A stretch of DNA of 64,000 bases from Pseudorhodobacter sp. PARRP1 (GTDB lineage: Bacteria > Pseudomonadota > Alphaproteobacteria > Rhodobacterales > Rhodobacteraceae): positions 62,001 to 126,000 of the forward strand of contig NKIU01000006.1 in assembly GCA_002256245.1 (NCBI GenBank), given 5' to 3'. The translations under genes and the position numbers were made by a program. The notes beneath the pieces were generated by a model. That model searched no databases. It was not told the origin of the DNA and saw only the letters and a program-made list of their open reading frames with translations. Positions 1 through 64,000 of this stretch are shown here, piece by piece. Position 1 is the stretch's first letter, and each line of letters begins with the position of its first letter.

Positions 1-210
1 CCAGCGCGCACGCGCCTCGTCAACCATCGCCGTGATCGCCTTTTCCGTCATGCCCGGATAATGCTCGATCTCCATCGCAGACAGCGCACCACCATTGTCG
101 CGCACCAGCCCGGTAAAGGTGACAACCGCACCAGCGCCGCCCGCGCCTTCGGCAAATGCGTTAGACAGCGCCCCCAGATCGAACGGTTCGGCCTGCACGA
201 TCACCCGCAT
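1..210 (-). CDS. moaE: molybdopterin synthase catalytic subunit MoaE (partial)
   Basis: The first 70 codons of MoaE on the minus strand; the rest lies beyond the window start. MoaE is the large subunit of molybdopterin synthase, which adds two sulfurs to cyclic pyranopterin monophosphate using the thiocarboxylated MoaD C-terminus. The protein starts MRVIVQAEPFDL and contains the family stretches GAVVTFTGLVRD and IEHYPGMTEKAI. The start codon lies one base beyond the moaD stop, so the two subunits are translationally coupled in a pgsA-moaD-moaE operon. Confidence 0.92.
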   Translation of the reverse strand, partial: MRVIVQAEPFDLGALSNAFAEGAGGAGAVVTFTGLVRDNGGALSAMEIEHYPGMTEKAITAMVDEARARW

Positions 211-211
211 C

Positions 212-460
212 TCAGCCACCCGTCATCGGCGGGAAAAACGCGATCTCGCGCACCCCGGCCAGCGGGGCATCAAAGCCCGCCAATTCCTGATCCACCGCCA
301 CACGCAACGAGGTCATATCGGCAAAAGCCCAGGCATAGCGCTCGTCGCGCGCCCGCAAATCCTCGATCAGGCCCATCACGGTCGCGGCTTCGGTCTCAAT
401 CCGCTCGCGCGGCGCGCCAATCCGCTCGCGCACCCAAGCGAAATACAAAACCTCGATCAT
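212..460 (-). CDS. moaD: molybdopterin synthase sulfur-carrier subunit MoaD
   Basis: Small ubiquitin-fold protein of 82 residues (MIEVLYFAWVRERIG...) ending in the MoaD signature FPPMTGG. The terminal Gly-Gly is adenylated by MoeB and thiocarboxylated to donate sulfur in molybdopterin synthesis. I chose the ATG at 460 because it overlaps the pgsA stop in an ATGA arrangement and matches the usual family length; upstream in-frame starts would sit inside pgsA. It is followed directly by moaE. Confidence 0.95.
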   Translation of the reverse strand: MIEVLYFAWVRERIGAPRERIETEAATVMGLIEDLRARDERYAWAFADMTSLRVAVDQELAGFDAPLAGVREIAFFPPMTGG

Positions 461-1122
461 GTGTCGTCCCGCAGAAACGGCAGCGCCTTGCGGAAATATT
501 CCAGCCCCGTCATCGCCGTCAGAAACGCCGCGATCCACATCAGCACCAACCCGGCATCCCCGGCCACGCTGGCACAATCGCGCTTGCCGCAGGCGCGTAT
601 CGGGTCGGCCAATCCTTGCATCACCGCGTCAGTGTATTGCTCGGGCGTCATGCCATGCATCGCCACCCCGTTGAGGTATTCCAACCCCGTGCCAAGGAAA
701 AGCACCGCAATCGCCACCATTTGCGCCGTGGTCTTCCACTTTGCCAACTTGGTGACCTTCAGCAGCCCCGCCTTCGCCCCCAGAAACTCGCGCAGGCCCG
801 AGACGAAAACCTCGCGGAACAAGATCACCGTTGCGGGCAGGATCAACCACGGATTCATCCCCGAATAGCCCGTCAACACCAGGATCGCGATCACCACCAT
901 CGCCTTGTCGGCAATCGGGTCCAGCATGGTGCCAAACTTGCTTTCCTGCTTCCACAGCCGCGCAAGATAGCCGTCAAACCAATCGGTAATCGCCGCGCCC
1001 ACAAACAGCGTCAACGCAAACCAATCCGCATAAGGCCGCTGGAAATACAGAAACATCAGCGGCACGCCGGGCGCAGCCAGCAGACGCAGAACGGTAAGCG
1101 TGTTTGGGATAGACCATCTCAT
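457..1122 (-). CDS. pgsA: CDP-diacylglycerol--glycerol-3-phosphate 3-phosphatidyltransferase PgsA
   Basis: Membrane enzyme making phosphatidylglycerophosphate, the committed step to phosphatidylglycerol and cardiolipin. The 221-residue protein starting MRWSIPNTLTVLRLL has several hydrophobic segments and the CDP-alcohol phosphotransferase motif from about residue 50 (DGYLAR, then FGTMLDPIADK) with its conserved Asp and Gly residues. An upstream in-frame extension exists but lacks family similarity, so the ATG at 1122 is preferred. Its stop overlaps the moaD start by four bases. The region near residues 150-195 contains an extra soluble stretch with two Cys (CGKRDCA). Confidence 0.93.
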   Translation of the reverse strand: MRWSIPNTLTVLRLLAAPGVPLMFLYFQRPYADWFALTLFVGAAITDWFDGYLARLWKQESKFGTMLDPIADKAMVVIAILVLTGYSGMNPWLILPATVILFREVFVSGLREFLGAKAGLLKVTKLAKWKTTAQMVAIAVLFLGTGLEYLNGVAMHGMTPEQYTDAVMQGLADPIRACGKRDCASVAGDAGLVLMWIAAFLTAMTGLEYFRKALPFLRDDT

Positions 1123-1237
1123 GCGCCAAGTCGTAGCCCAAGACGGGCGTCGGGGGGAAGCGGCATTTCCGACCAGACTGGCGCGCAAAAGCGCCTATCC
1201 GCCGATATTTTGGGCGGATATGTCAGGCGATCACCCA

Positions 1238-2287
1238 TCAGCCCGGCACCGGCGCCCAGATCACGTCATCAATGCGCCCTGCCCCGGTCGCCAGCATCAC
1301 CAGACGATCAAACCCGAGCGCGATGCCACTGGCCGCAGGCATGATCGCCAAAGCTGCCAGAAAATCCTCGTCCAGCGGATAGCGCTCGCCGTAAACCCGC
1401 GCTTTTTCGTCCATCTCCAGCCCAAAGCGGCGGCGCTGCTCGTCTGGGTTGGTCAACTCGCCAAAACCGTTGGCGAGTTCGACCCCGCAGGCATACATCT
1501 CAAACCGTTCCGCCACGCGGGCGTCGCCGGGATGTTTGCGCGCCAAAGCCGCCTCCGCACTGGGGTATTCATCCAGAATGGTGATCCGCCCCATGCCCAG
1601 ATGCGGCTCCACCAACTCGCCCAACACCCGGCTCAGCATATCCGACCAAGTATCGTCCGCCGCCACCCGCAGCCCCACGCGCCGCAACTGCTCCGCCAGA
1701 ACCGCCGCCACGGGTTCGCCATCCGCCCCAATCGAGGCCAGCAAATCCACCTCGGCATAGCGCGAAAACGCCTCGGCCACCGACAACTGCTCGGGCTCGG
1801 CAAACGGGTCGCACACCCGGTCGCGGTGGCGCAGCACGCCACCGCCAATCTCTGCCGCCAGCCGACAGAACGCCACCGCATCCGCCATCAGCACGGTGTA
1901 ATCCTCGCCCACCCGATACCACTCCAGCATGGTGAACTCGGGGCTGTGCAACGCCCCCCGCTCGCGGTTGCGATAGACATGCGCAAAGGCCGCGATCCGC
2001 GTCTCGCCCGCCGCCAACAGCTTTTTCATCGCAAATTCGGGGCTGGTGTGCAGATACATCGCCCGCCCCACCCCGTCATTGCCGATGGCCGTCGTCATGA
2101 ACCCATGCAGATGCGCCTCATTGCCGGGGCTGAACGCCAGCGCCGCCGGGTCCACCTCGACAAACTCCCGCTCGGCCAGCCACAGCCGCAGCGATCCTTG
2201 TATCCTATTGCGCGCCAGCAAAATCCCCCGCCGGTCGGCATGGCGCGCAGGGTGCCACCACGGCTGATCCATATTTTCGGCTTTCAT
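1238..2287 (-). CDS. epmA: elongation factor P--(R)-beta-lysine ligase EpmA
   Basis: A class II lysyl-tRNA-synthetase paralogue without the anticodon-binding domain, about 349 residues. Motif 2 is visible as YRNRERGALHSPEFTMLEWY and motif 3 as GIALGFDRLVMLATGAG. The family attaches lysine or beta-lysine to a loop lysine of elongation factor P. The start at 2287 is backed by AAGGA nine bases upstream; a second Met (MDQPWW) at 2272 is possible. It lies head-to-head with its substrate gene efp, about 90 bp apart, which supports the call. No epmB (lysine 2,3-aminomutase) gene is adjacent. Confidence 0.93.
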   Translation of the reverse strand: MKAENMDQPWWHPARHADRRGILLARNRIQGSLRLWLAEREFVEVDPAALAFSPGNEAHLHGFMTTAIGNDGVGRAMYLHTSPEFAMKKLLAAGETRIAAFAHVYRNRERGALHSPEFTMLEWYRVGEDYTVLMADAVAFCRLAAEIGGGVLRHRDRVCDPFAEPEQLSVAEAFSRYAEVDLLASIGADGEPVAAVLAEQLRRVGLRVAADDTWSDMLSRVLGELVEPHLGMGRITILDEYPSAEAALARKHPGDARVAERFEMYACGVELANGFGELTNPDEQRRRFGLEMDEKARVYGERYPLDEDFLAALAIMPAASGIALGFDRLVMLATGAGRIDDVIWAPVPG

Positions 2288-2375
2288 CTGGAGATTTCCT
2301 TGGCAATAGGCTAAAGGCAGCGCGATATGCCGCGCCCCCTTACACTTGGGGCCACCCAAGAACAAGGAATCTGAC

Positions 2376-2942
2376 GTGAAAGTCATCGCCTCTTCCCTGC
2401 GCAAAGGCAACGTCGTCGAGATGGACGGCAAGCTTTATGCGGTGCTCAAAGCTGAAAACTTCCACCCCGGCAAAGGCACGCCGACCACCTCTGTCGATAT
2501 GCGCCGCATTTCCGATGGCGTGAAGGTGGCCGAACGCTGGCGCACCACCGAGATGGTGGAAAAGGCCAACGTCGATGACCGCGAATATGATTTCCTTTAT
2601 GAAGACTCCGAAGGCTTCCATTTCATGGAGCCGACCACCTACGAGCAATTCGCCGTGCACCCCGATGTGGTGGGCGACGACAAAGCCTTCCTGACCGACG
2701 GCCTCAAGGTTTACCTCAAAACCTACGACGGCGTCGCCATCGCGCTGGAACTGCCACAGCGCGTCAACGTCGAAATCGCCGAGACCGAGCCTGTGGTCAA
2801 AGGCCAAACCGCCTCGTCCTCCTACAAACCCGCAATCTGCAGCAATGGCGTGCGGGTGATGGTGCCGCCGCACATCGGCCCCGGTGCGAAAATCGTGATC
2901 AACACCGAGGATTACTCCTACTACGGTCGCGTTCAGGACTGA
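2376..2942 (+). CDS. efp: translation elongation factor P
   Basis: EF-P relieves ribosome stalling at polyproline. The 188-residue protein ([16 protein letters not shown]...) has the usual EF-P length and the three-domain, KOW-like plus OB-fold layout. The N-terminal loop reads HPGKGTP, so Lys33 is the expected EpmA modification site. The start is GTG with AAGGA seven bases upstream; an upstream in-frame ATG inside the promoter region is ignored because EF-P proteins begin at this point. It is divergent from epmA and followed by a strong hairpin terminator. Confidence 0.96.
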
Positions 2943-2961
2943 TCCGACACCCAGCCAGAAC

Positions 2962-2993
2962 AGCCCGCCCGCTTCCCGCGCGGCGGGCTTTTT
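2962..2993 (+). terminator. intrinsic terminator of efp
   Basis: Stem AGCCCGCC paired with GGCGGGCT around a short loop, followed by a T run, 20 bases after the efp stop codon. Confidence 0.85.
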
Positions 2994-3074
2994 GATGCCC
3001 AACACCCAAGCCATCTTGGCAAAATCCGCGCCAGAAAACCGCGCGTGTTAACGGAAAATTGACGAATACTACCA

Positions 3075-3135
3075 CATCTTGTGGATAGATCGCCAAAATG
3101 CGCGTTTTTATACAAGTCTGACCCCGCGGGGACAG
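3075..3135 (+). repeat. 61-bp two-block element, copy A
   Basis: Begins CATCTTGTGGA and ends ACAAGTCTG followed by CCCCGCGGGGACAG. The same two blocks occur, inverted, at 40387-40447 with exactly the same total length of 61 bp, while the middle differs. The first block sits inside an inverted repeat, CCACA-tct-TGTGG (3072-3084). The second block is an 18-bp palindrome with one mismatch. Function unknown. Confidence 0.65.
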
Positions 3136-3243
3136 AATTTACACGCCCCAAACTTCGCCTCGCCACCACCGCAGATGGCCGTCATTCGCTTTCACATTGG
3201 CGTAAATATCCAAGCGTCCGGTGGCTCGCCCCGGGCTTGCGCG

Positions 3244-4200
3244 TCAGGTCTTGCGCAGGTCATCCTCGATATAGGCCTGCACGATCTGATCAAAGCTGTC
3301 CTCGGCCCGAAACCCCAAGGCCCGCGCCCGGCGCGCCTCAAACCGGCGCGGCCAGGTCTGCACAATCGCCCAAACCGCAGGGTCCGGCACATCGCGGATC
3401 AGCCCTGCCACTTCCGCCCCCGCCGCCCGTGTCAGCGCCTCAATCTGCTCGGCCACCGTCACCGCGACCCCCGGCAGCGTCAGATTGCGCCGTGGCCCCA
3501 CCGCGCTTAAATCCAATTCCGCCGCGTGCAGGAAAAACCCCACCGCCGCGCGCGGGCTGGCCATGGTGTGCAGCCAATCCCGCGCCACCGGCAAATCGGC
3601 GGGCAACCCGTTCAGCGGCTCGCGGATGATGGCGGAAAAGAAACTCGACGCCGCCCGATTGGCCTTACCGGGGCGCACGCAGATCGTCGGCAGCCGCAGC
3701 CCGATGCCATCCATAAACCCGCGCCGGGAATAATCCGCCAGCAGCGCCTCGCCGATCAGCTTTTGCGCGCCGTAAGACGAATGCGGTGTGGGCGCGAAAT
3801 CATCGGGAATCTCCTCTGGGAACGGCCCGCCAAAAACGGCTGTGGTCGAGGCATAGACCATCCGCGGCACATACCCCGCCGCCCTGATCGCCTCGAACAG
3901 CGCGCGCGTGCCATCCACATTCACCCGGTAGCCCAGATCGAAATTCGCCTCCGCCTCACCCGAGACAACGCCCGCCAGATGAAAAATCACCTCGGGCTTC
4001 CGGTCGATCAAGGCGGCTGCAACGCCCGGCTCTGCCAAATCCCCCACCACCGCCAAATGCGGCGCAGCGATCTCGGCCGCAACAATATCATGCAGGATGA
4101 TCTGGCTGATCGGCACGCCCCCCAACGCCCCCCGCTCCAGCAAAGCCGCCGTCAGCTTGCGCCCGATCATCCCCGCAGCACCCGTGATCAAAACCCGCAT
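3244..4200 (-). CDS. NAD-dependent epimerase/dehydrogenase, D-erythronate dehydrogenase (DenD)-like
   Basis: Extended-SDR protein of 318 residues. It has the N-terminal nucleotide motif TGAAGMIG near residues 7-14 and the catalytic pattern YGAQK after SS (around residue 140). Overall it resembles DenD enzymes, which oxidise D-erythronate at C2, more than sugar-nucleotide epimerases. No denC or denA partners are next to it, so the substrate is uncertain. It is convergent with efp, and its start at 4200 is about 130 bp from the divergent caspase gene. Confidence 0.8.
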   Translation of the reverse strand: MRVLITGAAGMIGRKLTAALLERGALGGVPISQIILHDIVAAEIAAPHLAVVGDLAEPGVAAALIDRKPEVIFHLAGVVSGEAEANFDLGYRVNVDGTRALFEAIRAAGYVPRMVYASTTAVFGGPFPEEIPDDFAPTPHSSYGAQKLIGEALLADYSRRGFMDGIGLRLPTICVRPGKANRAASSFFSAIIREPLNGLPADLPVARDWLHTMASPRAAVGFFLHAAELDLSAVGPRRNLTLPGVAVTVAEQIEALTRAAGAEVAGLIRDVPDPAVWAIVQTWPRRFEARRARALGFRAEDSFDQIVQAYIEDDLRKT

Positions 4201-4329
4201 CGCATCCTCCTGCTTGCCAACAGCAAACCACGCCTGCGCCGGATGTCAAAGCCCGATCCCGCGCATGACATCTGCCGTCACCGCTGCAAGATCGCTTGCC
4301 CGGTGCCACAACCGGGGTATTCTGCCCCC

Positions 4330-6270
4330 ATGTTGCAGATATTTCGATCCGCCACGATTTTCCTTCTGCTGGCCGCGCAGCCGTTCCCAGCCAAGGCCGA
4401 ATTGCGCGCGGTGCTGGTCGGGGTTGGCGATTACCTGACGCTGGATGCCGATCTGAAAGGTCCCGCCAATGACGTGCGCCTGATGGCCGAGGTTTTGGTG
4501 GCACGCGGGATTGCGGCATCGGAAATCGCCGTGCTGACCTCTGATATCACAGGCCTGCCCGCTGGCGTCACAACCGCCCCGCCGACCAAAGCGGCGATCA
4601 TGGCCGCCCTCACCCAAGTTGCCACCCGCGCGAAATCTGGTGACACGGTGGTGTTCTATTTCTCGGGCCACGGCGCGCAGACGCCCGATCAAAATGGCGA
4701 CGAGAACGGCGGTTCTGACGAGATGTTCCTGCCCGCCGACGCCGCAGGCTGGAAAGGCGACATCGGCGCGGTGGAAAACGCGCTGACCGACGACGAGCTT
4801 TACGCTTGGGCGCAACCCCTGCTTTCGCGGGGGGTTAAGCTGGTCGGATTGATCGACGCCTGCCATTCCGACACCGGCTTTCGCGCCCTGCCCAGCCAAA
4901 GTGCTGTCGCGCGCGGTCTGGCACCGCAGGATCTGAACGTCCCCGATACTCTGGCCCCCACCACCACCGCAGCCGACACCCCGCCCCTGCAAGGCGATTT
5001 CGTGTTCCTCTATTCCTCGCAATCCGATCAACGCTCTTTCGAATATCCCGTGGGCAACACAGGTCTTTGGCAAGGTGCCTTCACCCGCCAACTCGCCGAG
5101 GTTTTGCGCACCAGCCCCACAGCGCCTTGGGCGCAGGTTTTGGCCGCCACCACCGCCACGATGCAACAGGGCACCACCCCGCAAATGCCGGATGGCGAAG
5201 GCTCGATGCTTGCCAGCAATCTGTTCGGCACCCCCGCGCCGCAACGCTTTGAGGTGCGCAATGGCGTGATCGAGGCGGGGCTTTTGCAAGGCCTGAACCC
5301 CGGCGACACGTTCTCACTTTATCCATCTGCCGAAGGCGGCACAGCGATCGCAAATGTCACCCTGAACCAAGTCGATGCCCGCAGCAGCCCGCTGCCGTCA
5401 GGCACCGTCAAGGCGGCTTGGGCCGAACGCGATCAGCCTGCCGCGCCCCCCACATTGCAACTGGCCGCACCGCGCATCGCGGTGGCCGACGACGGATATG
5501 ACTATTCCGCGTGGCGCGCGGCCTTGGCCGCCGCAGCCACCGCCTCTGCCCCCGCCGACCTGACGCCCATCCTGACCGAAGGCACCGTGGCACTGGCAGG
5601 CCCCGACGGCGCGCTTGATCCCCAAGGCCCCCACTCTACTCCACGCATCACGGTGCAGGCAGACGAGACGCCCGAACTTGCCCTGCAACGCAGTCTGGCA
5701 AATGCCGCCCAAAGCCTGCGCCTGCGCCGTCTGTTTGCAAGCGTGGCCGGGCGCAGCCTGACAGCGCAGCCGCCGCTCCAACTGAATTGGCAGCGCAAAC
5801 CCGCACCCGATTGCGGCCAGCCCGGCCCCGCGCAGCCGGTTGATCTGGCCACGGACGTGCAACCCTGCGATCAACTCTGGCTAAGCTTTCAAAACACCTC
5901 GGGCCGTGATCTGGATGTCTCGATCCTGTATTTCAACGCCGATTTCAGCATCACCCCGCTGTGGCCCCAGCGTGGCCTGTCCAACCGGCTGGCCGCTGGC
6001 GAAAACGCCCGCGCGGGGTTTCAGATCAACCCAGACTCCGCCGCCGCCGACGAGGATATCCTTGTGCTGGCCGTCCCTGTCGATCCCGGCGCAGCGCGGG
6101 TTGACCTGACCCTGCTGGCTGATCCTGCCACCCAACGTGGCGCGGGGGATTGGTTTTCCAAGCGGCTTGATGCCGACACCGCAACCCGCAGCTTTTCCAC
6201 CAAACCCCCGAAACTTCTGATGATCCGCCAAGTCGTGCGGGTCCGCCCCACGCTCAAGGGAGAACACTGA
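4330..6270 (+). CDS. secreted caspase-family (peptidase C14) protein, paralogue 1
   Basis: Protein of 646 residues. Residues 1-23 form a signal peptide ending PAKA, so it should act in the periplasm. A caspase p20-like domain follows: ELRAVLVGVGDY, KGPANDV, then catalytic His114 in YFSGHGAQ and Cys178 in IDACHSD. Between them is an acidic, Asp/Gly-rich stretch (DQNGDENGGSDEMFLPAD) typical of prokaryotic caspases. After a long Ala/Pro-rich middle, residues about 520-620 form a beta-rich module (DQLWLSFQNTSGRDLDVSILYF) that recurs in the second caspase at 14760 and resembles the DUF4384-type C-terminus of such proteins. The stop overlaps the start of the downstream protease (TGATG), so they are one operon. 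Substrate unknown; prokaryotic caspase homologues usually cleave after Arg or Lys. Confidence 0.88.
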   Translation: MLQIFRSATIFLLLAAQPFPAKAELRAVLVGVGDYLTLDADLKGPANDVRLMAEVLVARGIAASEIAVLTSDITGLPAGVTTAPPTKAAIMAALTQVATRAKSGDTVVFYFSGHGAQTPDQNGDENGGSDEMFLPADAAGWKGDIGAVENALTDDELYAWAQPLLSRGVKLVGLIDACHSDTGFRALPSQSAVARGLAPQDLNVPDTLAPTTTAADTPPLQGDFVFLYSSQSDQRSFEYPVGNTGLWQGAFTRQLAEVLRTSPTAPWAQVLAATTATMQQGTTPQMPDGEGSMLASNLFGTPAPQRFEVRNGVIEAGLLQGLNPGDTFSLYPSAEGGTAIANVTLNQVDARSSPLPSGTVKAAWAERDQPAAPPTLQLAAPRIAVADDGYDYSAWRAALAAAATASAPADLTPILTEGTVALAGPDGALDPQGPHSTPRITVQADETPELALQRSLANAAQSLRLRRLFASVAGRSLTAQPPLQLNWQRKPAPDCGQPGPAQPVDLATDVQPCDQLWLSFQNTSGRDLDVSILYFNADFSITPLWPQRGLSNRLAAGENARAGFQINPDSAAADEDILVLAVPVDPGAARVDLTLLADPATQRGAGDWFSKRLDADTATRSFSTKPPKLLMIRQVVRVRPTLKGEH

Positions 6271-7301
6271 TGAAACGCGCAGCACTTCTGGTTTGCCTGC
6301 TGATGGCCGTTCCCGCCATGGCCGAGGTGAAGCCCGATTTCACGCAAAGCCAACCCTCTGCCTTCAACTGGGCCAAAACCGGCGCCAAGGCAGCCTATCA
6401 GGCCAAGGCCGCTACAGGTGGCAAGGTTCTGGGTGGCAAGGTCTCGGAAAAAGGGGCGTGGCCTTGGCAGGTCGCGTTGCTGGTGGGCGGCGCGCCGGTC
6501 GGGCCGGATGCGCAGTTCTGTGGCGGCAGTCTGATCATGGACGATTGGGTGCTGACGGCGGCGCATTGCGTTCACATGCAGGACGCGCAGGGCAATTGGG
6601 GCGATCTGGACCCGAAAGAGGTTTCCGTGCTGGTCGGCAGCAACATCATCGCGCCGGGCAAGGGCGAGGTGATCGCGGTGAAACAGGTGTTCCGCCATCC
6701 CGATTATGTCGGCACCGGCTTTGATTTTGACGTCGCCCTGCTGAAACTGGCCCGCGCGCCACGGTTGCCGCATCAGGTGATCAAGGTGCCGGATGCGGCG
6801 TTTGGCGACGAGTTGGATCAGCCGGGGGTGATCACGGTGGTGACGGGTTGGGGGCTGGTCGAGGGCGGCGGCCACCCCGACGCGCTGCATGAGACCGAGA
6901 TTCAGATGCTGGACCGCGGCCTTTGCAATCAATCGCTGATGGCCGCGCGGACCGATGCGGCGGCGGAGGGGTTTGGCTATGCGGCGGAAATCCTGAGCCT
7001 GCGCGACGAGGATGCCTATCAGATTTGGGATGAGTTGGTTGGAAAAGCGCCGCCGCCGATGAGTGAGAATATGCTGTGTTCGGGCACCTTCGAGGGCGGC
7101 AAGACGGCCTGTTCGGGCGATAGTGGCGGGCCGTTGGTGGTGCCGCTGGAGGATGGAACCTATATTCAAGCCGGGATTGTCAGCTGGGGGCTGACCGCGA
7201 AAACGGGGGAAGGCTGCGAGGAGAAGGCGCTGTTTTCAGCCTATACGAAGACCGCAAAATTTGTGCCCTGGCTGGATCAGGTGATCAACGAAAATCCTTA
7301 A
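6270..7301 (+). CDS. secreted trypsin-fold serine protease (S1A), probable zymogen
   Basis: Protein of 343 residues with a signal peptide (residues 1-18, ending PAMA) and a propeptide of about 34 residues, then the S1A domain beginning K52-VLGG. The catalytic triad is His99 (LTAAHCV), Asp154 (FDFDVALLKL) and Ser285 (CSGDSGGPL). The Asp before the serine, needed for zymogen activation, is present, as are typical disulfide Cys pairs. The specificity position equivalent to trypsin Asp189 is Thr (GGKTACSGDSGG), so it probably does not prefer Arg/Lys. It overlaps the caspase gene by one base and is followed by a terminator. Activation by the co-transcribed caspase is my inference. Confidence 0.9.
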   Translation: MKRAALLVCLLMAVPAMAEVKPDFTQSQPSAFNWAKTGAKAAYQAKAATGGKVLGGKVSEKGAWPWQVALLVGGAPVGPDAQFCGGSLIMDDWVLTAAHCVHMQDAQGNWGDLDPKEVSVLVGSNIIAPGKGEVIAVKQVFRHPDYVGTGFDFDVALLKLARAPRLPHQVIKVPDAAFGDELDQPGVITVVTGWGLVEGGGHPDALHETEIQMLDRGLCNQSLMAARTDAAAEGFGYAAEILSLRDEDAYQIWDELVGKAPPPMSENMLCSGTFEGGKTACSGDSGGPLVVPLEDGTYIQAGIVSWGLTAKTGEGCEEKALFSAYTKTAKFVPWLDQVINENP

Positions 7302-7302
7302 A

Positions 7303-7337
7303 AAAGCACGGTCCCGAGTTGGGACTGTGCTTTAAGT
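7303..7337 (+). terminator. intrinsic terminator of the caspase-trypsin operon
   Basis: Near-perfect 13-bp stem AAAGCACGGTCCC / GGGACTGTGCTTT with a five-base loop immediately after the protease stop codon; A- and T-rich flanks on both sides could make it bidirectional. Confidence 0.8.
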
Positions 7338-7414
7338 TTCATATTATCAATGTTTTAGAAATTTCTGTTCTTTGTTTGTTAACCACGCTTACGCCCCCAA
7401 GACGGCAGAAGCCG

Positions 7415-8197
7415 TCAGACCGTGGGCACCGTGCCGCCATCAATTACAAACTCGGTGCCCGTGATCGACGCAGCACGCGGCGAGGCGAGAAACGCGATCA
7501 GGTCGGCCACTTCCTGCGGCTTGGCAGGACGCCCCAGCGGGATGCCGCCCAGACTGTCCATGATGATCTTTTTGCCGCCCGCATAATCGGTGCCCGCCTG
7601 CTGCGCCAAACGCTTGGCCAGTGCCACCGAGGCTTCGGTCTCGATCCAACCGGGCGAGACGCGCATGACGCGCACCCCCTTGGGCGTCACCTCTTTCGAA
7701 ACCGCCTTGCTGTAGGTCGCCAGCGCGGCTTTGGCTGCGGCATAGGCGATGGTCGATTCCGGCAGCGGCAGTTGCGCCTGGATCGAGGTGACGTGGATCA
7801 CCACGCCCGCGCCGCGCGCGACCATGCCCGGCACCAAAGCGCGATCCAATCGCACCGCCGCCATCAGGTTCTGATTGAGTTCACGCGACCACAGATCATC
7901 GGTCAGCACGGCAAAACCGCCGCCGGGGGCCGCCGAGCCGCCCACGACATTCACCAGAATATCGACGCCGCCCATGGTTTCCAGTGCAGCATTTGCAAGG
8001 TTCGCGCAGCCTTCGGCGGTGGTCAGGTCTGCCGCGTGAAAGGCCACGTCGGCGGGCAAATCACTGGGCCGGGTGCGCGCGCTGGTCATCACGCGGGCCC
8101 CACCTGCGCGCAGGGCGGCGACAACCGCCTGCCCCACACCTTTGCTGCCACCCGTGACCAAGGCCCGTTGGCCAGCCAGATCAATCCATCCCGACAT
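7415..8197 (-). CDS. SDR-family NAD(P)-dependent oxidoreductase
   Basis: Classical short-chain dehydrogenase of 260 residues: nucleotide motif [11 protein letters not shown] near residue 15, NVVGG in place of NNAG, and the catalytic Tyr-x3-Lys in [10 protein letters not shown]. The C-terminus [11 protein letters not shown] is family-typical. The substrate cannot be read from the sequence. The start overlaps the stop of the NTF2-like gene upstream (TGATG), so the two form an operon divergent from an HxlR regulator. That context suggests induction by a small reactive or quinone-like compound. Confidence 0.85.
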
Positions 8198-8517
8198 CAG
8201 GTGATCTCCAATTCGGTGATCAGGCCCGCATCCATCGCAAAGCTGAAATCCAGCGTCGCCGGGCTGCCTTTGAAACTGCCGGAAACCTTGGCTGTGACGA
8301 TGCTGCGACCCGCCTTTTCGCGCAAAGCCAGCGGCACGACCGCGCTGACCGGGGCGTTTGCGGCGATGTGCCAAGCCTTGATTTCGGCAAGGCCACGGTG
8401 GGTGCGCGCCTCATCCTGCACGACGGCGCTGGGGGCAAAGCAGGTGTCGAACGAGTGCCGCGCCGCATCGTGGGTGGCGGCAAAATAGGTAACAATGGCT
8501 GGGGGGAGCGCGATCAT
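8197..8517 (-). CDS. nuclear transport factor 2-like (SnoaL-type) protein
   Basis: Small alpha+beta protein of 106 residues ([19 protein letters not shown]...). It shows the typical NTF2-like pattern: an N-terminal helix, then [24 protein letters not shown] and a C-terminal beta sheet. Such proteins are often small isomerases, dehydratases or ligand binders. The start at 8517 has AAGGA seven bases upstream. It is cotranscribed with the SDR gene and probably controlled by the adjacent divergent HxlR protein. Confidence 0.82.
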
Positions 8518-8586
8518 TTTGGCATCCTTTGCATCAGGGGTGACGTGGTTGTTGCAATGAGGGCGTTGTCGCATTAACTGTCTGTT

Positions 8587-9006
8587 ATGGAAAGAACACA
8601 CGAAAAAGTAGGATACTTACCAAAAGGTAAGCCCGATGAAAGCACCGCCAAATCCCCCGATGCATTGTCGGCTGCGGTGGGGGTTGAAACGGTCATTCGG
8701 ATGCTGGAGGGCCGCTGGAAGCTAGTGATCCTGTTCCAGTTGTTTGGCGGCAAGTTGCTGCGGTTTTCCGAGTTGGAGCGGGCGATTCCGTCAATCTCGC
8801 AGAAGATGCTGATCCAGCAGTTGCGGCAGATGGAGGCGGACGGCATTGTCACCCGGCTGGTGCATCATCAGGTGCCGCCAAAGGTGGAATATGGCCTGAC
8901 GGCATGGGGACAATCGCTTTGCCCGGCACTGGATGCGTTGTTGCAATGGGCGGGCAATGCGCCGGGCGAGGTGAGCCTTGGCTTGGAACATTTCGTTCCG
9001 CGCTAA
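8587..9006 (+). CDS. HxlR-family transcriptional regulator
   Basis: Winged-helix DNA-binding protein of 139 residues with the MarR-like HxlR core: EGRWKLVILFQLFGGKLLRFSELERAIPSISQKMLIQQLRQMEADGIVTR. A Cys occurs in the C-terminal helix (GQSLCPALDALL), where some HxlR proteins sense electrophiles. It is divergent from the NTF2-SDR operon across a 69-bp gap, the usual arrangement for a local repressor or activator. It ends four bases from the convergent histidine kinase gene. Confidence 0.92.
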   Translation: MERTHEKVGYLPKGKPDESTAKSPDALSAAVGVETVIRMLEGRWKLVILFQLFGGKLLRFSELERAIPSISQKMLIQQLRQMEADGIVTRLVHHQVPPKVEYGLTAWGQSLCPALDALLQWAGNAPGEVSLGLEHFVPR

Positions 9007-9010
9007 GGGG

Positions 9011-10363
9011 TTATGTGGCAAGTTTCGGCCACAGCATCTCTACCGTCAGCCCCTTTTGCACCTCGGGCAGCGTCAGTTTTGCGCCGTGGCGGGCGGCGAT
9101 GGCGCGCACGAGGGCAAGGCCAAGACCGTGGCCTTGGATGCCGCGATCCTTGTCGCGAGTGGCGCGGGTGAAACGCTCGAACGCATCGTCGCGCAGATCG
9201 GGCGGCAGGCCGGGGCCGGTGTCGGCAAGGGTCAGGCGGTGGTGGTCGGGGTGCTGGGAGAGGGTAAGGGTGAGGGTATCGCCTGCCGTGCAGTATTTGA
9301 TGGCGTTGTCGATCAGGTTCGACAGCATTTGCGCGATCAGGTTGCGGTCGCCCAGAATATGCAGATCGGGCGTGCTGTGCAGGGTGCAGCGCAGGCCTTT
9401 GTCTTCGGCGAGCGGTTCATAAAGATCCCAGACTTCGGCTGTCACGGCGGACAGATCGACGGGCAGCAGGCCGCCGCCGCTGCCCTGATCGGCCTCGGCG
9501 CGCGAGATGTCGAGAAGCGAGTCGAACACCCGGATGGCGCGGCGCATCTCGGCCCGCAGATCGGCGGCAAGGGCGGGTTGGCCTTCGATCTGCGCCAGTT
9601 TCTGCATCATGCGGTTCAGCGGGGTGCGCAGTTCGTGCGCGATGGTGTCAGACAAACGGTGCGTGGCGCGGTTGAGGTTTTCGATACGGTCGAGCATGGC
9701 GTGAACATGGGTTTCCAAGAGGCCAAATTCATCGGGGCTGCGCGGGCCGGGGAGGCGGGCGGCAAGATCGCCGCTGGCCACCTGATCGGCAAGGCTGTTA
9801 AGGCGGCTGATGCGGGTCATCACCGATTTGGCCGCCAAGGTGCCGATAAGCGCGCCTGCGGCGAGCAGGACGATACCCAGCGCGGCCATACCTTTGCGCA
9901 GGCTGGCAAGGGTGGCATCGACAGGCTCGAGAGATCGGGCGACCAGCAAGGGAAAGCCCCCCGGCAGGATGCGGGCGACGCCCAGCCATTCGGTGCCGTT
10001 GTGGGTGAAGCGCTGCGCTTCGGCCCCCGAGAAATCGTCGTAGCTCGCGGTGGGGTCGCGGGCTTGGATACTGGCAGGCCATGTGGTTTCGGTGCCTGCC
10101 AGACGCTTGCCGTTGCGGTCTTGCAGCAGCAGCATCTCGCCGCCCGTGCTGGTGCGGTCGGTGATGGCCTGACGCAGCGCGATGATGCGGCGTTGTTGGT
10201 AAAGTGCAGAATAACCCGCCAGATCCGCGCTGAGGGCGGCGGTTGCGGCCTCGGTCAGTCGGGATTTCACAAGGCGGTATTGCAGGCCCATCGCCGCAAG
10301 CGACAACAGGCTGATGGCAAGTGCCATGATGGCGGCAAGTTTCAGGGTGGATCGCGCGATCAT
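9011..10363 (-). CDS. two-component sensor histidine kinase
   Basis: Membrane sensor of 450 residues: TM helix about 8-28, a periplasmic sensor region of about 125 residues, second TM about 157-178, HAMP linker to about 232, then the H-box SDTIAHELRTPLNR with His243 as the phosphorylation site. The ATPase part has NLIDNAIKYC, DTGPGLPP and GHGLGLALV. The start overlaps the response regulator stop by four bases. The upstream cotranscribed gene is a periplasmic PDZ protease and the divergent neighbour a multicopper oxidase, so envelope stress or copper is a plausible signal, but no ligand site is identifiable. Confidence 0.93.
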   Translation of the reverse strand: MIARSTLKLAAIMALAISLLSLAAMGLQYRLVKSRLTEAATAALSADLAGYSALYQQRRIIALRQAITDRTSTGGEMLLLQDRNGKRLAGTETTWPASIQARDPTASYDDFSGAEAQRFTHNGTEWLGVARILPGGFPLLVARSLEPVDATLASLRKGMAALGIVLLAAGALIGTLAAKSVMTRISRLNSLADQVASGDLAARLPGPRSPDEFGLLETHVHAMLDRIENLNRATHRLSDTIAHELRTPLNRMMQKLAQIEGQPALAADLRAEMRRAIRVFDSLLDISRAEADQGSGGGLLPVDLSAVTAEVWDLYEPLAEDKGLRCTLHSTPDLHILGDRNLIAQMLSNLIDNAIKYCTAGDTLTLTLSQHPDHHRLTLADTGPGLPPDLRDDAFERFTRATRDKDRGIQGHGLGLALVRAIAARHGAKLTLPEVQKGLTVEMLWPKLAT

Positions 10364-11055
10364 GGCGCGGGCAGCGGGGCGAAGACATAGCCCTCGCCGC
10401 GGGCGGTCTGGATGGCGTGCGATCCGGCGTCTTCCAGCTTGCGGCGCAGGCGACCGACATGGACATCGACAACATTGGTGCCGGGGTCGAAATGCAGGTG
10501 CCAGACGTTTTCCAGCAGTTGCATCCGTGTGACCACCTGCCCTGCGTTTTGCGCGAAATAAGTGATCAGTTCGAATTCTTTCGGCGACACGGCGACATGG
10601 GAGCGGTTGATGTGGACGGTGCGGGCCTTCATGCGGATTTCCAGCGCGCCGAACACCAGCAGGTCGTTGTCCTGCCCCTGCATGGTGGCGCGGCGCAGCA
10701 GGGCGCGCAGGCGGGCGCGCAGCTCTTCCGGCTCGAACGGTTTGGGCAGGTAATCGTCAGCGCCTTTCTCCAGCCCTTCCACCCGGTTGGCGGCGCGGCC
10801 CAAAGCGGACAGCACAAGGATCATGGCTTGCGCGCCAGTGCTGCGCATTCTGGCGATGGCTTCAACCCCGTCGCCACCCGGCAGCATCCGGTCAAGCACA
10901 ATGACGCGGAAGTCTTGCGCGCAAAGCGTGATACCTTCGGGCAGCGTGGTGGCGATGGTCGCAGCGCAGCCAAGCGCCTGCACCTCGTGTGCGATGGCAG
11001 CGGCGGTCTCGGGATCATCCTCGATGATCAGGATGCGGTCGGGTGCGGTGGTCAT
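10360..11055 (-). CDS. OmpR/PhoB-family response regulator
   Basis: Receiver domain (IIEDDPETAAA, phosphoacceptor Asp55 in VIVLDRMLP, Lys in YLPKPFEP) followed by a winged-helix domain (VSPKEFELITYFAQNAGQVV...VDVHVGRLRRKL...RGEGYVF), 231 residues in total. The partner kinase begins four bases inside its 3' end. The gene starts 25 bp after the PDZ protease stop, so all three are probably cotranscribed. Likely regulon candidates are its own operon and the divergent multicopper oxidase gene. Confidence 0.94.
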   Translation of the reverse strand: MTTAPDRILIIEDDPETAAAIAHEVQALGCAATIATTLPEGITLCAQDFRVIVLDRMLPGGDGVEAIARMRSTGAQAMILVLSALGRAANRVEGLEKGADDYLPKPFEPEELRARLRALLRRATMQGQDNDLLVFGALEIRMKARTVHINRSHVAVSPKEFELITYFAQNAGQVVTRMQLLENVWHLHFDPGTNVVDVHVGRLRRKLEDAGSHAIQTARGEGYVFAPLPAP

Positions 11056-11080
11056 GCGGGTTCCTTCGCTTCGGCTGATG

Positions 11081-12361
11081 TCAGAACACCACAACGTCGC
11101 GGTCAAGCACATTCGCGCCGCCGACGGGGTGAAGGGCTTTGCCGGTGGCCCAAGGGTCGATCAGCACGTGGCGGGTGCCGTTTGCGCTTTGGATCAGCAA
11201 AAGCACCGGCTGGGTGAAGGTTTGCTGCAACTGGGATTGCGCGGGTTGGCCGTCGATTTGCAGGATGGTGTCGTGGGCGGTCAGGCCTGCATTCAGCGCC
11301 GGTGAGTTGGGGGTGACGGCGGTGATCTGGGTTTGCTGAAGGCTGAGACCAAGGGTTTGCAGGGTGTATGCGCGGCGGCGCTGCGGTGTTGCGAGGTCGC
11401 GCAGGGTCAGCGGCGAGTCTGCGGTGGCGAGGTCTGCCATCAGGATCAGCACCGCCCCCGCGCGCAGGATTGTCAGATCAAGGCGGTTTTGCGCTTGGGC
11501 TGCCTGCAACGCGAAAGCGAGATCGCCGGGCGCGCTGAGAGGGGCTGCGTTGACGGCAAGGATCACATCGCCGGGGCGCAGGCCTGCGCGTTCGGCAAGG
11601 CCGCCCGTATCTGTGGCATCGACCAGCAATCCGGTGGGGGTGATGCCCAGCACCTGAGCCAGTTGGCGGCTGACCGGGCGGGCGGTGAGGCCAAGTTTCG
11701 GGATCGGTTGCAGGGTTTCGTCGATCAGGCCTTGCACGATGCGGGTAACGTCTGCGCTGGGGATGGCATAGGCGATGCCAACGAACATGCGGCTGCCATC
11801 GGCAATCTGGGCGTTCATGCCGACCAATGCCCCATTGGCATCTATCAGCGGCCCACCCGACGAGCCGGGATTGAGGGCGGCATCATGCTGGATCATGCGG
11901 ATCGGCGCGGCGGGGTCGGTTTGGCGCCCGAGCGCCGATATCCGGCCAGCGGTGGCGGTGAAATCGACATCGAGGGGTGCGCCCAGCGCCCAAACCTCGG
12001 CCCCCAACTGCGGCGGGTTGGGCGCGGCGATCAGGCCACCCGGCCCCGGCGCAATGGCAATCACCGCCACATCTCGGCTGGGATCGCTGGCGATCACGCG
12101 GGCGATTTGCTGTTGCCCTGCGGCATCCGTCAGGCGGACTTCGCGGGCCCCTCCCACCACATGCGCATTGCTGACGGCGACCGCGCCATCGCCCCACCGA
12201 AACGCCGAGCCGAGAAAGCGGTCTTCGGCGTCGGCGGTGTGGACGGTGAACACCGCAGCCATCGCGGCTTGCAGCATCGGCGCGTCAGAGGCTTGCGCAG
12301 GCAAGCACAGCAGGATGAGCGCACAGATGGCGCGGTGCAGGGTGATCAGGCAAAGGGGCAT
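11081..12361 (-). CDS. periplasmic HtrA/DegP-like serine protease with two PDZ domains
   Basis: Protein of 426 residues with a signal peptide (1-24, ending PAQA). The trypsin-like domain has His67 (SNAHVV), Asp97 (SRDVAVI) and Ser168 (NPGSSGGPL; most HtrA proteins read GNSGGP). Two PDZ-like regions follow, at about 215-305 (GLTARPVSRQLAQVLG...GDVILAVNAAP) and 340-420 (GLTAHDTILQIDGQPA). The start at 12361 gives a clean signal peptide. Its 3' end lies 25 bp from the response regulator, forming a protease-regulator-kinase unit. Probable envelope quality control or a regulated protease. Confidence 0.87.
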   Translation of the reverse strand: MPLCLITLHRAICALILLCLPAQASDAPMLQAAMAAVFTVHTADAEDRFLGSAFRWGDGAVAVSNAHVVGGAREVRLTDAAGQQQIARVIASDPSRDVAVIAIAPGPGGLIAAPNPPQLGAEVWALGAPLDVDFTATAGRISALGRQTDPAAPIRMIQHDAALNPGSSGGPLIDANGALVGMNAQIADGSRMFVGIAYAIPSADVTRIVQGLIDETLQPIPKLGLTARPVSRQLAQVLGITPTGLLVDATDTGGLAERAGLRPGDVILAVNAAPLSAPGDLAFALQAAQAQNRLDLTILRAGAVLILMADLATADSPLTLRDLATPQRRRAYTLQTLGLSLQQTQITAVTPNSPALNAGLTAHDTILQIDGQPAQSQLQQTFTQPVLLLIQSANGTRHVLIDPWATGKALHPVGGANVLDRDVVVF

Positions 12362-12450
12362 GAATATCCTCGGGTCAGGTCTTGGCGGCAAGGGTATCGC
12401 GGATGCGGCGGTGTGGCCCGTGACAAAGGCCGTCATGGCTCTGGCGGCGT

Positions 12451-12518
12451 GCAGAGGGGGCCAGCCCCCTCGCCCTTGCGGGCTCTCCCCCGGGATATTT
12501 GGGCAGAGAGGATGAACC
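12451..12518. repeat. GGGATATTT-type intergenic repeat, degenerate copy
   Basis: A hairpin with an 8-bp stem (GAGGGGGC/GCCCCCTC, 12454-12471) is followed by CCCCCGGGATATTT and GCAGAGAGGATGA. The GGGATATTT plus CAGAGAGGATG core is shared with copies near 16891, 23722 and 49601. The 289-bp gap (12362-12650) holding it has no gene; its right part must carry the multicopper oxidase promoter. Confidence 0.6.
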
Positions 12519-12650
12519 AGAGGGCGCAGAGGTGGTGGGGGCGGTCTGAAAGCAGACTGCCCGCGAAGATGTGACTGGGGCTGCGACATTTTCGGCAAGG
12601 CGCGCAGGGGAAATCCGCGCTATGATTTGGCAGATCAAGGAGTGTTGCCC

Positions 12651-14060
12651 ATGTTGATCCGCCCGACGCGCCGCCGCTTTCTGGCCTCTGCCGCCGCTGT
12701 GCCTTTTGCGGGGTTGGCGCGCCCGCTGCGCGCCGACGTGGCCGAGATGAGCATCAGCACGCGGCAGATCGAGGTGTTGGGGCGGGCGGCCACGGTTTAC
12801 GGCTTTAACGGCTACGATGGGCAGTTGGGCTTTTATGGCAGCGCCGGGGATCGGTTTCAGCTTGGCATGCAGAACGACACCGATATCGACGTGATCACGC
12901 ATTGGCACGGGCAGGTGATGGCGGCCGAGGGGCAGGACAGGGCCTATACCGGTGGCGGGGCGCTGGCACCGGGGGCGGTGGATCAGATGGATTTTGCGCT
13001 GACACCGGGCACGCACTGGATGCACGCGCATCAGTTGAGCGAGCAAGCGCTGATGGCCGCACCGATGATCTGCCGCGAGGCGGATGCGCCGGATGTTCAA
13101 GAGCATGTGATCATGCTGCATGATTTCAGTTTCCGTTCCCCGGAGGAAATTCTGGCCGATCTGGGTGGATCGGACATGCACGGCGGCGCGGGCGGGATGG
13201 CCGGGATGGATCATTCAGGCGGCGGCATGGCGGGTATGGATATGGATATGGGCGGGATGATCCATGCCAACGACGTGGCCTATGACGCCTATCTTGCCAA
13301 CGACCGCACATTGGCGGACCCCGAGGTGGTGCAGGTCGAGGCAGGCACGCGGGTGCGGCTGCGGATCATCAATGCGGGCACCGCGACGGCGTTCTGGATT
13401 GATCCGGGGGTTTTGCAATCGGAAGCGATTGCGGTCGATGGCAATGCTTGTGCGCCGTTGCAGGCCAAGGCCTATCCGATGGCGCAGGGGCAGCGGCTGG
13501 ATTTGATGGTGACGATCCCGCCGCAGGGCGGGGCGTTTCCGATCTTTGCCCAGGTGGAGGCGGCACGGATGCGCACCGGGATCGTGCTTGCAACGTCCGG
13601 CGCAAAGCTGGAGCGGTTGGATGACATGGCCGAGGTAGAGGCTCCGCACGTTGATGCCTCATTTGATGCCGGGTTGCGGGCGGTGGATGCGCTGCCCGAC
13701 CGGACAGGCCAGATGGCGCATCTGATGTTGGGCGAAGAAGCAGGCTATCGCTTTACCATCAACGGGAAGGTGCATGGCGAAGACACGCCGATTGCCGTCA
13801 AAGTGGGGGATCGGTTGGAGTTGATGTTCATGAATATGGGCATGATGATGCATCCGATGCACCTGCACGGCCATCATTTTCAGGTGGTCGATGTCGGGAT
13901 GGGGCGGTTCAACGGGCCGCGCCGCGATGTGGTGGCGGTGCCGCCGCAGGGGATGGTGACGGTGGCGGTTGATCTGGATAAGCCGGGCAGTTGGTATCTG
14001 CATTGTCACCACCTTTACCATATGGCGACGGGGATGATGACAGAGGTGCGGGTCGCCTGA
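12651..14060 (+). CDS. multicopper oxidase, Tat-exported, Met-rich
   Basis: CueO/CopA-like laccase-fold oxidase of 469 residues. The N-terminus RRRFLASAAAVPFAG is a twin-arginine signal. Copper ligands are intact: HWHG (84-87), HAHQ (125-128), HPMHLHGH and HCHHLYHMATGM near the C-terminus. A Met/His/Gly-rich insert at about 176-205 (DMHGGAGGMAGMDHSGGGMA) suggests cuprous-ion binding. The usual role is periplasmic Cu(I) oxidation and copper tolerance. The ATG at 12651 has AAGGAG eight bases upstream. It is divergent from the protease/two-component operon. Confidence 0.92.
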   Translation: MLIRPTRRRFLASAAAVPFAGLARPLRADVAEMSISTRQIEVLGRAATVYGFNGYDGQLGFYGSAGDRFQLGMQNDTDIDVITHWHGQVMAAEGQDRAYTGGGALAPGAVDQMDFALTPGTHWMHAHQLSEQALMAAPMICREADAPDVQEHVIMLHDFSFRSPEEILADLGGSDMHGGAGGMAGMDHSGGGMAGMDMDMGGMIHANDVAYDAYLANDRTLADPEVVQVEAGTRVRLRIINAGTATAFWIDPGVLQSEAIAVDGNACAPLQAKAYPMAQGQRLDLMVTIPPQGGAFPIFAQVEAARMRTGIVLATSGAKLERLDDMAEVEAPHVDASFDAGLRAVDALPDRTGQMAHLMLGEEAGYRFTINGKVHGEDTPIAVKVGDRLELMFMNMGMMMHPMHLHGHHFQVVDVGMGRFNGPRRDVVAVPPQGMVTVAVDLDKPGSWYLHCHHLYHMATGMMTEVRVA

Positions 14061-14170
14061 TGACAGATGACAAATGCTGTCAGCGGTGTTTCTGAACTTT
14101 ACAGGCGCCGTGCTGCACCGCATCTTTCGACGCGACGGCCCTTGCGCCGTTCTTAGCCCAAGGTCTCGCC

Positions 14171-14755
14171 ATGCTGCGCCTGACGTCATTGCTTGCCGTG
14201 TTGGCGCTGCCGGCGCTGGCCGCTCCGCCGTCGGGGGTGAAGGTGGCGGAACTTTCGGCGCAGCTTTATGCGGCTGGGATGCAGGCTGGCGATCCGATGC
14301 TGCTGATTGCGGCGGCAAAGCTGCGCAAGCAGATCACGTTTCGCGGCAACGGCGCGGCTCCGCTTGGCTGGGGCGCGATGCTGGCGCAGGCCGAGACATT
14401 GGCGGCAAACGATGAGGCGCTGCTGGCGCTGATCGGCGATGTGCGTGCGGAAAGCCTGAAGGGCGTGGCCTCGGGGCCGATGTATCAGATTGGCGCATTG
14501 GCGCGCGGCGGGATTGATACCTTCCCCGGCATGGGCTTTGCGACAGGGGATTACGCCGAGATTTATGTCGAGGCCAAGACGGACACCGACCTGAACCTTG
14601 AGGTGCGCGACAGCACCGGCCGGGTGGTTTGTGTCGATACCGATCCGTCACCGATTGCCTATTGCGGCTGGACGCCTGCGGGCGCCGGCGATGTTGTGGT
14701 GCAGGTGGAAAACGCAGGGTCGCAGGCGACCGGCTATGCCTTGATGACGAATTGA
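14171..14755 (+). CDS. secreted protein with pre-peptidase C-terminal-like domain, caspase partner
   Basis: Protein of 194 residues with a signal peptide (1-17, ending ALAA), a helical middle (VAELSAQLYAAGMQAGDPMLLIAAAKLRKQ) and a C-terminal beta sandwich (YAEIYVEAKTDTDLNLEVRDSTG...GDVVVQVENAG). The latter resembles pre-peptidase C-terminal domains of secreted proteases. Two Cys (VVCVDTD, AYCGW) could form a disulfide. It lies four bases before the second caspase gene and is surely cotranscribed. A role as inhibitor, chaperone or substrate-recruiting subunit is possible but unproven. Confidence 0.8.
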   Translation: MLRLTSLLAVLALPALAAPPSGVKVAELSAQLYAAGMQAGDPMLLIAAAKLRKQITFRGNGAAPLGWGAMLAQAETLAANDEALLALIGDVRAESLKGVASGPMYQIGALARGGIDTFPGMGFATGDYAEIYVEAKTDTDLNLEVRDSTGRVVCVDTDPSPIAYCGWTPAGAGDVVVQVENAGSQATGYALMTN

Positions 14756-14759
14756 CGCC

Positions 14760-16823
14760 ATGACACTCAGCCACACCTTGCGCGCGGGATTTGTGGCGGC
14801 GGTTCTGGCCGGGGCGGCGCTGCCTGCCCTTGCCCGCGAGAACTTTGCGCTGCTGATCGGCGCTGCAGACTATAAGAACCTGGACCAGAAATACTGGCTG
14901 AAAGGCCCCGCCAACGATGTGCGGCTGGTGCAGACCTATCTGACCACGCAAAGCCCGGTGCCGTTTGCGCCGCAGGATGTGATCGTGCTGGCCGATGGGG
15001 TAACGGGCGCGCAAGCCCCGACTTTGGCCGCGATCCGGGCTGCGGTGGCCGATCTGACGGCGCGGGTGCATCCCGGCGATTTCGTTTACCTGCATTTTTC
15101 GGGTCACGGCTCGCAATCGCCGGCGCTGCATCCCGAGACGGAACTGGACGGGCTGGACGAGACCTTCATGCCATCCGACATCGGACCATGGGAAAACGCC
15201 GTGGGCACCGTGCAGAACGCCCTCGTCGATGATGAGATCGGAGCGATGATCGACGGGTTGCGCGCCAAGGGGGCCGATGTCTGGGCGGTGTTTGACAGTT
15301 GCCATTCGGGCACGGTGACGCGCGCGCTGGACGAAGACGACGTGCGGCTGCGCGAACTGCCGCCCGAGGCTTTGGGGATTCCGGCAGCGTTGATGGAGGT
15401 TTCAACGCGCGCCTTGCCGAAGGTCGAGGCACCTTTTGAGCAGGCCGAGGCTGCCGGAATGGGCAGCTACGTCGCGTTCTTTGCCGCGCAAACCAACGAA
15501 GTGACGCCCGAGAAAAACCTGCCCAAAGGCAAGCCGGGGCGGGTGCCGCAGGGGGTGTTCACCTATACCTTGTTCGAGGTGCTGGCGCAGAATCCGGGCG
15601 CGAGTTACGGGCAGATCGGGCAGGAAGTGTTGCGGTCTTATGCCACCAAGCGGCTGGCGACCACGACGCCGATGTTCGAGGGCGATCTGGATCGGGTGGC
15701 GTTTTCCGGCACCAAACAGGACCGGGTCGCGCAATGGTCTGCCAGTGTCGATGGCGATGTTTTCACCATCTCGGCCGGGTCTTTGCACGGCCTGACCGAA
15801 GGCGCCGTGCTTGCGGTGATGGCGAAGGCAACCGACGGCGATGACGCGGCGCTCGGCTATGTGAAACTGACCTCGGTCGAGACGTTCAGCGCGCAAGGTC
15901 AGGCTGTTGCCGGGGATAAACCGCTGCCCTCCGATCTGCCGAAGGGGTTCATGCTGCGCAAGATCGGCAGCGATGTGGATTTCAGCCTGACGGTGGCCCT
16001 GCCCGCCCAGCAGGATTCTGCGGTTAGGGCGGCATTGGACGCTGCGATGAGGGCGTTGCTGGCGGCCTCGGGCCCCCGGCTGGTCTATGTGCCTGCGGGA
16101 GCCGAGGCCGATCTGCGGCTGGCGGTGATCAAAGACAGCCCGCGCCCGGATGCGATCTGGGTGCTGCCCGCCAGCGGGTTGGTGGCGGATTATGCGACCA
16201 CGCCTTCCGTGTCCACCAGCGACAAGGATGCGACCGCGCTGGGGGAAACCTTGGCCGACACGCTGACCACGATGGCCCGCGCGATCAATCTGCAAAAGCT
16301 GGGTGCGGCGGTGGGTGCGGGCAGCCTGAATGTCGATGTGGCGTTGTTGACGGGCAAGAACAAGAACGCACTTCAAGTGGCCAAACCCGCCGAGGTGCCA
16401 CATTTGGTGCCTGATGATCAGGTGCATATTCTGGCACGCAACAACATGGATCAACCCGTTGATATCAATGTTCTTTATATTGCAGCAGACTTTGCGATCA
16501 GCCATTGGTTTTCGGGCAGGTTACAGCCCGGCGATACGCTGAAAAAGGGGCTGTTCAAGATCGGCACGGATGTTTTGGGCGACGAGCGGATGATCGTGGT
16601 GCTGACCCCTGCCCTGCCGCAATCTCCGGTCGAGGATCTGAGTTTTCTGGCGCAGGATGCGCTGGACACCACACGATCCTTGGGTGGATCAAGCCTTTCC
16701 GCGGCCTTGGGGGAAGCGGGTTTCGGACAAACCACCCGCAGCGCGATGGCGCTGGAGGATGACACGACCGGCCCCGCGCCGGGGATCATCGAATTGGAAT
16801 TGCGCACGGGTCTGGCAGAGTAG
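14760..16823 (+). CDS. secreted caspase-family (peptidase C14) protein, paralogue 2
   Basis: Protein of 687 residues: signal peptide 1-26 (ending PALA), then a caspase-like domain with NFALLIGAADYKNL, KGPANDVRLV, catalytic His116 (LHFSGHGSQ) and Cys181 (VFDSCHSGT). A region binding or shaping the S1 pocket (LDGLDETFMPSD) follows the His. Residues about 560-640 (DQVHILARNNMDQPVDINVLYIAADFAI) match the C-terminal module of the first caspase at 4330. Its upstream partner is the secreted beta-sandwich protein rather than a protease. Periplasmic location argues against a simple cytoplasmic cell-death role. Confidence 0.88.
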   Translation: MTLSHTLRAGFVAAVLAGAALPALARENFALLIGAADYKNLDQKYWLKGPANDVRLVQTYLTTQSPVPFAPQDVIVLADGVTGAQAPTLAAIRAAVADLTARVHPGDFVYLHFSGHGSQSPALHPETELDGLDETFMPSDIGPWENAVGTVQNALVDDEIGAMIDGLRAKGADVWAVFDSCHSGTVTRALDEDDVRLRELPPEALGIPAALMEVSTRALPKVEAPFEQAEAAGMGSYVAFFAAQTNEVTPEKNLPKGKPGRVPQGVFTYTLFEVLAQNPGASYGQIGQEVLRSYATKRLATTTPMFEGDLDRVAFSGTKQDRVAQWSASVDGDVFTISAGSLHGLTEGAVLAVMAKATDGDDAALGYVKLTSVETFSAQGQAVAGDKPLPSDLPKGFMLRKIGSDVDFSLTVALPAQQDSAVRAALDAAMRALLAASGPRLVYVPAGAEADLRLAVIKDSPRPDAIWVLPASGLVADYATTPSVSTSDKDATALGETLADTLTTMARAINLQKLGAAVGAGSLNVDVALLTGKNKNALQVAKPAEVPHLVPDDQVHILARNNMDQPVDINVLYIAADFAISHWFSGRLQPGDTLKKGLFKIGTDVLGDERMIVVLTPALPQSPVEDLSFLAQDALDTTRSLGGSSLSAALGEAGFGQTTRSAMALEDDTTGPAPGIIELELRTGLAE

Positions 16824-16833
16824 GGTGTTGGCT

Positions 16834-16918
16834 TTCACCTGTTCTTAAATATCCCCGCCGGAGGCATCCGGCATTTGCCGAAGGAGCCTCCGGCGGGGAT
16901 ACTTAAGAACAGGTGAAA
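16834..16918. repeat. long inverted repeat (GGGGATA palindrome)
   Basis: Left arm 16834-16865 and right arm 16886-16918 are inverted copies of about 32 bp (TTTCACCTGTTCTTAA... and ...TTAAGAACAGGTGAAA) with the core CCCCGCCG/CGGCGGGGATA; there is one indel and one mismatch. It lies between the convergent caspase 2 and iolG genes and may act as a bidirectional terminator. The same core recurs at 23658-23745. Confidence 0.85.
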
Positions 16919-16970
16919 TGCAAAGCGCGGCAGGGTTTCCACCGCCGCGCCTTGCCCGCTTGGATCGAAA

Positions 16971-17972
16971 TTACAGAATTTCCGACATTTTCACCACACG
17001 GCCTTCGGCCACCGATTTGACGGCGGCGTCAGCCAAGGCCAAGGCGATCAGGCCATCTTCGCCCGACGGTTCGGCTTTGCCTTTGCCGCCCAATGCCGCG
17101 ATGAAGGTGGCGATCTCGGCGGCGTAGGCTTCGGTGTAGCGCGTCATGAAGAAATCGTGCAGCGGCGGGCGGGTGTAACCTGCGGCGGTGGCGACTTCGA
17201 TCGACACCGGGCGCTGATTTTCGGCAGACACCGCGCCCAGCGAGCCATGCACTTCGATGCGCTGATCGTAGCCGTAAGTGGCGCGGCGCGAGTTCGAGAT
17301 GACAGCCTGACGGCCCGAGGCGGTTTTCAGCATGACCTGCACGCTGTCAAAATCGCCTGCCTTGCCGATGGCCGGATCGACCAGCACGGCAGCGGTGGCT
17401 ACGACTTCGGCGATTTCCTCGCCCAACAGGAAGCGCGCCATGTCAAAGTCATGGATGGTCATGTCGCGGAAAATCCCGCCCGAGCGGCCAATGTATTCCA
17501 CCGGCGGCGCACCCGGATCGCGCGAGGTGATCACAACCATTTCGGGGGTGCCGATGGTGCCTTTGTCGATCTCGGCGCGCACGGCTTTGAAGTGGGGGTC
17601 AAAACGGCGGTTGAAGCCGACCATCAGCGTGCCTTTGTGGGCGCGCACGACCTCGAGGCAGGCTTTGACGCGGGCCAGCGACAGATCAATCGGCTTTTCG
17701 CAGAACACGGCTTTGCCGGCTTTGACGAATTGCTCGATCAGGTCGGCGTGGGTGTCGGTGGGGGTGCAGATCACCACGGCGTCGATGTCTTTTGCGGCAC
17801 AGATCGCGTCAATGCTGCGCACATCGCAGCCGTATTGATCGGCGATGGCCTGGGCTGCCGCCGGGAAAGCATCGGCCACGGCAACCAGTTGCGCATTGGC
17901 GTCGCCGGTGATGGCTTTGGCGTGAACCTTGCCGATGCGGCCCGCACCCAGAAGCCCGAATTTTACTGTCAT
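16971..17972 (-). CDS. iolG: inositol 2-dehydrogenase (Gfo/Idh/MocA family)
   Basis: Oxidises myo-inositol to scyllo-inosose with NAD+. The 333-residue protein starts MTVKFGLLGAGRIGKVH (Rossmann GAGRIG), carries the family motif CEKP near residue 95 and the catalytic region IHDFDMARFL near residue 170. The ATG at 17972 has AGGAGG six bases upstream. Two GGAA-N6-TTCC sites lie upstream, which fits IolR control and strengthens the inositol assignment. Other iol genes are not nearby, so a related polyol substrate is possible. Confidence 0.88.
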   Translation of the reverse strand: MTVKFGLLGAGRIGKVHAKAITGDANAQLVAVADAFPAAAQAIADQYGCDVRSIDAICAAKDIDAVVICTPTDTHADLIEQFVKAGKAVFCEKPIDLSLARVKACLEVVRAHKGTLMVGFNRRFDPHFKAVRAEIDKGTIGTPEMVVITSRDPGAPPVEYIGRSGGIFRDMTIHDFDMARFLLGEEIAEVVATAAVLVDPAIGKAGDFDSVQVMLKTASGRQAVISNSRRATYGYDQRIEVHGSLGAVSAENQRPVSIEVATAAGYTRPPLHDFFMTRYTEAYAAEIATFIAALGGKGKAEPSGEDGLIALALADAAVKSVAEGRVVKMSEIL

Positions 17973-18028
17973 GTCATCCTCCTGATGGGCAATGCGCTGC
18001 ACGGTGGCTTCGGCAGGATTGCAGTTGC

Positions 18029-18042
18029 GGAACTGATATTCC
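18029..18042. promoter_or_regulatory. IolR-type operator, proximal
   Basis: GGAA-CTGATA-TTCC, a perfect fit to the GGAA-N6-TTCC half-site pair reported for rhizobial IolR (RpiR family). It lies 57 bp upstream of the iolG start codon. Confidence 0.6.
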
Positions 18043-18131
18043 ATTGGCGGGCAAGATCAACTGGGTTTTGCCGAAAACCCACCAAATCGGCGGAATTTTC
18101 GGCAGAAATCGGCAAGGCAGCGCCTATGTGT

Positions 18132-18145
18132 GGAATAAAAATTCC
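18132..18145. promoter_or_regulatory. IolR-type operator, distal
   Basis: GGAA-TAAAAA-TTCC inside the longer palindrome GTGGAAT-aaaa-ATTCCAC (18130-18147), 160 bp upstream of iolG and just past the permease stop codon. Confidence 0.55.
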
Positions 18146-18150
18146 ACCCC

Positions 18151-20637
18151 TTATTCCTGCGCGCGCAGCACTTGGGCCGGACGACGGCGCAGCGGGCGCA
18201 GAACGAAGATCAGGCTGGCCAGCAGGGTGGCCGCGATGCCACCCAAAACGATGCCGAAAGCAGAGACGGGTTCGAACGCATAGGGGCTTTCCATCACCAA
18301 GCGCATCACCGCCCAACCGGCAATGCCGCCGGCAAGAATCGCAACCACGCCTGCCGCCGCCCCCATCAGTGCCGCGCGCAGCGCAAAGCTGAGCAGGATG
18401 CGCCCGCGCGACGCACCAAGAACCTTCAACACCGCGGCCTCATAGACCCGGGCACGCTCGCCCGAGGCCGCGGCCCCGATCAGCACGACAAACCCAGTGA
18501 GCAAGGTTGCCATCGCGGCGATGGTGGTGGCTTGGGCGATGGCGGTCAGCGCTTCGGTCACGCGACCGATGGCGTTTTTGACCGAGATCGCGGTGATGTT
18601 GGGATAGGCGCTGGCGATGTCGCGCAGGATTGTGGCCTCGGCTGCCGGGTCGGCATAAACCGTGGCGATGTCGGTATGCGGGGCGCCTGCGACGGCACCG
18701 GGGTTCAGCGTCATCACAAACCCCATGCCAGCGTTGGAAAAATCGACCACACGCAGGCTGGTGATGCGGGCCACGATATCGCGGCCAAGGATGTTCAGGG
18801 TCAACTGATCGCCCAGCTTGAGGCCGAGTTCTTCAGCCTCTTCGGCAGCAAACGAGATTTGCGCCTCGCCCTGATAATCGGCGGGCCACCATGTGCCTGC
18901 GGTCAGCTTGGTGTTGGCGGGTTGCGTGGCGGCAAAGGTGATGCCGCGATCGCCCGCCAGCACCCAATGCTCGCCCGCCACCTTGCGCGCGTCCTGCCCG
19001 TTGATCCTGGTGATGATGCCGCGCAGCATCGGCGCGGTTTCAACCTTGGTGACCGCCGGATTGGCAGCAAGACGGGCGCGGAAGCCGTCAATCTGATCGG
19101 GCTGGATATCCACAAAGAAGAACGCAGGCGCACGGGTGGGCAAATCGCGGCTGATCGCGGCGCGCAGGTTGGCGTCGATCTGGCCGACAGCGGCCAGCAC
19201 GGTCAGGCCAAGACCAAGGGCGAGCACGACTTGCATGGTTTCCGCGCGCGGTGCGCCAATGGACGCAAGTGCGAGCCGCAGCGAAACGGATCGGCTGCGG
19301 CGGGCAAGCAGGCGCGCGAGACGGGCCAGCCCCCAAGCCGCAACCGCCAGCACCAGCAACGCGCCGATCACCCCGCCTGCCGTGCTCAGCGCCAGCTTCG
19401 CCGTGCCCGACAGCCAGACCGCCCCGCCAATCAGCAGACCCGCCAACACCAGCATCGCAAATGCATAGCGCGCGCGCGGCCAACCGCCCGACAGACCCCC
19501 GCGATAAAGCGCCGCTGCACGGATTTTCTCGCTCCGCGCCAAGGGCCACAGCGCGAACAGGAAGGCCGAGGTCACGCCGTAGAACGCGGCCTCGATCACC
19601 GGGCGCGGATAAAGCGCGATTTGCGCCGGAAACGGCAGCGCCGCCTGAATGGGGCCGGCAAGCGCCAGCGGCACGCCAACGCCCAGAAGCAGGCCAAGCG
19701 CCACCCCGAACCCCACCAGCACCGCGATTTGCAACAGGTAGGTCTGAAAGATCAGCCCACCGGTGGCCCCCAAGGTGCGCAGGGTGGCGATGGTGGCGAT
19801 CTTGGCCTCAAGATACGACCGCACCGCCGCCGCAACACCCACGCCGCCGACAGCCAGACCGGCCAGCCCGACAAGGATCAGAAACGCGCCGATACGTTCA
19901 ACAAAGCGCGCAACGCCGGGGGCTGCCTTGCGATTATCGCTCCACCGCAGGCCGGAATCGCGGAACTTGGCTTCGGCCTGCGCCTGCAATGCGGCAAGGT
20001 CTGACCCTGCGGGCAGCAGCAAGCGGTAGGACGAATCGAACAAAGTGCCGGGTTCCAGCAGGCCCGATTGGCCAAGATCTTGGGTTTTCACGATGGTGCG
20101 GGGGGCAAGGGCAAAGCCGCCGGTGGCCGAGTCGGGTTCGCGCAGGATGCGCCCCTTCAGGGTGAATTCCTGCGCGCCAAGCTTGAAGCGGTCGCCAAGC
20201 GTCAGACCGATCTGGTCGGCCAAAATGCCGTCCATCACAGCGCCTTTATCAACCAGCGCAGAGGCAAGATCGCCAGCCTCAAGCTGTAGGGTGCCCAGCA
20301 GGGGATAGTTGTCATCCACCGCTTTCACTTGCGTCAGCACATGCGCATCGCCCGCCACAACCATCGAGCGGAAATCGACGATTTCCGAAGTTTTCACCGC
20401 GATGCTGTCAAGAAAGGCGCGTTCTTCCGGCGTGGCAAAGCGATAGGTGAATTCCACCTGCGCATCGCCGCCCAAAAGCACCGCCCCCTGATCGCGCAGG
20501 CCTGCCTCGATGCCTGCGCGCACCATGCCCACGCCCGCAATTGCGGCCACACCCAAGGCAAGACAGGCAAGAAACACCCAAAACCCGCGCAAGCCGCCAC
20601 GCAATTCGGCGCGGGCAATCTGCCATGCAAGGCTCAT
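18151..20637 (-). CDS. ABC transporter permease, YbbP-like (FtsX family)
   Basis: Large integral membrane permease of 828 residues with an N-terminal TM helix, a long periplasmic domain, and FtsX/MacB-type TM bundles in the middle and C-terminal parts (e.g. FLILVGLAGLAVGGVGVAAA). This layout matches E. coli YbbP, linked with a TesA esterase and a LolD-like ATPase. The ATG at 20637 has GGAGG six bases upstream; the longer frame would overlap the ATPase gene. It works with the ATPase encoded just upstream, probably exporting or extracting a lipid or lipophilic compound. Confidence 0.9.
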   Translation of the reverse strand: MSLAWQIARAELRGGLRGFWVFLACLALGVAAIAGVGMVRAGIEAGLRDQGAVLLGGDAQVEFTYRFATPEERAFLDSIAVKTSEIVDFRSMVVAGDAHVLTQVKAVDDNYPLLGTLQLEAGDLASALVDKGAVMDGILADQIGLTLGDRFKLGAQEFTLKGRILREPDSATGGFALAPRTIVKTQDLGQSGLLEPGTLFDSSYRLLLPAGSDLAALQAQAEAKFRDSGLRWSDNRKAAPGVARFVERIGAFLILVGLAGLAVGGVGVAAAVRSYLEAKIATIATLRTLGATGGLIFQTYLLQIAVLVGFGVALGLLLGVGVPLALAGPIQAALPFPAQIALYPRPVIEAAFYGVTSAFLFALWPLARSEKIRAAALYRGGLSGGWPRARYAFAMLVLAGLLIGGAVWLSGTAKLALSTAGGVIGALLVLAVAAWGLARLARLLARRSRSVSLRLALASIGAPRAETMQVVLALGLGLTVLAAVGQIDANLRAAISRDLPTRAPAFFFVDIQPDQIDGFRARLAANPAVTKVETAPMLRGIITRINGQDARKVAGEHWVLAGDRGITFAATQPANTKLTAGTWWPADYQGEAQISFAAEEAEELGLKLGDQLTLNILGRDIVARITSLRVVDFSNAGMGFVMTLNPGAVAGAPHTDIATVYADPAAEATILRDIASAYPNITAISVKNAIGRVTEALTAIAQATTIAAMATLLTGFVVLIGAAASGERARVYEAAVLKVLGASRGRILLSFALRAALMGAAAGVVAILAGGIAGWAVMRLVMESPYAFEPVSAFGIVLGGIAATLLASLIFVLRPLRRRPAQVLRAQE

Positions 20638-20680
20638 GCGCGGCCTCCGCCGGTCAATCCATGCTGTTGCAAACGCATGC

Positions 20681-21361
20681 TCATGCCCCTGCCCCGTCGA
20701 TGCGGCCATCGACCAATCGCACCACACGGCTACACCGCGCTGCCAGTTCTGGCGCATGTGTCACCAACACCAGCGTCGCGCCATGGCGGTCGCGCAGACC
20801 AAAGATCAACTCCATGATCGCGGCCCCGTTGGCGCTGTCGAGATTGCCGGTCGGCTCATCCGCCAACAACAGCGCAGGGCGCGGGGCGGCGGCCCGGGCA
20901 AGGGCCACGCGTTGCTGCTCGCCCCCCGAAAGCTCCGCCGGATAATGCTGCATCCGGGCGGCAAGACCCACGGCGGCAAGCTCGTCCTGAGCGCGGGCAA
21001 CGGCGTCTTTGACGCCCGCAATCTGCATTGGCAGGGCGACATTTTCCAACGCGGTCAGCGTCGGGATCAGATGGAAGGATTGAAACACCACCCCCATGCG
21101 GCCCCGCCGAAAGCGCGCCAGACCGTCTTCATCCAGCCCGGTGATATCTTCGCCCAAAGCCTGCACGCGGCCCTTGGTGGCGCGCTCAAGCCCCCCCATC
21201 AGCATCAGTAACGAAGATTTGCCTGAACCGGATGGCCCCACCAGCCCCAGGCTCTCGCCACGCGCGACGCTGAGCGTTATGCCTTTCAGGATATCCACAC
21301 GGCCCGCGTTGCCCGCCAAGGTCAGCCAAGCGTCGTCCAGTTTCAGAACGGTTTCAGTCAT
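20681..21361 (-). CDS. ABC transporter ATP-binding protein, YbbA/LolD-like
   Basis: ATPase of 226 residues with Walker A GPSGSGKSS, Q-loop VFQSFHLIP, signature LSGGEQQRVALARA, Walker B LLLADEPTGNLD and switch His in LVTHA. It energises the permease that follows 43 bp downstream. Its start codon overlaps that of the divergent esterase gene (CATG), an arrangement with no room for a conventional leader on either side. Confidence 0.94.
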   Translation of the reverse strand: MTETVLKLDDAWLTLAGNAGRVDILKGITLSVARGESLGLVGPSGSGKSSLLMLMGGLERATKGRVQALGEDITGLDEDGLARFRRGRMGVVFQSFHLIPTLTALENVALPMQIAGVKDAVARAQDELAAVGLAARMQHYPAELSGGEQQRVALARAAAPRPALLLADEPTGNLDSANGAAIMELIFGLRDRHGATLVLVTHAPELAARCSRVVRLVDGRIDGAGA

Positions 21362-22034
21362 GCGTCTATCCCTGCTGTCTTGTCTCACATATGCGCCGCT
21401 GCGCGCGTTTCGCAATGTCACCGCAGCGATTATTCTGCTGACATCACCTGCATTTGCCGAAACGACGGTGCTTGCGCTGGGGGATAGCCTGACGGCGGGC
21501 TATGGGTTGCCGCAGGATCAGGGCTTTGTGCCGCAATTGCAGGCATGGCTGGCGGCGCGCGGGGCGGATGTGAAGATCGTCAACGCAGGCGTGTCGGGCG
21601 ATACCACGGCGGGCGGGCTGTCGCGCACCGACTGGTCGCTGACGCCGGATGTGCAGGCGGTGATCGTTAACCTTGGCGGCAATGACATGCTGCGTGGCAT
21701 TGATCCGGCAACCAGCCGGGCCAATCTGGATGCCATTCTGGCCAAGGTGCAGGCCAAGGGCGTGCCGGTGCTGTTGGTCTCGTTGCGCGCACCGGGCAAT
21801 TACGGGGCCGACTTCAAGGCGTCGTTCGATGCGATGTATCCCGATCTTGCGGCAAAATATGGGGCGGTGCTGGCGGATAATTACTTTTTCCCGGTGATCA
21901 ACCAGCAGACCCGCCTGCTTGACCCCGAATACATGCAGGCCGATGGCATCCATCCGAACGCCAAGGGGGTTGCCAAGATCCTCGATGCGCTGGGGCCGAA
22001 GGTGCAAGAGATGTTGGCGCGCATAAGCGGGTAA
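21360..22034 (+). CDS. TesA-like arylesterase / lysophospholipase L1 (SGNH hydrolase)
   Basis: Periplasmic esterase of 224 residues. A signal peptide (about 1-33, ending PAFA) precedes block I ALGDSLTAGYG with nucleophile Ser43, block III GGNDML, and block V DGIHPN with Asp and His. E. coli TesA has thioesterase and lysophospholipase activity and sits beside the same ABC transporter. The start at 21360 overlaps the start of the divergent ATPase gene; no upstream Shine-Dalgarno is clear, so leaderless translation is possible. Confidence 0.9.
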   Translation: MRLSLLSCLTYAPLRAFRNVTAAIILLTSPAFAETTVLALGDSLTAGYGLPQDQGFVPQLQAWLAARGADVKIVNAGVSGDTTAGGLSRTDWSLTPDVQAVIVNLGGNDMLRGIDPATSRANLDAILAKVQAKGVPVLLVSLRAPGNYGADFKASFDAMYPDLAAKYGAVLADNYFFPVINQQTRLLDPEYMQADGIHPNAKGVAKILDALGPKVQEMLARISG

Positions 22035-22091
22035 TCCGCTTGCGTCCGCTTGGACTTCGGTGAAACTGCGCAAGAACGACCGGAGCCGCAG

Positions 22092-23501
22092 ATGAGCCTT
22101 TTGACCGACCTTACCGCCAGCTTGGGCGCAGCCCATGTGATCACCGGCGCCGATCTGGAGCGTTACCGCAGCGACTGGACGACGCATTACACCTCAAACC
22201 CCGTGGCGGCCGTGCGCCCCGGATCGACCGCCGAGGTGGCGCAGGTGATGCAGATCGCAGCCCGGCACGGCGTGCCGGTTGTGCCGGTATCGGGACGCAC
22301 CGGGCTGGTGGGTGGGGCGATGACCGAGGGCGGCTTGATGTTGTCAGTTGAGCGGCTGAACCGCATCCGCGAGATCAAGCCCGGCGCCCGCATCGCGATT
22401 GTCGAAGCAGGCGTGGTGCTGGACCGTTTGCACGAGGCCGCCGAGGCCGAGGGTCTCTATTTCCCACTGTGGTTCGGCGCGCGCGGCTCGGCAATGATCG
22501 GCGGCGTGCTGTCCACCAATGCAGGTGGGTCGAACGTGCTGCGCTATGGCTCGACCCGCGCATTGTGTCTGGGGCTTGAGGTGGTGTTGCCGGATGGCCG
22601 GGTGCTGAATCTGATGAGCCAGCTGCACAAGGACAACTCGGGATATGATCTGAAACATCTGTTCATCGGGGCCGAGGGCACGTTGGGCGTGATCACCGCC
22701 GCCGTGATGAAACTGGTGCCACGCCCGCGCGTCTATGCCACCGCCACCCTGTCGGCACGGTCATTGCCCGATGCGCTGGCGCTGCTGAACCGCTTGCAGA
22801 TGGTGTCGGGCGGTTTGGTGGAAGCCTTTGAATACATGCCGGAAACCTATATGCGCCGCCTGGCCGAGGCCCGACCCGACATCCGCCAGCCGTTCACCCC
22901 GCGGCAAGAGGTGAACATCCTGGTCGAATTGGGCAGCACCCGCCCCAGCGACGCGGTGGCCGACGGTGAAGGCATTGTGCCGCTGGCCGCCATGCTGCAA
23001 TCAGCGCTCGAGGACATGCTGGCCGAGGGGATGGTGCTGGATGCCGAAATCGCAGCGTCCGAGGCGCAGCGCCGCGCGATGTGGCAACGGCGCGAGTTGG
23101 CGGCCGAAATCACCGTGGCGCGCCAGCCCGCGATCGACACCGATATTTGTCTGCCGGTGGATTCGGTGGCCACCTTCTTCGCGCGCATTCACACCCGACT
23201 GACCACGCTTGATCCCGGCGCAGAAACGCTGTCGGTGGCGCATCTGGGCGACGGCAACATCCACTTCACGGTGTTCGGCAGCGATGACAGTGCCGCACTT
23301 TATGACCGCGTGGTCGAAGCGGTCGAGGATGAAGTGCAGGCGTTGGGGGGCAGTTTTTCCGCCGAACATGGCGTGGGCCTGTCGAAACTCGCCTCGATGC
23401 GGCGGCGCAAAAACCCGGTGGCACTGGACGTGATGCGCAGCGTCAAAGCCGCGCTTGATCCTGCGGGTCGGATGAATCCGGGCAAGGTTATCCCGCAATG
23501 A
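22092..23501 (+). CDS. FAD-binding oxidoreductase, D-2-hydroxyacid dehydrogenase (GlcD/D2HGDH-like)
   Basis: Protein of 469 residues of the VAO/PCMH flavin fold. The N-terminal FAD domain includes VVPVSGRTGLVGGAM and GARGSAMIGGVLSTNAGGSNVLRYG. The C-terminal cap has the metal- and substrate-binding motif HLGDGNIHF and the SAEHGVGLSK signature. The family oxidises D-lactate, glycolate or D-2-hydroxyglutarate. The start at 22092 follows GGAGCCGCAG. It is downstream of tesA in the same direction, with no linked function evident. Confidence 0.88.
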   Translation: MSLLTDLTASLGAAHVITGADLERYRSDWTTHYTSNPVAAVRPGSTAEVAQVMQIAARHGVPVVPVSGRTGLVGGAMTEGGLMLSVERLNRIREIKPGARIAIVEAGVVLDRLHEAAEAEGLYFPLWFGARGSAMIGGVLSTNAGGSNVLRYGSTRALCLGLEVVLPDGRVLNLMSQLHKDNSGYDLKHLFIGAEGTLGVITAAVMKLVPRPRVYATATLSARSLPDALALLNRLQMVSGGLVEAFEYMPETYMRRLAEARPDIRQPFTPRQEVNILVELGSTRPSDAVADGEGIVPLAAMLQSALEDMLAEGMVLDAEIAASEAQRRAMWQRRELAAEITVARQPAIDTDICLPVDSVATFFARIHTRLTTLDPGAETLSVAHLGDGNIHFTVFGSDDSAALYDRVVEAVEDEVQALGGSFSAEHGVGLSKLASMRRRKNPVALDVMRSVKAALDPAGRMNPGKVIPQ

Positions 23502-23513
23502 CCTGAACAAGGT

Positions 23514-23549
23514 GCCACCTCGGGCCCCATCGAGGGGCCACTCGGCGGC
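23514..23549 (-). repeat. 36-nt double-stem hairpin element, copy 1
   Basis: Read on the minus strand: outer stem GCCGCC/GGTGGC (one G-T wobble), inner stem GGCCCC/GGGGCC, loop TCGAT. Spacing is identical to the copies at 23831 and 49644, while stem bases differ in a compensatory way. Confidence 0.75.
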
Positions 23550-23657
23550 GCTGCCGGGGGATGATCTGGCCAGCGAAAGTTCGGTATGTGCATGAGTGTG
23601 ATCAAGATGCAGACCGCAGCTAGTAGACCCTGTCAGTTGCATCCTTTGTGTGTAGCT

Positions 23658-23745
23658 GCATCCTCTCTGTGTAAATATCCCCGCCGGAGGCTTCTGCGGC
23701 TGATGTCGGGTGCCTCCGGCGGGGATATTTAGACAGAGAGGATGC
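23658..23745. repeat. 34-bp inverted repeat (GGGGATATTT palindrome)
   Basis: Arms 23658-23691 and 23712-23745 match at 33 of 34 positions in inverted orientation, with a 20-nt spacer. The core CCCCGCCGGAGGC/GCCTCCGGCGGGG is flanked by AAATAT/ATATTT and CAGAGAGGATGC. The related copy near 16834 shares the core. Confidence 0.9.
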
Positions 23746-23830
23746 CAGGGGACACCACCTACGATAGCGGCTACCCGGCTGAACTGACCGCCACAAGCGC
23801 TTTCCGCCGCCCTCACCCTTCCGTGGCAAC

Positions 23831-23866
23831 GCCGTCGCGTGGCCGCTCGATGCGGCCCAAGACGGC
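23831..23866 (+). repeat. 36-nt double-stem hairpin element, copy 2
   Basis: Outer stem GCCGTC/GACGGC, inner stem GGCCGC/GCGGCC, loop TCGAT, followed by ACGCTTTTT, which could make it a terminator. It pairs with copy 1 on the other side of the palindrome. Confidence 0.75.
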
Positions 23867-23946
23867 ACGCTTTTTGCGGTGCCATTGCTCTGGACACTGC
23901 CTTGCCGCGCCGCTAGCGGTATCGCACCCGTTTCGGAAAGCCCGCC

Positions 23947-25137
23947 TTGTCCGCCCTTGCCCTGATTTTTCGTCTGCCCGCGCTGCGCCTGATCTTTCTG
24001 GCGCTGTTGTTTCTGGGTGCGCACAATGCCTCGGTTTACCCCTATCAGTCTTTGATCGCGATTGAGCGCGTGGGCCTGAGCAAACCTGCCTTTGCGCTGG
24101 TGCTGGTGCTTGCCTCGATCATCGCGGTGACGTCTTCGGTGCTGTTCGGAATTCTGACCGATCAGCGCGGCCAGCGCCGTCGCATCGCGTTGATTGCAAC
24201 GCTTGCCAGCGTCAGCGGTCTTGCGCTGATGATCGTCTTGCCCGGCCCCGTCAGCCTGATCCTGTGCCACGGCGTTTTGCTGCCGATTGCGTCAAGCCTT
24301 TACGGCCAGTTGTTTGCGCTTGCCCGACTTGCCACGCCCGCCGATCAAAATCGCGACGGGGTGCAGGCGGCGTTGCGCTCGGCAATGTCGCTGAGTTTTC
24401 TGGCGATGCTGGTGTTCTGGACCTTTGGCTTTGCTGCCCAAATCGACGTGATGGCGATTTATCTCAGTGCCGGGCTGTCGGCGTTTGGGCTGCTGACGCT
24501 GATCTATTTGAACTGGCCGCGTGAAGGCACGACCGATTGGGCCGATGCGCGGTCTGGTCTGAATTTTCTGCAGGCGTTCAAAGAGATTGCCCATCCCGCG
24601 ATCCTTGTGCGGCTGCTGCTTTTGGGTGCGATCAGCGCCACAGGCATCCTTTATATGGTGCTGGTGTCGCTGGTGTTTGAGGATTCCGCGCGGCGGGGGG
24701 CGTCGGATGTGGCGCTTTATGTCGGCATGGTTGCGGGGTGGGAGGTGCCGTGCCTCTTGCTGCTGTCGCGCCTTGTGGGGCGCATCCGGCGATCCACCCT
24801 TCTGGCGGCGGGCTCGGCGATTTACACGTTGCATTTGCTGGCCTTGCCGATCCTGACCGACAGCGGCTGGATCTGGGTGATGCCGCTGATTGCAGGCATC
24901 GGTGGCACCGCGATCATCAGCCTGCCGATCAGCTACTATCAGGATCTGATGCACAACCGCCCCGGCACGGCGGGCGCGATGCTGGCGCTGCAAAAGCTGG
25001 TCTCCGACGTGCTGGGTGCTGCAGCCTTTGCGATTGGCACCAGTTTGGGCGGCTATGAAACCGTTGCGGTGATTGGCTCGGGGATGGCATTGCTGGGCGC
25101 GGCCGGGTTGTTGTGGGTGGATCGCCACCACGTCTGA
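23947..25137 (+). CDS. MFS transporter
   Basis: Integral membrane protein of 396 residues with about 12 hydrophobic segments and the cytoplasmic loop DQRGQRRR between TM2 and TM3, typical of the major facilitator superfamily. It resembles SET-type sugar-efflux and drug-efflux permeases, but the substrate is unknown. The start is TTG at 23947 with GGAAAG upstream; no better in-frame ATG precedes the first TM. It is transcribed away from the repeat-rich gap and convergent with the ScfR-type regulator. Confidence 0.85.
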   Translation: MSALALIFRLPALRLIFLALLFLGAHNASVYPYQSLIAIERVGLSKPAFALVLVLASIIAVTSSVLFGILTDQRGQRRRIALIATLASVSGLALMIVLPGPVSLILCHGVLLPIASSLYGQLFALARLATPADQNRDGVQAALRSAMSLSFLAMLVFWTFGFAAQIDVMAIYLSAGLSAFGLLTLIYLNWPREGTTDWADARSGLNFLQAFKEIAHPAILVRLLLLGAISATGILYMVLVSLVFEDSARRGASDVALYVGMVAGWEVPCLLLLSRLVGRIRRSTLLAAGSAIYTLHLLALPILTDSGWIWVMPLIAGIGGTAIISLPISYYQDLMHNRPGTAGAMLALQKLVSDVLGAAAFAIGTSLGGYETVAVIGSGMALLGAAGLLWVDRHHV

Positions 25138-25147
25138 GGCCTGTCGC

Positions 25148-26545
25148 TTAACCGTCGTAGCGGGTGGCCCCCCGGCGGTGTTCATCAACGGGGCGTGTCA
25201 GGATGGCGGCATGATGCGCGCGCTGGTCGCAGTTGGCGCGCGGGCAAATCCGGCAGTTGATGCCCACTTCGGTGATCGTTGTATGTGCCATATTGAAATA
25301 TTCGGCATAACCGATTTCTGGCGTGTGCTGCACCGCACAGCCCATTGCCACCGCCAGCCGATTGTCTTGTGCATGACGCTGCCACGTGGGGCGGTCCACC
25401 GTGCGCGAGAACACGAAGAACTGGCTGCGGTCAGGCATCTCGACAAACTGCGACATGATCCGCCCCGGCGTGCGAAAGCTGGTGTGCACGTCCAGCCGCG
25501 GGCAGGCGCCGCCATATTCCGCCAGATGAAAATCGGTGGCGTTGAAGCGTTTGGAGACATTGCCGCCCTTGTCGATGCGCAAAAAGAAGAACGGCACCCC
25601 CATAGCACCTTCGCGTTGCAGGGTGGTGGCGCGGTGGCAGGCTTGCTCAAAACTGACGCCAAAGCGGGTGGCCAGATGGTCAAAATCGTATTTGGTGCGC
25701 CGCGCTTCGGCGAGAAAGGCCGTGTAGGGCATCAGCACGGCGGCGGCGAAGTAGTTGGCAAGTTCGACCCGCAGCCGCGCTGTGCCATGGGCGACGGTGA
25801 TGTTGGCGCGCTGCACCAGACTGTCGATCAGTGGGCGTTGTTCCAGCAGGCCCGCCATATGCACCAGTTGGAAGATGCGGTTGGGATGATCCAAAGCCTC
25901 GGACAACAGGATTTCCCGACCCGCCTCGTCATACTGCCGCAGCGCGCCGGGAAGGTCCTCGACACGCGCCAGCCGGACGGCGACACCCAGCTTTTGCTGC
26001 AACCGCTGCTTCAGCGCGGCGTAGATGTCATCACGGGGGATCGACGGGCTGCCCCAAAAGGATTCGGCGGCAGTTTCCAACGCTGAAAAATGGTTTCGGT
26101 TTCGACGAAACACGTCATGCACCGCGGCTTCCGGGCTGGGGCCGGCGGTGGATGTTTCGTTTTGCGACAGTGACAGAAGCTGATCGCTGGCCGATTGATA
26201 GGCGCGATACAGCGTCAGAAAGGCCTGAACCACCGCTGGCGCATGGACAATCGCCGCGCGGATTTGCGCGATTTCTGGTCGGTTTTCTGTAAACAGCGGA
26301 TCACCGGAGACCGCACGCAGATCGGCCAGCTGGCTGGTGCTGTCTTCTTCGGCAATGTCGCGCCAATCAACACCGTAAACGTCGAACAGCCGCAACAGGA
26401 TAGCGACGGAGACTGATCTTTCGTTATTTTCCAAAAGGTTGACATAAGACGCCGAGATACCCAACGCCCGCGCCATCGCGGCTTGGGTCTCTGATCTTTC
26501 CAGCCGCAGACGGCGCAGGTGGGGTCCGATGAAGGTCTTCTGCAT
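25148..26545 (-). CDS. short-chain fatty acyl-CoA regulator (ScfR/RamB/PccR family)
   Basis: Regulator of about 465 residues. The N-terminal XRE helix-turn-helix reads HLRRLRLERSETQAAMARALGISASYVNLLENNER. A middle ImmA/IrrE-like region follows (ELANYFAAAVLMPYTAFL), without an HExxH zinc motif. The C-terminal ScfR domain has a Cys cluster, CRICPRANC. Known members sense acyl-CoA and control glyoxylate-cycle or propionyl-CoA genes. The ATG at 26545 is chosen; a second Met lies at 26557. It is divergent from sgaA-mcl-mtkAB, which is its likely target. Confidence 0.9.
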   Translation of the reverse strand: MQKTFIGPHLRRLRLERSETQAAMARALGISASYVNLLENNERSVSVAILLRLFDVYGVDWRDIAEEDSTSQLADLRAVSGDPLFTENRPEIAQIRAAIVHAPAVVQAFLTLYRAYQSASDQLLSLSQNETSTAGPSPEAAVHDVFRRNRNHFSALETAAESFWGSPSIPRDDIYAALKQRLQQKLGVAVRLARVEDLPGALRQYDEAGREILLSEALDHPNRIFQLVHMAGLLEQRPLIDSLVQRANITVAHGTARLRVELANYFAAAVLMPYTAFLAEARRTKYDFDHLATRFGVSFEQACHRATTLQREGAMGVPFFFLRIDKGGNVSKRFNATDFHLAEYGGACPRLDVHTSFRTPGRIMSQFVEMPDRSQFFVFSRTVDRPTWQRHAQDNRLAVAMGCAVQHTPEIGYAEYFNMAHTTITEVGINCRICPRANCDQRAHHAAILTRPVDEHRRGATRYDG

Positions 26546-26575
26546 ACAATCGCACACATTGATAGTTCTGTCAGC

Positions 26576-26608
26576 TTTACAATATTACAAATGTAAGGAT
26601 TTGTAAAT
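26576..26608. promoter_or_regulatory. putative ScfR operator
   Basis: AT-rich inverted repeats in the ScfR-sgaA gap: TTACAAAT (26585-26592) and ATTTGTAA (26599-26606) are perfect inverted copies with a 6-nt spacer, nested in TTTACAA...TTGTAAA. TTTGTAAA is one base from the TTTGCAAA element reported for RamB/PccR-type regulators. Confidence 0.5.
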
Positions 26609-26692
26609 TCTCGCGTTCACAGCACAACCTGTTTTCATTTTGCACAACTTTGTCGCGGTGCCATGCAAACGGCAGCAACGACGGGAGGCAAC

Positions 26693-27886
26693 ATGCGCAC
26701 TGGTATCAATCATCTTTTCATCCCCGGCCCGACCAATGTTCCGGAAGTGGTGCGGCAGGCGATGAATGTCGCGATGCAGGATCAGCGGGCGCATGACTTT
26801 GGGGCGGGTAATCTTGGCCTGTTTAGTGATCTGAAAAAGGTTTTCAGAACGACCACGGGCGAGGTGCTGATGTTTTCCGGCTCGGGAACGGGCTCTTGGG
26901 AAGCGGCGATCACCAACACGCTGTCGCCGGGCGACAAGGTTCTGATGGCGCGGCATGGCCAGTTTTCGACCCTGTGGGTGGATATGGCACAGCGGTTGGG
27001 GCTGGATGTCGAGGTGATTGATCTGCCGTGGGGTGCCGGTGCGCCGATCAGCGAATTTGCCCGCCGTCTGGGCGCGGACAAGCGCGGCGCGATCAAGGCG
27101 GTGTTTATCACCCACAATGAAACCGCAACGGGGGTGACCTCGTCTGTGGCCGCCCTGCGCCGCGCGCTGGATGAGGCGATGCATGATGCGTTGTTGTTCG
27201 TCGATGGTGTGTCCTCGATCGGCTGTCTGGAGTTCCGGATGGAGGATTGGGGCGTCGATCTGGCCGTCACTGGCAGCCAGAAGGGCTTTATGATGCCCGC
27301 TGGCTTGGGGATTTTGGGGGTCAGCCAAAAGGCCTTGGCGGCCAGCAAAACCGCAACCGGGCGGCGCTGCTATTTCGATTTCGCCGATCAGTTGAAGCAC
27401 AACGCGGGCGGCTATTTCCCCTATACCCCACCGACGCAACTGCTGCATGGCCTGCGCAAATCGCTGGACCGCATGATGGAGGAAGGTCTTGAGAATATTC
27501 ACGCCCGTCATCACCGGCTTGGCGCAGGTGTGCGCGCCGCAGTCGCCGCCTGGGGCCTGCAAACCTGCGCCGAGCATCCCTCGCTGGCCTCTGATACCGT
27601 CACCGCCATCCGCACCCCCGACGGTGTTGATGCCCGCGAGGTGATCCACATTGGCTATGACCGCTACAATGCCTCGTTCGGATCGGGGCTTGGGCCGCTG
27701 GCGGGCAAGGTGTTCCGCATCGGCCATATCGGCGATCTGAACGAAGGGTCGTGCCTGACCGCCATCGCCATCGCCGAACTGGCCTTGGTCGAGGCCGGGT
27801 GCAGCCTGACCTACGGCGCAGGCGTGGCGGCAGCGCAGGCGGTTTACGCCAAACCCGCGCAATCCTTTCATCTTGCAGCAGAATAA
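26693..27886 (+). CDS. sgaA: serine--glyoxylate aminotransferase (class V)
   Basis: PLP enzyme of 397 residues: FIPGPTNVP at the N-terminus, substrate-site GSGTGSWEAA, and the cofactor lysine Lys197 in DLAVTGSQKGFMMPAG. It converts glyoxylate to glycine with serine (or aspartate) as amino donor. The start follows GGGAGG. It heads an operon with malyl-CoA lyase and malate-CoA ligase, enzymes that generate or use glyoxylate. The close homologue BhcA (aspartate-glyoxylate aminotransferase) is an alternative, but the other bhc genes are absent. Confidence 0.88.
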   Translation: MRTGINHLFIPGPTNVPEVVRQAMNVAMQDQRAHDFGAGNLGLFSDLKKVFRTTTGEVLMFSGSGTGSWEAAITNTLSPGDKVLMARHGQFSTLWVDMAQRLGLDVEVIDLPWGAGAPISEFARRLGADKRGAIKAVFITHNETATGVTSSVAALRRALDEAMHDALLFVDGVSSIGCLEFRMEDWGVDLAVTGSQKGFMMPAGLGILGVSQKALAASKTATGRRCYFDFADQLKHNAGGYFPYTPPTQLLHGLRKSLDRMMEEGLENIHARHHRLGAGVRAAVAAWGLQTCAEHPSLASDTVTAIRTPDGVDAREVIHIGYDRYNASFGSGLGPLAGKVFRIGHIGDLNEGSCLTAIAIAELALVEAGCSLTYGAGVAAAQAVYAKPAQSFHLAAE

Positions 27887-27900
27887 CCCGGAGACCCCCG

Positions 27901-28839
27901 ATGAGCCACACGCTTCACCCGCTTCGCAAACAACGGCTGCAACGTTCGGAACTGGCGGTTCCGGCCTCTAACCCCACGATGATCGACAAGGCGGCGGAAG
28001 GGCCTGCGGATTACGTTTTCCTTGATCTGGAGGATGCGATTGCGCCCTCCGAGAAGGAACAGGCGCGCAAGAATGCGATTCAGGCGCTGAATGACATCGA
28101 CTGGGCGGCGAAGGGCAAGACGGTTTCGGTGCGCATCAACGGGCTGGATACGCATTACATGTATCGCGACGTGGTCGATGTGATGGAGCAGGCGGGTTCC
28201 CGCGTGCATACCCTGCTGGTGCCGAAAGTTGGGGTCACGGGCGATCTCTATATGGTCGAAGCGATGGTCAATCAGATCGAGCAGGCCAAGGGCTACACAA
28301 CCCGCGTCGGGCTTGAGGCACTGATCGAAACCGCGCTTGGGATGGCGAACGTGGAAGCCATCGCGCAGTTTGGCGGGCGGCTCGAGGCGTTGCACTTTGG
28401 CGTGGCGGATTTCGCGGCATCCATGCGGGCGCGCACCACCAACATCGGCGGGCTGAACCCGCATTATCCGGGCGACCAATGGCATGCCTCGATCAGCCGG
28501 ATGGTGGTGGCCTGCCGCGCTTACGGGTTGCGCGCGATTGACGGGCCGTTTGGCGATTTCAGCGACCCCGAAGGCTACAAGGACGGCGCACGCCGGGCAG
28601 CCGCTTTGGGGTGTGAGGGCAAATGGGCGATCCATCCGACGCAGGTGGCTTTGGCCAACGAAGTGTTCAGCCCGCCGGATACCGAAGTGACCCGCGCGCG
28701 CCGGATCATTGAGGAGCTGAAGAAGGCCGCCGCGATGGGCAAGGGGGCGGCTTCGCTGGATGGTCGGATGATTGATGCGGCATCCGAGAAAATGGCGATG
28801 AACGTGCTGGTTCTTGCCGACGCCATCGCCGCGCGCTGA
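27901..28839 (+). CDS. mcl: L-malyl-CoA/beta-methylmalyl-CoA lyase
   Basis: HpcH/HpaI-type lyase of 312 residues. It cleaves malyl-CoA to acetyl-CoA and glyoxylate, and methylmalyl-CoA to propionyl-CoA and glyoxylate. Visible family blocks are RSELAVPASNP, DYVFLDLEDAIAP (metal-binding Asp/Glu), VRINGLDTHYMYRD and GVADFAASMRARTTNIGG, with WAIHPTQV near the end. Length agrees with Rhodobacter and Methylobacterium enzymes. It lies 14 bp after sgaA and 12 bp before mtkA. Confidence 0.93.
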   Translation: MSHTLHPLRKQRLQRSELAVPASNPTMIDKAAEGPADYVFLDLEDAIAPSEKEQARKNAIQALNDIDWAAKGKTVSVRINGLDTHYMYRDVVDVMEQAGSRVHTLLVPKVGVTGDLYMVEAMVNQIEQAKGYTTRVGLEALIETALGMANVEAIAQFGGRLEALHFGVADFAASMRARTTNIGGLNPHYPGDQWHASISRMVVACRAYGLRAIDGPFGDFSDPEGYKDGARRAAALGCEGKWAIHPTQVALANEVFSPPDTEVTRARRIIEELKKAAAMGKGAASLDGRMIDAASEKMAMNVLVLADAIAAR

Positions 28840-28851
28840 AAGGGGGATCAG

Positions 28852-30024
28852 ATGGACATTCACGAATATCAGGCCAAGGAAATCCTGTCGCGCTTTGGCG
28901 TGCCAGTGCCGCGCGGCGGGCTGGCTTACAGCCCCGAACAGGCGGGTTACCGGGCACGCGAACTGGGCGGCAGCGCTTGGGTGGTCAAGGCGCAAATCCA
29001 TTCCGGTGGCCGCGGCGCTGCGGGGGGCGTGAAGCTGTGCCGCACCCCGGATGAGGTGCAGGCGTTCGCGGGCACTCTGTTCGGGCGTCAGTTGGTCACC
29101 AAGCAGACCGATGCCAAGGGCAAGGGCGTTTACCGCGTCTGGGTCGAGGCTGCATCCGAGATTGCGCAAGAGTTGTATCTGGGTTTCGTGCTGGATCGGC
29201 AATCGGAACGCATCATGATCGTGGCGTCGGCGCATGGCGGGATGGAGATTGAGGATCTGGCCGAAAGTGATCCGAACAGCTTGCGCCGCATGACGATTGA
29301 TCCGGCGGTGGGGCTGTCCGAGTTTCAGGCCCGCGAACTGGCGTTTCAACTGGGCTTGAAGGGCGGCCAAGTGGCGCAGATGGTCTCCACCCTGCGCGCC
29401 TGCTACCGCGCCTACCGCGATCTGGATGCGGTGATGGTCGAGATCAACCCACTGGTGATCACCGGCACCGGCGATCTGGTGGCGCTGGATGCGAAAATGT
29501 CGTTTGACACCAATGCGTTGTTCCGCCGCCCCGAGATTGCCGAACTGCGCGACCGTAGCCAGGAAGACCCGCGCGAATCCACCGCGGGCGATCACGGCCT
29601 GTCGTATGTGGGCCTTGATGGCGACATCGGCTGCATCATCAACGGCGCGGGCCTTGCCATGGCGACGATGGACATGATCAAGCTGGCGGGGGGCGAGCCT
29701 GCAAACTTTCTCGACATCGGCGGCGGCGCAAGCCCGGAACGTGTGGTGCGCGCGTTCCGCACCGTGCTGGCGGATGGCAATGTCTCGGTGATTTTGGTCA
29801 ACATTTTTGCAGGCATCAACCGCTGCGATTGGGTGGCCGAGGGCGTGGTGCAGGCTTACCGCGAAGTCGGGCTGACCATCCCTGTCGTGGTGCGACTGGC
29901 GGGCACCAATGTCGATGAGGGGCGCGCGATCATTGCAGGCTCGGGCCTGCCGCTGATTTCCGCCGACACCTTGGCCGAAGCGGCAAGCGCCGCCGTCGCC
30001 GCCCGTCCCCGCAAAGCCGCATAA
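28852..30024 (+). CDS. mtkA: malate--CoA ligase subunit beta
   Basis: ATP-grasp subunit of 390 residues of the succinyl-CoA synthetase beta type: [50 protein letters not shown], and [16 protein letters not shown]. Neighbouring mcl and sgaA indicate malate thiokinase rather than the TCA-cycle enzyme, although sequence alone does not fully exclude succinate. GGGGG precedes the start. It forms a complex with the alpha subunit encoded next. Confidence 0.88.
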
Positions 30025-30034
30025 GGAGGTCACG

Positions 30035-30940
30035 ATGGCCATTCTCATCACCCAGCAAACCCGCGTTATCGTGCAAGGCATGTCAGGCCGCATCGGCAGC
30101 TTTCACGCCGCCGACATGATCAAATACGGCACCAATGTTGTGGGCGGCGTGACCCCCGGTCGCGGTGGCGAAACCCACCTTGGCTTGCCTTTGTTCAACA
30201 CCGTGCGCGAGGCGGTTGCCGCCACCGGGGCCGAGGCGTCGCTGGTGTTCGTCCCCCCGCCCTTCGCCGCCGATGCGATCATGGAGGCGGCGGATGCCGG
30301 CATCAAAACGGCCGTATGCGTCACCGACGGCATCCCCAGCCAAGACATGATGAAGCTGAAACGCTTCCTGCGCCGCTATCCGGCCGAGCGCAAAATGCGC
30401 CTGATCGGGCCGAACTGCGCAGGGATTATCTCGCCCGGACAAGGCTTTATGGGCATCATGCCGCCGCATATCTATCAGGCGGGGCGCATTGGCATCATCG
30501 GGCGCTCGGGCACCTTGGGGTATGAGGCGGCCAGTCAGTTCAAGGCGCTGGGGCTTGGGGTTTCCACCTCGGTCGGGATCGGCGGTGATCCGATCAACGG
30601 CTCCAGCTTCCGCGATATTCTGGAGTTGTTTGAGGCCGATCCCGAAACCGATGCCGTGATGATGATTGGCGAAATCGGTGGCCCGCAGGAAGCCGAGGCC
30701 GCGATCTATGCCCGCGACCATATGAAAAAGCCCGTGGTCGCCTATATCGCCGGGTTGTCGGCGCCGAAGGGCCGCAAGATGGGTCATGCGGGCGCGATTG
30801 TCAGCGCGTTCGGCGAAAGCGCGCAGGAAAAGGTGGTGCTGCTAGAGGCCGCAGGCATCACCGTTGCCCCCAACCCGTCGAGCATGGGCGAAACCATGGC
30901 GCGGCTGCTGGCATCGCGGGCGATGGGTGCTGTGGCCTAA
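30035..30940 (+). CDS. mtkB: malate--CoA ligase subunit alpha
   Basis: CoA-binding subunit of 301 residues with the Rossmann CoA site [27 protein letters not shown], and the phosphohistidine loop [19 protein letters not shown] (His251). It acts with mtkA to activate malate to malyl-CoA. The start follows AAGGAGG and lies 10 bp after mtkA. It is the last gene of the sgaA-mcl-mtkA-mtkB unit; no ppc, hpr or glyA follows. Confidence 0.88.
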
Positions 30941-31042
30941 CGGGGTGGCGCATGCAAGCGGGCAGAATGGGGGCCCACCCCGCACACCCGCTTGACACGC
31001 CGCCGCAGGTAAGGGACGCAAGGGCCACAGCCCGGAGGCCCC

Positions 31043-32083
31043 ATGACCAACGCATCGCCGAAACTGATCTTGCGCGCCCTTCGCGGCGAAACCCTGCCCA
31101 CCCCGCCGATCTGGATGATGCGGCAGGCGGGGCGATACCTGCCGGAATACCGCGCGACGCGGGCGCAGGCGGGGGATTTCCTGTCGCTGTGCTATAATTC
31201 GGAACTCGCGGCAGAGGTGACGCTGCAACCAATCCGCCGCTATGGCTTTGATGCGGCTATTCTTTTTGCCGATATCCTGCTGTTGCCGCAGGCCTTGGGG
31301 GCGGAGTTGTGGTTTGAAACCGGCGAGGGCCCACGGCTTTCCACCATCACCACGATGGCGGGGGTTCAGGCGCTGAAGCCGAAGGATGCGATCCATGACA
31401 CCCTCGCGCCAATCTACGAAACCGTGCGGATTCTGGCGCGGGAATTGCCGCGCGATACGACTCTGATCGGCTTTGCGGGCGCGCCGTGGACGGTGGCGAC
31501 CTATATGATCGCCGGGCGCGGCAGCAAGGATCAGGGTGCTGCCCATGCGTTGAAATCAACGGATCGGGCGACGTTTTCGGCGCTGATTGACGTGATTACC
31601 GAGGCCACCATCGACTATCTGTCGGCGCAAGTGCAGGCGGGGGCCGAAGTGGTGAAGCTGTTCGATTCATGGGCCGGAAGCTTGAAAGGGCAGGATTTTC
31701 AAGACTTTGCCGTGAAGCCCGCCGCGCGGATCATCTCTGCTTTGAAAGAGAAACACCCCGGCCTGCCCATCATCGCCTTCCCGCGCGAGGCAGGCGCGGG
31801 CTACATCGGCTTCGCGCAGGCCACCGGGGCGGATTGCGTGGCGATTGATAACTCGGTCAGCCCGGAATGGGCGGCGGAGCATGTGCAACCGGGCGGCTGC
31901 GTGCAGGGGAACCTTTCGCCCACGCATATGGTGACGGGGGGCCAAGAGTTGGTGGACGCCACCCGCCGCGTCGTCGATGCGTTCCGCGGCGGCCCGCATA
32001 TCTTCAACCTCGGCCACGGCATCACACCCGACGCCAGCCCCGACAATGTGGCGTTGATGGTGGATACCGTGCGCAACGGCTAG
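31043..32083 (+). CDS. hemE: uroporphyrinogen decarboxylase
   Basis: Cytoplasmic haem and bacteriochlorophyll pathway enzyme converting uroporphyrinogen III to coproporphyrinogen III. The 346-residue protein shows the signatures [17 protein letters not shown] and [16 protein letters not shown], and the active-site Asp region FADILLLPQ; the length is normal. The start follows a GGAGG box. It is about 100 bp from mtkB, so probably has its own promoter. hemF lies 2.3 kb downstream on the opposite strand. Confidence 0.96.
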
Positions 32084-32268
32084 CACAACGGCGTCCAGCC
32101 TTGCGCTATCGCACCGCAAAATACCAGTGTCAGATGGTGCGACGCTTTATGCTGGATGGCAAACACACTGGCCTTCAGCGGAGCCCCGACGATCACGTTT
32201 TAGGTCACAGTCATTGACTTACCCACGCCCCGGCGCAAATGTCGCGCAAATCGTTTGGGAGGACTGTC

Positions 32269-33480
32269 GTGCAGTGGAATAGCGTTCTGGCAACCCGCAA
32301 TGCGCGGATGAAAGCTTCGGAAATCCGCGAGCTTTTGAAACTGCTGGATCAGCCCGACATCATCTCTTTCGCGGGCGGCATCCCCGACCCGGCTTTGTTC
32401 CCGACCGAGGCTTTCCGGGATGCGTTTTCAGCCGCGCTGACCGGGCCGAAGGCGGGGGCGGCGCTGCAATATTCGGTGTCGGAAGGCTATCGCCCGCTGC
32501 GCGACTGGATCGTGGCCGAGATGGGCAAGATCGGGGTGCCATGTTCGGCCGACAACATTCTGATCACGTCCGGCTCTCAGCAAGCGCTTGATTATCTGGC
32601 GAAACTGATGATCTCGCCGAATGATACCGTGCTGGTCGGCTGGCCGACTTATCTGGGGGCCTTGGGCGCGTTCAACGCCTACGAGCCGACCTATGATCGG
32701 CTGGACCCCAACACCAACCGCCCCGCCGCCGATTTTGCTGCCCATGCCGAAGCCGCCGGGGGCCGGGTGAAATTCGCCTATCTGTCGGTCGATTTCGCCA
32801 ACCCGACGGGTGAAACCATCGCCCGCTCCGCCCGCGAAGCGGTGATTGATCTGGCGGACGCGTTGGATATCGCGGTGGTCGAGGACGCAGCCTATCAAAC
32901 CCTGCGCTATGACGGCGCGGCTATCCCGCCGATTCTGGCGCTGGAAATCGCCCGCAAGGGCAGCATTGAGGATTGCCGCACGCTGTATTGCGGCAGCTTC
33001 TCGAAATCGCTCGCCCCCGGTCTGCGGGTGGGCTGGGTTTGCGGGGCGTCCGAGGTGATCAGCCGTCTGGTGCTGATGAAACAGGCGGCCGATCTGCATT
33101 CGGCCACCACCAACCAGATTGTGACGCATCATGTCGCCTCGACCCAGTTCGACGCGCATGTGGCCAAGCTGCGCACCACCTATCAGGCGCGGCGCGATCA
33201 TCTGCTGAAAGCGCTGGCGCGCGAGATGCCCGAGGGCGTGTCGTGGACCAAGCCCGAGGGCGGTATGTTCATCTGGCTGACCCTGCCCGAGGCGATGGAC
33301 GGGGCCGACCTGCTGGCGCAATCGCTGCAATCCGAGCGGGTGGCCTTTGTCCCCGGCCGGGCGTTTTTTGCCGATGGCAGCAATGGCAACACCATCCGGT
33401 TGTCGTTTTCCTGCGCAGATGAGGCAGCGATTGACGAGGGCATGAAACGCTTGGGCCGCCTGATCCGCGCCCAAGCATGA
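32269..33480 (+). CDS. PLP-dependent aminotransferase, class I/II (2-aminoadipate transaminase-like)
   Basis: Fold-type I aminotransferase of 403 residues similar to LysN/MocR-derived aminotransferases: ISFAGGIPDPALFP, ITSGSQQALDYLAK, DFANPTG, and the PLP lysine in GSFSKSLAPGLRVGW. The start is GTG at 32269 because GGGAGGA lies just upstream (32257-32263); an upstream ATG at 32239 lacks such a site. Substrate uncertain (2-aminoadipate, aromatic or branched amino acids). It overlaps the EamA transporter gene by four bases. Confidence 0.85.
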   Translation: MQWNSVLATRNARMKASEIRELLKLLDQPDIISFAGGIPDPALFPTEAFRDAFSAALTGPKAGAALQYSVSEGYRPLRDWIVAEMGKIGVPCSADNILITSGSQQALDYLAKLMISPNDTVLVGWPTYLGALGAFNAYEPTYDRLDPNTNRPAADFAAHAEAAGGRVKFAYLSVDFANPTGETIARSAREAVIDLADALDIAVVEDAAYQTLRYDGAAIPPILALEIARKGSIEDCRTLYCGSFSKSLAPGLRVGWVCGASEVISRLVLMKQAADLHSATTNQIVTHHVASTQFDAHVAKLRTTYQARRDHLLKALAREMPEGVSWTKPEGGMFIWLTLPEAMDGADLLAQSLQSERVAFVPGRAFFADGSNGNTIRLSFSCADEAAIDEGMKRLGRLIRAQA

Positions 33481-34370
33481 GCGGGCTTTGGGTGCTGGCG
33501 GCGCTGCTTGGCTCGGTTGGCCAAGTTGCGCGCAATGCCATGCAATCCAGCCTGACGCGGCAGATCGGCACGGTTGGGGCAACGCAGGTGCGGTTTCTGT
33601 TTGGCCTGCCGTTTGCGACGCTGTTTCTGGTGTTGGTAACGCTTGCCACAAAAGAAGCGATCCCGGTTCCCAACCTGACCAGCCTTGGCTTTACCTTTGC
33701 CGGGGCGTTGGCGCAGATTGCCGCGACCGGACTGATGCTGGTGGTGATGAAGTCGCAAAGCTTTGCGGTAACAACGGCTTGGCTGAAAACTGAACCCGTC
33801 ATCGTCGCCCTTGCCGCAGCCCTTATCCTGCGCGATCCGATCAGCCTGCCGGTGCTGGCCGCGATCGTGATTGCCAGTGCGGGCGTGATGCTGATGTCGA
33901 TAAAACCCGGCACCGCTGTGTGGCAACTGGGCCGACCCGCGCTAACCGGCCTGCTGGCGGGTGGGCTGTTCGGCGCATCGGCCATCGGCTTTCGCGGCGG
34001 CATCGTGCATCTGGACAGCGGCGGGTTTCTGATCCGCGCGACATCGACACTGGCGCTGACCCTGCTGATCCAGACCGCAACGCTGCTGATCTGGATGGCG
34101 CTGTTCAACCGTGCGGCGCTGCGGGCGTCTTTTGCCGTTTGGCGGTCGTCGTTGTTCGCCGGGTTTCTGGGGGCATTCGCCTCGCAGTTCTGGTTTATCG
34201 GCTTTGCGCTGACCTCTGCCGCCAATGTCCGCACGCTGGCGCTGGTCGAGGTGATCTTTGCAACCGCCCTTTCCCGCTACGCCTTCAAACAACCCGTCAG
34301 CGCCCGCCAGATCTTTGGCATGGCGGTGATCGTCGTGGGTGTTGGCCTGCTGCTGCGCCTGACGGCTTAG
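33477..34370 (+). CDS. EamA/DMT-family transporter
   Basis: Membrane protein of 297 residues with about ten TM helices in two repeated halves, the hallmark of drug/metabolite transporters. Motifs such as TTAWLKTEPVIVALAAALILRDP and a repeated EVIFATALSRYAFKQPVSARQIFGM end each half. Overlap with the aminotransferase gene (ATGA) implies coupled expression, so the cargo may be an amino or keto acid handled by that enzyme. It is convergent with hemF with a four-base overlap. Confidence 0.85.
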   Translation: MSGLWVLAALLGSVGQVARNAMQSSLTRQIGTVGATQVRFLFGLPFATLFLVLVTLATKEAIPVPNLTSLGFTFAGALAQIAATGLMLVVMKSQSFAVTTAWLKTEPVIVALAAALILRDPISLPVLAAIVIASAGVMLMSIKPGTAVWQLGRPALTGLLAGGLFGASAIGFRGGIVHLDSGGFLIRATSTLALTLLIQTATLLIWMALFNRAALRASFAVWRSSLFAGFLGAFASQFWFIGFALTSAANVRTLALVEVIFATALSRYAFKQPVSARQIFGMAVIVVGVGLLLRLTA

Positions 34371-35221
34371 GTCCATTTCGCAATCGGCGGCAGGCTCATC
34401 AGCACGGCGTTGGCATCATGGCCGGATTCGAGGCCGAACTTGGTGCCACGGTCATAGACAAGGTTGTATTCGGCATAAAGCCCGCGATGGATCAACTGCG
34501 CCTCGCGGTCGGCGTCGGTCCAGGGCGTCGGAAAACGGCGTTCGGTCAGCGGCAGGAAGGCGGGCAGGAAAGCGCGGCCGACGTCTTGGGTCAGCGCGAA
34601 GTCTTCTGCCCAATCGCCGGTGTTCAGATCGTCATAGAAAATCCCGCCAACCCCGCGCGCGCGGCCGCGGTGCGGGATGAAGAAATACTCGTCAGCCCAT
34701 GCCTTGAACTTGGCGTAGTAATCGGGGTGATGCGCGTCGCATGCGGCCTGCATCGAGGCGTGAAAATGCCCGGTGTCTTCGGCGTATTCCAGACAGGGGT
34801 TCAGATCGGCGCCGCCGCCAAACCACCAGGCGTGCGGCGTCCAGAACATCCGGGTGTTCATGTGCACGGCGGGGCAATGCGGGTTGACCATATGCGCCAC
34901 CAGACTGATGCCCGATGCCCAAAAGCGCGGGTCGCTGTCCATTCCGGGCACGCCGCGCGCGGCCATCGCCTTTTGCGCGCGATCGCCCAAGGCGCCATGC
35001 ACCTCGGAGACGTTGACGCCGACCTTTTCAAACACCGCACCGCCGCGCAGCACCGACATCAGGCCTCCACCGCCATCAGCACGGCTGGTCGGCGTCACCT
35101 CAAAGCGCGCACCGGTGCCATGCTTGGCCTCAAGGTCTTCGAACGCCTGCACAATCTGGTTACGCAGAGTGCGGAACCATGCAGAAGCCTGTGCCTTTTG
35201 CGTGCTGAACTCTTCGGTCAT
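34367..35221 (-). CDS. hemF: oxygen-dependent coproporphyrinogen-III oxidase
   Basis: Aerobic haem-pathway enzyme of 284 residues making protoporphyrinogen IX. Signature regions present are FEKVGVNVSEVHG, NPHCPAVHMNTRMFW, the GGGADLNPC active-site loop, FIPHRGRARGVGGIFYDDL, and QLIHRGLYAEYNLVYDRGTKFGL. The length is normal. Its 3' end overlaps the convergent EamA gene by four bases. Confidence 0.96.
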   Translation of the reverse strand: MTEEFSTQKAQASAWFRTLRNQIVQAFEDLEAKHGTGARFEVTPTSRADGGGGLMSVLRGGAVFEKVGVNVSEVHGALGDRAQKAMAARGVPGMDSDPRFWASGISLVAHMVNPHCPAVHMNTRMFWTPHAWWFGGGADLNPCLEYAEDTGHFHASMQAACDAHHPDYYAKFKAWADEYFFIPHRGRARGVGGIFYDDLNTGDWAEDFALTQDVGRAFLPAFLPLTERRFPTPWTDADREAQLIHRGLYAEYNLVYDRGTKFGLESGHDANAVLMSLPPIAKWT

Positions 35222-35323
35222 CGCCCATCCCTATCGGCTGAAATCCATCGGGCCGTGCCCGTGTTATGGCATATCAAGCGCAGGCCCCTATAGTAAAGCC
35301 AGCATCCTATTCGTGAGTCGGCC

Positions 35324-35713
35324 ATGAAACGTATCGTCTTGCCTGCCCTGTTGCTTCTGACCGCTTGCGGCACCCCACAAGAGAACTGCATCAGCGGGGC
35401 CACCCGCGACATGCGGGTGGTGGATCGCCTGATCACCGAGTCAGAGCGCAACCTTGAGCGCGGTTACGCCTATGAAACCGTGACCCGCACCCGCACGGTC
35501 TGGCGGCCCTGCGAGTTTGGCGGGCCGCGCGGAAAACCGGATGCGCGGCCACACATGTGTCTGGATGATGAAGATTTCACCGAACAGCGCGTGGTCTCGA
35601 TTGATCTGAACGCAGAAGCCGCCAAACTCGCCAGCCTGAAAGCCAAACGTGCAGCGCAGGCCAAGGCAGCGGGCCCAGCGATCAAGGCGTGCCGGGCGCA
35701 GTATCCGGAGTGA
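35324..35713 (+). CDS. small lipoprotein of unknown function
   Basis: Protein of 129 residues with a lipoprotein signal (MKRIVLPALLLLTACG, lipid Cys15). The mature part has further Cys residues (CISG, RPCEFGG, HMCLDDED, KACRA) that could form two disulfides, and an Ala/Lys-rich C-terminal helix. No functional motif was recognised. It is divergent from hemF by about 100 bp and followed by a long palindromic repeat. Confidence 0.8.
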   Translation: MKRIVLPALLLLTACGTPQENCISGATRDMRVVDRLITESERNLERGYAYETVTRTRTVWRPCEFGGPRGKPDARPHMCLDDEDFTEQRVVSIDLNAEAAKLASLKAKRAAQAKAAGPAIKACRAQYPE

Positions 35714-35729
35714 CCTTTGGTGCCTGACC

Positions 35730-35798
35730 ACGCCGCCCCGGACTTGATCCGGGGCCTCCGCGCGGCCAAGAGGCCCCGGATCAAGTCCGGGGCGGCGT
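35730..35798. repeat. 29-bp-arm palindromic repeat (CCGGACTTGATCCGG type)
   Basis: Perfect inverted arms at 35730-35757 and 35771-35798 (ACGCCGCCCCGG...GGGGCCT) with a 13-nt loop. Each arm itself contains the smaller palindrome CCCCGGACTTGATCCGGGG, a core widely scattered between genes in alphaproteobacterial genomes. It separates convergent genes and may serve as a two-way terminator. Confidence 0.88.
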
Positions 35799-35816
35799 GC
35801 AGATCAGGTAACCCAC

Positions 35817-36785
35817 CTAGCGCGTGCGGATCGGATACGAGGCGCGGGTGACGCGAAACGCCTTGTCGTCGCCGATTTCCTCGACCTGCTTGAACAAAGT
35901 CACCAGCAGCTTGTCATAGGGCAGATGGCGATTGGCAACCATCCACAGGCTGCCCGATGGGCTAAGGCCCTTTTGCGCGGCCTTGATGAAGGCCAGCCCC
36001 AGGCCTGCATCGGCCTCTCGTGCGGTGTGGAAGGGCGGGTTCATCACCGCCGTATCCCAGAACCGCGCGGGCTTGAATGTGGTGGCATCGGCCCAATGGA
36101 ATTTGGCGCGCGGATCGGGGATATTCACGCGGGCGCAGGCCAAAGCCTCGGCCTCGGCCTCGACCAGATCCAGTTCTTTCACGCCGTCGCGCGCAAGGAT
36201 CGCCCGCGACAGATAGCCCCAACCGGCACCCAGATCGGCCACGCGCGCGCCCAGCTTCGCAGGCAAAGCCGCCGCCAGCAGCACCGAGCCGCGATCCGGG
36301 CCATCGGCAGAAAACACCGCAGGCAGGGTTTGAAAGCCGCCTTCAACCTGCGCAGGTTTTGCCGCCCAAGCGCCAAGTTCCGGCCCCGGTGTGACCAGCG
36401 CCAGTTTGCCATGGGCCTTTGACAAAGCCTCTCCCACCGCAAGACCCAAGGCCTTGCAGTCTTTCAACAACGCCTCGACCCCGTCGGTTTTCTGACCATC
36501 GACCACGATCAGATCGGCCCCCATTGCTTCGGCCATCAGCGCGCGGGCCTCGGCCTTGGCGCGGGGCACGCAGACGATGGCAACGCGGCCCACACCTTCG
36601 GTGCGATAGCCTTGGGCCACAAAGTAATCGTGATCGGGCTTGAAGCCGGTTTTCACCACAACGCGGCCCGCAGGCAGGGCAGACAGGTCATCCCCCGCCC
36701 TTGGCCGCAACACCACGATATCCCCTTGCGCAGGCAACACCAAAGCGCCGCTGTGCAGCGCCAATTCCAACCGGGCCGAGCGCAT
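35817..36785 (-). CDS. class I SAM-dependent methyltransferase, RsmC/RlmG-like
   Basis: Protein of 322 residues with two methyltransferase-like halves, as in RsmC. The N-terminal half is degenerate; the C-terminal half has the SAM motif VADLGAGWGYLS and the catalytic NPPF in DTAVMNPPFHTARE, typical of N2-guanine rRNA methyltransferases. Probable substrate is 16S rRNA G1207. The stop lies just past the long palindrome. The upstream neighbour is clpS, ten bases away. Confidence 0.85.
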   Translation of the reverse strand: MRSARLELALHSGALVLPAQGDIVVLRPRAGDDLSALPAGRVVVKTGFKPDHDYFVAQGYRTEGVGRVAIVCVPRAKAEARALMAEAMGADLIVVDGQKTDGVEALLKDCKALGLAVGEALSKAHGKLALVTPGPELGAWAAKPAQVEGGFQTLPAVFSADGPDRGSVLLAAALPAKLGARVADLGAGWGYLSRAILARDGVKELDLVEAEAEALACARVNIPDPRAKFHWADATTFKPARFWDTAVMNPPFHTAREADAGLGLAFIKAAQKGLSPSGSLWMVANRHLPYDKLLVTLFKQVEEIGDDKAFRVTRASYPIRTR

Positions 36786-36794
36786 AACTGCCGC

Positions 36795-37118
36795 CTATTC
36801 TTTTTCCATGGTGCATTGCAGCGGATGCTGATGGCGGCGGGCGAAATCCATCACCTGCGCCACTTTGGTCTCGGCGATCTCGTAGGAGAACACGCCGACC
36901 ACCGCCAGACCTTTCTTGTGAACCGCCAGCATGATCTCAAAGCTTTGGGCGTGGTTCAGGCCGAAAAACCGTTCCAGAATATGCACGACGAATTCCATCG
37001 GAGTGTAATCGTCATTCAGAAGCATCACCTTATACAGCGGCGGGCGCTGGGTTTTGCTTTTGGTTTTCGTCAATATAGAGGTGTCATCGCCGGGGCCATG
37101 TGGCGTATCGGACATCAT
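36795..37118 (-). CDS. clpS: ATP-dependent Clp protease adaptor ClpS
   Basis: Adaptor of about 107 residues that delivers N-degron substrates to ClpAP. A flexible N-terminus precedes the core [40 protein letters not shown] and [10 protein letters not shown]; the Asn-Asp-Asp of the N-end binding pocket is intact. Adjacent Met codons at 37115 and 37118 are both possible starts, and a longer form from 37178 cannot be excluded. It is divergent from a HAD hydrolase. Confidence 0.94.
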
Positions 37119-37262
37119 CAGATCGGTCAGGCCAGCAATGGGGTTCACGCGGATAGGCTCCGTTTGGCAGATTCGCAATTTCGGTTACACTGATGCAATA
37201 TAGCGCATTTCTGCCTTGCGAAAAGACCCCCAGCTTGGATGATGCGCGCGCAAGGGGGCAAT

Positions 37263-37970
37263 ATGCTGACAACGATAGGTTTTGATGCCGACGATACGCT
37301 GTGGCAGAACGAAAGCTTCTTTCGCCTGACGCAAGATCGCTTCACCGCTCTGCTGGCCGATTACGCCGAAGCCGAACATCTGCACAGCCAGCTTCTGGCA
37401 GCAGAGCGGCGCAATCTGGGCCATTATGGCTTTGGCGTCAAAGGCTTCACCCTGTCGATGATCGAAACCGCGATTGAGGTCACCGAAGGCCGGGTGCCGT
37501 CGCTGGTGATTGCCGAGATCATGGCGGCGGGGCGCGAGATGTTGGCGCATCCGATCGAGTTGCTGCCCCATGCGCGGGCGGCGGTGCAAACCTTGGCGGC
37601 CAGCCACCGGGTTGTGTTGATCACCAAGGGCGATCTCTTGGATCAGGAACGCAAGCTGGCGCAATCGGGCTTGGGTGATCTGTTTCACGGCGTCGAAATC
37701 GTCTCGGACAAGACGGCGAAATCTTACTCGGCGATTTTCGCCCGTCATGGCACCGGCGCAGATCAGGCGTTGATGGTCGGTAACTCGCTGAAATCAGATG
37801 TGCTTCCGGCAATCGCCGCCGGGGCTTACGGCGTGCATATCCCGCACGGGCTGACTTGGGCGCTGGAACACGCCGATGCACCAACCGGTGAGGCGCGGTT
37901 TTTCAGCCTGCGCAGTCTTGCCGAACTGCCCGATCTTGTGGCGAATCTGCAAAATCACCACAAGCCCTAG
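37263..37970 (+). CDS. HAD-family hydrolase
   Basis: Protein of 235 residues with the HAD motifs in order: DADDTLW (motif I nucleophile and acid/base Asp), VVLITKGD (motif II), Lys in the VSDKTAKSY region (motif III), and VGNSLKSDVLPA (motif IV). An all-helical cap lies between motifs I and II. Likely a small-molecule phosphatase; substrate unknown. GGGGG precedes the ATG at 37263. A terminator follows about 50 bp downstream. Confidence 0.88.
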   Translation: MLTTIGFDADDTLWQNESFFRLTQDRFTALLADYAEAEHLHSQLLAAERRNLGHYGFGVKGFTLSMIETAIEVTEGRVPSLVIAEIMAAGREMLAHPIELLPHARAAVQTLAASHRVVLITKGDLLDQERKLAQSGLGDLFHGVEIVSDKTAKSYSAIFARHGTGADQALMVGNSLKSDVLPAIAAGAYGVHIPHGLTWALEHADAPTGEARFFSLRSLAELPDLVANLQNHHKP

Positions 37971-38018
37971 AGCACAAGATGCCATTTCGGCACATAAACC
38001 ACAGTTTATATTGCCCAG

Positions 38019-38045
38019 AACCCCTTTCAGAATAAGGGGTTTTCC
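38019..38045 (+). terminator. intrinsic terminator of the HAD gene
   Basis: AACCCCTT paired with AAGGGGTT around TTCAGAA-type loop bases, followed by TTTCC, about 48 bp after the HAD stop codon. Confidence 0.8.
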
Positions 38046-38122
38046 TGAATCACCTGCTGTGCTAGCTTTTTGATAAGCAGAACAAAGCCCCCGTCAAATG
38101 AGGGGCAAACGAGGCAGACCAA

Positions 38123-39694
38123 ATGGGCAAATCGGCAGTATGCCAGCTTGGGCAGTATTTTCGTCATATTCTATTGTTGGCCGCACTCAGCGTCGTTGCC
38201 GCATGCTCGGGGCCGCAGGAATCGAAGGCCGCCCCTTATGCGGCGTTCGTGATGGATGCGCGGACAGGCGAGACGCTGTATTCGGAAAACGCCGACACCA
38301 GGCTGCATCCGGCGTCGTTGACCAAGATGATGACGCTCTACATCACGTTTTCTGAAATTGAGGCGGGCAATGTCTCGCTGGATACCATGATCACGGTGTC
38401 GAAAAACGCAGCCGCGCAGCCGCCTTCGCGCTTGGGGCTGAAGGCCGGGCAGAAGATTCAGTTGCGCTATCTGATCCGCGCGGCGGCGGTGAAGTCTGCC
38501 AATGACGCGGCGGCGGCGATTGGCGATTACTTTGAGGGCAGCCCTGAAAAATGGGGTGCGCGGATGACCCGCACCGCCAAGCAACTGGGCATGAACAATT
38601 CAACCTTCAAGAACGCCAATGGGCTGACGGCAAAGGGCCACCTTTCCACCGCGCATGACATGACGATCATGGGGCGGCATCTGTTTTACGACTATCCGCA
38701 GTATTACAACATCTTCTCGCGCCGCAGCACGGATGCGGGCATGGCCACCGTGGCCAACACCAACCGCAAGTTTCTTGACAGCTACAAGGGCGCGGATGGC
38801 ATCAAGACCGGCTACACCGGGCCTGCTGGCTTCAACCTGACTGCCTCAGCCGAGCGTGACGGCGTGCGGATCATTGCGACCGTGTTTGGTGGCACCTCGA
38901 CCCCGATGCGCAACGCCAAGATGACCGAACTGCTGGATCTGGGCTTTCGGAAGGCCAAGAAGGGTGGGGCTGGCCAGGCGCCGGTTGCGCCGACCTATAG
39001 CGCCGATCAGGAACTGATTGCGCAGGCGGATACGGCAGACAGCTCTGACACCGACATGGAAGAAGAAGGCGGCGGCGGGCCTGCCAAGACGATCCGGCTG
39101 GTGATGGCCGTGTCATCCTCGCCGCGCCCCAACGCGCGCCCGGTGCATGACCCGGTTGCGGTGGCGGCGGTCGAGCAGGCTGGCAACGCCATGGCCGACA
39201 GCATCGCCGGTGCGCTGGCGGAAGCAACCGCCGAGCCCGCCCCCGATTCGCTGGAAGCGCAGGCAGTGGAACTGGCGGCGGTTGAGGCCCCGGCTGAGTT
39301 GACGATCAAAGCCGCAGCCGCCAATCCGCAGGCGGTGCAACTGGTCGCAGCCCCGACCAAACCCAAGCACAAAGCGCCGATTTACGATGAGGCCGTTGTG
39401 GTGGCCGCGGTTGAGGAACCCGCCGCCGAGGAAGTTGTGACCAACGTCTCGACTTCGGGCGGCAAGGGTTATGGCATCAACATCGGGCGCTTCAACAGCT
39501 ATGGCGAGGCGGACCGGGTGCTGATGAAAACCCTGCTGTCGGAAAACGCCACGCTGGGCGATGCCTTGCGCAAAGTGGTGCAGAAAAGCGGTGGGTTTGA
39601 CGCGAATTTCCTGGGGCTAAGCCAGAAAGAGGCTGATCTGGCCTGCCGCAGGCTGCAAGCGCGCGGCGTGACCTGCTTTACGATGGGGTCGTAA
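38123..39694 (+). CDS. D-alanyl-D-alanine carboxypeptidase (DacC/PBP5-6 type) with C-terminal SPOR domain
   Basis: Envelope protein of 523 residues. The N-terminal segment LLLAALSVVAAC is a signal peptide, possibly a lipobox at Cys28. The penicillin-binding core has SLTK (Ser65, Lys68), SAN (125-127) and KTG (228-230). A long Ala/Glu/Pro-rich linker (about 290-430) leads to a SPOR-like domain (YGINIGRFNSYGEADRVLMK) that would bind denuded septal peptidoglycan. It trims pentapeptides. The next gene begins with no gap. Confidence 0.9.
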   Translation: MGKSAVCQLGQYFRHILLLAALSVVAACSGPQESKAAPYAAFVMDARTGETLYSENADTRLHPASLTKMMTLYITFSEIEAGNVSLDTMITVSKNAAAQPPSRLGLKAGQKIQLRYLIRAAAVKSANDAAAAIGDYFEGSPEKWGARMTRTAKQLGMNNSTFKNANGLTAKGHLSTAHDMTIMGRHLFYDYPQYYNIFSRRSTDAGMATVANTNRKFLDSYKGADGIKTGYTGPAGFNLTASAERDGVRIIATVFGGTSTPMRNAKMTELLDLGFRKAKKGGAGQAPVAPTYSADQELIAQADTADSSDTDMEEEGGGGPAKTIRLVMAVSSSPRPNARPVHDPVAVAAVEQAGNAMADSIAGALAEATAEPAPDSLEAQAVELAAVEAPAELTIKAAAANPQAVQLVAAPTKPKHKAPIYDEAVVVAAVEEPAAEEVVTNVSTSGGKGYGINIGRFNSYGEADRVLMKTLLSENATLGDALRKVVQKSGGFDANFLGLSQKEADLACRRLQARGVTCFTMGS

Positions 39695-40375
39695 GTGGCT
39701 TTCGTGCTGCCGCCTGCCCCAATGCCCTCGGTGGCGGTGGCGGGCAGTGGCGACCGTTTTGCGGTGCGCCGGATCTTCTGTGTGGGGCGCAACTATGCCG
39801 AACACGCGCGTGAGATGGGGCATGACCCCGACGCCGAGCCGCCGTTTTTCTTCACCAAGCCCGGTGATGCAGTGGTCGATTCCGGCAGCAGCATCCCCTA
39901 CCCCACCGCCACCGCCGATCTGCACCACGAGGCCGAACTGGTGGTGGCCTTGGGTGCGGGTGGCAGCTTTGTGAGCGACGATCGGGCGATGGCGCTGATC
40001 TGGGGCTACGGTGCCGGCAACGATCTGACCCGACGGGATCTGCAGGCAGCCGCGAAAGCCGCGCGCAGGCCTTGGGATATGTCGAAGGGGTTTGACAACT
40101 CGGCCGTGGTGGGCGCGCTGCGGCCTGCCTCGATGGGGGCGCCTGCGGGGCGGATTCGCTGTCTGGTCGATGGCCAAGTGACGCAAGACGCCGATCTGGC
40201 CGAAATGATCTGGCCGGTGGCGGGCATCATCGCGCATCTGTCGCGGTTGGTGGCGTTGCAGGCGGGCGATCTGATCTTTACCGGAACGCCAGCGGGGGTG
40301 GGCCCGATTGCGCGCGGGCAGACCTGCGAGGTGCAGATTGACGGGCTGGAGCCTGCCCGCGTGACGCTTCTGTAG
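39695..40375 (+). CDS. fumarylacetoacetate hydrolase (FAH) family protein
   Basis: Protein of 226 residues of the YcgM/FAHD1 type: RIFCVGRNYAEHAREMG, PFFFTKPGDAVV, the metal ligands in HHEAELVVALG, and GDLIFTGTPAGVGP. Members act as acylpyruvate hydrolases or oxaloacetate decarboxylases; substrate not determinable. The start is GTG immediately after the carboxypeptidase stop. Element B lies just downstream. Confidence 0.88.
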   Translation: MAFVLPPAPMPSVAVAGSGDRFAVRRIFCVGRNYAEHAREMGHDPDAEPPFFFTKPGDAVVDSGSSIPYPTATADLHHEAELVVALGAGGSFVSDDRAMALIWGYGAGNDLTRRDLQAAAKAARRPWDMSKGFDNSAVVGALRPASMGAPAGRIRCLVDGQVTQDADLAEMIWPVAGIIAHLSRLVALQAGDLIFTGTPAGVGPIARGQTCEVQIDGLEPARVTLL

Positions 40376-40386
40376 GTGCTGAAAAT

Positions 40387-40447
40387 CTGTCCCCGCGGGG
40401 ACAGACTTGTGCTTTTGCGACACCTTGGCGCGATTTTCCACAAGATG
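40387..40447 (-). repeat. 61-bp two-block element, copy B
   Basis: Inverted relative to copy A at 3075. It has the perfect 18-bp palindrome CTGTCCCCGCGGGGACAG and the conserved ACAAGTCTG and CATCTTGTGGA blocks at the same distance. On the minus strand the sequence TCACAACATCTTGTGG resembles an NrdR box. Confidence 0.65.
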
Positions 40448-40561
40448 TTGTGATTCATCACAGATTTTATCGGCTTTGCCCAAGGGCCTATCGACCTTCA
40501 TCTAGGTTACTCTGGCGAAGGCCATCGCCTTTGCCATGCGGTGCAGATGCCGCTGAAACCG

Positions 40562-40628
40562 CCGGGCCTGAATGGCCCGGCCAGCGCCCGACCCGCCCAT
40601 GGCGGGCGGGGAAACGCAATGCGTTTCC
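40562..40628. repeat. three tandem stem-loops
   Basis: CCGGGCC-tgaat-GGCCCGG (40562-40580), CCCGCC-cat-GGCGGG (40592-40606) and GGAAACGC-aat-GCGTTTCC (40610-40628) follow each other downstream of the Sua5 stop. Possible 3' structures or repeat remnants. Confidence 0.6.
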
Positions 40629-40679
40629 AGCTTCCGCCCGAAGATCGACGTGCATAAGCCCGTGACTGTTGATCGGCCC

Positions 40680-41630
40680 TTAGCCGCGCGGCGCTGCGGC
40701 CCTGCGCAGACGGTCATTGATGGCGCGGCCCAAACCGTGTTCGGGGATCGGGGCGATGGCGATTTGCCCCCCCTGCCCTGCCAGCACATCGGCCTCGCGC
40801 AGCATGTGAAACAGGTTTGCGGCAGCCTCGACCAGATCGGCGGTGGGCGATAGGTTTAGATCGGAAAGCCCGGGGCCAAAGCCCAAGCGTACCTCGCCGG
40901 GCAAGTCTGCGTCAGCATTCAGCCGCACCGCCGCGCCGGGGGCGTAGTGCGAGGCCAACTGACCGGGGGCGCTGGGTTTTTGGGCATTGCCGCCGGTGGC
41001 AAGCGGGCCAAGCGTGGCCTCCAGCGCCTCGGTCGCGATACCACCGGGGCGGAGAAGCGCAGGCGTGCCCGCAAGGCCAAGGATGGTGGATTCGACGCCA
41101 ACCGCACAAGCGCCGCCGTCCAGCACGGCGTCAATCCGGCCCGACAGCCCGTCGATGACATGCGCCGCGCGGGTGGGCGATACCCGGCCCGAGGGGTTGG
41201 CCGAAGGGGCAGCAAGCGGCCCACCGAATGCCCGCAGCAAGGCTTGCGCCACCGGATGCGCGGGGATGCGGATGGCGACGGTGTCCAACTCTGCCGTCAC
41301 CAGCGGCGACAGGCCTGCATCGGCGCGCAAGGGCAGCACCAGCGTTAAAGGCCCCGGCCAGAACGCGGCGGCGATGGCCTCGGCCCGGGCATCGAAATGC
41401 GCATAGGTTTTGGCGGCGGCCAGATCGGGGACATGCACGATCAACGGGTTAAAGCGTGGGCGGCCTTTGGCATCGAAAATCCGCGCCACCGCCAGATCGG
41501 ATCGCGCATCGCCGCCAAGGCCGTAAACCGTCTCGGTCGGGAAGGCGACAAGGCCTTGGGCGCGCAGGATGGCTGCGGCGCGGGCAAGGCCTTGCGGCGT
41601 GGCGGTGAGGGTTTCGGTTTTCATCATCAT
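40680..41630 (-). CDS. L-threonylcarbamoyladenylate synthase (Sua5/YwlC)
   Basis: Makes threonylcarbamoyl-AMP for the t6A37 modification of ANN-decoding tRNAs. The 316-residue protein has the YrdC domain (LVAFPTETVYGLGGDA, KGRPRFNPLIVHV, FWPGPLTLVLP, PSANPSGRVSPT) and a C-terminal Sua5 domain beginning SAPGQLASHYAPGAAV, so it is the long Sua5 form. Three consecutive Met codons make the exact start ambiguous by two residues. Confidence 0.94.
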   Translation of the reverse strand: MMMKTETLTATPQGLARAAAILRAQGLVAFPTETVYGLGGDARSDLAVARIFDAKGRPRFNPLIVHVPDLAAAKTYAHFDARAEAIAAAFWPGPLTLVLPLRADAGLSPLVTAELDTVAIRIPAHPVAQALLRAFGGPLAAPSANPSGRVSPTRAAHVIDGLSGRIDAVLDGGACAVGVESTILGLAGTPALLRPGGIATEALEATLGPLATGGNAQKPSAPGQLASHYAPGAAVRLNADADLPGEVRLGFGPGLSDLNLSPTADLVEAAANLFHMLREADVLAGQGGQIAIAPIPEHGLGRAINDRLRRAAAPRG

Positions 41631-41752
41631 CCGTGACGTAGCGTAGGGCTTGATGCGCGGGGTGGCATGAATAGCTTAGCGTCAGGGCGCTTTACGCCCG
41701 ATCTGCGGCCTTGCCAAGCCGCCTGCACCGATAGCCCGACCCGGAGTTTGCC

Positions 41753-43450
41753 ATGCCCTACCGCGCCCCGCTTGCCGATTTTGCCTTTCTGCTGGATGTG
41801 GTCGGGTTTGAGAAGGTTGCCGCAACCGCGCGTTTTGCCGATGCCAGCCCCGAGACGGTGACCGCGATTTTGGCCGAGGCGGGCAAGCTGTGCGAAACCA
41901 CGCTCGCGCCACTGAACCGTGCCGGTGACAAGACGCCTGCGCGGTTGGAAAACGGCGTGGTGCGCACCTCGCCGGGGTTTGCCGAAGGCTACCGCGCGAT
42001 TGCCGAGGGCGGTTGGATTGGCATGGCGGCCTCGCCTGAATTTGGCGGCATGGGGCTGCCGATGTCGGTGGCGACTTGCGTGAATGACATGATGGGCTCG
42101 GCGTGCCTCGCGTTGCAGTTGAACCCGCTGATGACGCAGGGCCAGATTGAGGCGTTGGAGCATCATGCGTCTGATGCGTTGAAGGCGCTTTATATCCCCA
42201 AGCTGGTTTCGGGCGCGTGGTGCGGCACGATGAACCTGACCGAACCGCAGGCGGGGTCGGATGTGGGGGCGGTGCGGACCCGTGCGGAAGATCGCGGCGA
42301 CGGGACCTATGCGATCACCGGGCAGAAGATTTACATCACTTGGGCCGACAACGATTTTTCCGGCAATGTCTGCCATCTGGTGTTGGCGCGCTTGCCCGAT
42401 GGGCCAGAGGGCACCAAGGGCATCAGCCTGTTCATGGTGCCCAAGCTGATCCCGGATGCGGATGGCAACCTTGGCGCGCGCAATGATCTGAAGGTGGTGT
42501 CGCTGGAGCATAAGCTGGGGCTGCACGGCTCGCCCACCGCTGTGATGCAGTATGACGGCGCGCAAGGCTGGCTGGTGGGCAAGAAGCACAACGGCATGGC
42601 GGCGATGTTTACCATGATGAACAATGCGCGGCTGGGTGTGGGGATGCAGGGCGTGGCGGTGGCCGAAGCGGCGTTTCAGCAGGCGCTGGCCTATGCGATG
42701 GAGCGCAAGCAGGGCAAAACGCCGCTGGGGTCGGGTGCGATCATTGACCACGCCGATGTGCGCCGGATGCTGGCGCAGATGAAGGCCGAGGTTTTCAGCG
42801 CCCGCGCGATTGGGCTGGCTTGTGCGGTGGCGATTGACATGGGCCGCGCGACCGGGGCGGCGGAATGGCTGGCGCGGGCGGCTTTGCTGACGCCGATCGC
42901 CAAGGCCTACGGCACCGATGTCGGCTGCGAGGTGGCGCATTTGGGGGTGCAGGTGCATGGCGGGATGGGCTTTATCGAGGACACCGGGGCGGCGCAGTTT
43001 GCCCGCGATGTGCGGGTGACGGCGATTTATGAGGGCACCAACGGCATTCAGGCGATGGATCTGGTGGGCCGCAAAATGATGGATCAGGGCGAAGCGGCTT
43101 ACCGTTTGTGCGACGAGGTGCAGGCGGCGGCCGAAGCCGCACGGGCGGTGCATCCTGATCTGGCGGGGGCGGTCTGGACGGCCGCCGAGGGCTTGCGCGA
43201 GGCGACCGAGGCTTTGGTCGCGATGCCGATGCAGGATCGCTTTGCCGGCGCTGTGCCCTATCTGCGGGCCTTTGCGCGGGTGCTGGGCGGGCATTTCCAT
43301 CTGACCTCGGCTGTGCGCGATCCGGCGCGGCTGGCGCTGGCGCAGTTTGCCATCAAGCGGTTGCTGCCGGAATACACAGCCCTGCTTGCACAGGTGCGCG
43401 AGGGGTCGGCGGGGCTGTATGCGCTGACGCCCGAGGCTTTGATCGCGTGA
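41753..43450 (+). CDS. acyl-CoA dehydrogenase (DmdC/FadE5-like long form)
   Basis: FAD enzyme of 565 residues, longer than classical 380-residue dehydrogenases. It begins with a DmdC-type N-terminal extension, then LTEPQAGSDVGAV (flavin/substrate motif), KIYITWADND, a central beta domain, and VHGGMGFIEDTGAAQFARDVRVTAIYEGTNGIQAMDLVGRK, where the Glu of YEGTNGIQ is the likely base. Substrates could be 3-methylmercaptopropionyl-CoA or other acyl-CoAs. It overlaps the MBL hydrolase gene (GTGA). Confidence 0.88.
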   Translation: MPYRAPLADFAFLLDVVGFEKVAATARFADASPETVTAILAEAGKLCETTLAPLNRAGDKTPARLENGVVRTSPGFAEGYRAIAEGGWIGMAASPEFGGMGLPMSVATCVNDMMGSACLALQLNPLMTQGQIEALEHHASDALKALYIPKLVSGAWCGTMNLTEPQAGSDVGAVRTRAEDRGDGTYAITGQKIYITWADNDFSGNVCHLVLARLPDGPEGTKGISLFMVPKLIPDADGNLGARNDLKVVSLEHKLGLHGSPTAVMQYDGAQGWLVGKKHNGMAAMFTMMNNARLGVGMQGVAVAEAAFQQALAYAMERKQGKTPLGSGAIIDHADVRRMLAQMKAEVFSARAIGLACAVAIDMGRATGAAEWLARAALLTPIAKAYGTDVGCEVAHLGVQVHGGMGFIEDTGAAQFARDVRVTAIYEGTNGIQAMDLVGRKMMDQGEAAYRLCDEVQAAAEAARAVHPDLAGAVWTAAEGLREATEALVAMPMQDRFAGAVPYLRAFARVLGGHFHLTSAVRDPARLALAQFAIKRLLPEYTALLAQVREGSAGLYALTPEALIA

Positions 43451-44475
43451 GCAATGCCATCCACCACCCGTGGGACGCAAGCCCTGCGATGGGTGAAGCG
43501 GTTGAAATCGCTTCACAAATCCTATGGATGCGCCTGCCGCTGCCGATGGCTTTGGACCATGTGAATATCTACGCTTTGGACGATGGCGATGGCTGGACGC
43601 TGGTGGATACCGGCATGTCCAGTCGCAAGACCAAGGCCATCTGGGAGGGGCTGATGGCGGGGCCGCTGGCGGGAAAACCCATCCGCCGGCTGATTGTGAC
43701 GCATCACCACCCCGACCATATCGGCCTTGCCGGCTGGTTTCAGGCACAGGGTGTCGAGCTGATCACCACCCGCACGGCATGGCTTTACGCGCGGATGCTG
43801 GTGCTGGATGAACAGGCGAAACCCACGCCGGAGGCCATGCAATTCTACCAGCGCGCCGGGGTCGATGCCGCCTTGCGCGCACAAAAGGCCGCCGAGCGCC
43901 CGTTCAACTTTGCCGATGTGGTCGAGGCCATGCCGCAGGGTTTCACCCGCATCGCCGAGGGTGACGTGATCAGCGCAGGCGGGCGGCGTTGGCTGGTGCG
44001 GTTGGGTCAGGGCCACGCGCCCGATCACGCGACGCTGTGGAGCATGGACGATGATCTGATCATCGGTGGCGATCAGTTGCTGCCGGGTATCTCGGCCAAT
44101 ATCGGGGTTTACCCGACCGAGCCGGATGCCGACCCCTTGGGCGAATGGCTGGACAGCACATGCGGGTTTGCCCCCCATGCGCGGATGGATCATCTGGTGC
44201 TGCCGGGGCATAAGCTGCCATTCACCGGCCTGCCGTTCCGGCTGATTCAGATGGCGGAAAACCACGAAAGCGCGCTGGACCGGTTGCGCGCGCATCTGGC
44301 CACCCCACACACCGCAGCCCAGTGTTTCGTGCCCCTGTTCAAGCGCGAGATCACCGGCAGCCAGCACGGGCTGGCGCTGGTCGAGACGGTGGCGCATCTG
44401 AACTATCTCTTGAAGCGCGGCGCGGTTTCGCGTTTTCTGAACGCGGAGGGGGCTTGGATTTGGCAAGTCCGTTAA
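43447..44475 (+). CDS. MBL-fold metallo-hydrolase
   Basis: Protein of 342 residues with the metallo-beta-lactamase zinc motif THHHPDHIGLAG near residue 80, further His in GQGHAPDHATLW, Asp in IIGGDQLLPGI, and His in VLPGHKLPF. A winged-helix-like C-terminal domain follows, as in LACTB2-type hydrolases. Likely a thioesterase or nuclease; coupling with the acyl-CoA dehydrogenase hints at acyl-CoA metabolism. The start is GTG overlapping the upstream stop. Confidence 0.86.
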   Translation: MSNAIHHPWDASPAMGEAVEIASQILWMRLPLPMALDHVNIYALDDGDGWTLVDTGMSSRKTKAIWEGLMAGPLAGKPIRRLIVTHHHPDHIGLAGWFQAQGVELITTRTAWLYARMLVLDEQAKPTPEAMQFYQRAGVDAALRAQKAAERPFNFADVVEAMPQGFTRIAEGDVISAGGRRWLVRLGQGHAPDHATLWSMDDDLIIGGDQLLPGISANIGVYPTEPDADPLGEWLDSTCGFAPHARMDHLVLPGHKLPFTGLPFRLIQMAENHESALDRLRAHLATPHTAAQCFVPLFKREITGSQHGLALVETVAHLNYLLKRGAVSRFLNAEGAWIWQVR

Positions 44476-44484
44476 GGAGTTGCC

Positions 44485-44955
44485 ATGCCCAAGCCGCTTG
44501 ATCCCGCAGCCAACGCAGCCCTTGATGCGGCTGTCGTCAAAGCCGCAGATATGCCGCACGCGCCCGCCGATCTGGCCGCACAACCCAGCGCTGGCCCGCA
44601 AAACCGCACACAGGCCGCTAAAAGCCCCGCCGAATGGGCCTATGAGCGGATCATTCTGTATATCCGCAACTTTGAAAGCCAACTTGATGCCCAGCAGGAA
44701 ATTGCCATGGGGTTTGCGGGCAACGATGCAGGGGTGTTGCGGATTGAGGGTTTGGGGTTTTTCGAGCCTGACCTGCTGACGTTTTATGGCCGCGATGACG
44801 ATGGCATGAAAACCCAACTGATCCAGCATGTCAGCCAGCTTTCGGTGATGCTGCGCGCGGTGCCGAAGGCCGCCCCTGAAGCACCGCCGACGCGGATCGG
44901 ATTTCGGCTTGCCAGCGGCTGGATGGGCGGCGAGTCGGGCGATGGCTCGGCCTAG
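44485..44955 (+). CDS. conserved hypothetical protein (possibly DUF6173)
   Basis: Protein of 156 residues not assigned to a function. The first 45 residues are Ala/Pro-rich and probably disordered. The rest (AEWAYERIILYIRNFESQLDAQQEIAMGFAGNDAGVLRIEGLGFFEPDLLTFYG) looks like a compact alpha/beta domain for small-molecule or protein binding. AAGGAG precedes the ATG, nine bases after the MBL hydrolase stop, so it belongs to the same operon. Confidence 0.75.
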   Translation: MPKPLDPAANAALDAAVVKAADMPHAPADLAAQPSAGPQNRTQAAKSPAEWAYERIILYIRNFESQLDAQQEIAMGFAGNDAGVLRIEGLGFFEPDLLTFYGRDDDGMKTQLIQHVSQLSVMLRAVPKAAPEAPPTRIGFRLASGWMGGESGDGSA

Positions 44956-45042
44956 AATGTCGCAAGACTCTGCCGCACTCCCCCCGTGACAGTTGGCGGT
45001 GAATCAGCTATGGCAGGGCAACAACTTGGAAAGGATGCTCAA

Positions 45043-45177
45043 ATGGCCGAACACAAACCGGGCAGCATGGATACGCGTGTGCAGGAAAAGACCTTTGACG
45101 GCTTTATCCGCATGGCAACCTGGGGCGCGATCATCTGCGTCGCAGTCCTGATCTTCATGGCACTCGCCAACGCCTGA
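45043..45177 (+). CDS. aa3-type cytochrome c oxidase subunit IV
   Basis: Single-TM peptide of 44 residues, MAEHKPGSMDTRVQEKTFDGFIRM followed by an about 20-residue hydrophobic helix ending ALANA. This matches the bacterial aa3 oxidase subunit IV of Rhodobacter and Paracoccus, which packs against subunits I-III. AAGGA lies eight bases before the ATG at 45043; the longer in-frame start has no such site. The main oxidase genes are elsewhere. Confidence 0.85.
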   Translation: MAEHKPGSMDTRVQEKTFDGFIRMATWGAIICVAVLIFMALANA

Positions 45178-45200
45178 TCTCTTATAGCCGGAACTGTGAA

Positions 45201-45824
45201 ATGAACTTGAAGGCCTTTGCTGTTCTGGCGCTTGTCGCGCTGTCAGCCTGTTCGGGCGACAACAAATGGGCAACCGATGCCCAGATGGCCGCCCCCTCGG
45301 CGCATTTTGTGGCAGAGCCGCCGCGCAGCATCACGCTGTTCACGGTGCAAAGCACCCGCAACGGTTCGGGCGCGCACTCGGGCTTGCTGATCAACGCGTC
45401 CGAGCAGGTGATGTTTGACCCGGCGGGCACCTGGTATCACCCCTACTTGCCCGAGCGTGGCGACGTGCATTATGGCGTGACGCCGAAGATGGTCAGCTTT
45501 TACATCGACTACCACGCGCGTGAGACGTTCAATGTGATCGAACAAACCGTGGTGGTGACGCCCGAGATCGCCGAACTGGTCAAGCAACGCGCCGAGGCTT
45601 ACGGATCGGTCCCCAGTGCGCAATGCGCGCATTCGGTGTCGTCGATCCTCAGCGGTGTGCCGGGGTTTGAGGCCATCAAGGGCACCTGGTATCCCAACAA
45701 GCTGATGAAGGAATTTGCACAGCTTCCCGGCGTGACCCGCAAGGTGATCACCGATGATGATGCCGACAACAACCACGGCGTGCTGATGGTGCAGGCCGGT
45801 CAGACCGCAACCCCTGCGCCGTAA
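45201..45824 (+). CDS. putative lipoprotein of unknown function
   Basis: Protein of 207 residues with a lipoprotein signal (LALVALSACSG, lipid Cys17). The mature part has GSGAHSGLLINASEQVMFDPAGTWYHP and SAQCAHSVSSIL, giving spaced His and Cys residues that resemble an NlpC/P60-like or LRAT-like arrangement, but this is weak. No neighbour explains its role. It is followed by a strong terminator. Confidence 0.75.
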   Translation: MNLKAFAVLALVALSACSGDNKWATDAQMAAPSAHFVAEPPRSITLFTVQSTRNGSGAHSGLLINASEQVMFDPAGTWYHPYLPERGDVHYGVTPKMVSFYIDYHARETFNVIEQTVVVTPEIAELVKQRAEAYGSVPSAQCAHSVSSILSGVPGFEAIKGTWYPNKLMKEFAQLPGVTRKVITDDDADNNHGVLMVQAGQTATPAP

Positions 45825-45859
45825 AGGTCGGGGCCGTAAAGCTCGGGGTTTAGAAAAGC

Positions 45860-45888
45860 AAAGCCGCGCTGGGGTCAGCGCGGCTTTT
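45860..45888. terminator. bidirectional intrinsic terminator
   Basis: Perfect 12-bp stem AAAGCCGCGCTG/CAGCGCGGCTTT with a 4-nt loop and T run, lying between the lipoprotein gene and the convergent azlD. Confidence 0.88.
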
Positions 45889-45899
45889 TGCTGTGCAGC

Positions 45900-46223
45900 T
45901 TACAGCAGAAATGGCACGCCCAGCAGCGTTGCAACCCCGGCCAAGGCGGCAAAGATCATCTGCCGGGTGGCAAGGCCCACCACCACCGTCACCCCCGCCG
46001 CAAGCAGGCGGGCAAGGTCGGGCGTGCCACCCGTGGCGGGCGGCCACAGCACAGCGGGGGCCACCAGCGCCGGCAGCACCGCAACGGCGGTATAGCGCAA
46101 GCTGCGTTGCAACCACCCCGGCAGCGGGCGATTGCCCAACAGGCCCAGAAACGAAAACCGGATCGCATAGGTGGCCAGCCCCAGCACCACCACCACAATC
46201 CAGAACTGCGTGCGATCAATCAT
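45900..46223 (-). CDS. azlD: branched-chain amino acid transport protein AzlD
   Basis: Small membrane protein of 107 residues with four hydrophobic helices (FWIVVVVLGLATYAIRFSFLGLLG at the N-terminus). It is the partner of AzlC in LIV-E type amino acid exporters. The ATG at 46223 overlaps the azlC stop (ATGA), which fixes the start. Confidence 0.9.
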   Translation of the reverse strand: MIDRTQFWIVVVVLGLATYAIRFSFLGLLGNRPLPGWLQRSLRYTAVAVLPALVAPAVLWPPATGGTPDLARLLAAGVTVVVGLATRQMIFAALAGVATLLGVPFLL

Positions 46224-46924
46224 GCGCTGCGCCCCTCGCGCCAATATTCGAACGCCGCCCCCGCCGCCATGCCGATGGTGGACCCCACCAGCAACCCGGT
46301 GCCGTAGGGCAGCACGCTCAGCGCCAGCGTTGCCACCACCGACAGCCCGGCCGCAAGCGCATGCGGCCATGTGCGGATCATCGGTGCGGTCATCGCCAGA
46401 AACGCGATCGGCACGGCGAAGTCCAAGGCATATTCGGGCGGAATGGCGCGTCCCGCCAAGGCTCCGGCAACGGTGGAACCCATCCACAGTGGCAGCACAG
46501 GTGTGACCGCGCCAAAGAAATACGCGGTCTTCTCGTGCACGGTCATCTCTGGGCGCTTGTCATATTCGGCGACCGACAGCGCAAAACTTTGATCAACCAG
46601 AAGGTAAGCCATCACCGCCCGCACCCCCAAAGGCGCAGCCCCCAGATGCGGCGCAAGGGTGACCGAATACATCAGCATCCGCAGATTGACCGCCAGTGCG
46701 GTGGCCAGAATGATCAGCAGCGGCGCTTGATCCTGCAACAGATGCAGGGCGGCAAATTGCGACGCCCCCGCGAACACAGTGACCGAAAACGCCACAATCT
46801 CATAGAGTTGCAACCCGGCCTCGGATGCAAGCAGCCCAAACAGCATGGCAAAGGGCACGATCACCACCGCAAAGGGCAAGGCCGCGCGCACGCCGCGCAG
46901 GTAGCTTTCACGAGAGGCGGACAT
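46220..46924 (-). CDS. azlC: branched-chain amino acid permease AzlC
   Basis: Membrane protein of 234 residues starting MSASRESYLRGVRAALPFAVV. It contains the LIV-E family stretch FAGASQFAALHLL and VNLRMLMYSVTLAPHL, with about eight TM helices. With AzlD it exports branched-chain or related amino acids. It is divergent from the mobA operon, whose GTG start lies 81 bp away. Confidence 0.92.
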   Translation of the reverse strand: MSASRESYLRGVRAALPFAVVIVPFAMLFGLLASEAGLQLYEIVAFSVTVFAGASQFAALHLLQDQAPLLIILATALAVNLRMLMYSVTLAPHLGAAPLGVRAVMAYLLVDQSFALSVAEYDKRPEMTVHEKTAYFFGAVTPVLPLWMGSTVAGALAGRAIPPEYALDFAVPIAFLAMTAPMIRTWPHALAAGLSVVATLALSVLPYGTGLLVGSTIGMAAGAAFEYWREGRSA

Positions 46925-47005
46925 GGAACCTCGCAGCGTCAGGGCGGCTTTACGCCGGATGCAGAACGGCTTAGGCCTTTGCGGGGTGGAATTGAAGAGG
47001 CCAAG

Positions 47006-47593
47006 GTGCGGATTTTTGGATGCGTTCTGGCGGGCGGTGAAAGCCTGCGCATGGGGGCCGACAAGGCGCTGGTGCGGCTGGGAGGCCGCAGTCTGCTGTC
47101 GCACGCCATCGCCCGGCTAGAGCCGCAGGTCGAGCGGTTGGCGGTTTCGGCCAATGGCGATGCGGCCCGGCTGGCGGGCTACGGCGTGCAGGTCTTGCCC
47201 GATGAGATCTCGATGGGGCCGCTGTCGGGTATTCTGGCGGGGTTGCGTTGGGCGGCACCTTTGGGGGCGACAGCCATCGTCACGCTGGCCGTGGACACAC
47301 CCTTTGCCCCCGGCGATCTGGTGCCGCAGCTTTGCCTTGCGGCGGAAACCGCGCCCGAAGGCTGCGCCATCGCGCGCGCGGCCAAGGATCACCCGGCTTG
47401 CGGGCTGTGGCCCGTGGCTTTGGCAGAACCGCTGGCGGCGTTTCTGGCCTCGGGCGTCAAAGCCAAAGTGCTCAGCTTTGCCGATGCCCATCACGCCGCC
47501 CGCGCGCAGTTTCCCGATGAAGCAGCGTTTCAGAACCTGAACACGCCAGCCGATCTTGCTGCCGCCGAAGCCCTGATCCGGGCCGCAACATGA
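47006..47593 (+). CDS. mobA: molybdenum cofactor guanylyltransferase MobA
   Basis: Transfers GMP to molybdopterin, giving MGD for DMSO-reductase-family enzymes. The 195-residue protein has the nucleotide-binding motif CVLAGGESLRMGADKAL at the N-terminus, VDTPFAPGDLV in the middle and NLNTPADLAAAE at the end. The start is GTG at 47006 with GAAGAGG upstream. The stop overlaps mobB. First gene of a four-gene overlapping operon. Confidence 0.93.
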   Translation: MRIFGCVLAGGESLRMGADKALVRLGGRSLLSHAIARLEPQVERLAVSANGDAARLAGYGVQVLPDEISMGPLSGILAGLRWAAPLGATAIVTLAVDTPFAPGDLVPQLCLAAETAPEGCAIARAAKDHPACGLWPVALAEPLAAFLASGVKAKVLSFADAHHAARAQFPDEAAFQNLNTPADLAAAEALIRAAT

Positions 47594-48090
47594 GGGTTTA
47601 CGGCGTCATCGGCTGGAAAAACTCGGGCAAAACCAGCCTGATGGAGCGGTTGGTGGCCGAGATCACCGGGCGCGGCTTCAGCGTCTCGACCGTCAAGCAT
47701 GTGCATCACGATGTCGATCTTGACCAACCCGGCAAAGACAGCCACCGCCACCGTGTCGCGGGCGCGTCCGAGGTGGTTTTGGCCTCGGCGCACCGCTTTG
47801 CGCTGATGCGCGAACATCGCGGGCCCGAGCCTGATCTGGCCGAAGTGCTGTCGCGGATGGCCCCGGTCGATCTGATTCTGGTCGAGGGGTATAAACGCGA
47901 CGCCCATGCCAAGATCGAAGTGTTCCGGCGCGAGGCGGGGCACGACCTGATCCAGCCCGGCGACCCGCTGGTGCGGGCGGTGGCCACCGATATGGCGCTG
48001 GATGCGCTGCCGGTGCCGGTGCTGGATCTGAACGACACCAGACAGATCGCAGAGTTCATTTTGCGCGAGGTCGGTCTTGCCACGGTTTGA
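47590..48090 (+). CDS. mobB: molybdopterin-guanine dinucleotide biosynthesis protein MobB
   Basis: GTP-binding helper of MobA, 166 residues, with P-loop GWKNSGKTSLMERL, the switch-like VKHVHHDVDLDQPGKDSHRHRVAGA, and DLILVEGYKRD. The ATG overlaps the mobA stop. The next gene starts 14 bases before the mobB stop. Confidence 0.93.
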   Translation: MRVYGVIGWKNSGKTSLMERLVAEITGRGFSVSTVKHVHHDVDLDQPGKDSHRHRVAGASEVVLASAHRFALMREHRGPEPDLAEVLSRMAPVDLILVEGYKRDAHAKIEVFRREAGHDLIQPGDPLVRAVATDMALDALPVPVLDLNDTRQIAEFILREVGLATV

Positions 48091-48925
48091 CCGCGTGATC
48101 GTCGCCGATTGGTCGGCGTCCTCCGCGCGCTCGCCCGCCCGGCCCTCGGCAGATGCGATCTGGCTGGGAAGCGTTGACGCGGATCGGGCAAGCAGCACCT
48201 ATCATCGCAGCCGCGCCGAGGCCGAAGCGGCACTGGCGCAGGCCATCGACGCGGCATTGACCGCAGGCGAGTCCTTGCTGATCGGATGCGATTTTCCGAT
48301 GGGCTATCCAGCGGGCTTTGCGGCACAGTTGACCGGAGCCGCAAGCGCGCGCGCGGTTTGGGCGTGGCTTGCCGCGCATGTCCAAGACGGGCCTGACAAT
48401 CGCAACAACCGCTTTGACGTGGCCGCCCGGATCAATCGCCATTTCGGCGGCGCGGGGCCGTTCTGGGGCCGCCCCGCCCTGCTCGATCTGCCGGATTTGC
48501 CCGCCACCAAGGCCGTTGACTATGGCGCGCTGGCGCTGTCGGAACGCCGCAGGGTGGAAACCGTGGTGCCGCGCGCACAACCGGTGTGGAAGCTTTACAC
48601 CACAGGCGCTGCGGGCAGTCAGGGGTTGATGGGGCAACCGATGATCCACCGCCTGTCGCGCCGCCCCGGCGTTGCGGTCTGGCCGTTTGATCCGGTGGGG
48701 CAGATCACGCTGGCCGAGGTTTACCCCTCGCTGCTGGCCCGGGCTGTGGCCGCTGACCCCGCCCCGATCAAGGACGAGGCCCAGGTGCGCCTGCTGGCGC
48801 GTGCGCTGTTCACCCTGTCGCAACGCGGGCAACTGGCCGCGCTTTTCGATGTCGCAGGTGGCCCGGAAGAAGGCTGGATACTGGGTGCCGGCCACACCGA
48901 GGCGTTGTCAGAGGCGTTGCGATGA
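48077..48925 (+). CDS. conserved hypothetical protein in the mob operon, RNase H-fold-like
   Basis: Protein of 282 residues. It begins RFDRVIVADWSASSARS, with an acidic residue at the end of the first strand, and continues with LLIGCDFPMGYPAGF, an arrangement reminiscent of DUF429-type RNase H-fold proteins. TLAEVYPSLLA near the C-terminus fits that group as well. The TTG start at 48077 is preferred because AGG lies just upstream; a GTG at 48095 is the alternative. Tight overlap with mobB suggests a link with molybdenum cofactor metabolism, otherwise function unknown. Confidence 0.75.
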   Translation: MPRFDRVIVADWSASSARSPARPSADAIWLGSVDADRASSTYHRSRAEAEAALAQAIDAALTAGESLLIGCDFPMGYPAGFAAQLTGAASARAVWAWLAAHVQDGPDNRNNRFDVAARINRHFGGAGPFWGRPALLDLPDLPATKAVDYGALALSERRRVETVVPRAQPVWKLYTTGAAGSQGLMGQPMIHRLSRRPGVAVWPFDPVGQITLAEVYPSLLARAVAADPAPIKDEAQVRLLARALFTLSQRGQLAALFDVAGGPEEGWILGAGHTEALSEALR

Positions 48926-49506
48926 CGTTCCATCTGCACGCGGGCCTGCCCGAAGCGTTGCGGGCCGACGCCGTTGGGCTTTATTGGCAGGCTTTCGGCG
49001 GCAAGCTGGGGCGCGTGATGGGGCCAACACCGAAAGCGCTGCAATTCATCACCCGTGCGCTGCGCGCCAATCATGCCATCGTGGCACTGGATGACGCCGG
49101 GCGGCTGCTGGGGATGGCAGGCTTCAAGACCCCGGCGGGCAGCTTTGCCGGGGGCGAAATCGCAGACATCCGCGCGATTTACGGCACGCTGGGCGCGCTG
49201 TGGCGGTTGCCGCTGTTGTGGATGCTCAGCGACGAGGCGGGTGCGGATCAGTTCCTGCTGGATGGGATCTGTGTGGCTCCGCAGGCGCGCGGTTTGGGGA
49301 TTGGCACAGCACTGATGGCCGCGATCGAGGCCGAGGCGCAGGCGCGCGGCTATGACCGGGTGCGGCTGGATGTGATCGACAGCAACCTGCGGGCACGCGC
49401 GCTGTATCAGCGGTTGGGCTACGAAGTGGCGCGCGAGCAATACCTTGGCCTGCTGCGCTATGCGTTCGGGTTTCGCATGGCGGTGACGATGGTAAAGCGG
49501 CTGTAA
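48922..49506 (+). CDS. GNAT-family N-acetyltransferase
   Basis: Protein of 194 residues with the GNAT acetyl-CoA loop ICVAPQARGLGIGTALMAAIE near residue 115 and the C-terminal strand pattern RLDVIDSNLRARALYQRLGYE. The acceptor substrate is unknown. It overlaps the preceding gene by four bases (ATGA) and ends the mobA operon. Confidence 0.88.
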   Translation: MTFHLHAGLPEALRADAVGLYWQAFGGKLGRVMGPTPKALQFITRALRANHAIVALDDAGRLLGMAGFKTPAGSFAGGEIADIRAIYGTLGALWRLPLLWMLSDEAGADQFLLDGICVAPQARGLGIGTALMAAIEAEAQARGYDRVRLDVIDSNLRARALYQRLGYEVAREQYLGLLRYAFGFRMAVTMVKRL

Positions 49507-49590
49507 CCCGCGCGATGCCGGATTGCCGCTGCGGCTTGCAAGAACAGCGTTTCAACCTTGCAGATGGGCCGCCCCGGCCTTCCGTTGAAC

Positions 49591-49679
49591 CCTCCCGGGG
49601 GGGGATATTTTTGCGCAGAGGATGGCCATTGCGCCGCGGCAGCGCCGCCGCGTGGGGGCTCGATGCCCCCCAAGGCGGC
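49591..49679 (+). repeat. intergenic repeat: GGGGATATTT core plus double-stem hairpin, copy 3
   Basis: The core GGGGATATTT with GCAGAGGATGG (49601-49625) is followed by the 36-nt double-stem hairpin at 49644-49679: outer stem GCCGCC/GGCGGC, inner stem GGGGGC/GCCCCC, loop TCGAT. Core and hairpin appear in the same order as on the right side of the 23.7-kb repeat. Confidence 0.75.
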
Positions 49680-49692
49680 ACACCGGTTCAGG

Positions 49693-50712
49693 TCAGTCGA
49701 AGGTGCCTGTCACCCGGCCAAACAGCATGAAGGCGCGCGCGGTGCGGGTTTCGGCCAGATCGGACAAATCCTGATCGCTGGCGACCTTCTCGAATTCGGA
49801 AAACACCCGGTCAAAGGTGCGCAGGAAATGGTGGGCGGCATCGCGGAACACCGGGTCTTCGCGCATCCGCCCGGCGGTCAGCGCCAGCGATGAGCGGTCG
49901 CGCACGCCGCCAAGGGCTGCGATGCCGCGCCCGCGCTCGCCGTTGGCAAACTTGCGCCACAACTCAGGCCGCGCCCGTTCGGGTTTCAGATCGTCCATGA
50001 AAATGCCTTCCTGGCTCAGCAGGGTCAGCACGTCTTGCGCGGCGCGGATCAGTTTGGCGACGTTGCGATCTTCCAGCGCCAGCCGCAGCGCGCGAAAACC
50101 TTCCTTGTCGTCGGGGCTTTCGGGAAACTGCACGGCGCGGGTGAAATCCTGCACCGACAGCGGCGCGCGCAAAGATTCCGATGGCGTGCCCAGCGCCAAC
50201 CCCGGCTGTTCAGCCTCGGGTTGCGGTTGCGGAGGCACCAAGGCCGCCTTGCGGTCTGCCGAGGGCACGCTAAGCCCTGCATCACGGCGCGAGTTGAAGC
50301 TGGCAAGCGCGGTTTCGGTGTGTTTGGTGGCAGCGGCGATCTCATCCAGTTTGCGCTCAACGGAAGGCCGCATCCCGCCCTGCTGGCCTGCGACATAGGC
50401 CGCGCGCATCGCCTCAACCGTCGCCTGCAACCGCGCCGACTCGTCGCGCAGGGTGCGGATTGACCGCAGCGTCGTCACCGCCGCCCAGATCAGCGCCAGC
50501 GGCAAAAACACCGCAAGCAAGGTCAGCACATACCCAAGCACACCCGATTCCACCGGACCGGTCAGGAAATAGCCGCCCACCGCAACCACCCACAGCAGGC
50601 TCATCACCGCCGCGACCCATTCTGTCGGCGACACAGCGGCATCAGAGGTGCCGCGCAGGCGCGCGCCCAGACTATAGCCCGGACTGCGCGGCGTTTCTTC
50701 GGGTTCGGCCAT
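49693..50712 (-). CDS. conserved membrane protein of unknown function
   Basis: Protein of 339 residues with two TM helices at about 33-52 and 58-82, a short periplasmic loop, then a coiled-coil region (LRSIRTLRDESARLQATVEAMR) and a helical cytoplasmic domain of about 160 residues (SVQDFTRAVQFPESPDDKEGFRALRLALEDR...). No enzymatic motif is visible. It may be a structural or signalling membrane protein of this family of bacteria. It is transcribed after greA, 36 bp away. Confidence 0.8.
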   Translation of the reverse strand: MAEPEETPRSPGYSLGARLRGTSDAAVSPTEWVAAVMSLLWVVAVGGYFLTGPVESGVLGYVLTLLAVFLPLALIWAAVTTLRSIRTLRDESARLQATVEAMRAAYVAGQQGGMRPSVERKLDEIAAATKHTETALASFNSRRDAGLSVPSADRKAALVPPQPQPEAEQPGLALGTPSESLRAPLSVQDFTRAVQFPESPDDKEGFRALRLALEDRNVAKLIRAAQDVLTLLSQEGIFMDDLKPERARPELWRKFANGERGRGIAALGGVRDRSSLALTAGRMREDPVFRDAAHHFLRTFDRVFSEFEKVASDQDLSDLAETRTARAFMLFGRVTGTFD

Positions 50713-50748
50713 GTCTTGGTCCCTCAGGTCTTGGTCCCGCAGCCGGGG

Positions 50749-51219
50749 TCAGATGTAGCGGATCGACAGGATTTCGTAGCCGCGCGTGCCACCGGGGGTT
50801 TTCACCTCGACCGAGTCGCCTTCATCCTTGCCGATCAGCGCGCGCGCCAAGGGTGAGCGGATGTTGAGCAGGTTGCGCTCGATATCCGCCTCGGATTCGC
50901 CGACGATCTGATAGGTTTTTTCCTCGTCGGAGTCCTCATCCACCAGCGTCACGGTGGCGCCGAACTTGATCGCACCCGACAGTTTGGCCACGTCAATCAC
51001 CTCGGCCAGCGAAATGATCGCCTCCAACTCTTTCACCCGGCCTTCGATGAAGCTCTGCTTTTCGCGGGCGGCGTGATATTCGGCGTTTTCCGACAGATCG
51101 CCATGCTCACGCGCCTCGGCAATGGCGCGGATCACGGCGGGGCGTTCCACAGACTTCAACTGCTTCAATTCTTCGTCCAGAGCGGTAAAGCCGCGCCGGG
51201 TCATCGGGATTTTTTCCAT
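50749..51219 (-). CDS. greA: transcription elongation factor GreA
   Basis: Factor of 156 residues that stimulates RNA cleavage in backtracked polymerase. The N-terminal coiled coil carries the tip acidic pair in [19 protein letters not shown], and the C-terminal FKBP-like domain ends [23 protein letters not shown]. The Met at 51219 begins [22 protein letters not shown], as in the family; the upstream in-frame extension is rejected. An inverted repeat sits in its leader at 51241-51270. Confidence 0.96.
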
Positions 51220-51490
51220 TGGTCTCTTCACGCAAATAACAAGGTCACAGCCCGGATGAGCCATGACCTTGCGCCTCTTTCGCCATACCTGACCCGAGCG
51301 GGGGTGTGATTGCAAGGGGGAATGCCAGCAATCGGCGGGCCTCGGTCGCGCATGAGGAAAAATCAGTCGTCCATGAGAAATAATCTTGCGCCGGACTTGC
51401 GATATAGCCTTGGGATGTTGCGTCACAGTTGACCCTGCCAATGGGTTCGGGCAATGACGCATCAGCATTTTGCCAAGTCGGAGATGGACA

Positions 51491-53140
51491 GTGACCGAGA
51501 TCGCGCGCGAGCAGATGGATTATGATGTGGTCATCGTGGGCGCGGGGCCTGCGGGCTTGTCTGCGGCGATCCGGCTGAAGCAGTTGGACAGCAACCTGAG
51601 TGTGGTGGTGCTGGAAAAGGGCTCGGAAGTTGGCGCGCATATTCTGTCGGGCGCGGTGCTGGACCCGGTGGGGCTGAACAAGCTGATCCCGGACTGGAAG
51701 GCCAAGGGCGCGCCTTTGAACACGCCTGTCGTCGAGGACAACTTCTACATCCTCGGGCCAGCCGGGCAGATGCGGATTCCGAATTTCCCGATGCCGCCGT
51801 TGATGAACAACCACGGCAATTACATCGTCTCGATGGCGAATGTCTGCCGCTGGATGGCCGAGCAGGCCGAGGGCCTTGGCGTTGAGATTTTCCCCGGCAT
51901 GGCCTGTTCGGAATTGATCTACGGCGACAAAGGCGAAGTGCGCGGCGTGGTCGCGGGCGAGTTTGGCAAGAACGCCGATGGCACTCCCGGCCCGTCGTAT
52001 GAGCCGGGTATGGTGCTGGCCGGGAAATACGTGTTCCTGTCGGAAGGCGTGCGCGGGTCTTTGGCCAAGGAGGTCATTGCCAAGTATGATCTGAGCAAGG
52101 GTCACGAGCCGCAGAAGTTCGGCCTTGGCATGAAGGAAATTTGGGCCATTGATCCGGCCAAGCACAAGCTGGGCACGGTCACGCATACGATGGGCTGGCC
52201 GCTGGGCAGCAATGCGGGCGGCGGGTCGTTCATCTATCACCTTGAGAACAATCAGGTTTATGTCGGCTTTGTGGTGCATTTGAACTACAAGAACCCGCAT
52301 CTGTATCCCTACATGGAATTCCAGCGCTTCAAGCATCACCCGATGGTGGCGGAACTGCTGAAGGGTGGCAAACGCGTGGCCTACGGTGCGCGCGCGATTT
52401 CCGAGGGCGGCTGGCAGTCGATCCCGAAGATGGTGGCACCCGGTGTGGCGCTGCTGGGTTGTTCGGCTGGCCTCGTGAACGTGCCGCGCATCAAGGGCAA
52501 CCACAACGCCATGCTGTCGGGCATTGACGCGGCAGAGGCGGCGTTTGTGGCGATCAGCGCGGGCCGCGCAGGCGATGAGTTGACCGAATACGAGGTGCTG
52601 GTGCGCGGTGGCCCGATTGCGGCAGATCTGAAAAAGGTGCGCAACGTCAAACCGCTGTGGTCGAAGTATGGCCTTGTCGCCTCGCTGTTCCTTGGCGGCG
52701 CGGATATGTGGGCGAACACCTTTGGGCTGACCATTCTGGGCACCCTGAAGCACGGCAAGAACGATGCGGAATCGACGGGCCTCGCGAAGGATTACGCCCC
52801 CATCGACTATCCCAAACCCGATGGCGTGCTGTCGTTTGACCGGCTGACCAACGTGGCATTCTCGGCCACCAACCACGACGAAAACCAGCCCGCGCATCTG
52901 AAATTGAAAGATGCGAGCATCCCGATCTCGGTCAACCTGCCGCTGTATAACGAACCCGCGCAGCGGTATTGCCCGGCGGGGGTGTATGAAGTGATTGCCG
53001 AAGCCGGAAAAGAGCCGCGCTTTCAGATCAACTTCCAGAACTGCGTGCATTGCAAGACCTGCGACATCAAAGACCCGTCGCAGAACATCGTCTGGACCAC
53101 GCCAATGGGCGGCGGCGGCCCGAACTATCCCAATATGTAA
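51491..53140 (+). CDS. electron transfer flavoprotein-ubiquinone oxidoreductase
   Basis: Membrane-associated flavo-iron-sulfur protein of 549 residues passing electrons from ETF to ubiquinone. The FAD motif [16 protein letters not shown] is near residue 10. The C-terminal ferredoxin-like domain has [10 protein letters not shown] and [22 protein letters not shown] with four Cys for one 4Fe-4S cluster. The start is GTG at 51491. It serves acyl-CoA dehydrogenases such as the one at 41753. Confidence 0.95.
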
Positions 53141-53209
53141 GGCGGCGACTTCCGCGACTGGAAAAGGGCGGCCCGTGGCCGCTCTTTTGCATCTGAAACA
53201 GGGCCACCC

Positions 53210-53566
53210 ATGCACACCATTCTGTTCCTCTGCGGAAAAGCCCGGATGCGAAGCCCGACCGCCGCCGAAATCGCGCGCACCGTGTTGGTTGCCGAAACTG
53301 ACTTTGCCGGGCTGAGCAGCGATGCCGACGAGCGCGTCAGCGCCGAGCAGATTGCTTGGGCGGATTCCATCGCGGTGATGGAAAAGGCGCAACTTGCCAA
53401 GTTGAAGCGGCAGTTTGGGGGCTTACTGCGCGGCAAGCATGTGGTCTGCCTCGATATAGCCGACGATTATACCTTCATGCAGCCCGAACTGGTTGCATTG
53501 ATCCAGCAAAAGCTTCGCCGCATGTTTGCCAAGGTGCAGGCCAGACCATCACCCCCCAACATGTGA
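53210..53566 (+). CDS. low-molecular-weight protein tyrosine phosphatase-like protein
   Basis: Small protein of 118 residues starting MHTILFLCGKARMRSPTAAE. This gives a P-loop Cys8-x5-Arg14-Ser15 at the N-terminus, as in LMW-PTPs (CxGNxCRSP), but lacks the second Cys. Instead of a C-terminal DPxY it has LDIADDYTFMQPEL. It is shorter than true LMW-PTPs (about 150 residues), so whether it is active is open. It lies 70 bp downstream of ETF-QO. Confidence 0.75.
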   Translation: MHTILFLCGKARMRSPTAAEIARTVLVAETDFAGLSSDADERVSAEQIAWADSIAVMEKAQLAKLKRQFGGLLRGKHVVCLDIADDYTFMQPELVALIQQKLRRMFAKVQARPSPPNM

Positions 53567-53689
53567 TCTGACATTCTGGTTCAGATCAGCGAAGATGCGC
53601 GGGCCGCGGGTTATAAACCCCCGGCCCGCATTGCTTATCGGCCCGCGCGGCTCTAGCTTTGCGGCAACGCTTACGAGGAGCCGCCCCGG

Positions 53690-55450
53690 ATGCCATTTCC
53701 CCGCCTGACCCGCACGCACCTGCTGCTGGCCTCTGCTGTCATCTGCCTGCCGTTTGCCGGGATGGCCGAAACCGCCAAGCCCGCACCGGCGCCCGAAGCC
53801 AGTGCCGGCCCGGTCAGCGCGGCGGGGGCGTATCTGGCCGCAGGCGTGGCGAGTTCCGAGGCCGATTATGCGGCGGCTGTCGAATGGTATGGCCGCGCGC
53901 TCAGCGGTGATCCGGCCAACCCCGCGCTGCTGCAAGGCGCGCTGATGGCGCATGTCGGCACCGGCGATATGGTGGGTGCGGCCAAGCTTGCGCAGGCGTT
54001 TCAGGCGGCGGGCGGCAAAAGCCAGATTGCCACGGTGGTCTTGATCGCAGGCGATGCCAAACGGCAGGACTATGCGGCAATTTTGAAAGAGCAAGCCGCG
54101 GGTGGCTCGGCGGGCGCGGTGCTGGATGATCTGGTGAAGGCGTGGGCCAAGCTGGGGCTGGGGCGGATGTCCGAGGCGACGGAAGCCTTTGACAAGATGG
54201 CGAAAACCAAGGGGCTTGAGGCGTTCGGGCTGTATCACAAGGCATTGGCGCTGGCATCGGCGGGTGATTACGAGGGGGCCGAGAACATCCTTTCGGGCAA
54301 GGCTGGGGGCAGCTTTCCGCTGACCCGGCGCGGTCTGATCGCGACGGTCGAAATCCTCAGCCAACTCGAGCGGAACCCCGAAGCGGTGGCGCTGATTGAC
54401 CGCAATTTCCAGCCCGGCACTGATCTGGAAATCGACGATCTGCGCCGCCGTCTTGACGCAGGCGAGCCGCTGCCGTTCACCATCGTGCGCAACGCGGGCG
54501 ACGGCATTGGCGAGGTGTTCTACAGCATGGCCAATGCGGTGAAGGGCGATGCGGATGCCAGCTTTACGCTGCTACACGCGCGTGCAGCGGCCTACCTGCG
54601 CCCCGACAACACCGAAGCCATCCTGTTGGTGGCGGGCCTTTTGGAACAACAGCGCCAGCACGTCTTGGCGACGGCAGCCTATGCCACCGTGTCGCCCAGC
54701 GATCCAAACTTTCATGCCGCTGAAATCGGCCGCGCCAATGCCACCTTTGCCGCCGGGCATCCCGAAGCCGCGCTGGAAATCCTGCAGGCGCTGGCGCGCA
54801 CGCATGGCGATATTCTGGCGGTGCAACTGGCCTTGGCCGACGGGATGCGGCGAGAAAAACGCTATGATGAGGCGTTCAAGGCCTATGACGCGGCGATCAA
54901 GATGGTGCCCAACCCCGGCCCAGGCCATTGGGTGCTGTTCTACAGCCGTGGCGTGGTCTCGGATGCCTTGCGGCATTACGACGCCGCCGAGGCTGATTTC
55001 CGCCGCGCGATGGCCCTGAATCCCAACCAGCCCGAATTGCTGAACTATCTGGGCTACAGTCTGGTCGATCAGGGCCGCAAACTGGATGAGGCGCTTGGCC
55101 TGATCAAGCGCGCGGTGCTGATGCAGCCCGACAGCGGCGCGATCCTGGATAGCCTTGGCTGGGCCTATTACCGGCTGGAGCGCTACCGCGACGCGGTGCT
55201 GCCGATGGAGCAAGCCTCGCAGCGGATGCCGGTGGATGCAACGGTGACAGACCATCTGGGCGATGTGTATTGGGCGGTGGGCCGCAAGCGCGAGGCCGAA
55301 TATCAGTGGCGGCGCGCGTTGTCCTATGACCCCGACGAAAAGCTGGCGGCGCGGTTGCGTTTGAAGCTGGCCAAGGGGCTGGATGCGGTGCTGGCGGCAG
55401 AAGGTGCGGCACCGCTGAAACCCGTGGCGGCCGCGGCAGCGCAACCGTGA
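53690..55450 (+). CDS. secreted tetratricopeptide-repeat protein
   Basis: Protein of 586 residues with a signal peptide (1-26, ending GMAE) and TPR motifs throughout, clearest in the C-terminal third ([71 protein letters not shown]). Probably a periplasmic or outer-membrane-associated scaffold. GAGGAG lies upstream of the ATG. The ispE gene starts eight bases after it, so the two are cotranscribed. Confidence 0.88.
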
Positions 55451-55457
55451 TCTGACC

Positions 55458-56278
55458 TTGCGCGTCTTTGCCCCCGCCAAGATCAATCTGGCGCTGCATG
55501 TGACCGGGCAGCGCGGCGACGGCTATCACCTGCTGGACAGTCTGGTGGTGTTTGCTGGCGTGGGCGATTGGGTGACGGCGCGGGCAGCAGATCAGCTAAG
55601 CCTGAACGTGACCGGGCCGTTTGGCGCGGGCTTGTCGGGCGATAACCTTGTGCTGCGGGCGGCGCGGTGTTTGGGCGTGACGGCGGCGCTGGAGTTGGAC
55701 AAACACTTGCCGGTCGCCTCGGGCATCGGTGGCGGCTCGGCGGATGCGGCGGCGGCGTTGCGGGCCTTGTGCGCCTTGACGGGCCGGGCGCAGCCCGATG
55801 CGGCAGCGGTGCTGGCCTTGGGCGCGGATGTGCCGGTCTGTCTGGCGGGGGTCCCGGTGCGGATGCAGGGCGTGGGCGAGGTGTTAACCCCGCTGCCCGC
55901 TTTGCCGGAATGTTATCTGGTGCTGGTCAATCCCGGCGTGGCCGTGGCCACACCTGCGGTGTTCAAGGCTTTGGCGCGGCGGGATAATCTGGCGATCAAG
56001 GCGGTTGCGCATTGGGATAGCGCGGCTGATCTGGCGGCGTGGCTGCACGCGCAGCGCAATGATCTAGAGGCCCCGGCGATTGCCCTGGCCCCGGTGATTG
56101 CCGACGTGAAGGCCGCGCTGCAAGCCCGCCCCGGCTGTCTGCTGGCGCGGATGTCCGGGTCTGGCGCGACCTGCTTTGGCCTGTTTGCCAGTGAAGACCT
56201 CGCGCAAGCCGCCGCAGGGGCGTTGCGCGATGAAGCCCCGGCATGGTGGGTGGCGGCGGGGCAATGGCGGCTAGTTGA
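55458..56278 (+). CDS. ispE: 4-(cytidine 5'-diphospho)-2-C-methyl-D-erythritol kinase IspE (3' end probably frameshifted)
   Basis: GHMP kinase of the MEP isoprenoid pathway. The start is TTG at 55458 ([15 protein letters not shown]). The ATP loop is [17 protein letters not shown] near residue 95, and [10 protein letters not shown] lies near residue 235. Recognisable sequence ends around WWVAAG (about 56262). The reading frame then continues without a stop to 56927, over 650 bases antisense to the polyprenyl synthase gene. A normal stop is available in another frame at 56272 or 56276, so a one-base indel near 56240-56270 is likely. The end given is the presumed original stop. Confidence 0.85.
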
Positions 56279-57272
56279 TCCGCTCGACCACATAGGCCGC
56301 CAGATCATACAGCATGTCGCGCAAGGGATGTTCGGGCAGCGCCGCCAGCGCGGATTGCGCCCGCGCAGCCCAAGCCAGCGCATCCGCCCGCGCCGCCTGC
56401 ATCGCACCATGCTGCGCCATCACCGCCTGCGCCTGCTCCAGATCGCCGTCACCCTGCTGGCCCTTTTCGATCACCCGCACCCAGAAGGCGCGCTCTTCGG
56501 GGCTGGCCTTGGCAATCGCCTTGATCACCGGCAGCGTCAATTTCCGCTCGCGGAAATCATCGCCGGTGTTCTTGCCGATCACCGCAGCCGAGCCGCCGTA
56601 ATCCAGAAGGTCATCGACAATCTGGAACGCAATGCCCAAGGCATCACCATAGTCAAGCAGCGCCTTGACCTGCGCCGGGGTGCCACCGGCAATTTCGGCC
56701 CCGGCTTCGGTCGCCGCCGAAAACAGCGCCGCCGTCTTGCCGCGCACGACTTTCAGGTAAATCTCTTCCGTGGTGGCCAGATCCTGCGCTGCGGTCAGTT
56801 GCAGCACCTCGCCTTCCGCAATCGTGGCCGAGGCATTGGCGAGGATGTCCAGCACCCGCAGATTGGCAGGCTCCACCATCAACTGAAACGCGCGGGCGAA
56901 CAGATAATCGCCAACCAGCACGGATGATTTGTTGTCCCACAGCAGGTTGGCGGTGGGCCTGCCCCGGCGGCGCTGGCTTTCATCGACCACATCATCATGC
57001 AGCAAGGTGGCCGTGTGGATGAACTCTACCGTCGCCGCCAAATGCACATGATAGGGGCCGCCGTAGCCCAGCAGGCGCGCCGCAGCCAGCACCAGCATCG
57101 GGCGCAACCGCTTGCCGCCCGCCTCGATCAGATGCGCGGTCACTTCCGGGATGCGCGGCGCATGTTCCGAAGCCATCCGCGCCCGGATCATCCCGTTCAC
57201 CGCCGCCATATCCTCGGCCAAGGCATCGGCCAGCCGGTCATGCGGTTTCTGCGCGGCGTTGATCATGTTCAT
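56271..57272 (-). CDS. ispB: polyprenyl (octaprenyl/decaprenyl) diphosphate synthase
   Basis: Trans-prenyltransferase of 333 residues making the ubiquinone side chain. The first aspartate-rich motif is in [21 protein letters not shown] (DDVVD) and the second in [30 protein letters not shown] and [12 protein letters not shown] are also typical. The ATG at 57272 has AAGGGG upstream. Substrate chain length (C50 in this group, by knowledge of the family) cannot be read off. Its 3' end meets the convergent ispE end. Confidence 0.93.
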
Positions 57273-57340
57273 TCTCACCCCTTCAGGTATCGACACATAG
57301 GTATCGACTCGGGGCTATGACCCCGGCTAAACCCAGTCCC

Positions 57341-57556
57341 ATGAAGCTTTTATTGCGCACGACCGACCCCACCGTGATCGCCTTTGCTCAAGTGCTCCTT
57401 GAAGGCGAGGGTATAGACAGCTTTGTGATGGACGTCCACATGAGCACGCTGGAAGGCGGTATCGGATTGTTTCCCCGCCGCATGATGGTGGCTGACAGCG
57501 ATCTGTTCATGGCGCGGGCGATATTGGCCGATAACGGCATTGCGGATGGGGTGTGA
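57341..57556 (+). CDS. DUF2007-domain small protein
   Basis: Peptide of 71 residues (MKLLLRTTDPTVIAFAQVLLEGEGIDSFVMDVHMSTLEGGIG...) of the DUF2007 type, a small ferredoxin-like fold of unknown role sometimes called a putative signal-transducing protein. An in-frame ATG at 57317 would add eight residues; the start at 57341 matches the family. The stop directly precedes the next gene's ATG. Confidence 0.85.
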   Translation: MKLLLRTTDPTVIAFAQVLLEGEGIDSFVMDVHMSTLEGGIGLFPRRMMVADSDLFMARAILADNGIADGV

Positions 57557-58318
57557 ATGAACGATTTGCCCGCCGATCTGACGCATGACAAGTTTCTGTG
57601 CGGCAAATTGCAGCTTTGGCAGCCGCGCCATGGCTACCGCGCGGCGACAGACCCGGTTTTGCTGGCCGCGGCCTGCCCGGCGCAGGCAGGCCAATCGGTG
57701 CTCGATCTGGGCTGCGGCGTTGGGGCTGCGGCGCTATGTCTCGCCACCCGCGTGCCGGATTTGCGGCTGGCGGGGCTGGAGTTGCAGGCCGACTATGCCG
57801 ATCTGGCGCGGCGCAACGCCGTGGAAAATGGCATCGGGTTTCAGGTAGAGGTGGGCGATCTGGCCGATATGCCGAAACCGCTGCGGATGGATTTTGACCA
57901 TGTCATCGCCAACCCGCCCTACTATCCGCGCGGCGGCACCCCCAGCCCGAACGCCGGGCGCGCAACCGCGTTGCAGATTGACACGCCGTTGGGCGATTGG
58001 GTGCAGGCGGCCAGCAGGCGGCTGGCCCCCGGTGGCTGGCTGACGCTGATCTGCGGCGCCGATGGCCTGCCCGAGGTGCTGGCGGCGATGGGGGATAAAC
58101 TCGGCTCGGCTTCTGTGCTGCCGCTGACGCCCCGCGAGGGCAAACCGGCGCTGCGCATCCTTTTGCGGGCGCGCAAGACCGGGCGCGCGGCCTTCCGCCT
58201 GCTGGCGCCCTTGGTTATTCATCACGGCAAATCACATGACGGCGACCGCGAAAGCTATACCCCCCGTGCCAGCGAGATTTTGCGCGGCGGTGCCAGCCTG
58301 TCGGATGAATTCCGCTAA
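57557..58318 (+). CDS. tRNA1(Val) (adenine(37)-N6)-methyltransferase-like (TrmN6/YfiC)
   Basis: SAM methyltransferase of 253 residues: LDLGCGVGAAALCLATR as SAM site and VIANPPYYPRGG as the NPPY catalytic motif of N6-adenine methyltransferases. The N-terminal KLQLWQPRHGYRAATDPVLLAAA is the TrmN6 signature. It begins directly after the DUF2007 stop, so they form a two-gene operon divergent from ispB. Confidence 0.9.
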   Translation: MNDLPADLTHDKFLCGKLQLWQPRHGYRAATDPVLLAAACPAQAGQSVLDLGCGVGAAALCLATRVPDLRLAGLELQADYADLARRNAVENGIGFQVEVGDLADMPKPLRMDFDHVIANPPYYPRGGTPSPNAGRATALQIDTPLGDWVQAASRRLAPGGWLTLICGADGLPEVLAAMGDKLGSASVLPLTPREGKPALRILLRARKTGRAAFRLLAPLVIHHGKSHDGDRESYTPRASEILRGGASLSDEFR

Positions 58319-58416
58319 TTCGACAGAATAAACGCATAGGTTGTGTGAAGATTTGGTGACACGACTCAGATTCTATGGTGCACTGAAGGTGTTGAACCAG
58401 CATCAGGAGGACTTGC

Positions 58417-58581
58417 ATGACCGTCGCTTCCCATATCGCTGAACTGAAAAAGAAGCACGAAACCCTCTCATCCCGTGTCGAACAGGCGCAGCGCGCGCCC
58501 GCCGTGGATGATCTGCACATCGCCGATCTGAAAAAGCAAAAGCTGAAGCTGAAAGAGGAAATTGGCCGGCTAAGCTCTTAA
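58417..58581 (+). CDS. DUF465 (YdcH-like) coiled-coil peptide
   Basis: Peptide of 54 residues, MTVASHIAELKKKHETLSSRVEQ followed by a second helix (LHIADLKKQKLKLKEEIGRLSS), giving an antiparallel helical hairpin typical of DUF465. AGGAGG lies eight bases before the ATG at 58417. Function unknown. The stop overlaps the 3' end of the convergent transporter by a few bases. Confidence 0.88.
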   Translation: MTVASHIAELKKKHETLSSRVEQAQRAPAVDDLHIADLKKQKLKLKEEIGRLSS

Positions 58582-59459
58582 CCCTTTCTGGCGCTGGCCG
58601 CTTTGGCAGAGCTTGCTTTTGCCGCCAGCGCCGCCCCTGCTGTGATCAAAACCGCCGCAATCAGGATGGCGCTTGATGGCTTGGCAATCCCCGCCGCCAC
58701 CAGTGCCAAGGTTGAAAGCAACGGTGCTGCATACGAGGCGACCCCAAGCAGTTGGATGTCGCCTTTTTTCATGCCGATGTCCCAGGTGAAAAACGCAGCC
58801 CCAACCGGCCCCACACCCAAGGCTATCACGCTGGCCCAGCCCATAGCCCCTTGCGGCCAAGTGGTTGTTTCCAAAGCCATGTGCGCAATGGCCGACAGGG
58901 CTGCCGTGGCCAGACAGAACACCGTCACCGATTCAGTCGGCACCGTGCCCAAGCGGCGCGACAGCACCGAATAAACAGCCCAAGTCACCGCGCACAGGAA
59001 GGCCAGCGCAAGACCAAGGCTGTTGCCTTGCGCCTCACCGCCGCGCGCCAACACGATCAGCGCGGCCCCGGCAAAGGCGATCAGCGCGCCTGCGATGTGC
59101 AAGGCCCCCAAACGCTCACCCGGCAGCAGGCCCGACAGCAGCACGATGAACAGCGGCCAAAGGTAAGCGATCAGCCCGGTTTCGGCGGTGGGGGAAAGCC
59201 GGAAAGCGGTGAAATACAGCAGATGATAGCCAAAAAGCCCAAGCGTGCCAAAGGCATAGACCTTCCACGACACGGTTTTCAAAACGCCCAGACCAGCGCC
59301 GGTGATTGTCCAGATCAGCCCAATCGCCCCGCCAATGCCAAAGCACAACGCATTCAGCAGCAAGGGCGGCACCGGGGCCGAGCCGATGGTGAACAGCGCC
59401 AGCAGCGACCACATGGCGATGGCAGTCAGGCCGATGAGGGTGGCTTTGGTTTTGGTCAT
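58578..59459 (-). CDS. EamA-family transporter, YddG-like
   Basis: Membrane protein of 293 residues with about ten TM helices in two EamA repeats. PTAETGLIAYLWPLFIVLLSGLLPGERL and GPVGAAFFTWDIGMKKGDIQLLGVASYAAPLLSTL resemble the aromatic amino acid exporter YddG. GGAGTCCGCC precedes the ATG. It is separated from phaB by the phaB terminator. Confidence 0.86.
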   Translation of the reverse strand: MTKTKATLIGLTAIAMWSLLALFTIGSAPVPPLLLNALCFGIGGAIGLIWTITGAGLGVLKTVSWKVYAFGTLGLFGYHLLYFTAFRLSPTAETGLIAYLWPLFIVLLSGLLPGERLGALHIAGALIAFAGAALIVLARGGEAQGNSLGLALAFLCAVTWAVYSVLSRRLGTVPTESVTVFCLATAALSAIAHMALETTTWPQGAMGWASVIALGVGPVGAAFFTWDIGMKKGDIQLLGVASYAAPLLSTLALVAAGIAKPSSAILIAAVLITAGAALAAKASSAKAASARKG

Positions 59460-59506
59460 GGCGGACTCCTTCGCGTCTTACCTGCCGAAACCATGTCCAG
59501 CGGGCA

Positions 59507-59536
59507 AGCAAAAAGGCCCGACCGAAGCCGGGCCTT
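59507..59536 (-). terminator. intrinsic terminator of phaB
   Basis: On the minus strand AAGGCCCG/CGGGCCTT forms a stem around GCTTCGGT-type loop bases, followed by a T run (the A run at 59507-59514 on the plus strand). A second perfect 9-bp hairpin, GGTGCGTGC/GCACGCACC, lies at 59543-59562 between it and the phaB stop. Confidence 0.85.
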
Positions 59537-59567
59537 ATGTAGGGTGCGTGCTTGCACGCACCGCGCG

Positions 59568-60293
59568 TCAGACCACGAATTGCCCGCCGTTGGCGGAAAT
59601 CGTCGAGCCGGTGATGAAGCCCGCGTCATCCGACGCAAGGAAGGTGACGATGCGCGCAATCTCGTCCGGCTCGCCCAAACGGCCGACCGGAATTTGCGGA
59701 ATGATGCGTTCTTTCAACACCTTCTCGTCAATCGCCTTCACCATGTCGGTGCCGATATAGCCGGGGCAGATCGCGTTCACGGTGATCCCTGCGCGCGCGC
59801 CTTCGGCTGCCAGCGCCTTGGTGAAGCCCAGATCGCCGGATTTCGCCGCCGAGTAATTCACCTGCCCCGCCTGCCCCTTTTGCCCGTTGATCGACGAGAT
59901 GTTGATCACCCGGCCAAACTTGCGGTCGCGCATGCCGGTCCACAACGGATGCGTCATGTTGAACAGGCCCGAAAGGTTGGTGTCCATCACCTCTTTCCAC
60001 ATCTGCGGCGTCATCTTGTGAAACATCGCATCGCGGGTGATGCCCGCGTTGTTGACCAGCACCGCGACCGGGCCAAGATCGGCCTCCACCTTGGCAATGC
60101 CCGCCACGCAAGCGTCGTAATCGGCGACCGACCACTTGTAGGTGGCAATGCCGGTTTCCTTGGTGAAGGCGCTCGCGGCCTCATCGTTGCCCGCGTAGTT
60201 CGCGGCCACGGTGTAACCCGCCGCCTTCAACGCCACCGAAATCGCAGCCCCAATGCCGCGCGAGCCGCCCGTGACCAATGCTACCTTTGCCAT
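59568..60293 (-). CDS. phaB: acetoacetyl-CoA reductase PhaB
   Basis: NADPH-dependent SDR of 241 residues: TGGSRGIGAAIS at the N-terminus, NNAGITRD, and the catalytic set NISSINGQKGQAGQVNYSAAKSG. It makes (R)-3-hydroxybutyryl-CoA for polyhydroxybutyrate. AGGAGG precedes the ATG at 60293. It lies about 110 bp downstream of phaA in the classic phaAB order; phaC is not in the window. Confidence 0.95.
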   Translation of the reverse strand: MAKVALVTGGSRGIGAAISVALKAAGYTVAANYAGNDEAASAFTKETGIATYKWSVADYDACVAGIAKVEADLGPVAVLVNNAGITRDAMFHKMTPQMWKEVMDTNLSGLFNMTHPLWTGMRDRKFGRVINISSINGQKGQAGQVNYSAAKSGDLGFTKALAAEGARAGITVNAICPGYIGTDMVKAIDEKVLKERIIPQIPVGRLGEPDEIARIVTFLASDDAGFITGSTISANGGQFVV

Positions 60294-60342
60294 CTTTTCC
60301 TCCTCCAAGGCTGTCATTTTGAAATCATGTTATTGATACGAC

Positions 60343-60373
60343 GCAGCGGGCGCAACAATGTTGCGCCCGCTGC
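60343..60373. repeat. perfect 15-bp hairpin between phaA and phaB
   Basis: GCAGCGGGCGCAACA and TGTTGCGCCCGCTGC with a one-base centre. There is no T run on the minus strand, so it may be an mRNA-stabilising or partial-attenuation structure rather than a full terminator; on the plus strand ATTTTATTT follows. Confidence 0.75.
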
Positions 60374-60401
60374 GGGCATTTTATTTCAATATATCGCAGA
60401 C

Positions 60402-61577
60402 TTACGCGCGCTCAAGGCACATCGCCACGCCCATGCCGCCGCCGATGCACAGGGTTGCCAGACCCTTTTTCGCACCTGAACGGCCCATTTCGTGGATCAG
60501 CGTGTTCAAAATCCGCGCGCCCGAAGCACCAATCGGGTGGCCGATCGCAATCGCGCCGCCGTTGACGTTGACCTTGCTGGTATCCCAGCCCATGTCTTTG
60601 TTCACCGCACAAGCCTGCGCCGCGAACGCTTCATTCGCCTCGATCAGATCCAGATCGGCGGCCTTCCAGCCTGCCTTGTCCAGTGCCTTGCGGCTGGCGA
60701 AAATCGGCCCGACGCCCATGATCGACGGGTCAAGCCCGGCGGTTGCATAAGACGCAATCCGCGCCAGCGGCTTCAACCCGCGCTTGTTGGCATCAGCTTC
60801 CGACATCAGCAGCACCGCCGCCGCGCCGTCGTTCAGGCCAGACGCGTTCGCCGCCGTCACCGAGCCATCCTTGGTGAACGCCGGGCGCAGTTTCTGCATC
60901 GATTCCAGCGTCGCCCCGTGGCGGATGTATTCGTCCTGATCGACCGTCACATCGCCCTTGCGGGTCTTGATGGTGAAAGCGATGATCTCATCCTTGAACT
61001 TGCCAGCCTTTTGCGCGGCTTCGGCCTTGTGCTGGCTGGCCAGTGCGAATTCGTCCTGCATTTCGCGGGAAATCTGCCACTGGTTCGCGACGTTTTCCGC
61101 CGTTTGGCCCATGTGATAGCCGTTGAACGCATCCCACAGCCCGTCGCGGATCATGCTGTCGATGAAGTTCAGATCGCCCATCTTTTGCCCTGCGCGCAGG
61201 TGCGCGACATGCGGGCTGAGCGACATGCTTTCCTGACCACCGGCGACGACGATATTCGAATCGCCCAGTTGCACATGCATCGCACCCAAAGCCACCGCCC
61301 GCAGACCCGAGCCGCAAACCTGGTTCAGCGACCAGGCCGACGCCTCTTTCGCAAGGCCAGCACGGATATGCGCTTGGCGGGCCGGGTTTTGCCCCTGCCC
61401 TGCGGTCAGCACCTGGCCGAGGATGGTTTCGGCGACATCCGCCTTGTCGATCCCGGCGCGCGCCACCACGGCCTCGATCACCGCCGCGCCCAACTCGTGC
61501 GCAGGGGTCGCCGCGAAGGCCCCGTTAAAGCTGCCCACAGCGGTGCGTGCCGCCGATACGATTACCACATTGGTCAT
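60402..61577 (-). CDS. phaA: acetyl-CoA C-acetyltransferase PhaA
   Basis: Biosynthetic thiolase of 391 residues. Cys88 is the nucleophile (SLNQVCGSG), with His in [15 protein letters not shown] and Cys in [10 protein letters not shown]. It condenses two acetyl-CoA to acetoacetyl-CoA for PHB. The Met at 61577 gives [17 protein letters not shown], the standard thiolase N-terminus. Confidence 0.96.
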
Positions 61578-61709
61578 GACTTGCGCCCTCTCCCAGAAAC
61601 TGCCGCGGCGAAGCACCGCTTTGCCGATTTGAACATGGCCTAGAAGGGGTGGCGGTGAAAAGCAAGTTTTCTGCACGTCCGGGTTGTCGCAGGGGCAAGG
61701 CTGCCGCGA

Positions 61710-62549
61710 TCAGGCCGATTTCTGCGCAGCATTGCGATCAAACGCGGGCTTCAGCGTGGCTGCACCAAACAGATAGCCCTGCATGCAATCCACCCCCATC
61801 TGTTGCAGCACCTGCGCCTCTGCCGGGGTTTCCACCGATTGGGCCACGGTAAACATCTGAAAATGCTGGCCAATCGACAACAGCGCGGCAGTCAGCACCT
61901 GATTGTCGGCATCTTGCTGGATGTTGCGGATGAACTGGCCATCCAGTTTCAGGATGTCAAAGTAGAAATCCTTGAAATAGCGGATCGCCATATTGCCCGA
62001 CCCGAAGTTATCCAGCGCAAAGGCCACGCCTGCGCCTTTCAGATCATCCATGAACGCCACCACCAATTCGGGCACCTGCATGGCCGAGCTTTCGCTGATT
62101 TCAAGAATCAGCCGCTCGCCAATCGTGGGGGCGACGGAAAGCCCGCGCATCAGCACCTGTTTCCAGCGCGCATAGCCGATGGAGCGCGCCGACATGTTGA
62201 TCGACAGCCGCAAGTCAGGCACCCGCGCCAGCGTGGCCAGACCGATTTCCAGCGCCGCACAGTCGATTTCGCGGCCAATTTCGTGGGTTTCAACCGCGTC
62301 CATGAAATCCTTGGCCGGAATCACCCGCCCGGTGGGGTCAAGCACCCGGATCAACCCTTCCTGAAACGCCACGCGCGCCGCATCGCGCGCCAGCACCACC
62401 GGTTGATAGGCCAGACGCAGGCGTTTGGTATCAATGGCCTGCCGCACCATGGTCAAGGTTTCACGATCCACGGCCGAGATGGCCACCCCCAAGGGGCTGG
62501 CCACGCCCGCCTGCGCGTCCAGCCGGGGCTTTGGTTTTGGCATGATCAT
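61710..62549 (-). CDS. EAL-domain protein, probably catalytically inactive
   Basis: Protein of 279 residues that is essentially one EAL domain with a short N-terminal tail and no GGDEF or sensor domain. The domain runs from RLAYQPVV through FQEGLIRV (EGL instead of EAL), LSINMSARS, LILEISES, ALDNFGSG (canonical DDFGTG), LKLDGQFI, VAQSVETP (canonical AEGVE) to MQGYLFG. The second Asp of DDFG and the Glu of AEGVE are replaced, which should abolish c-di-GMP hydrolysis. It may act as a c-di-GMP or protein-binding regulator. AGGAG precedes 62549. Confidence 0.85.
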   Translation of the reverse strand: MIMPKPKPRLDAQAGVASPLGVAISAVDRETLTMVRQAIDTKRLRLAYQPVVLARDAARVAFQEGLIRVLDPTGRVIPAKDFMDAVETHEIGREIDCAALEIGLATLARVPDLRLSINMSARSIGYARWKQVLMRGLSVAPTIGERLILEISESSAMQVPELVVAFMDDLKGAGVAFALDNFGSGNMAIRYFKDFYFDILKLDGQFIRNIQQDADNQVLTAALLSIGQHFQMFTVAQSVETPAEAQVLQQMGVDCMQGYLFGAATLKPAFDRNAAQKSA

Positions 62550-62655
62550 CGCGATGCTCCTGCGGGTTGGGCCGATGGACACCTTGCCGCCACAACAGTA
62601 AAAGCCAGCTTAAACATTGGGGTTTTAGGCCAATTTTAATGATTTTGAGGACACG

Positions 62656-63231
62656 ATGACAGAGAACGCACGATGCGGCTGGTGTGGCAGCGATCCGGTT
62701 TATGTGGCCTACCATGACGATGAATGGGGCAGGCCCCTGCGCGATCCGCGGGCTTTGTTCGAATGCCTGATTTTGGAGGGCTTTCAGGCTGGCCTGTCGT
62801 GGATCACCATCCTGCGGCGGCGCGAGTCGTTTCGGGCGGCGTTTGCCGGGTTTGATCCGGCGGTGTTGGCGGGCTGGGGCGAGGCCGAAACGCAGCGGCT
62901 GCTGGGCGATCCCGGCATCATCCGCCATCGCGGCAAGATCGAGGCAACCTTTGCCGGCGCGCGCGCTTATCTCGCGATCGAGGCGCGTGAGGGTTTTGCG
63001 CAGTTCATCTGGAAACATGTCGATCATCAGCCGATAGACCGGCAACTGGGCAGCCTTGGCCAGGCGGTGGCGCAAACCGACGCATCGGTGGCGCTGTCAA
63101 AGGCGCTGAAGGCTGAGGGGTTCAAGTTTGTCGGCCCCACCATCAGCTATGCCTTCATGCAGGCGGTGGGCATGGTCAACGATCATCTGGTGAGCTGCCC
63201 TTGGCACGGCGCAATGGCGGCCAAAGCCTGA
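62656..63231 (+). CDS. tag: DNA-3-methyladenine glycosylase I
   Basis: Base-excision repair enzyme of 191 residues removing 3-methyladenine. The N-terminal RCGWCGSDPVYVAYHDDEWGRPL provides the zinc Cys and His ligands, and ILEGFQAGLSWITILRRRE contains the catalytic Glu. Further zinc residues are near the C-terminus (NDHLVSCPWH). The length is normal. Confidence 0.95.
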   Translation: MTENARCGWCGSDPVYVAYHDDEWGRPLRDPRALFECLILEGFQAGLSWITILRRRESFRAAFAGFDPAVLAGWGEAETQRLLGDPGIIRHRGKIEATFAGARAYLAIEAREGFAQFIWKHVDHQPIDRQLGSLGQAVAQTDASVALSKALKAEGFKFVGPTISYAFMQAVGMVNDHLVSCPWHGAMAAKA

Positions 63232-63330
63232 CCCTGCGCCGTCACAGAATCGATTCAAGGATGGGCGATAGTCGGCCTTGGGGCTTTTCTTCCCCATCTG
63301 TCCCACCCTCCGGCTGGTATTTTGCAGCCA

Positions 63331-63366
63331 AGCCCTTGGACCTGTCCCCCGGTCCGAGGGCTTTTT
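63331..63366 (+). terminator. intrinsic terminator downstream of tag
   Basis: Stem AGCCCTTGGACC/GGTCCGAGGGCT with a CTGTCCCCC-region loop and a run of six T, about 100 bp after tag. The remaining 273-bp gap up to 63504 has no gene that I can support. Confidence 0.8.
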
Positions 63367-63504
63367 TCATGGCCCGTCGGCGATCTCGGCGGTTGCTTGC
63401 GCAAGGATGGCGGGCTTTCGCTTGGCGGATGGGCGTTGCACGGCAGGACTTTCCGCGGGCGGTGCCGCATGATTAAGCTGGCGGCAAATCAGCAGGAGAT
63501 CCCC

Positions 63505-64000
63505 ATGGCCTTTGGCAAATCCATCCGCACCTTTTGGGACGGGCGCTGGCATGACGGCGATATGGCGGTGATGAAGGCGGCCGATCACGGCATCTGGCAG
63601 GGCACCTCCGTTTTCGACGGCGCGCGGTATTTTGACGGTCTGTGCCCCGATCTGGATTTGCATTGCGCGCGGGTGAACCGCTCTGCCGAGGCGCTGATGA
63701 TCACCCCCACCTGCGCGCCCGAGGATATGGCCGCGATCATCCGCGAGGGGTTGCAGGCGTTCGGGCCGGGGCAAGCCGTTTATATCCGCCCGATGTATTG
63801 GGCGCTGCATGGCACCGAATTGGGCATCGTGCCCGCGCCGGGGGCCACGGGGTTTGCGATCTCGCTGGAAGAAGTGGCGATGCCCGACCCCGAATTCGCC
63901 ACCACCGTGACGCGGACGCGCTTCCGCCGCCCGGTGCTGGAGGATGCGGTGTGCAACGCCAAGGCTGGCTGCCTTTACCCCAACAACGCCCGGATGCTGG
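63505..64000 (+). CDS. ilvE: branched-chain amino acid aminotransferase (class IV, partial)
   Basis: First 165 codons; the gene continues past the window end. The protein begins MAFGKSIRTFWDGRWHDGD and continues GIWQGTSVFDGARYF, HCARVNRSAEALMITP and VYIRPMYWALHG, matching fold-type IV aminotransferases of the BCAT/D-amino acid transaminase group. The cofactor lysine would be near NAKAGCLYPNN at the visible end. AGGAG precedes the ATG. Confidence 0.88.
   Translation, partial: MAFGKSIRTFWDGRWHDGDMAVMKAADHGIWQGTSVFDGARYFDGLCPDLDLHCARVNRSAEALMITPTCAPEDMAAIIREGLQAFGPGQAVYIRPMYWALHGTELGIVPAPGATGFAISLEEVAMPDPEFATTVTRTRFRRPVLEDAVCNAKAGCLYPNNARML

Follow-up and report, generated by a model that had tools for sequence, protein, structure and literature searches.

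The 64,000-nucleotide stretch of Pseudorhodobacter sp. PARRP1 DNA analysed here (the window) carries two adjoining genes on the forward strand, namely casp1, encoding a caspase-type protease, and a gene encoding a chymotrypsin-fold serine protease (Table 1). The casp1 product matches the Pfam family Peptidase_C14 (E 3.1e-26, residues 26-298), and the serine protease matches Trypsin (E 4.3e-45, residues 54-335). As a sequence-only reading of this DNA had stated, the genes overlap by a single base (TGATG), the shared base being the A, and the catalytic residues of both products are intact: His114/Cys178 is invariant in 67 aligned casp1 sequences and His99/Asp154/Ser285 in 64 aligned proteases, the window included. 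The casp1 alignment consists of 66 of 75 related loci (nine partial or split ones were left out) plus the window, and the protease alignment of 63 of the 66 proteases adjoining casp1 (L111 and L131, which are partial, and L151, with odd boundaries, were left out) plus the window.

Table 1. Genes and regulator-box candidates of the protease cluster in the window
Feature	Position	Strand	Details
casp1, predicted exported metacaspase-type protease, 646 aa	4330..6270	+	ATG 4330, TGA 6268-6270; C14 domain 26-298 plus C-terminal half
Chymotrypsin-fold (PF00089) putative zymogen, 343 aa	6270..7301	+	ATG 6270; candidate activation site between K52 and VLGG, codon 6423-6425; residue 189 = Thr279
Sensor histidine kinase	9011..10363	-	best NCBIfam match CzcS/SilS/CopS, under cut-off
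OmpR-type response regulator	10360..11112	-	best NCBIfam match CzcR/SilR/CopR, under cut-off
HtrA-like serine protease, predicted exported, two PDZ stretches	11081..12361	-	open frame reaches 12598; start at 12361 likely in our reading
Small predicted exported protein PPC, 194 aa	14171..14755	+	without Pfam match
casp2, second predicted exported caspase	14760..16823	+	35% identity to casp1; retains catalytic and S1 residues
CusR-like palindrome before casp1	4265..4281	-	score 15.5; 48 bases upstream of start codon; third-best match in 64 kb
CusR-like palindrome before HtrA	12420..12436	-	score 25.6; best match in window
CusR-like palindrome before PPC	14067..14083	-	score 24.5; second-best match in window

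A two-component system, an HtrA-like protease and a second caspase, casp2, are located 1.7-9.5 kb downstream of the pair within the window, casp2 lying 8.5 kb beyond casp1. A small exported partner precedes casp2; the name PPC used for it is a working label. The window holds a rearranged version of the cluster without a patatin gene, in which casp1-protease (4330-7301) is followed by kinase-regulator-HtrA on the opposite strand (9011-12361) and by the small partner and casp2 (14171-16823); no patatin was matched at E 0.001 in the genome itself, in a search run without a positive control. The regulator scores 165.9 bits against the CzcR/SilR/CopR family; it resembles the CusR/CopR type and is not filed as a member because this score is under the cut-off of 279.2. 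A CopA-like multicopper oxidase lies inside the cluster in the window and in 3/80 loci among the best 80 of 471 relatives, and was rejected as a core member at that frequency. Five neighbouring genes of the window that were scanned have roles in metabolism or translation, and among the recurring genes scanned around the pair no NTPase, including those of conflict systems, was seen, which agrees with the earlier description of an exported pair lacking one.

The distribution of the pair was assessed by a profile search of genome contigs with a casp1-only alignment as query, from which the best 80 of 471 relatives were taken. These comprise five Hyphomicrobiales loci and 75 loci from Rhodobacteraceae in the broad sense or loosely labelled MAGs, some of which NCBI places in Roseobacteraceae; the closest casp1 relatives among them are from Cypionkella (72%). 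The protease directly follows casp1 in 66 of the 75 loci and six loci stop at a contig edge, giving 66 of 69 assessable loci, with only L146, L147 and L155 lacking it. Because the query was casp1 only, this proportion, too high for a chance arrangement, is unbiased towards the protease. The cascade idea of the sequence-only reading, which would fail if homologous caspases mostly had no protease neighbour, withstood this comparison. In the nearest relatives outside the family, the Hyphomicrobiales among the best 80 of 471, the protease is absent from the locus in 5/5. All six core genes (casp1, protease, casp2, HtrA, regulator and kinase) are present in 48/75 of the fetched stretches and all eight, with PPC and patatin, in 33/75; HtrA is found in 51/64, the kinase in 59/70 and patatin in 43/70 assessable loci (all from the best 80 of 471). 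When 32 fetched stretches and the window were compared, the recurring order was casp2 with the small exported protein one way, and HtrA, response regulator, kinase, patatin, casp1 and protease the other way. A further small exported gene, X260, a homologue of PPC, occurs near many clusters, and CHAT and TPR proteins extend some of them.

A second survey, of 295 family genomes, found a caspase at E <=1e-10 in 28, a close casp1 (E <1e-100) in 16, and a protease match at E <1e-100 in 13, each adjoining casp1. The remaining three close-casp1 genomes have a protease fragment at a contig end (G022), a contig end (G028) and no protease (G005). The module is therefore scattered, not universal; it is absent from G247, the other representative of the genus among the 295. 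It is partly plasmid-borne: casp1 matches lie on 49 plasmid records (46 Pseudosulfitobacter, two Sulfitobacter and one Mesorhizobium), and the one plasmid region read, from Pseudosulfitobacter, contains the whole cluster.

Both proteins of the pair are predicted to leave the cytoplasm. The signal peptides reported earlier for them are borne out as Sec-like N-termini by a simple rule, and their conservation as signal-like N-termini in 57/67 casp1 and 61/64 proteases by the same rule. The rule was also positive for 49/50 casp2, 43/49 HtrA, 41/51 PPC, 34/39 X260 and 40/42 patatins (30 of the 42 patatins checked carry a lipobox), compared with 4/56 response regulators and 12/188 internal segments serving as controls. 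It fires on the membrane anchor of the kinase as well (55/56), and therefore cannot separate signal peptides from anchors.

The units of the cluster share a candidate regulatory element. In relatives, the palindrome ATGACGGnnTTTGTCAT is common to 46/47 PPC/HtrA intergenic regions, and it resembles the CusR palindrome of E. coli, AAAATGACAAnnTTGTCATTTT, as given in the available text of PMC11195947. A matrix whose values came from the relatives' PPC/HtrA regions only was cut to 17 columns, a core chosen after the casp1 sites had been viewed. Its three best matches in the window precede the three cluster units, that before casp1 being the weakest, and the fourth best (14.7) lies elsewhere. With a score of at least 8 required between 200 bases upstream and 30 bases inside the profile match, boxes were found in the relatives' test regions before casp1 (66/74) and X260 (38/38), in the training regions before HtrA (50/50) and PPC (48/51), and before operon-internal genes in 0/57 (kinase), 2/51 (casp2), 3/42 (patatin), 7/66 (protease) and 8/55 (regulator) cases, the background being 3.6% of 6000 random windows. 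An initial 23-column matrix reached 8 before casp1 in 43/78 loci, Hyphomicrobiales included (4.1% of random 360-base windows); casp1 scored lower there because the right end of that matrix is specific to the HtrA/PPC region. Both Cypionkella relatives are under the threshold at casp1 (L095, -2.8; L096, 7.3), and a box is present at 0/5 Hyphomicrobiales caspases, no two-component system of this kind being seen in their loci. In the genome itself, the pattern with at most one mismatch occurs at 49 places versus 8 for the reversed pattern, and the box is therefore not exclusive to the cluster: 44 of these places are one-mismatch sites, three other exact matches are not tied to cluster genes, and the casp1 box of the window is not among the 49. 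We infer that the regulator binds the box and that the units headed by it (HtrA; small partner and casp2; casp1 and zymogen) are apparently co-regulated. Because the surrounding cluster and the box common to its units show a larger unit, a stand-alone pair was ruled out. The two-gene operon of the sequence-only reading accordingly survives as a real, conserved pair of exported proteases and falls as a self-contained operon, being part of this larger, apparently co-regulated cluster.

The residues of casp1 point to a metacaspase-type enzyme with a predicted preference for Lys/Arg. In TbMCA2, Cys92, Asp95, Ser156 and Asp211 form the potential S1 pocket and metacaspases take Lys/Arg at P1, according to the accessible text of PMC4357240. 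These positions align to casp1 P45, D48, S112 and D176; all but P45 are unchanged in 67/67, so that the Lys/Arg S1 pocket is kept, and the Cys92 position is Pro in 66/67. Three calcium-site aspartates are likewise retained (D130 in 67/67, D154 in 66/67 and D155 in 67/67), the fourth, TbMCA2 Asp220, having no clear counterpart. Plant metacaspases are the closest structures to the casp1 model (pLDDT 89), and casp1 scores 44.8 bits against the conflict-type NCBIfam family caspase_w_EACC1, under its cut-off of 140. The counterparts of the S1 residues are kept in 16/16 casp2.

The serine protease looks like a zymogen that would be unable to activate itself. Residues 189 and 226 are numbered by alignment to matriptase, in the chymotrypsin scheme. 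The S1A features are all present, namely the PF00089 domain, the His/Asp/Ser triad and the zymogen motif. The residue before the V/I/G-x-G-G motif (P1) is Lys in 37 and Arg in 27 of 64 proteases, a 64/64 count that reflects conservation among orthologues of common descent, not 64 independent events. In the zymogen model (pLDDT 84.5), the activation loop (48-53) is below pLDDT 50 and among the least ordered parts. Residue 189 is Thr in 58, Ser in two, Gly in two, Val in one and Leu in one, hence acidic in 0/64, and residue 226 is Ser in 64/64; Asp189 or an acidic 226, the mark of trypsin specificity, is thus missing from all 64, and the protein is filed by its residues as having an S1A fold, not as a trypsin by specificity. 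With no acidic 189 or 226, yet a Lys/Arg site, such a protease should not cut after Lys/Arg but must be cut there. Trypsin-like self-activation was accordingly judged unlikely for the protease groups A and B, in which residue 189 is never acidic, and possible for group C.

As a control, PF00089 matches at E 1e-25 were collected from 248 family genomes, yielding 32 matches, of which 30 loci were read. A same-strand caspase lies in the 1.5-kb flank at 20/30, with residue 189 being Thr (15), Ser (1), Gly (1) or Asp (3); at the 10/30 loci with no caspase in that flank, seven proteases have Asp189, one has Asn and two are without the motif. The P1 residue of the unlinked proteases, readable in 6/10, is Glu, Gln, Arg, Thr, Arg and Ser, i.e., Lys/Arg in 2/6. 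The three loci of group C are situated beside a different exported caspase (AGHG, DACRNN), keep Asp189 and have Arg before VMGG at the site; these proteases could activate themselves, and their retention of Asp189 next to a caspase counts against a general rule. In the protease tree, the caspase-adjacent proteases (A, B and C) are set apart from the unlinked ones (support 0.97). The caspase tree is grouped differently, with B beside casp2 (0.92), casp1 beside the Hyphomicrobiales caspases (1.0) and C distant, which suggests that one protease lineage has exchanged its caspase partners, within a small sample and trees (24 and 26 rows) that are midpoint-rooted and weak at the deep caspase nodes. 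Among group B caspases, 2/5 loci pass the box threshold, with poor matches (9.5-9.6).

These residues provide a reason to expect that one protease may be activated by the other, and the balance tips slightly towards a sensor-controlled cluster of proteases in which the pair serves as effector arm and caspase-to-serine-protease activation would proceed by cleavage outside the cytoplasm. A CopS/CusS-like kinase would respond to a stimulus at the envelope, for which copper or damage by oxidants are possibilities, and the CusR-like regulator would then switch on three units: that led by HtrA, that of the small partner and casp2, and that of casp1 and the zymogen. The cluster proteins, as their N-termini indicate, would be exported. 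The presumably Lys/Arg-specific casp1, likely aided by calcium available outside the cytoplasm, would cut the zymogen after Lys52, and the freed Val53 would form the active site, the zymogen itself lacking the Asp189 needed for its own cutting after Lys or Arg. The activated protease and HtrA, often with the patatin lipase, may finally act on envelope or surface targets, in quality control or self-destruction. It is conceivable, if doubtful, that this amounts to a Rhodobacteraceae extracytoplasmic zymogen cascade with a metacaspase as initiator, analogous to complement or Toll serine-protease cascades, where a CusS-like sensor would determine how much of the components is in store, casp1/casp2 would trigger a zymogen incapable of triggering itself, and remodelling of the envelope or self-lysis would be the work of the lipase, HtrA and, in some clusters, CHAT and TPR proteins.

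The same cluster might instead be an envelope stress regulon of co-regulated but independent proteases, in which HtrA, the two caspases and the serine protease separately clear damaged proteins, the last of them being activated by a general protease. The frequency of HtrA and the kinase, the resemblance of kinase and regulator to metal-stress systems and the occasional CopA-like multicopper oxidase are consistent with this; it is nevertheless unlikely, as it leaves unexplained why group A/B proteases are without Asp189 yet have Lys/Arg at P1, and why the protease lineage stays by a caspase though the caspase lineage differs. The predicted specificity of casp2 equals that of casp1, so the activator could also be casp2, whose unit bears the same box, or both caspases could act in series, with casp1 having another substrate. 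This is quite improbable, given that casp1, not casp2, has the protease gene directly behind it, and that the two stay together in split clusters. A death module at the envelope, directed at phage or predators or serving self-lysis, with the patatin lipase as membrane effector, would accord with the many lipobox-bearing patatins, the CHAT and TPR extensions and the patchy, partly plasmid-borne occurrence; it is decidedly improbable for a window whose scanned neighbours include no infection sensor and whose genome gave no patatin match in the search described above. The reverse order, with the serine protease processing the caspase, e.g., at a flexible loop at R195 (casp1 residues 186-188 and 190-193 have pLDDT <50, and all 67 casp1 carry Arg or Lys at 195), is very improbable, since cutting after Arg would not be expected of a protease that has no acidic 189 or 226.

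To our knowledge, natural substrates have been identified for only a minority of bacterial caspases. Under the preferred reading, activation of the zymogen by casp1, a conserved partner has a specific candidate site for cleavage and a set of residues that would explain its need for a caspase, making substrate, order and compartment directly testable; if true, it would mean that a classical two-component system governs caspase signalling beyond the cytoplasm. The whole is filed with the systems in which a protease activates a proenzyme, as a variant of them. Full-text searches of open-licence papers on the topic found no description of the cluster.

Several known systems resemble it in part. 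With type I metacaspases and bacterial orthocaspases (TbMCA2, Yca1), casp1 shares the C14 fold, the His/Cys dyad, the D-S-D Lys/Arg pocket and three of the four calcium-site aspartates, but differs from TbMCA2 and Yca1 in its predicted export, its long C-terminal half and its apparently sensor-regulated cluster with a serine-protease zymogen. In canu caspase-nuclease defence, a caspase activates a pro-nuclease encoded by its neighbour (available text of PMC12799240); both have a caspase and an adjacent proenzyme, whereas the canu proenzyme is an antiphage nuclease and the one here, with its activation inferred, is an exported serine protease by a two-component system. Alphaproteobacterial pseudo-orthocaspases, as the accessible part of PMC6426788 describes them, link caspase and trypsin folds in the same bacterial class, but in one polypeptide with an N-terminal trypsin domain and a Gln-Cys dyad, unlike the two genes and intact His-Cys dyad of the window pair. 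CusRS/CopRS systems (PMC11195947, available text) have a regulator of the same type and likewise a TGAC...GTCA palindrome between divergent genes; relative to the E. coli box, the spacing in the cluster is extended by one base, and its targets are proteases. The caspase-trypsin partnership in conflict systems invoked earlier proved not to be the rule: within the available text of the eLife 2020 survey (PMC7159879), trypsin and caspase peptidases are mutually exclusive in vWA-MoxR systems and both are effectors in others. Those NTP-dependent systems use both peptidase superfamilies and are tied to NTPases, whereas here both peptidases occur together, are predicted to be exported, and such an NTPase was not seen. 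Metacaspase operons with proteolysis domains have also been surveyed (PMC3501461), in a main text that contains no word beginning Rhodobacter or trypsin. In a PADLOC scan of casp1, casp2 and the protease only, the protease gave weak matches (LmuA and Avs1b), and the generic 'caspase' model matched casp1 (1.5e-22) and casp2 (1.3e-25).

Beyond the casp1 family, serine proteases also adjoin two further kinds of predicted-exported caspase. In the first of these arrangements (group B; loci L076-L079 and L093, with L080), the serine protease is related to the partner of casp1, and in 5/5 the residue preceding the activation cut (P1) is Lys or Arg and residue 189, the S1 position, is not Asp. Neighbouring genes at one of these loci, L078, encode a divergent DUF900 hydrolase and a TPR-CHAT protein of 1180 aa; L076, L077, and L080 have neighbours of similar size. 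In the second arrangement (group C; loci L218, L220, and L222 (L249-L251)), the third type of predicted-exported caspase carries the motifs AGHG and DACRNN, and the adjoining serine protease retains Asp189 within an open frame of 501-513 aa.

Within casp1 itself, T182, F184, and R185 are invariant and position 195 is Arg or Lys in all 67 aligned sequences. Residues 182-195 surround the loop that follows the catalytic Cys, which is predicted to be poorly ordered, and are possibly a site of self-processing. The casp1 frame is split or interrupted in L063/L101 (genome G121), L091/L131, L165, and L172; the protease beside it is a single open frame in L101, L165, and L172, and is truncated by the contig end in L131. 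Caspase-like genes also adjoin in tandem in two genomes (L087, L088), where the context differs.

Some clusters additionally encode a predicted-exported TPR protein (~900 aa) 3' of the protease and a predicted-exported CHAT protein close by, with matches in 17 and 20, respectively, of the best 80 of 471 casp1 relatives' loci. Among the same 80 loci, a CopA-like multicopper oxidase occupies the position it has in the window in only three (L095, L096, and L123).

Coordinates of features accompanying the cluster
Feature	Location	Position
TPR/CHAT example region	L195:14005-19259	
CopA-like multicopper oxidase	window 12627-14060	between HtrA and small partner

The loci of the Hyphomicrobiales casp1 relatives (L169-L171, L173, and L174) lack the protease, and a gene with weak likeness to PPC, the small exported partner, lies a little 3' of the caspase.
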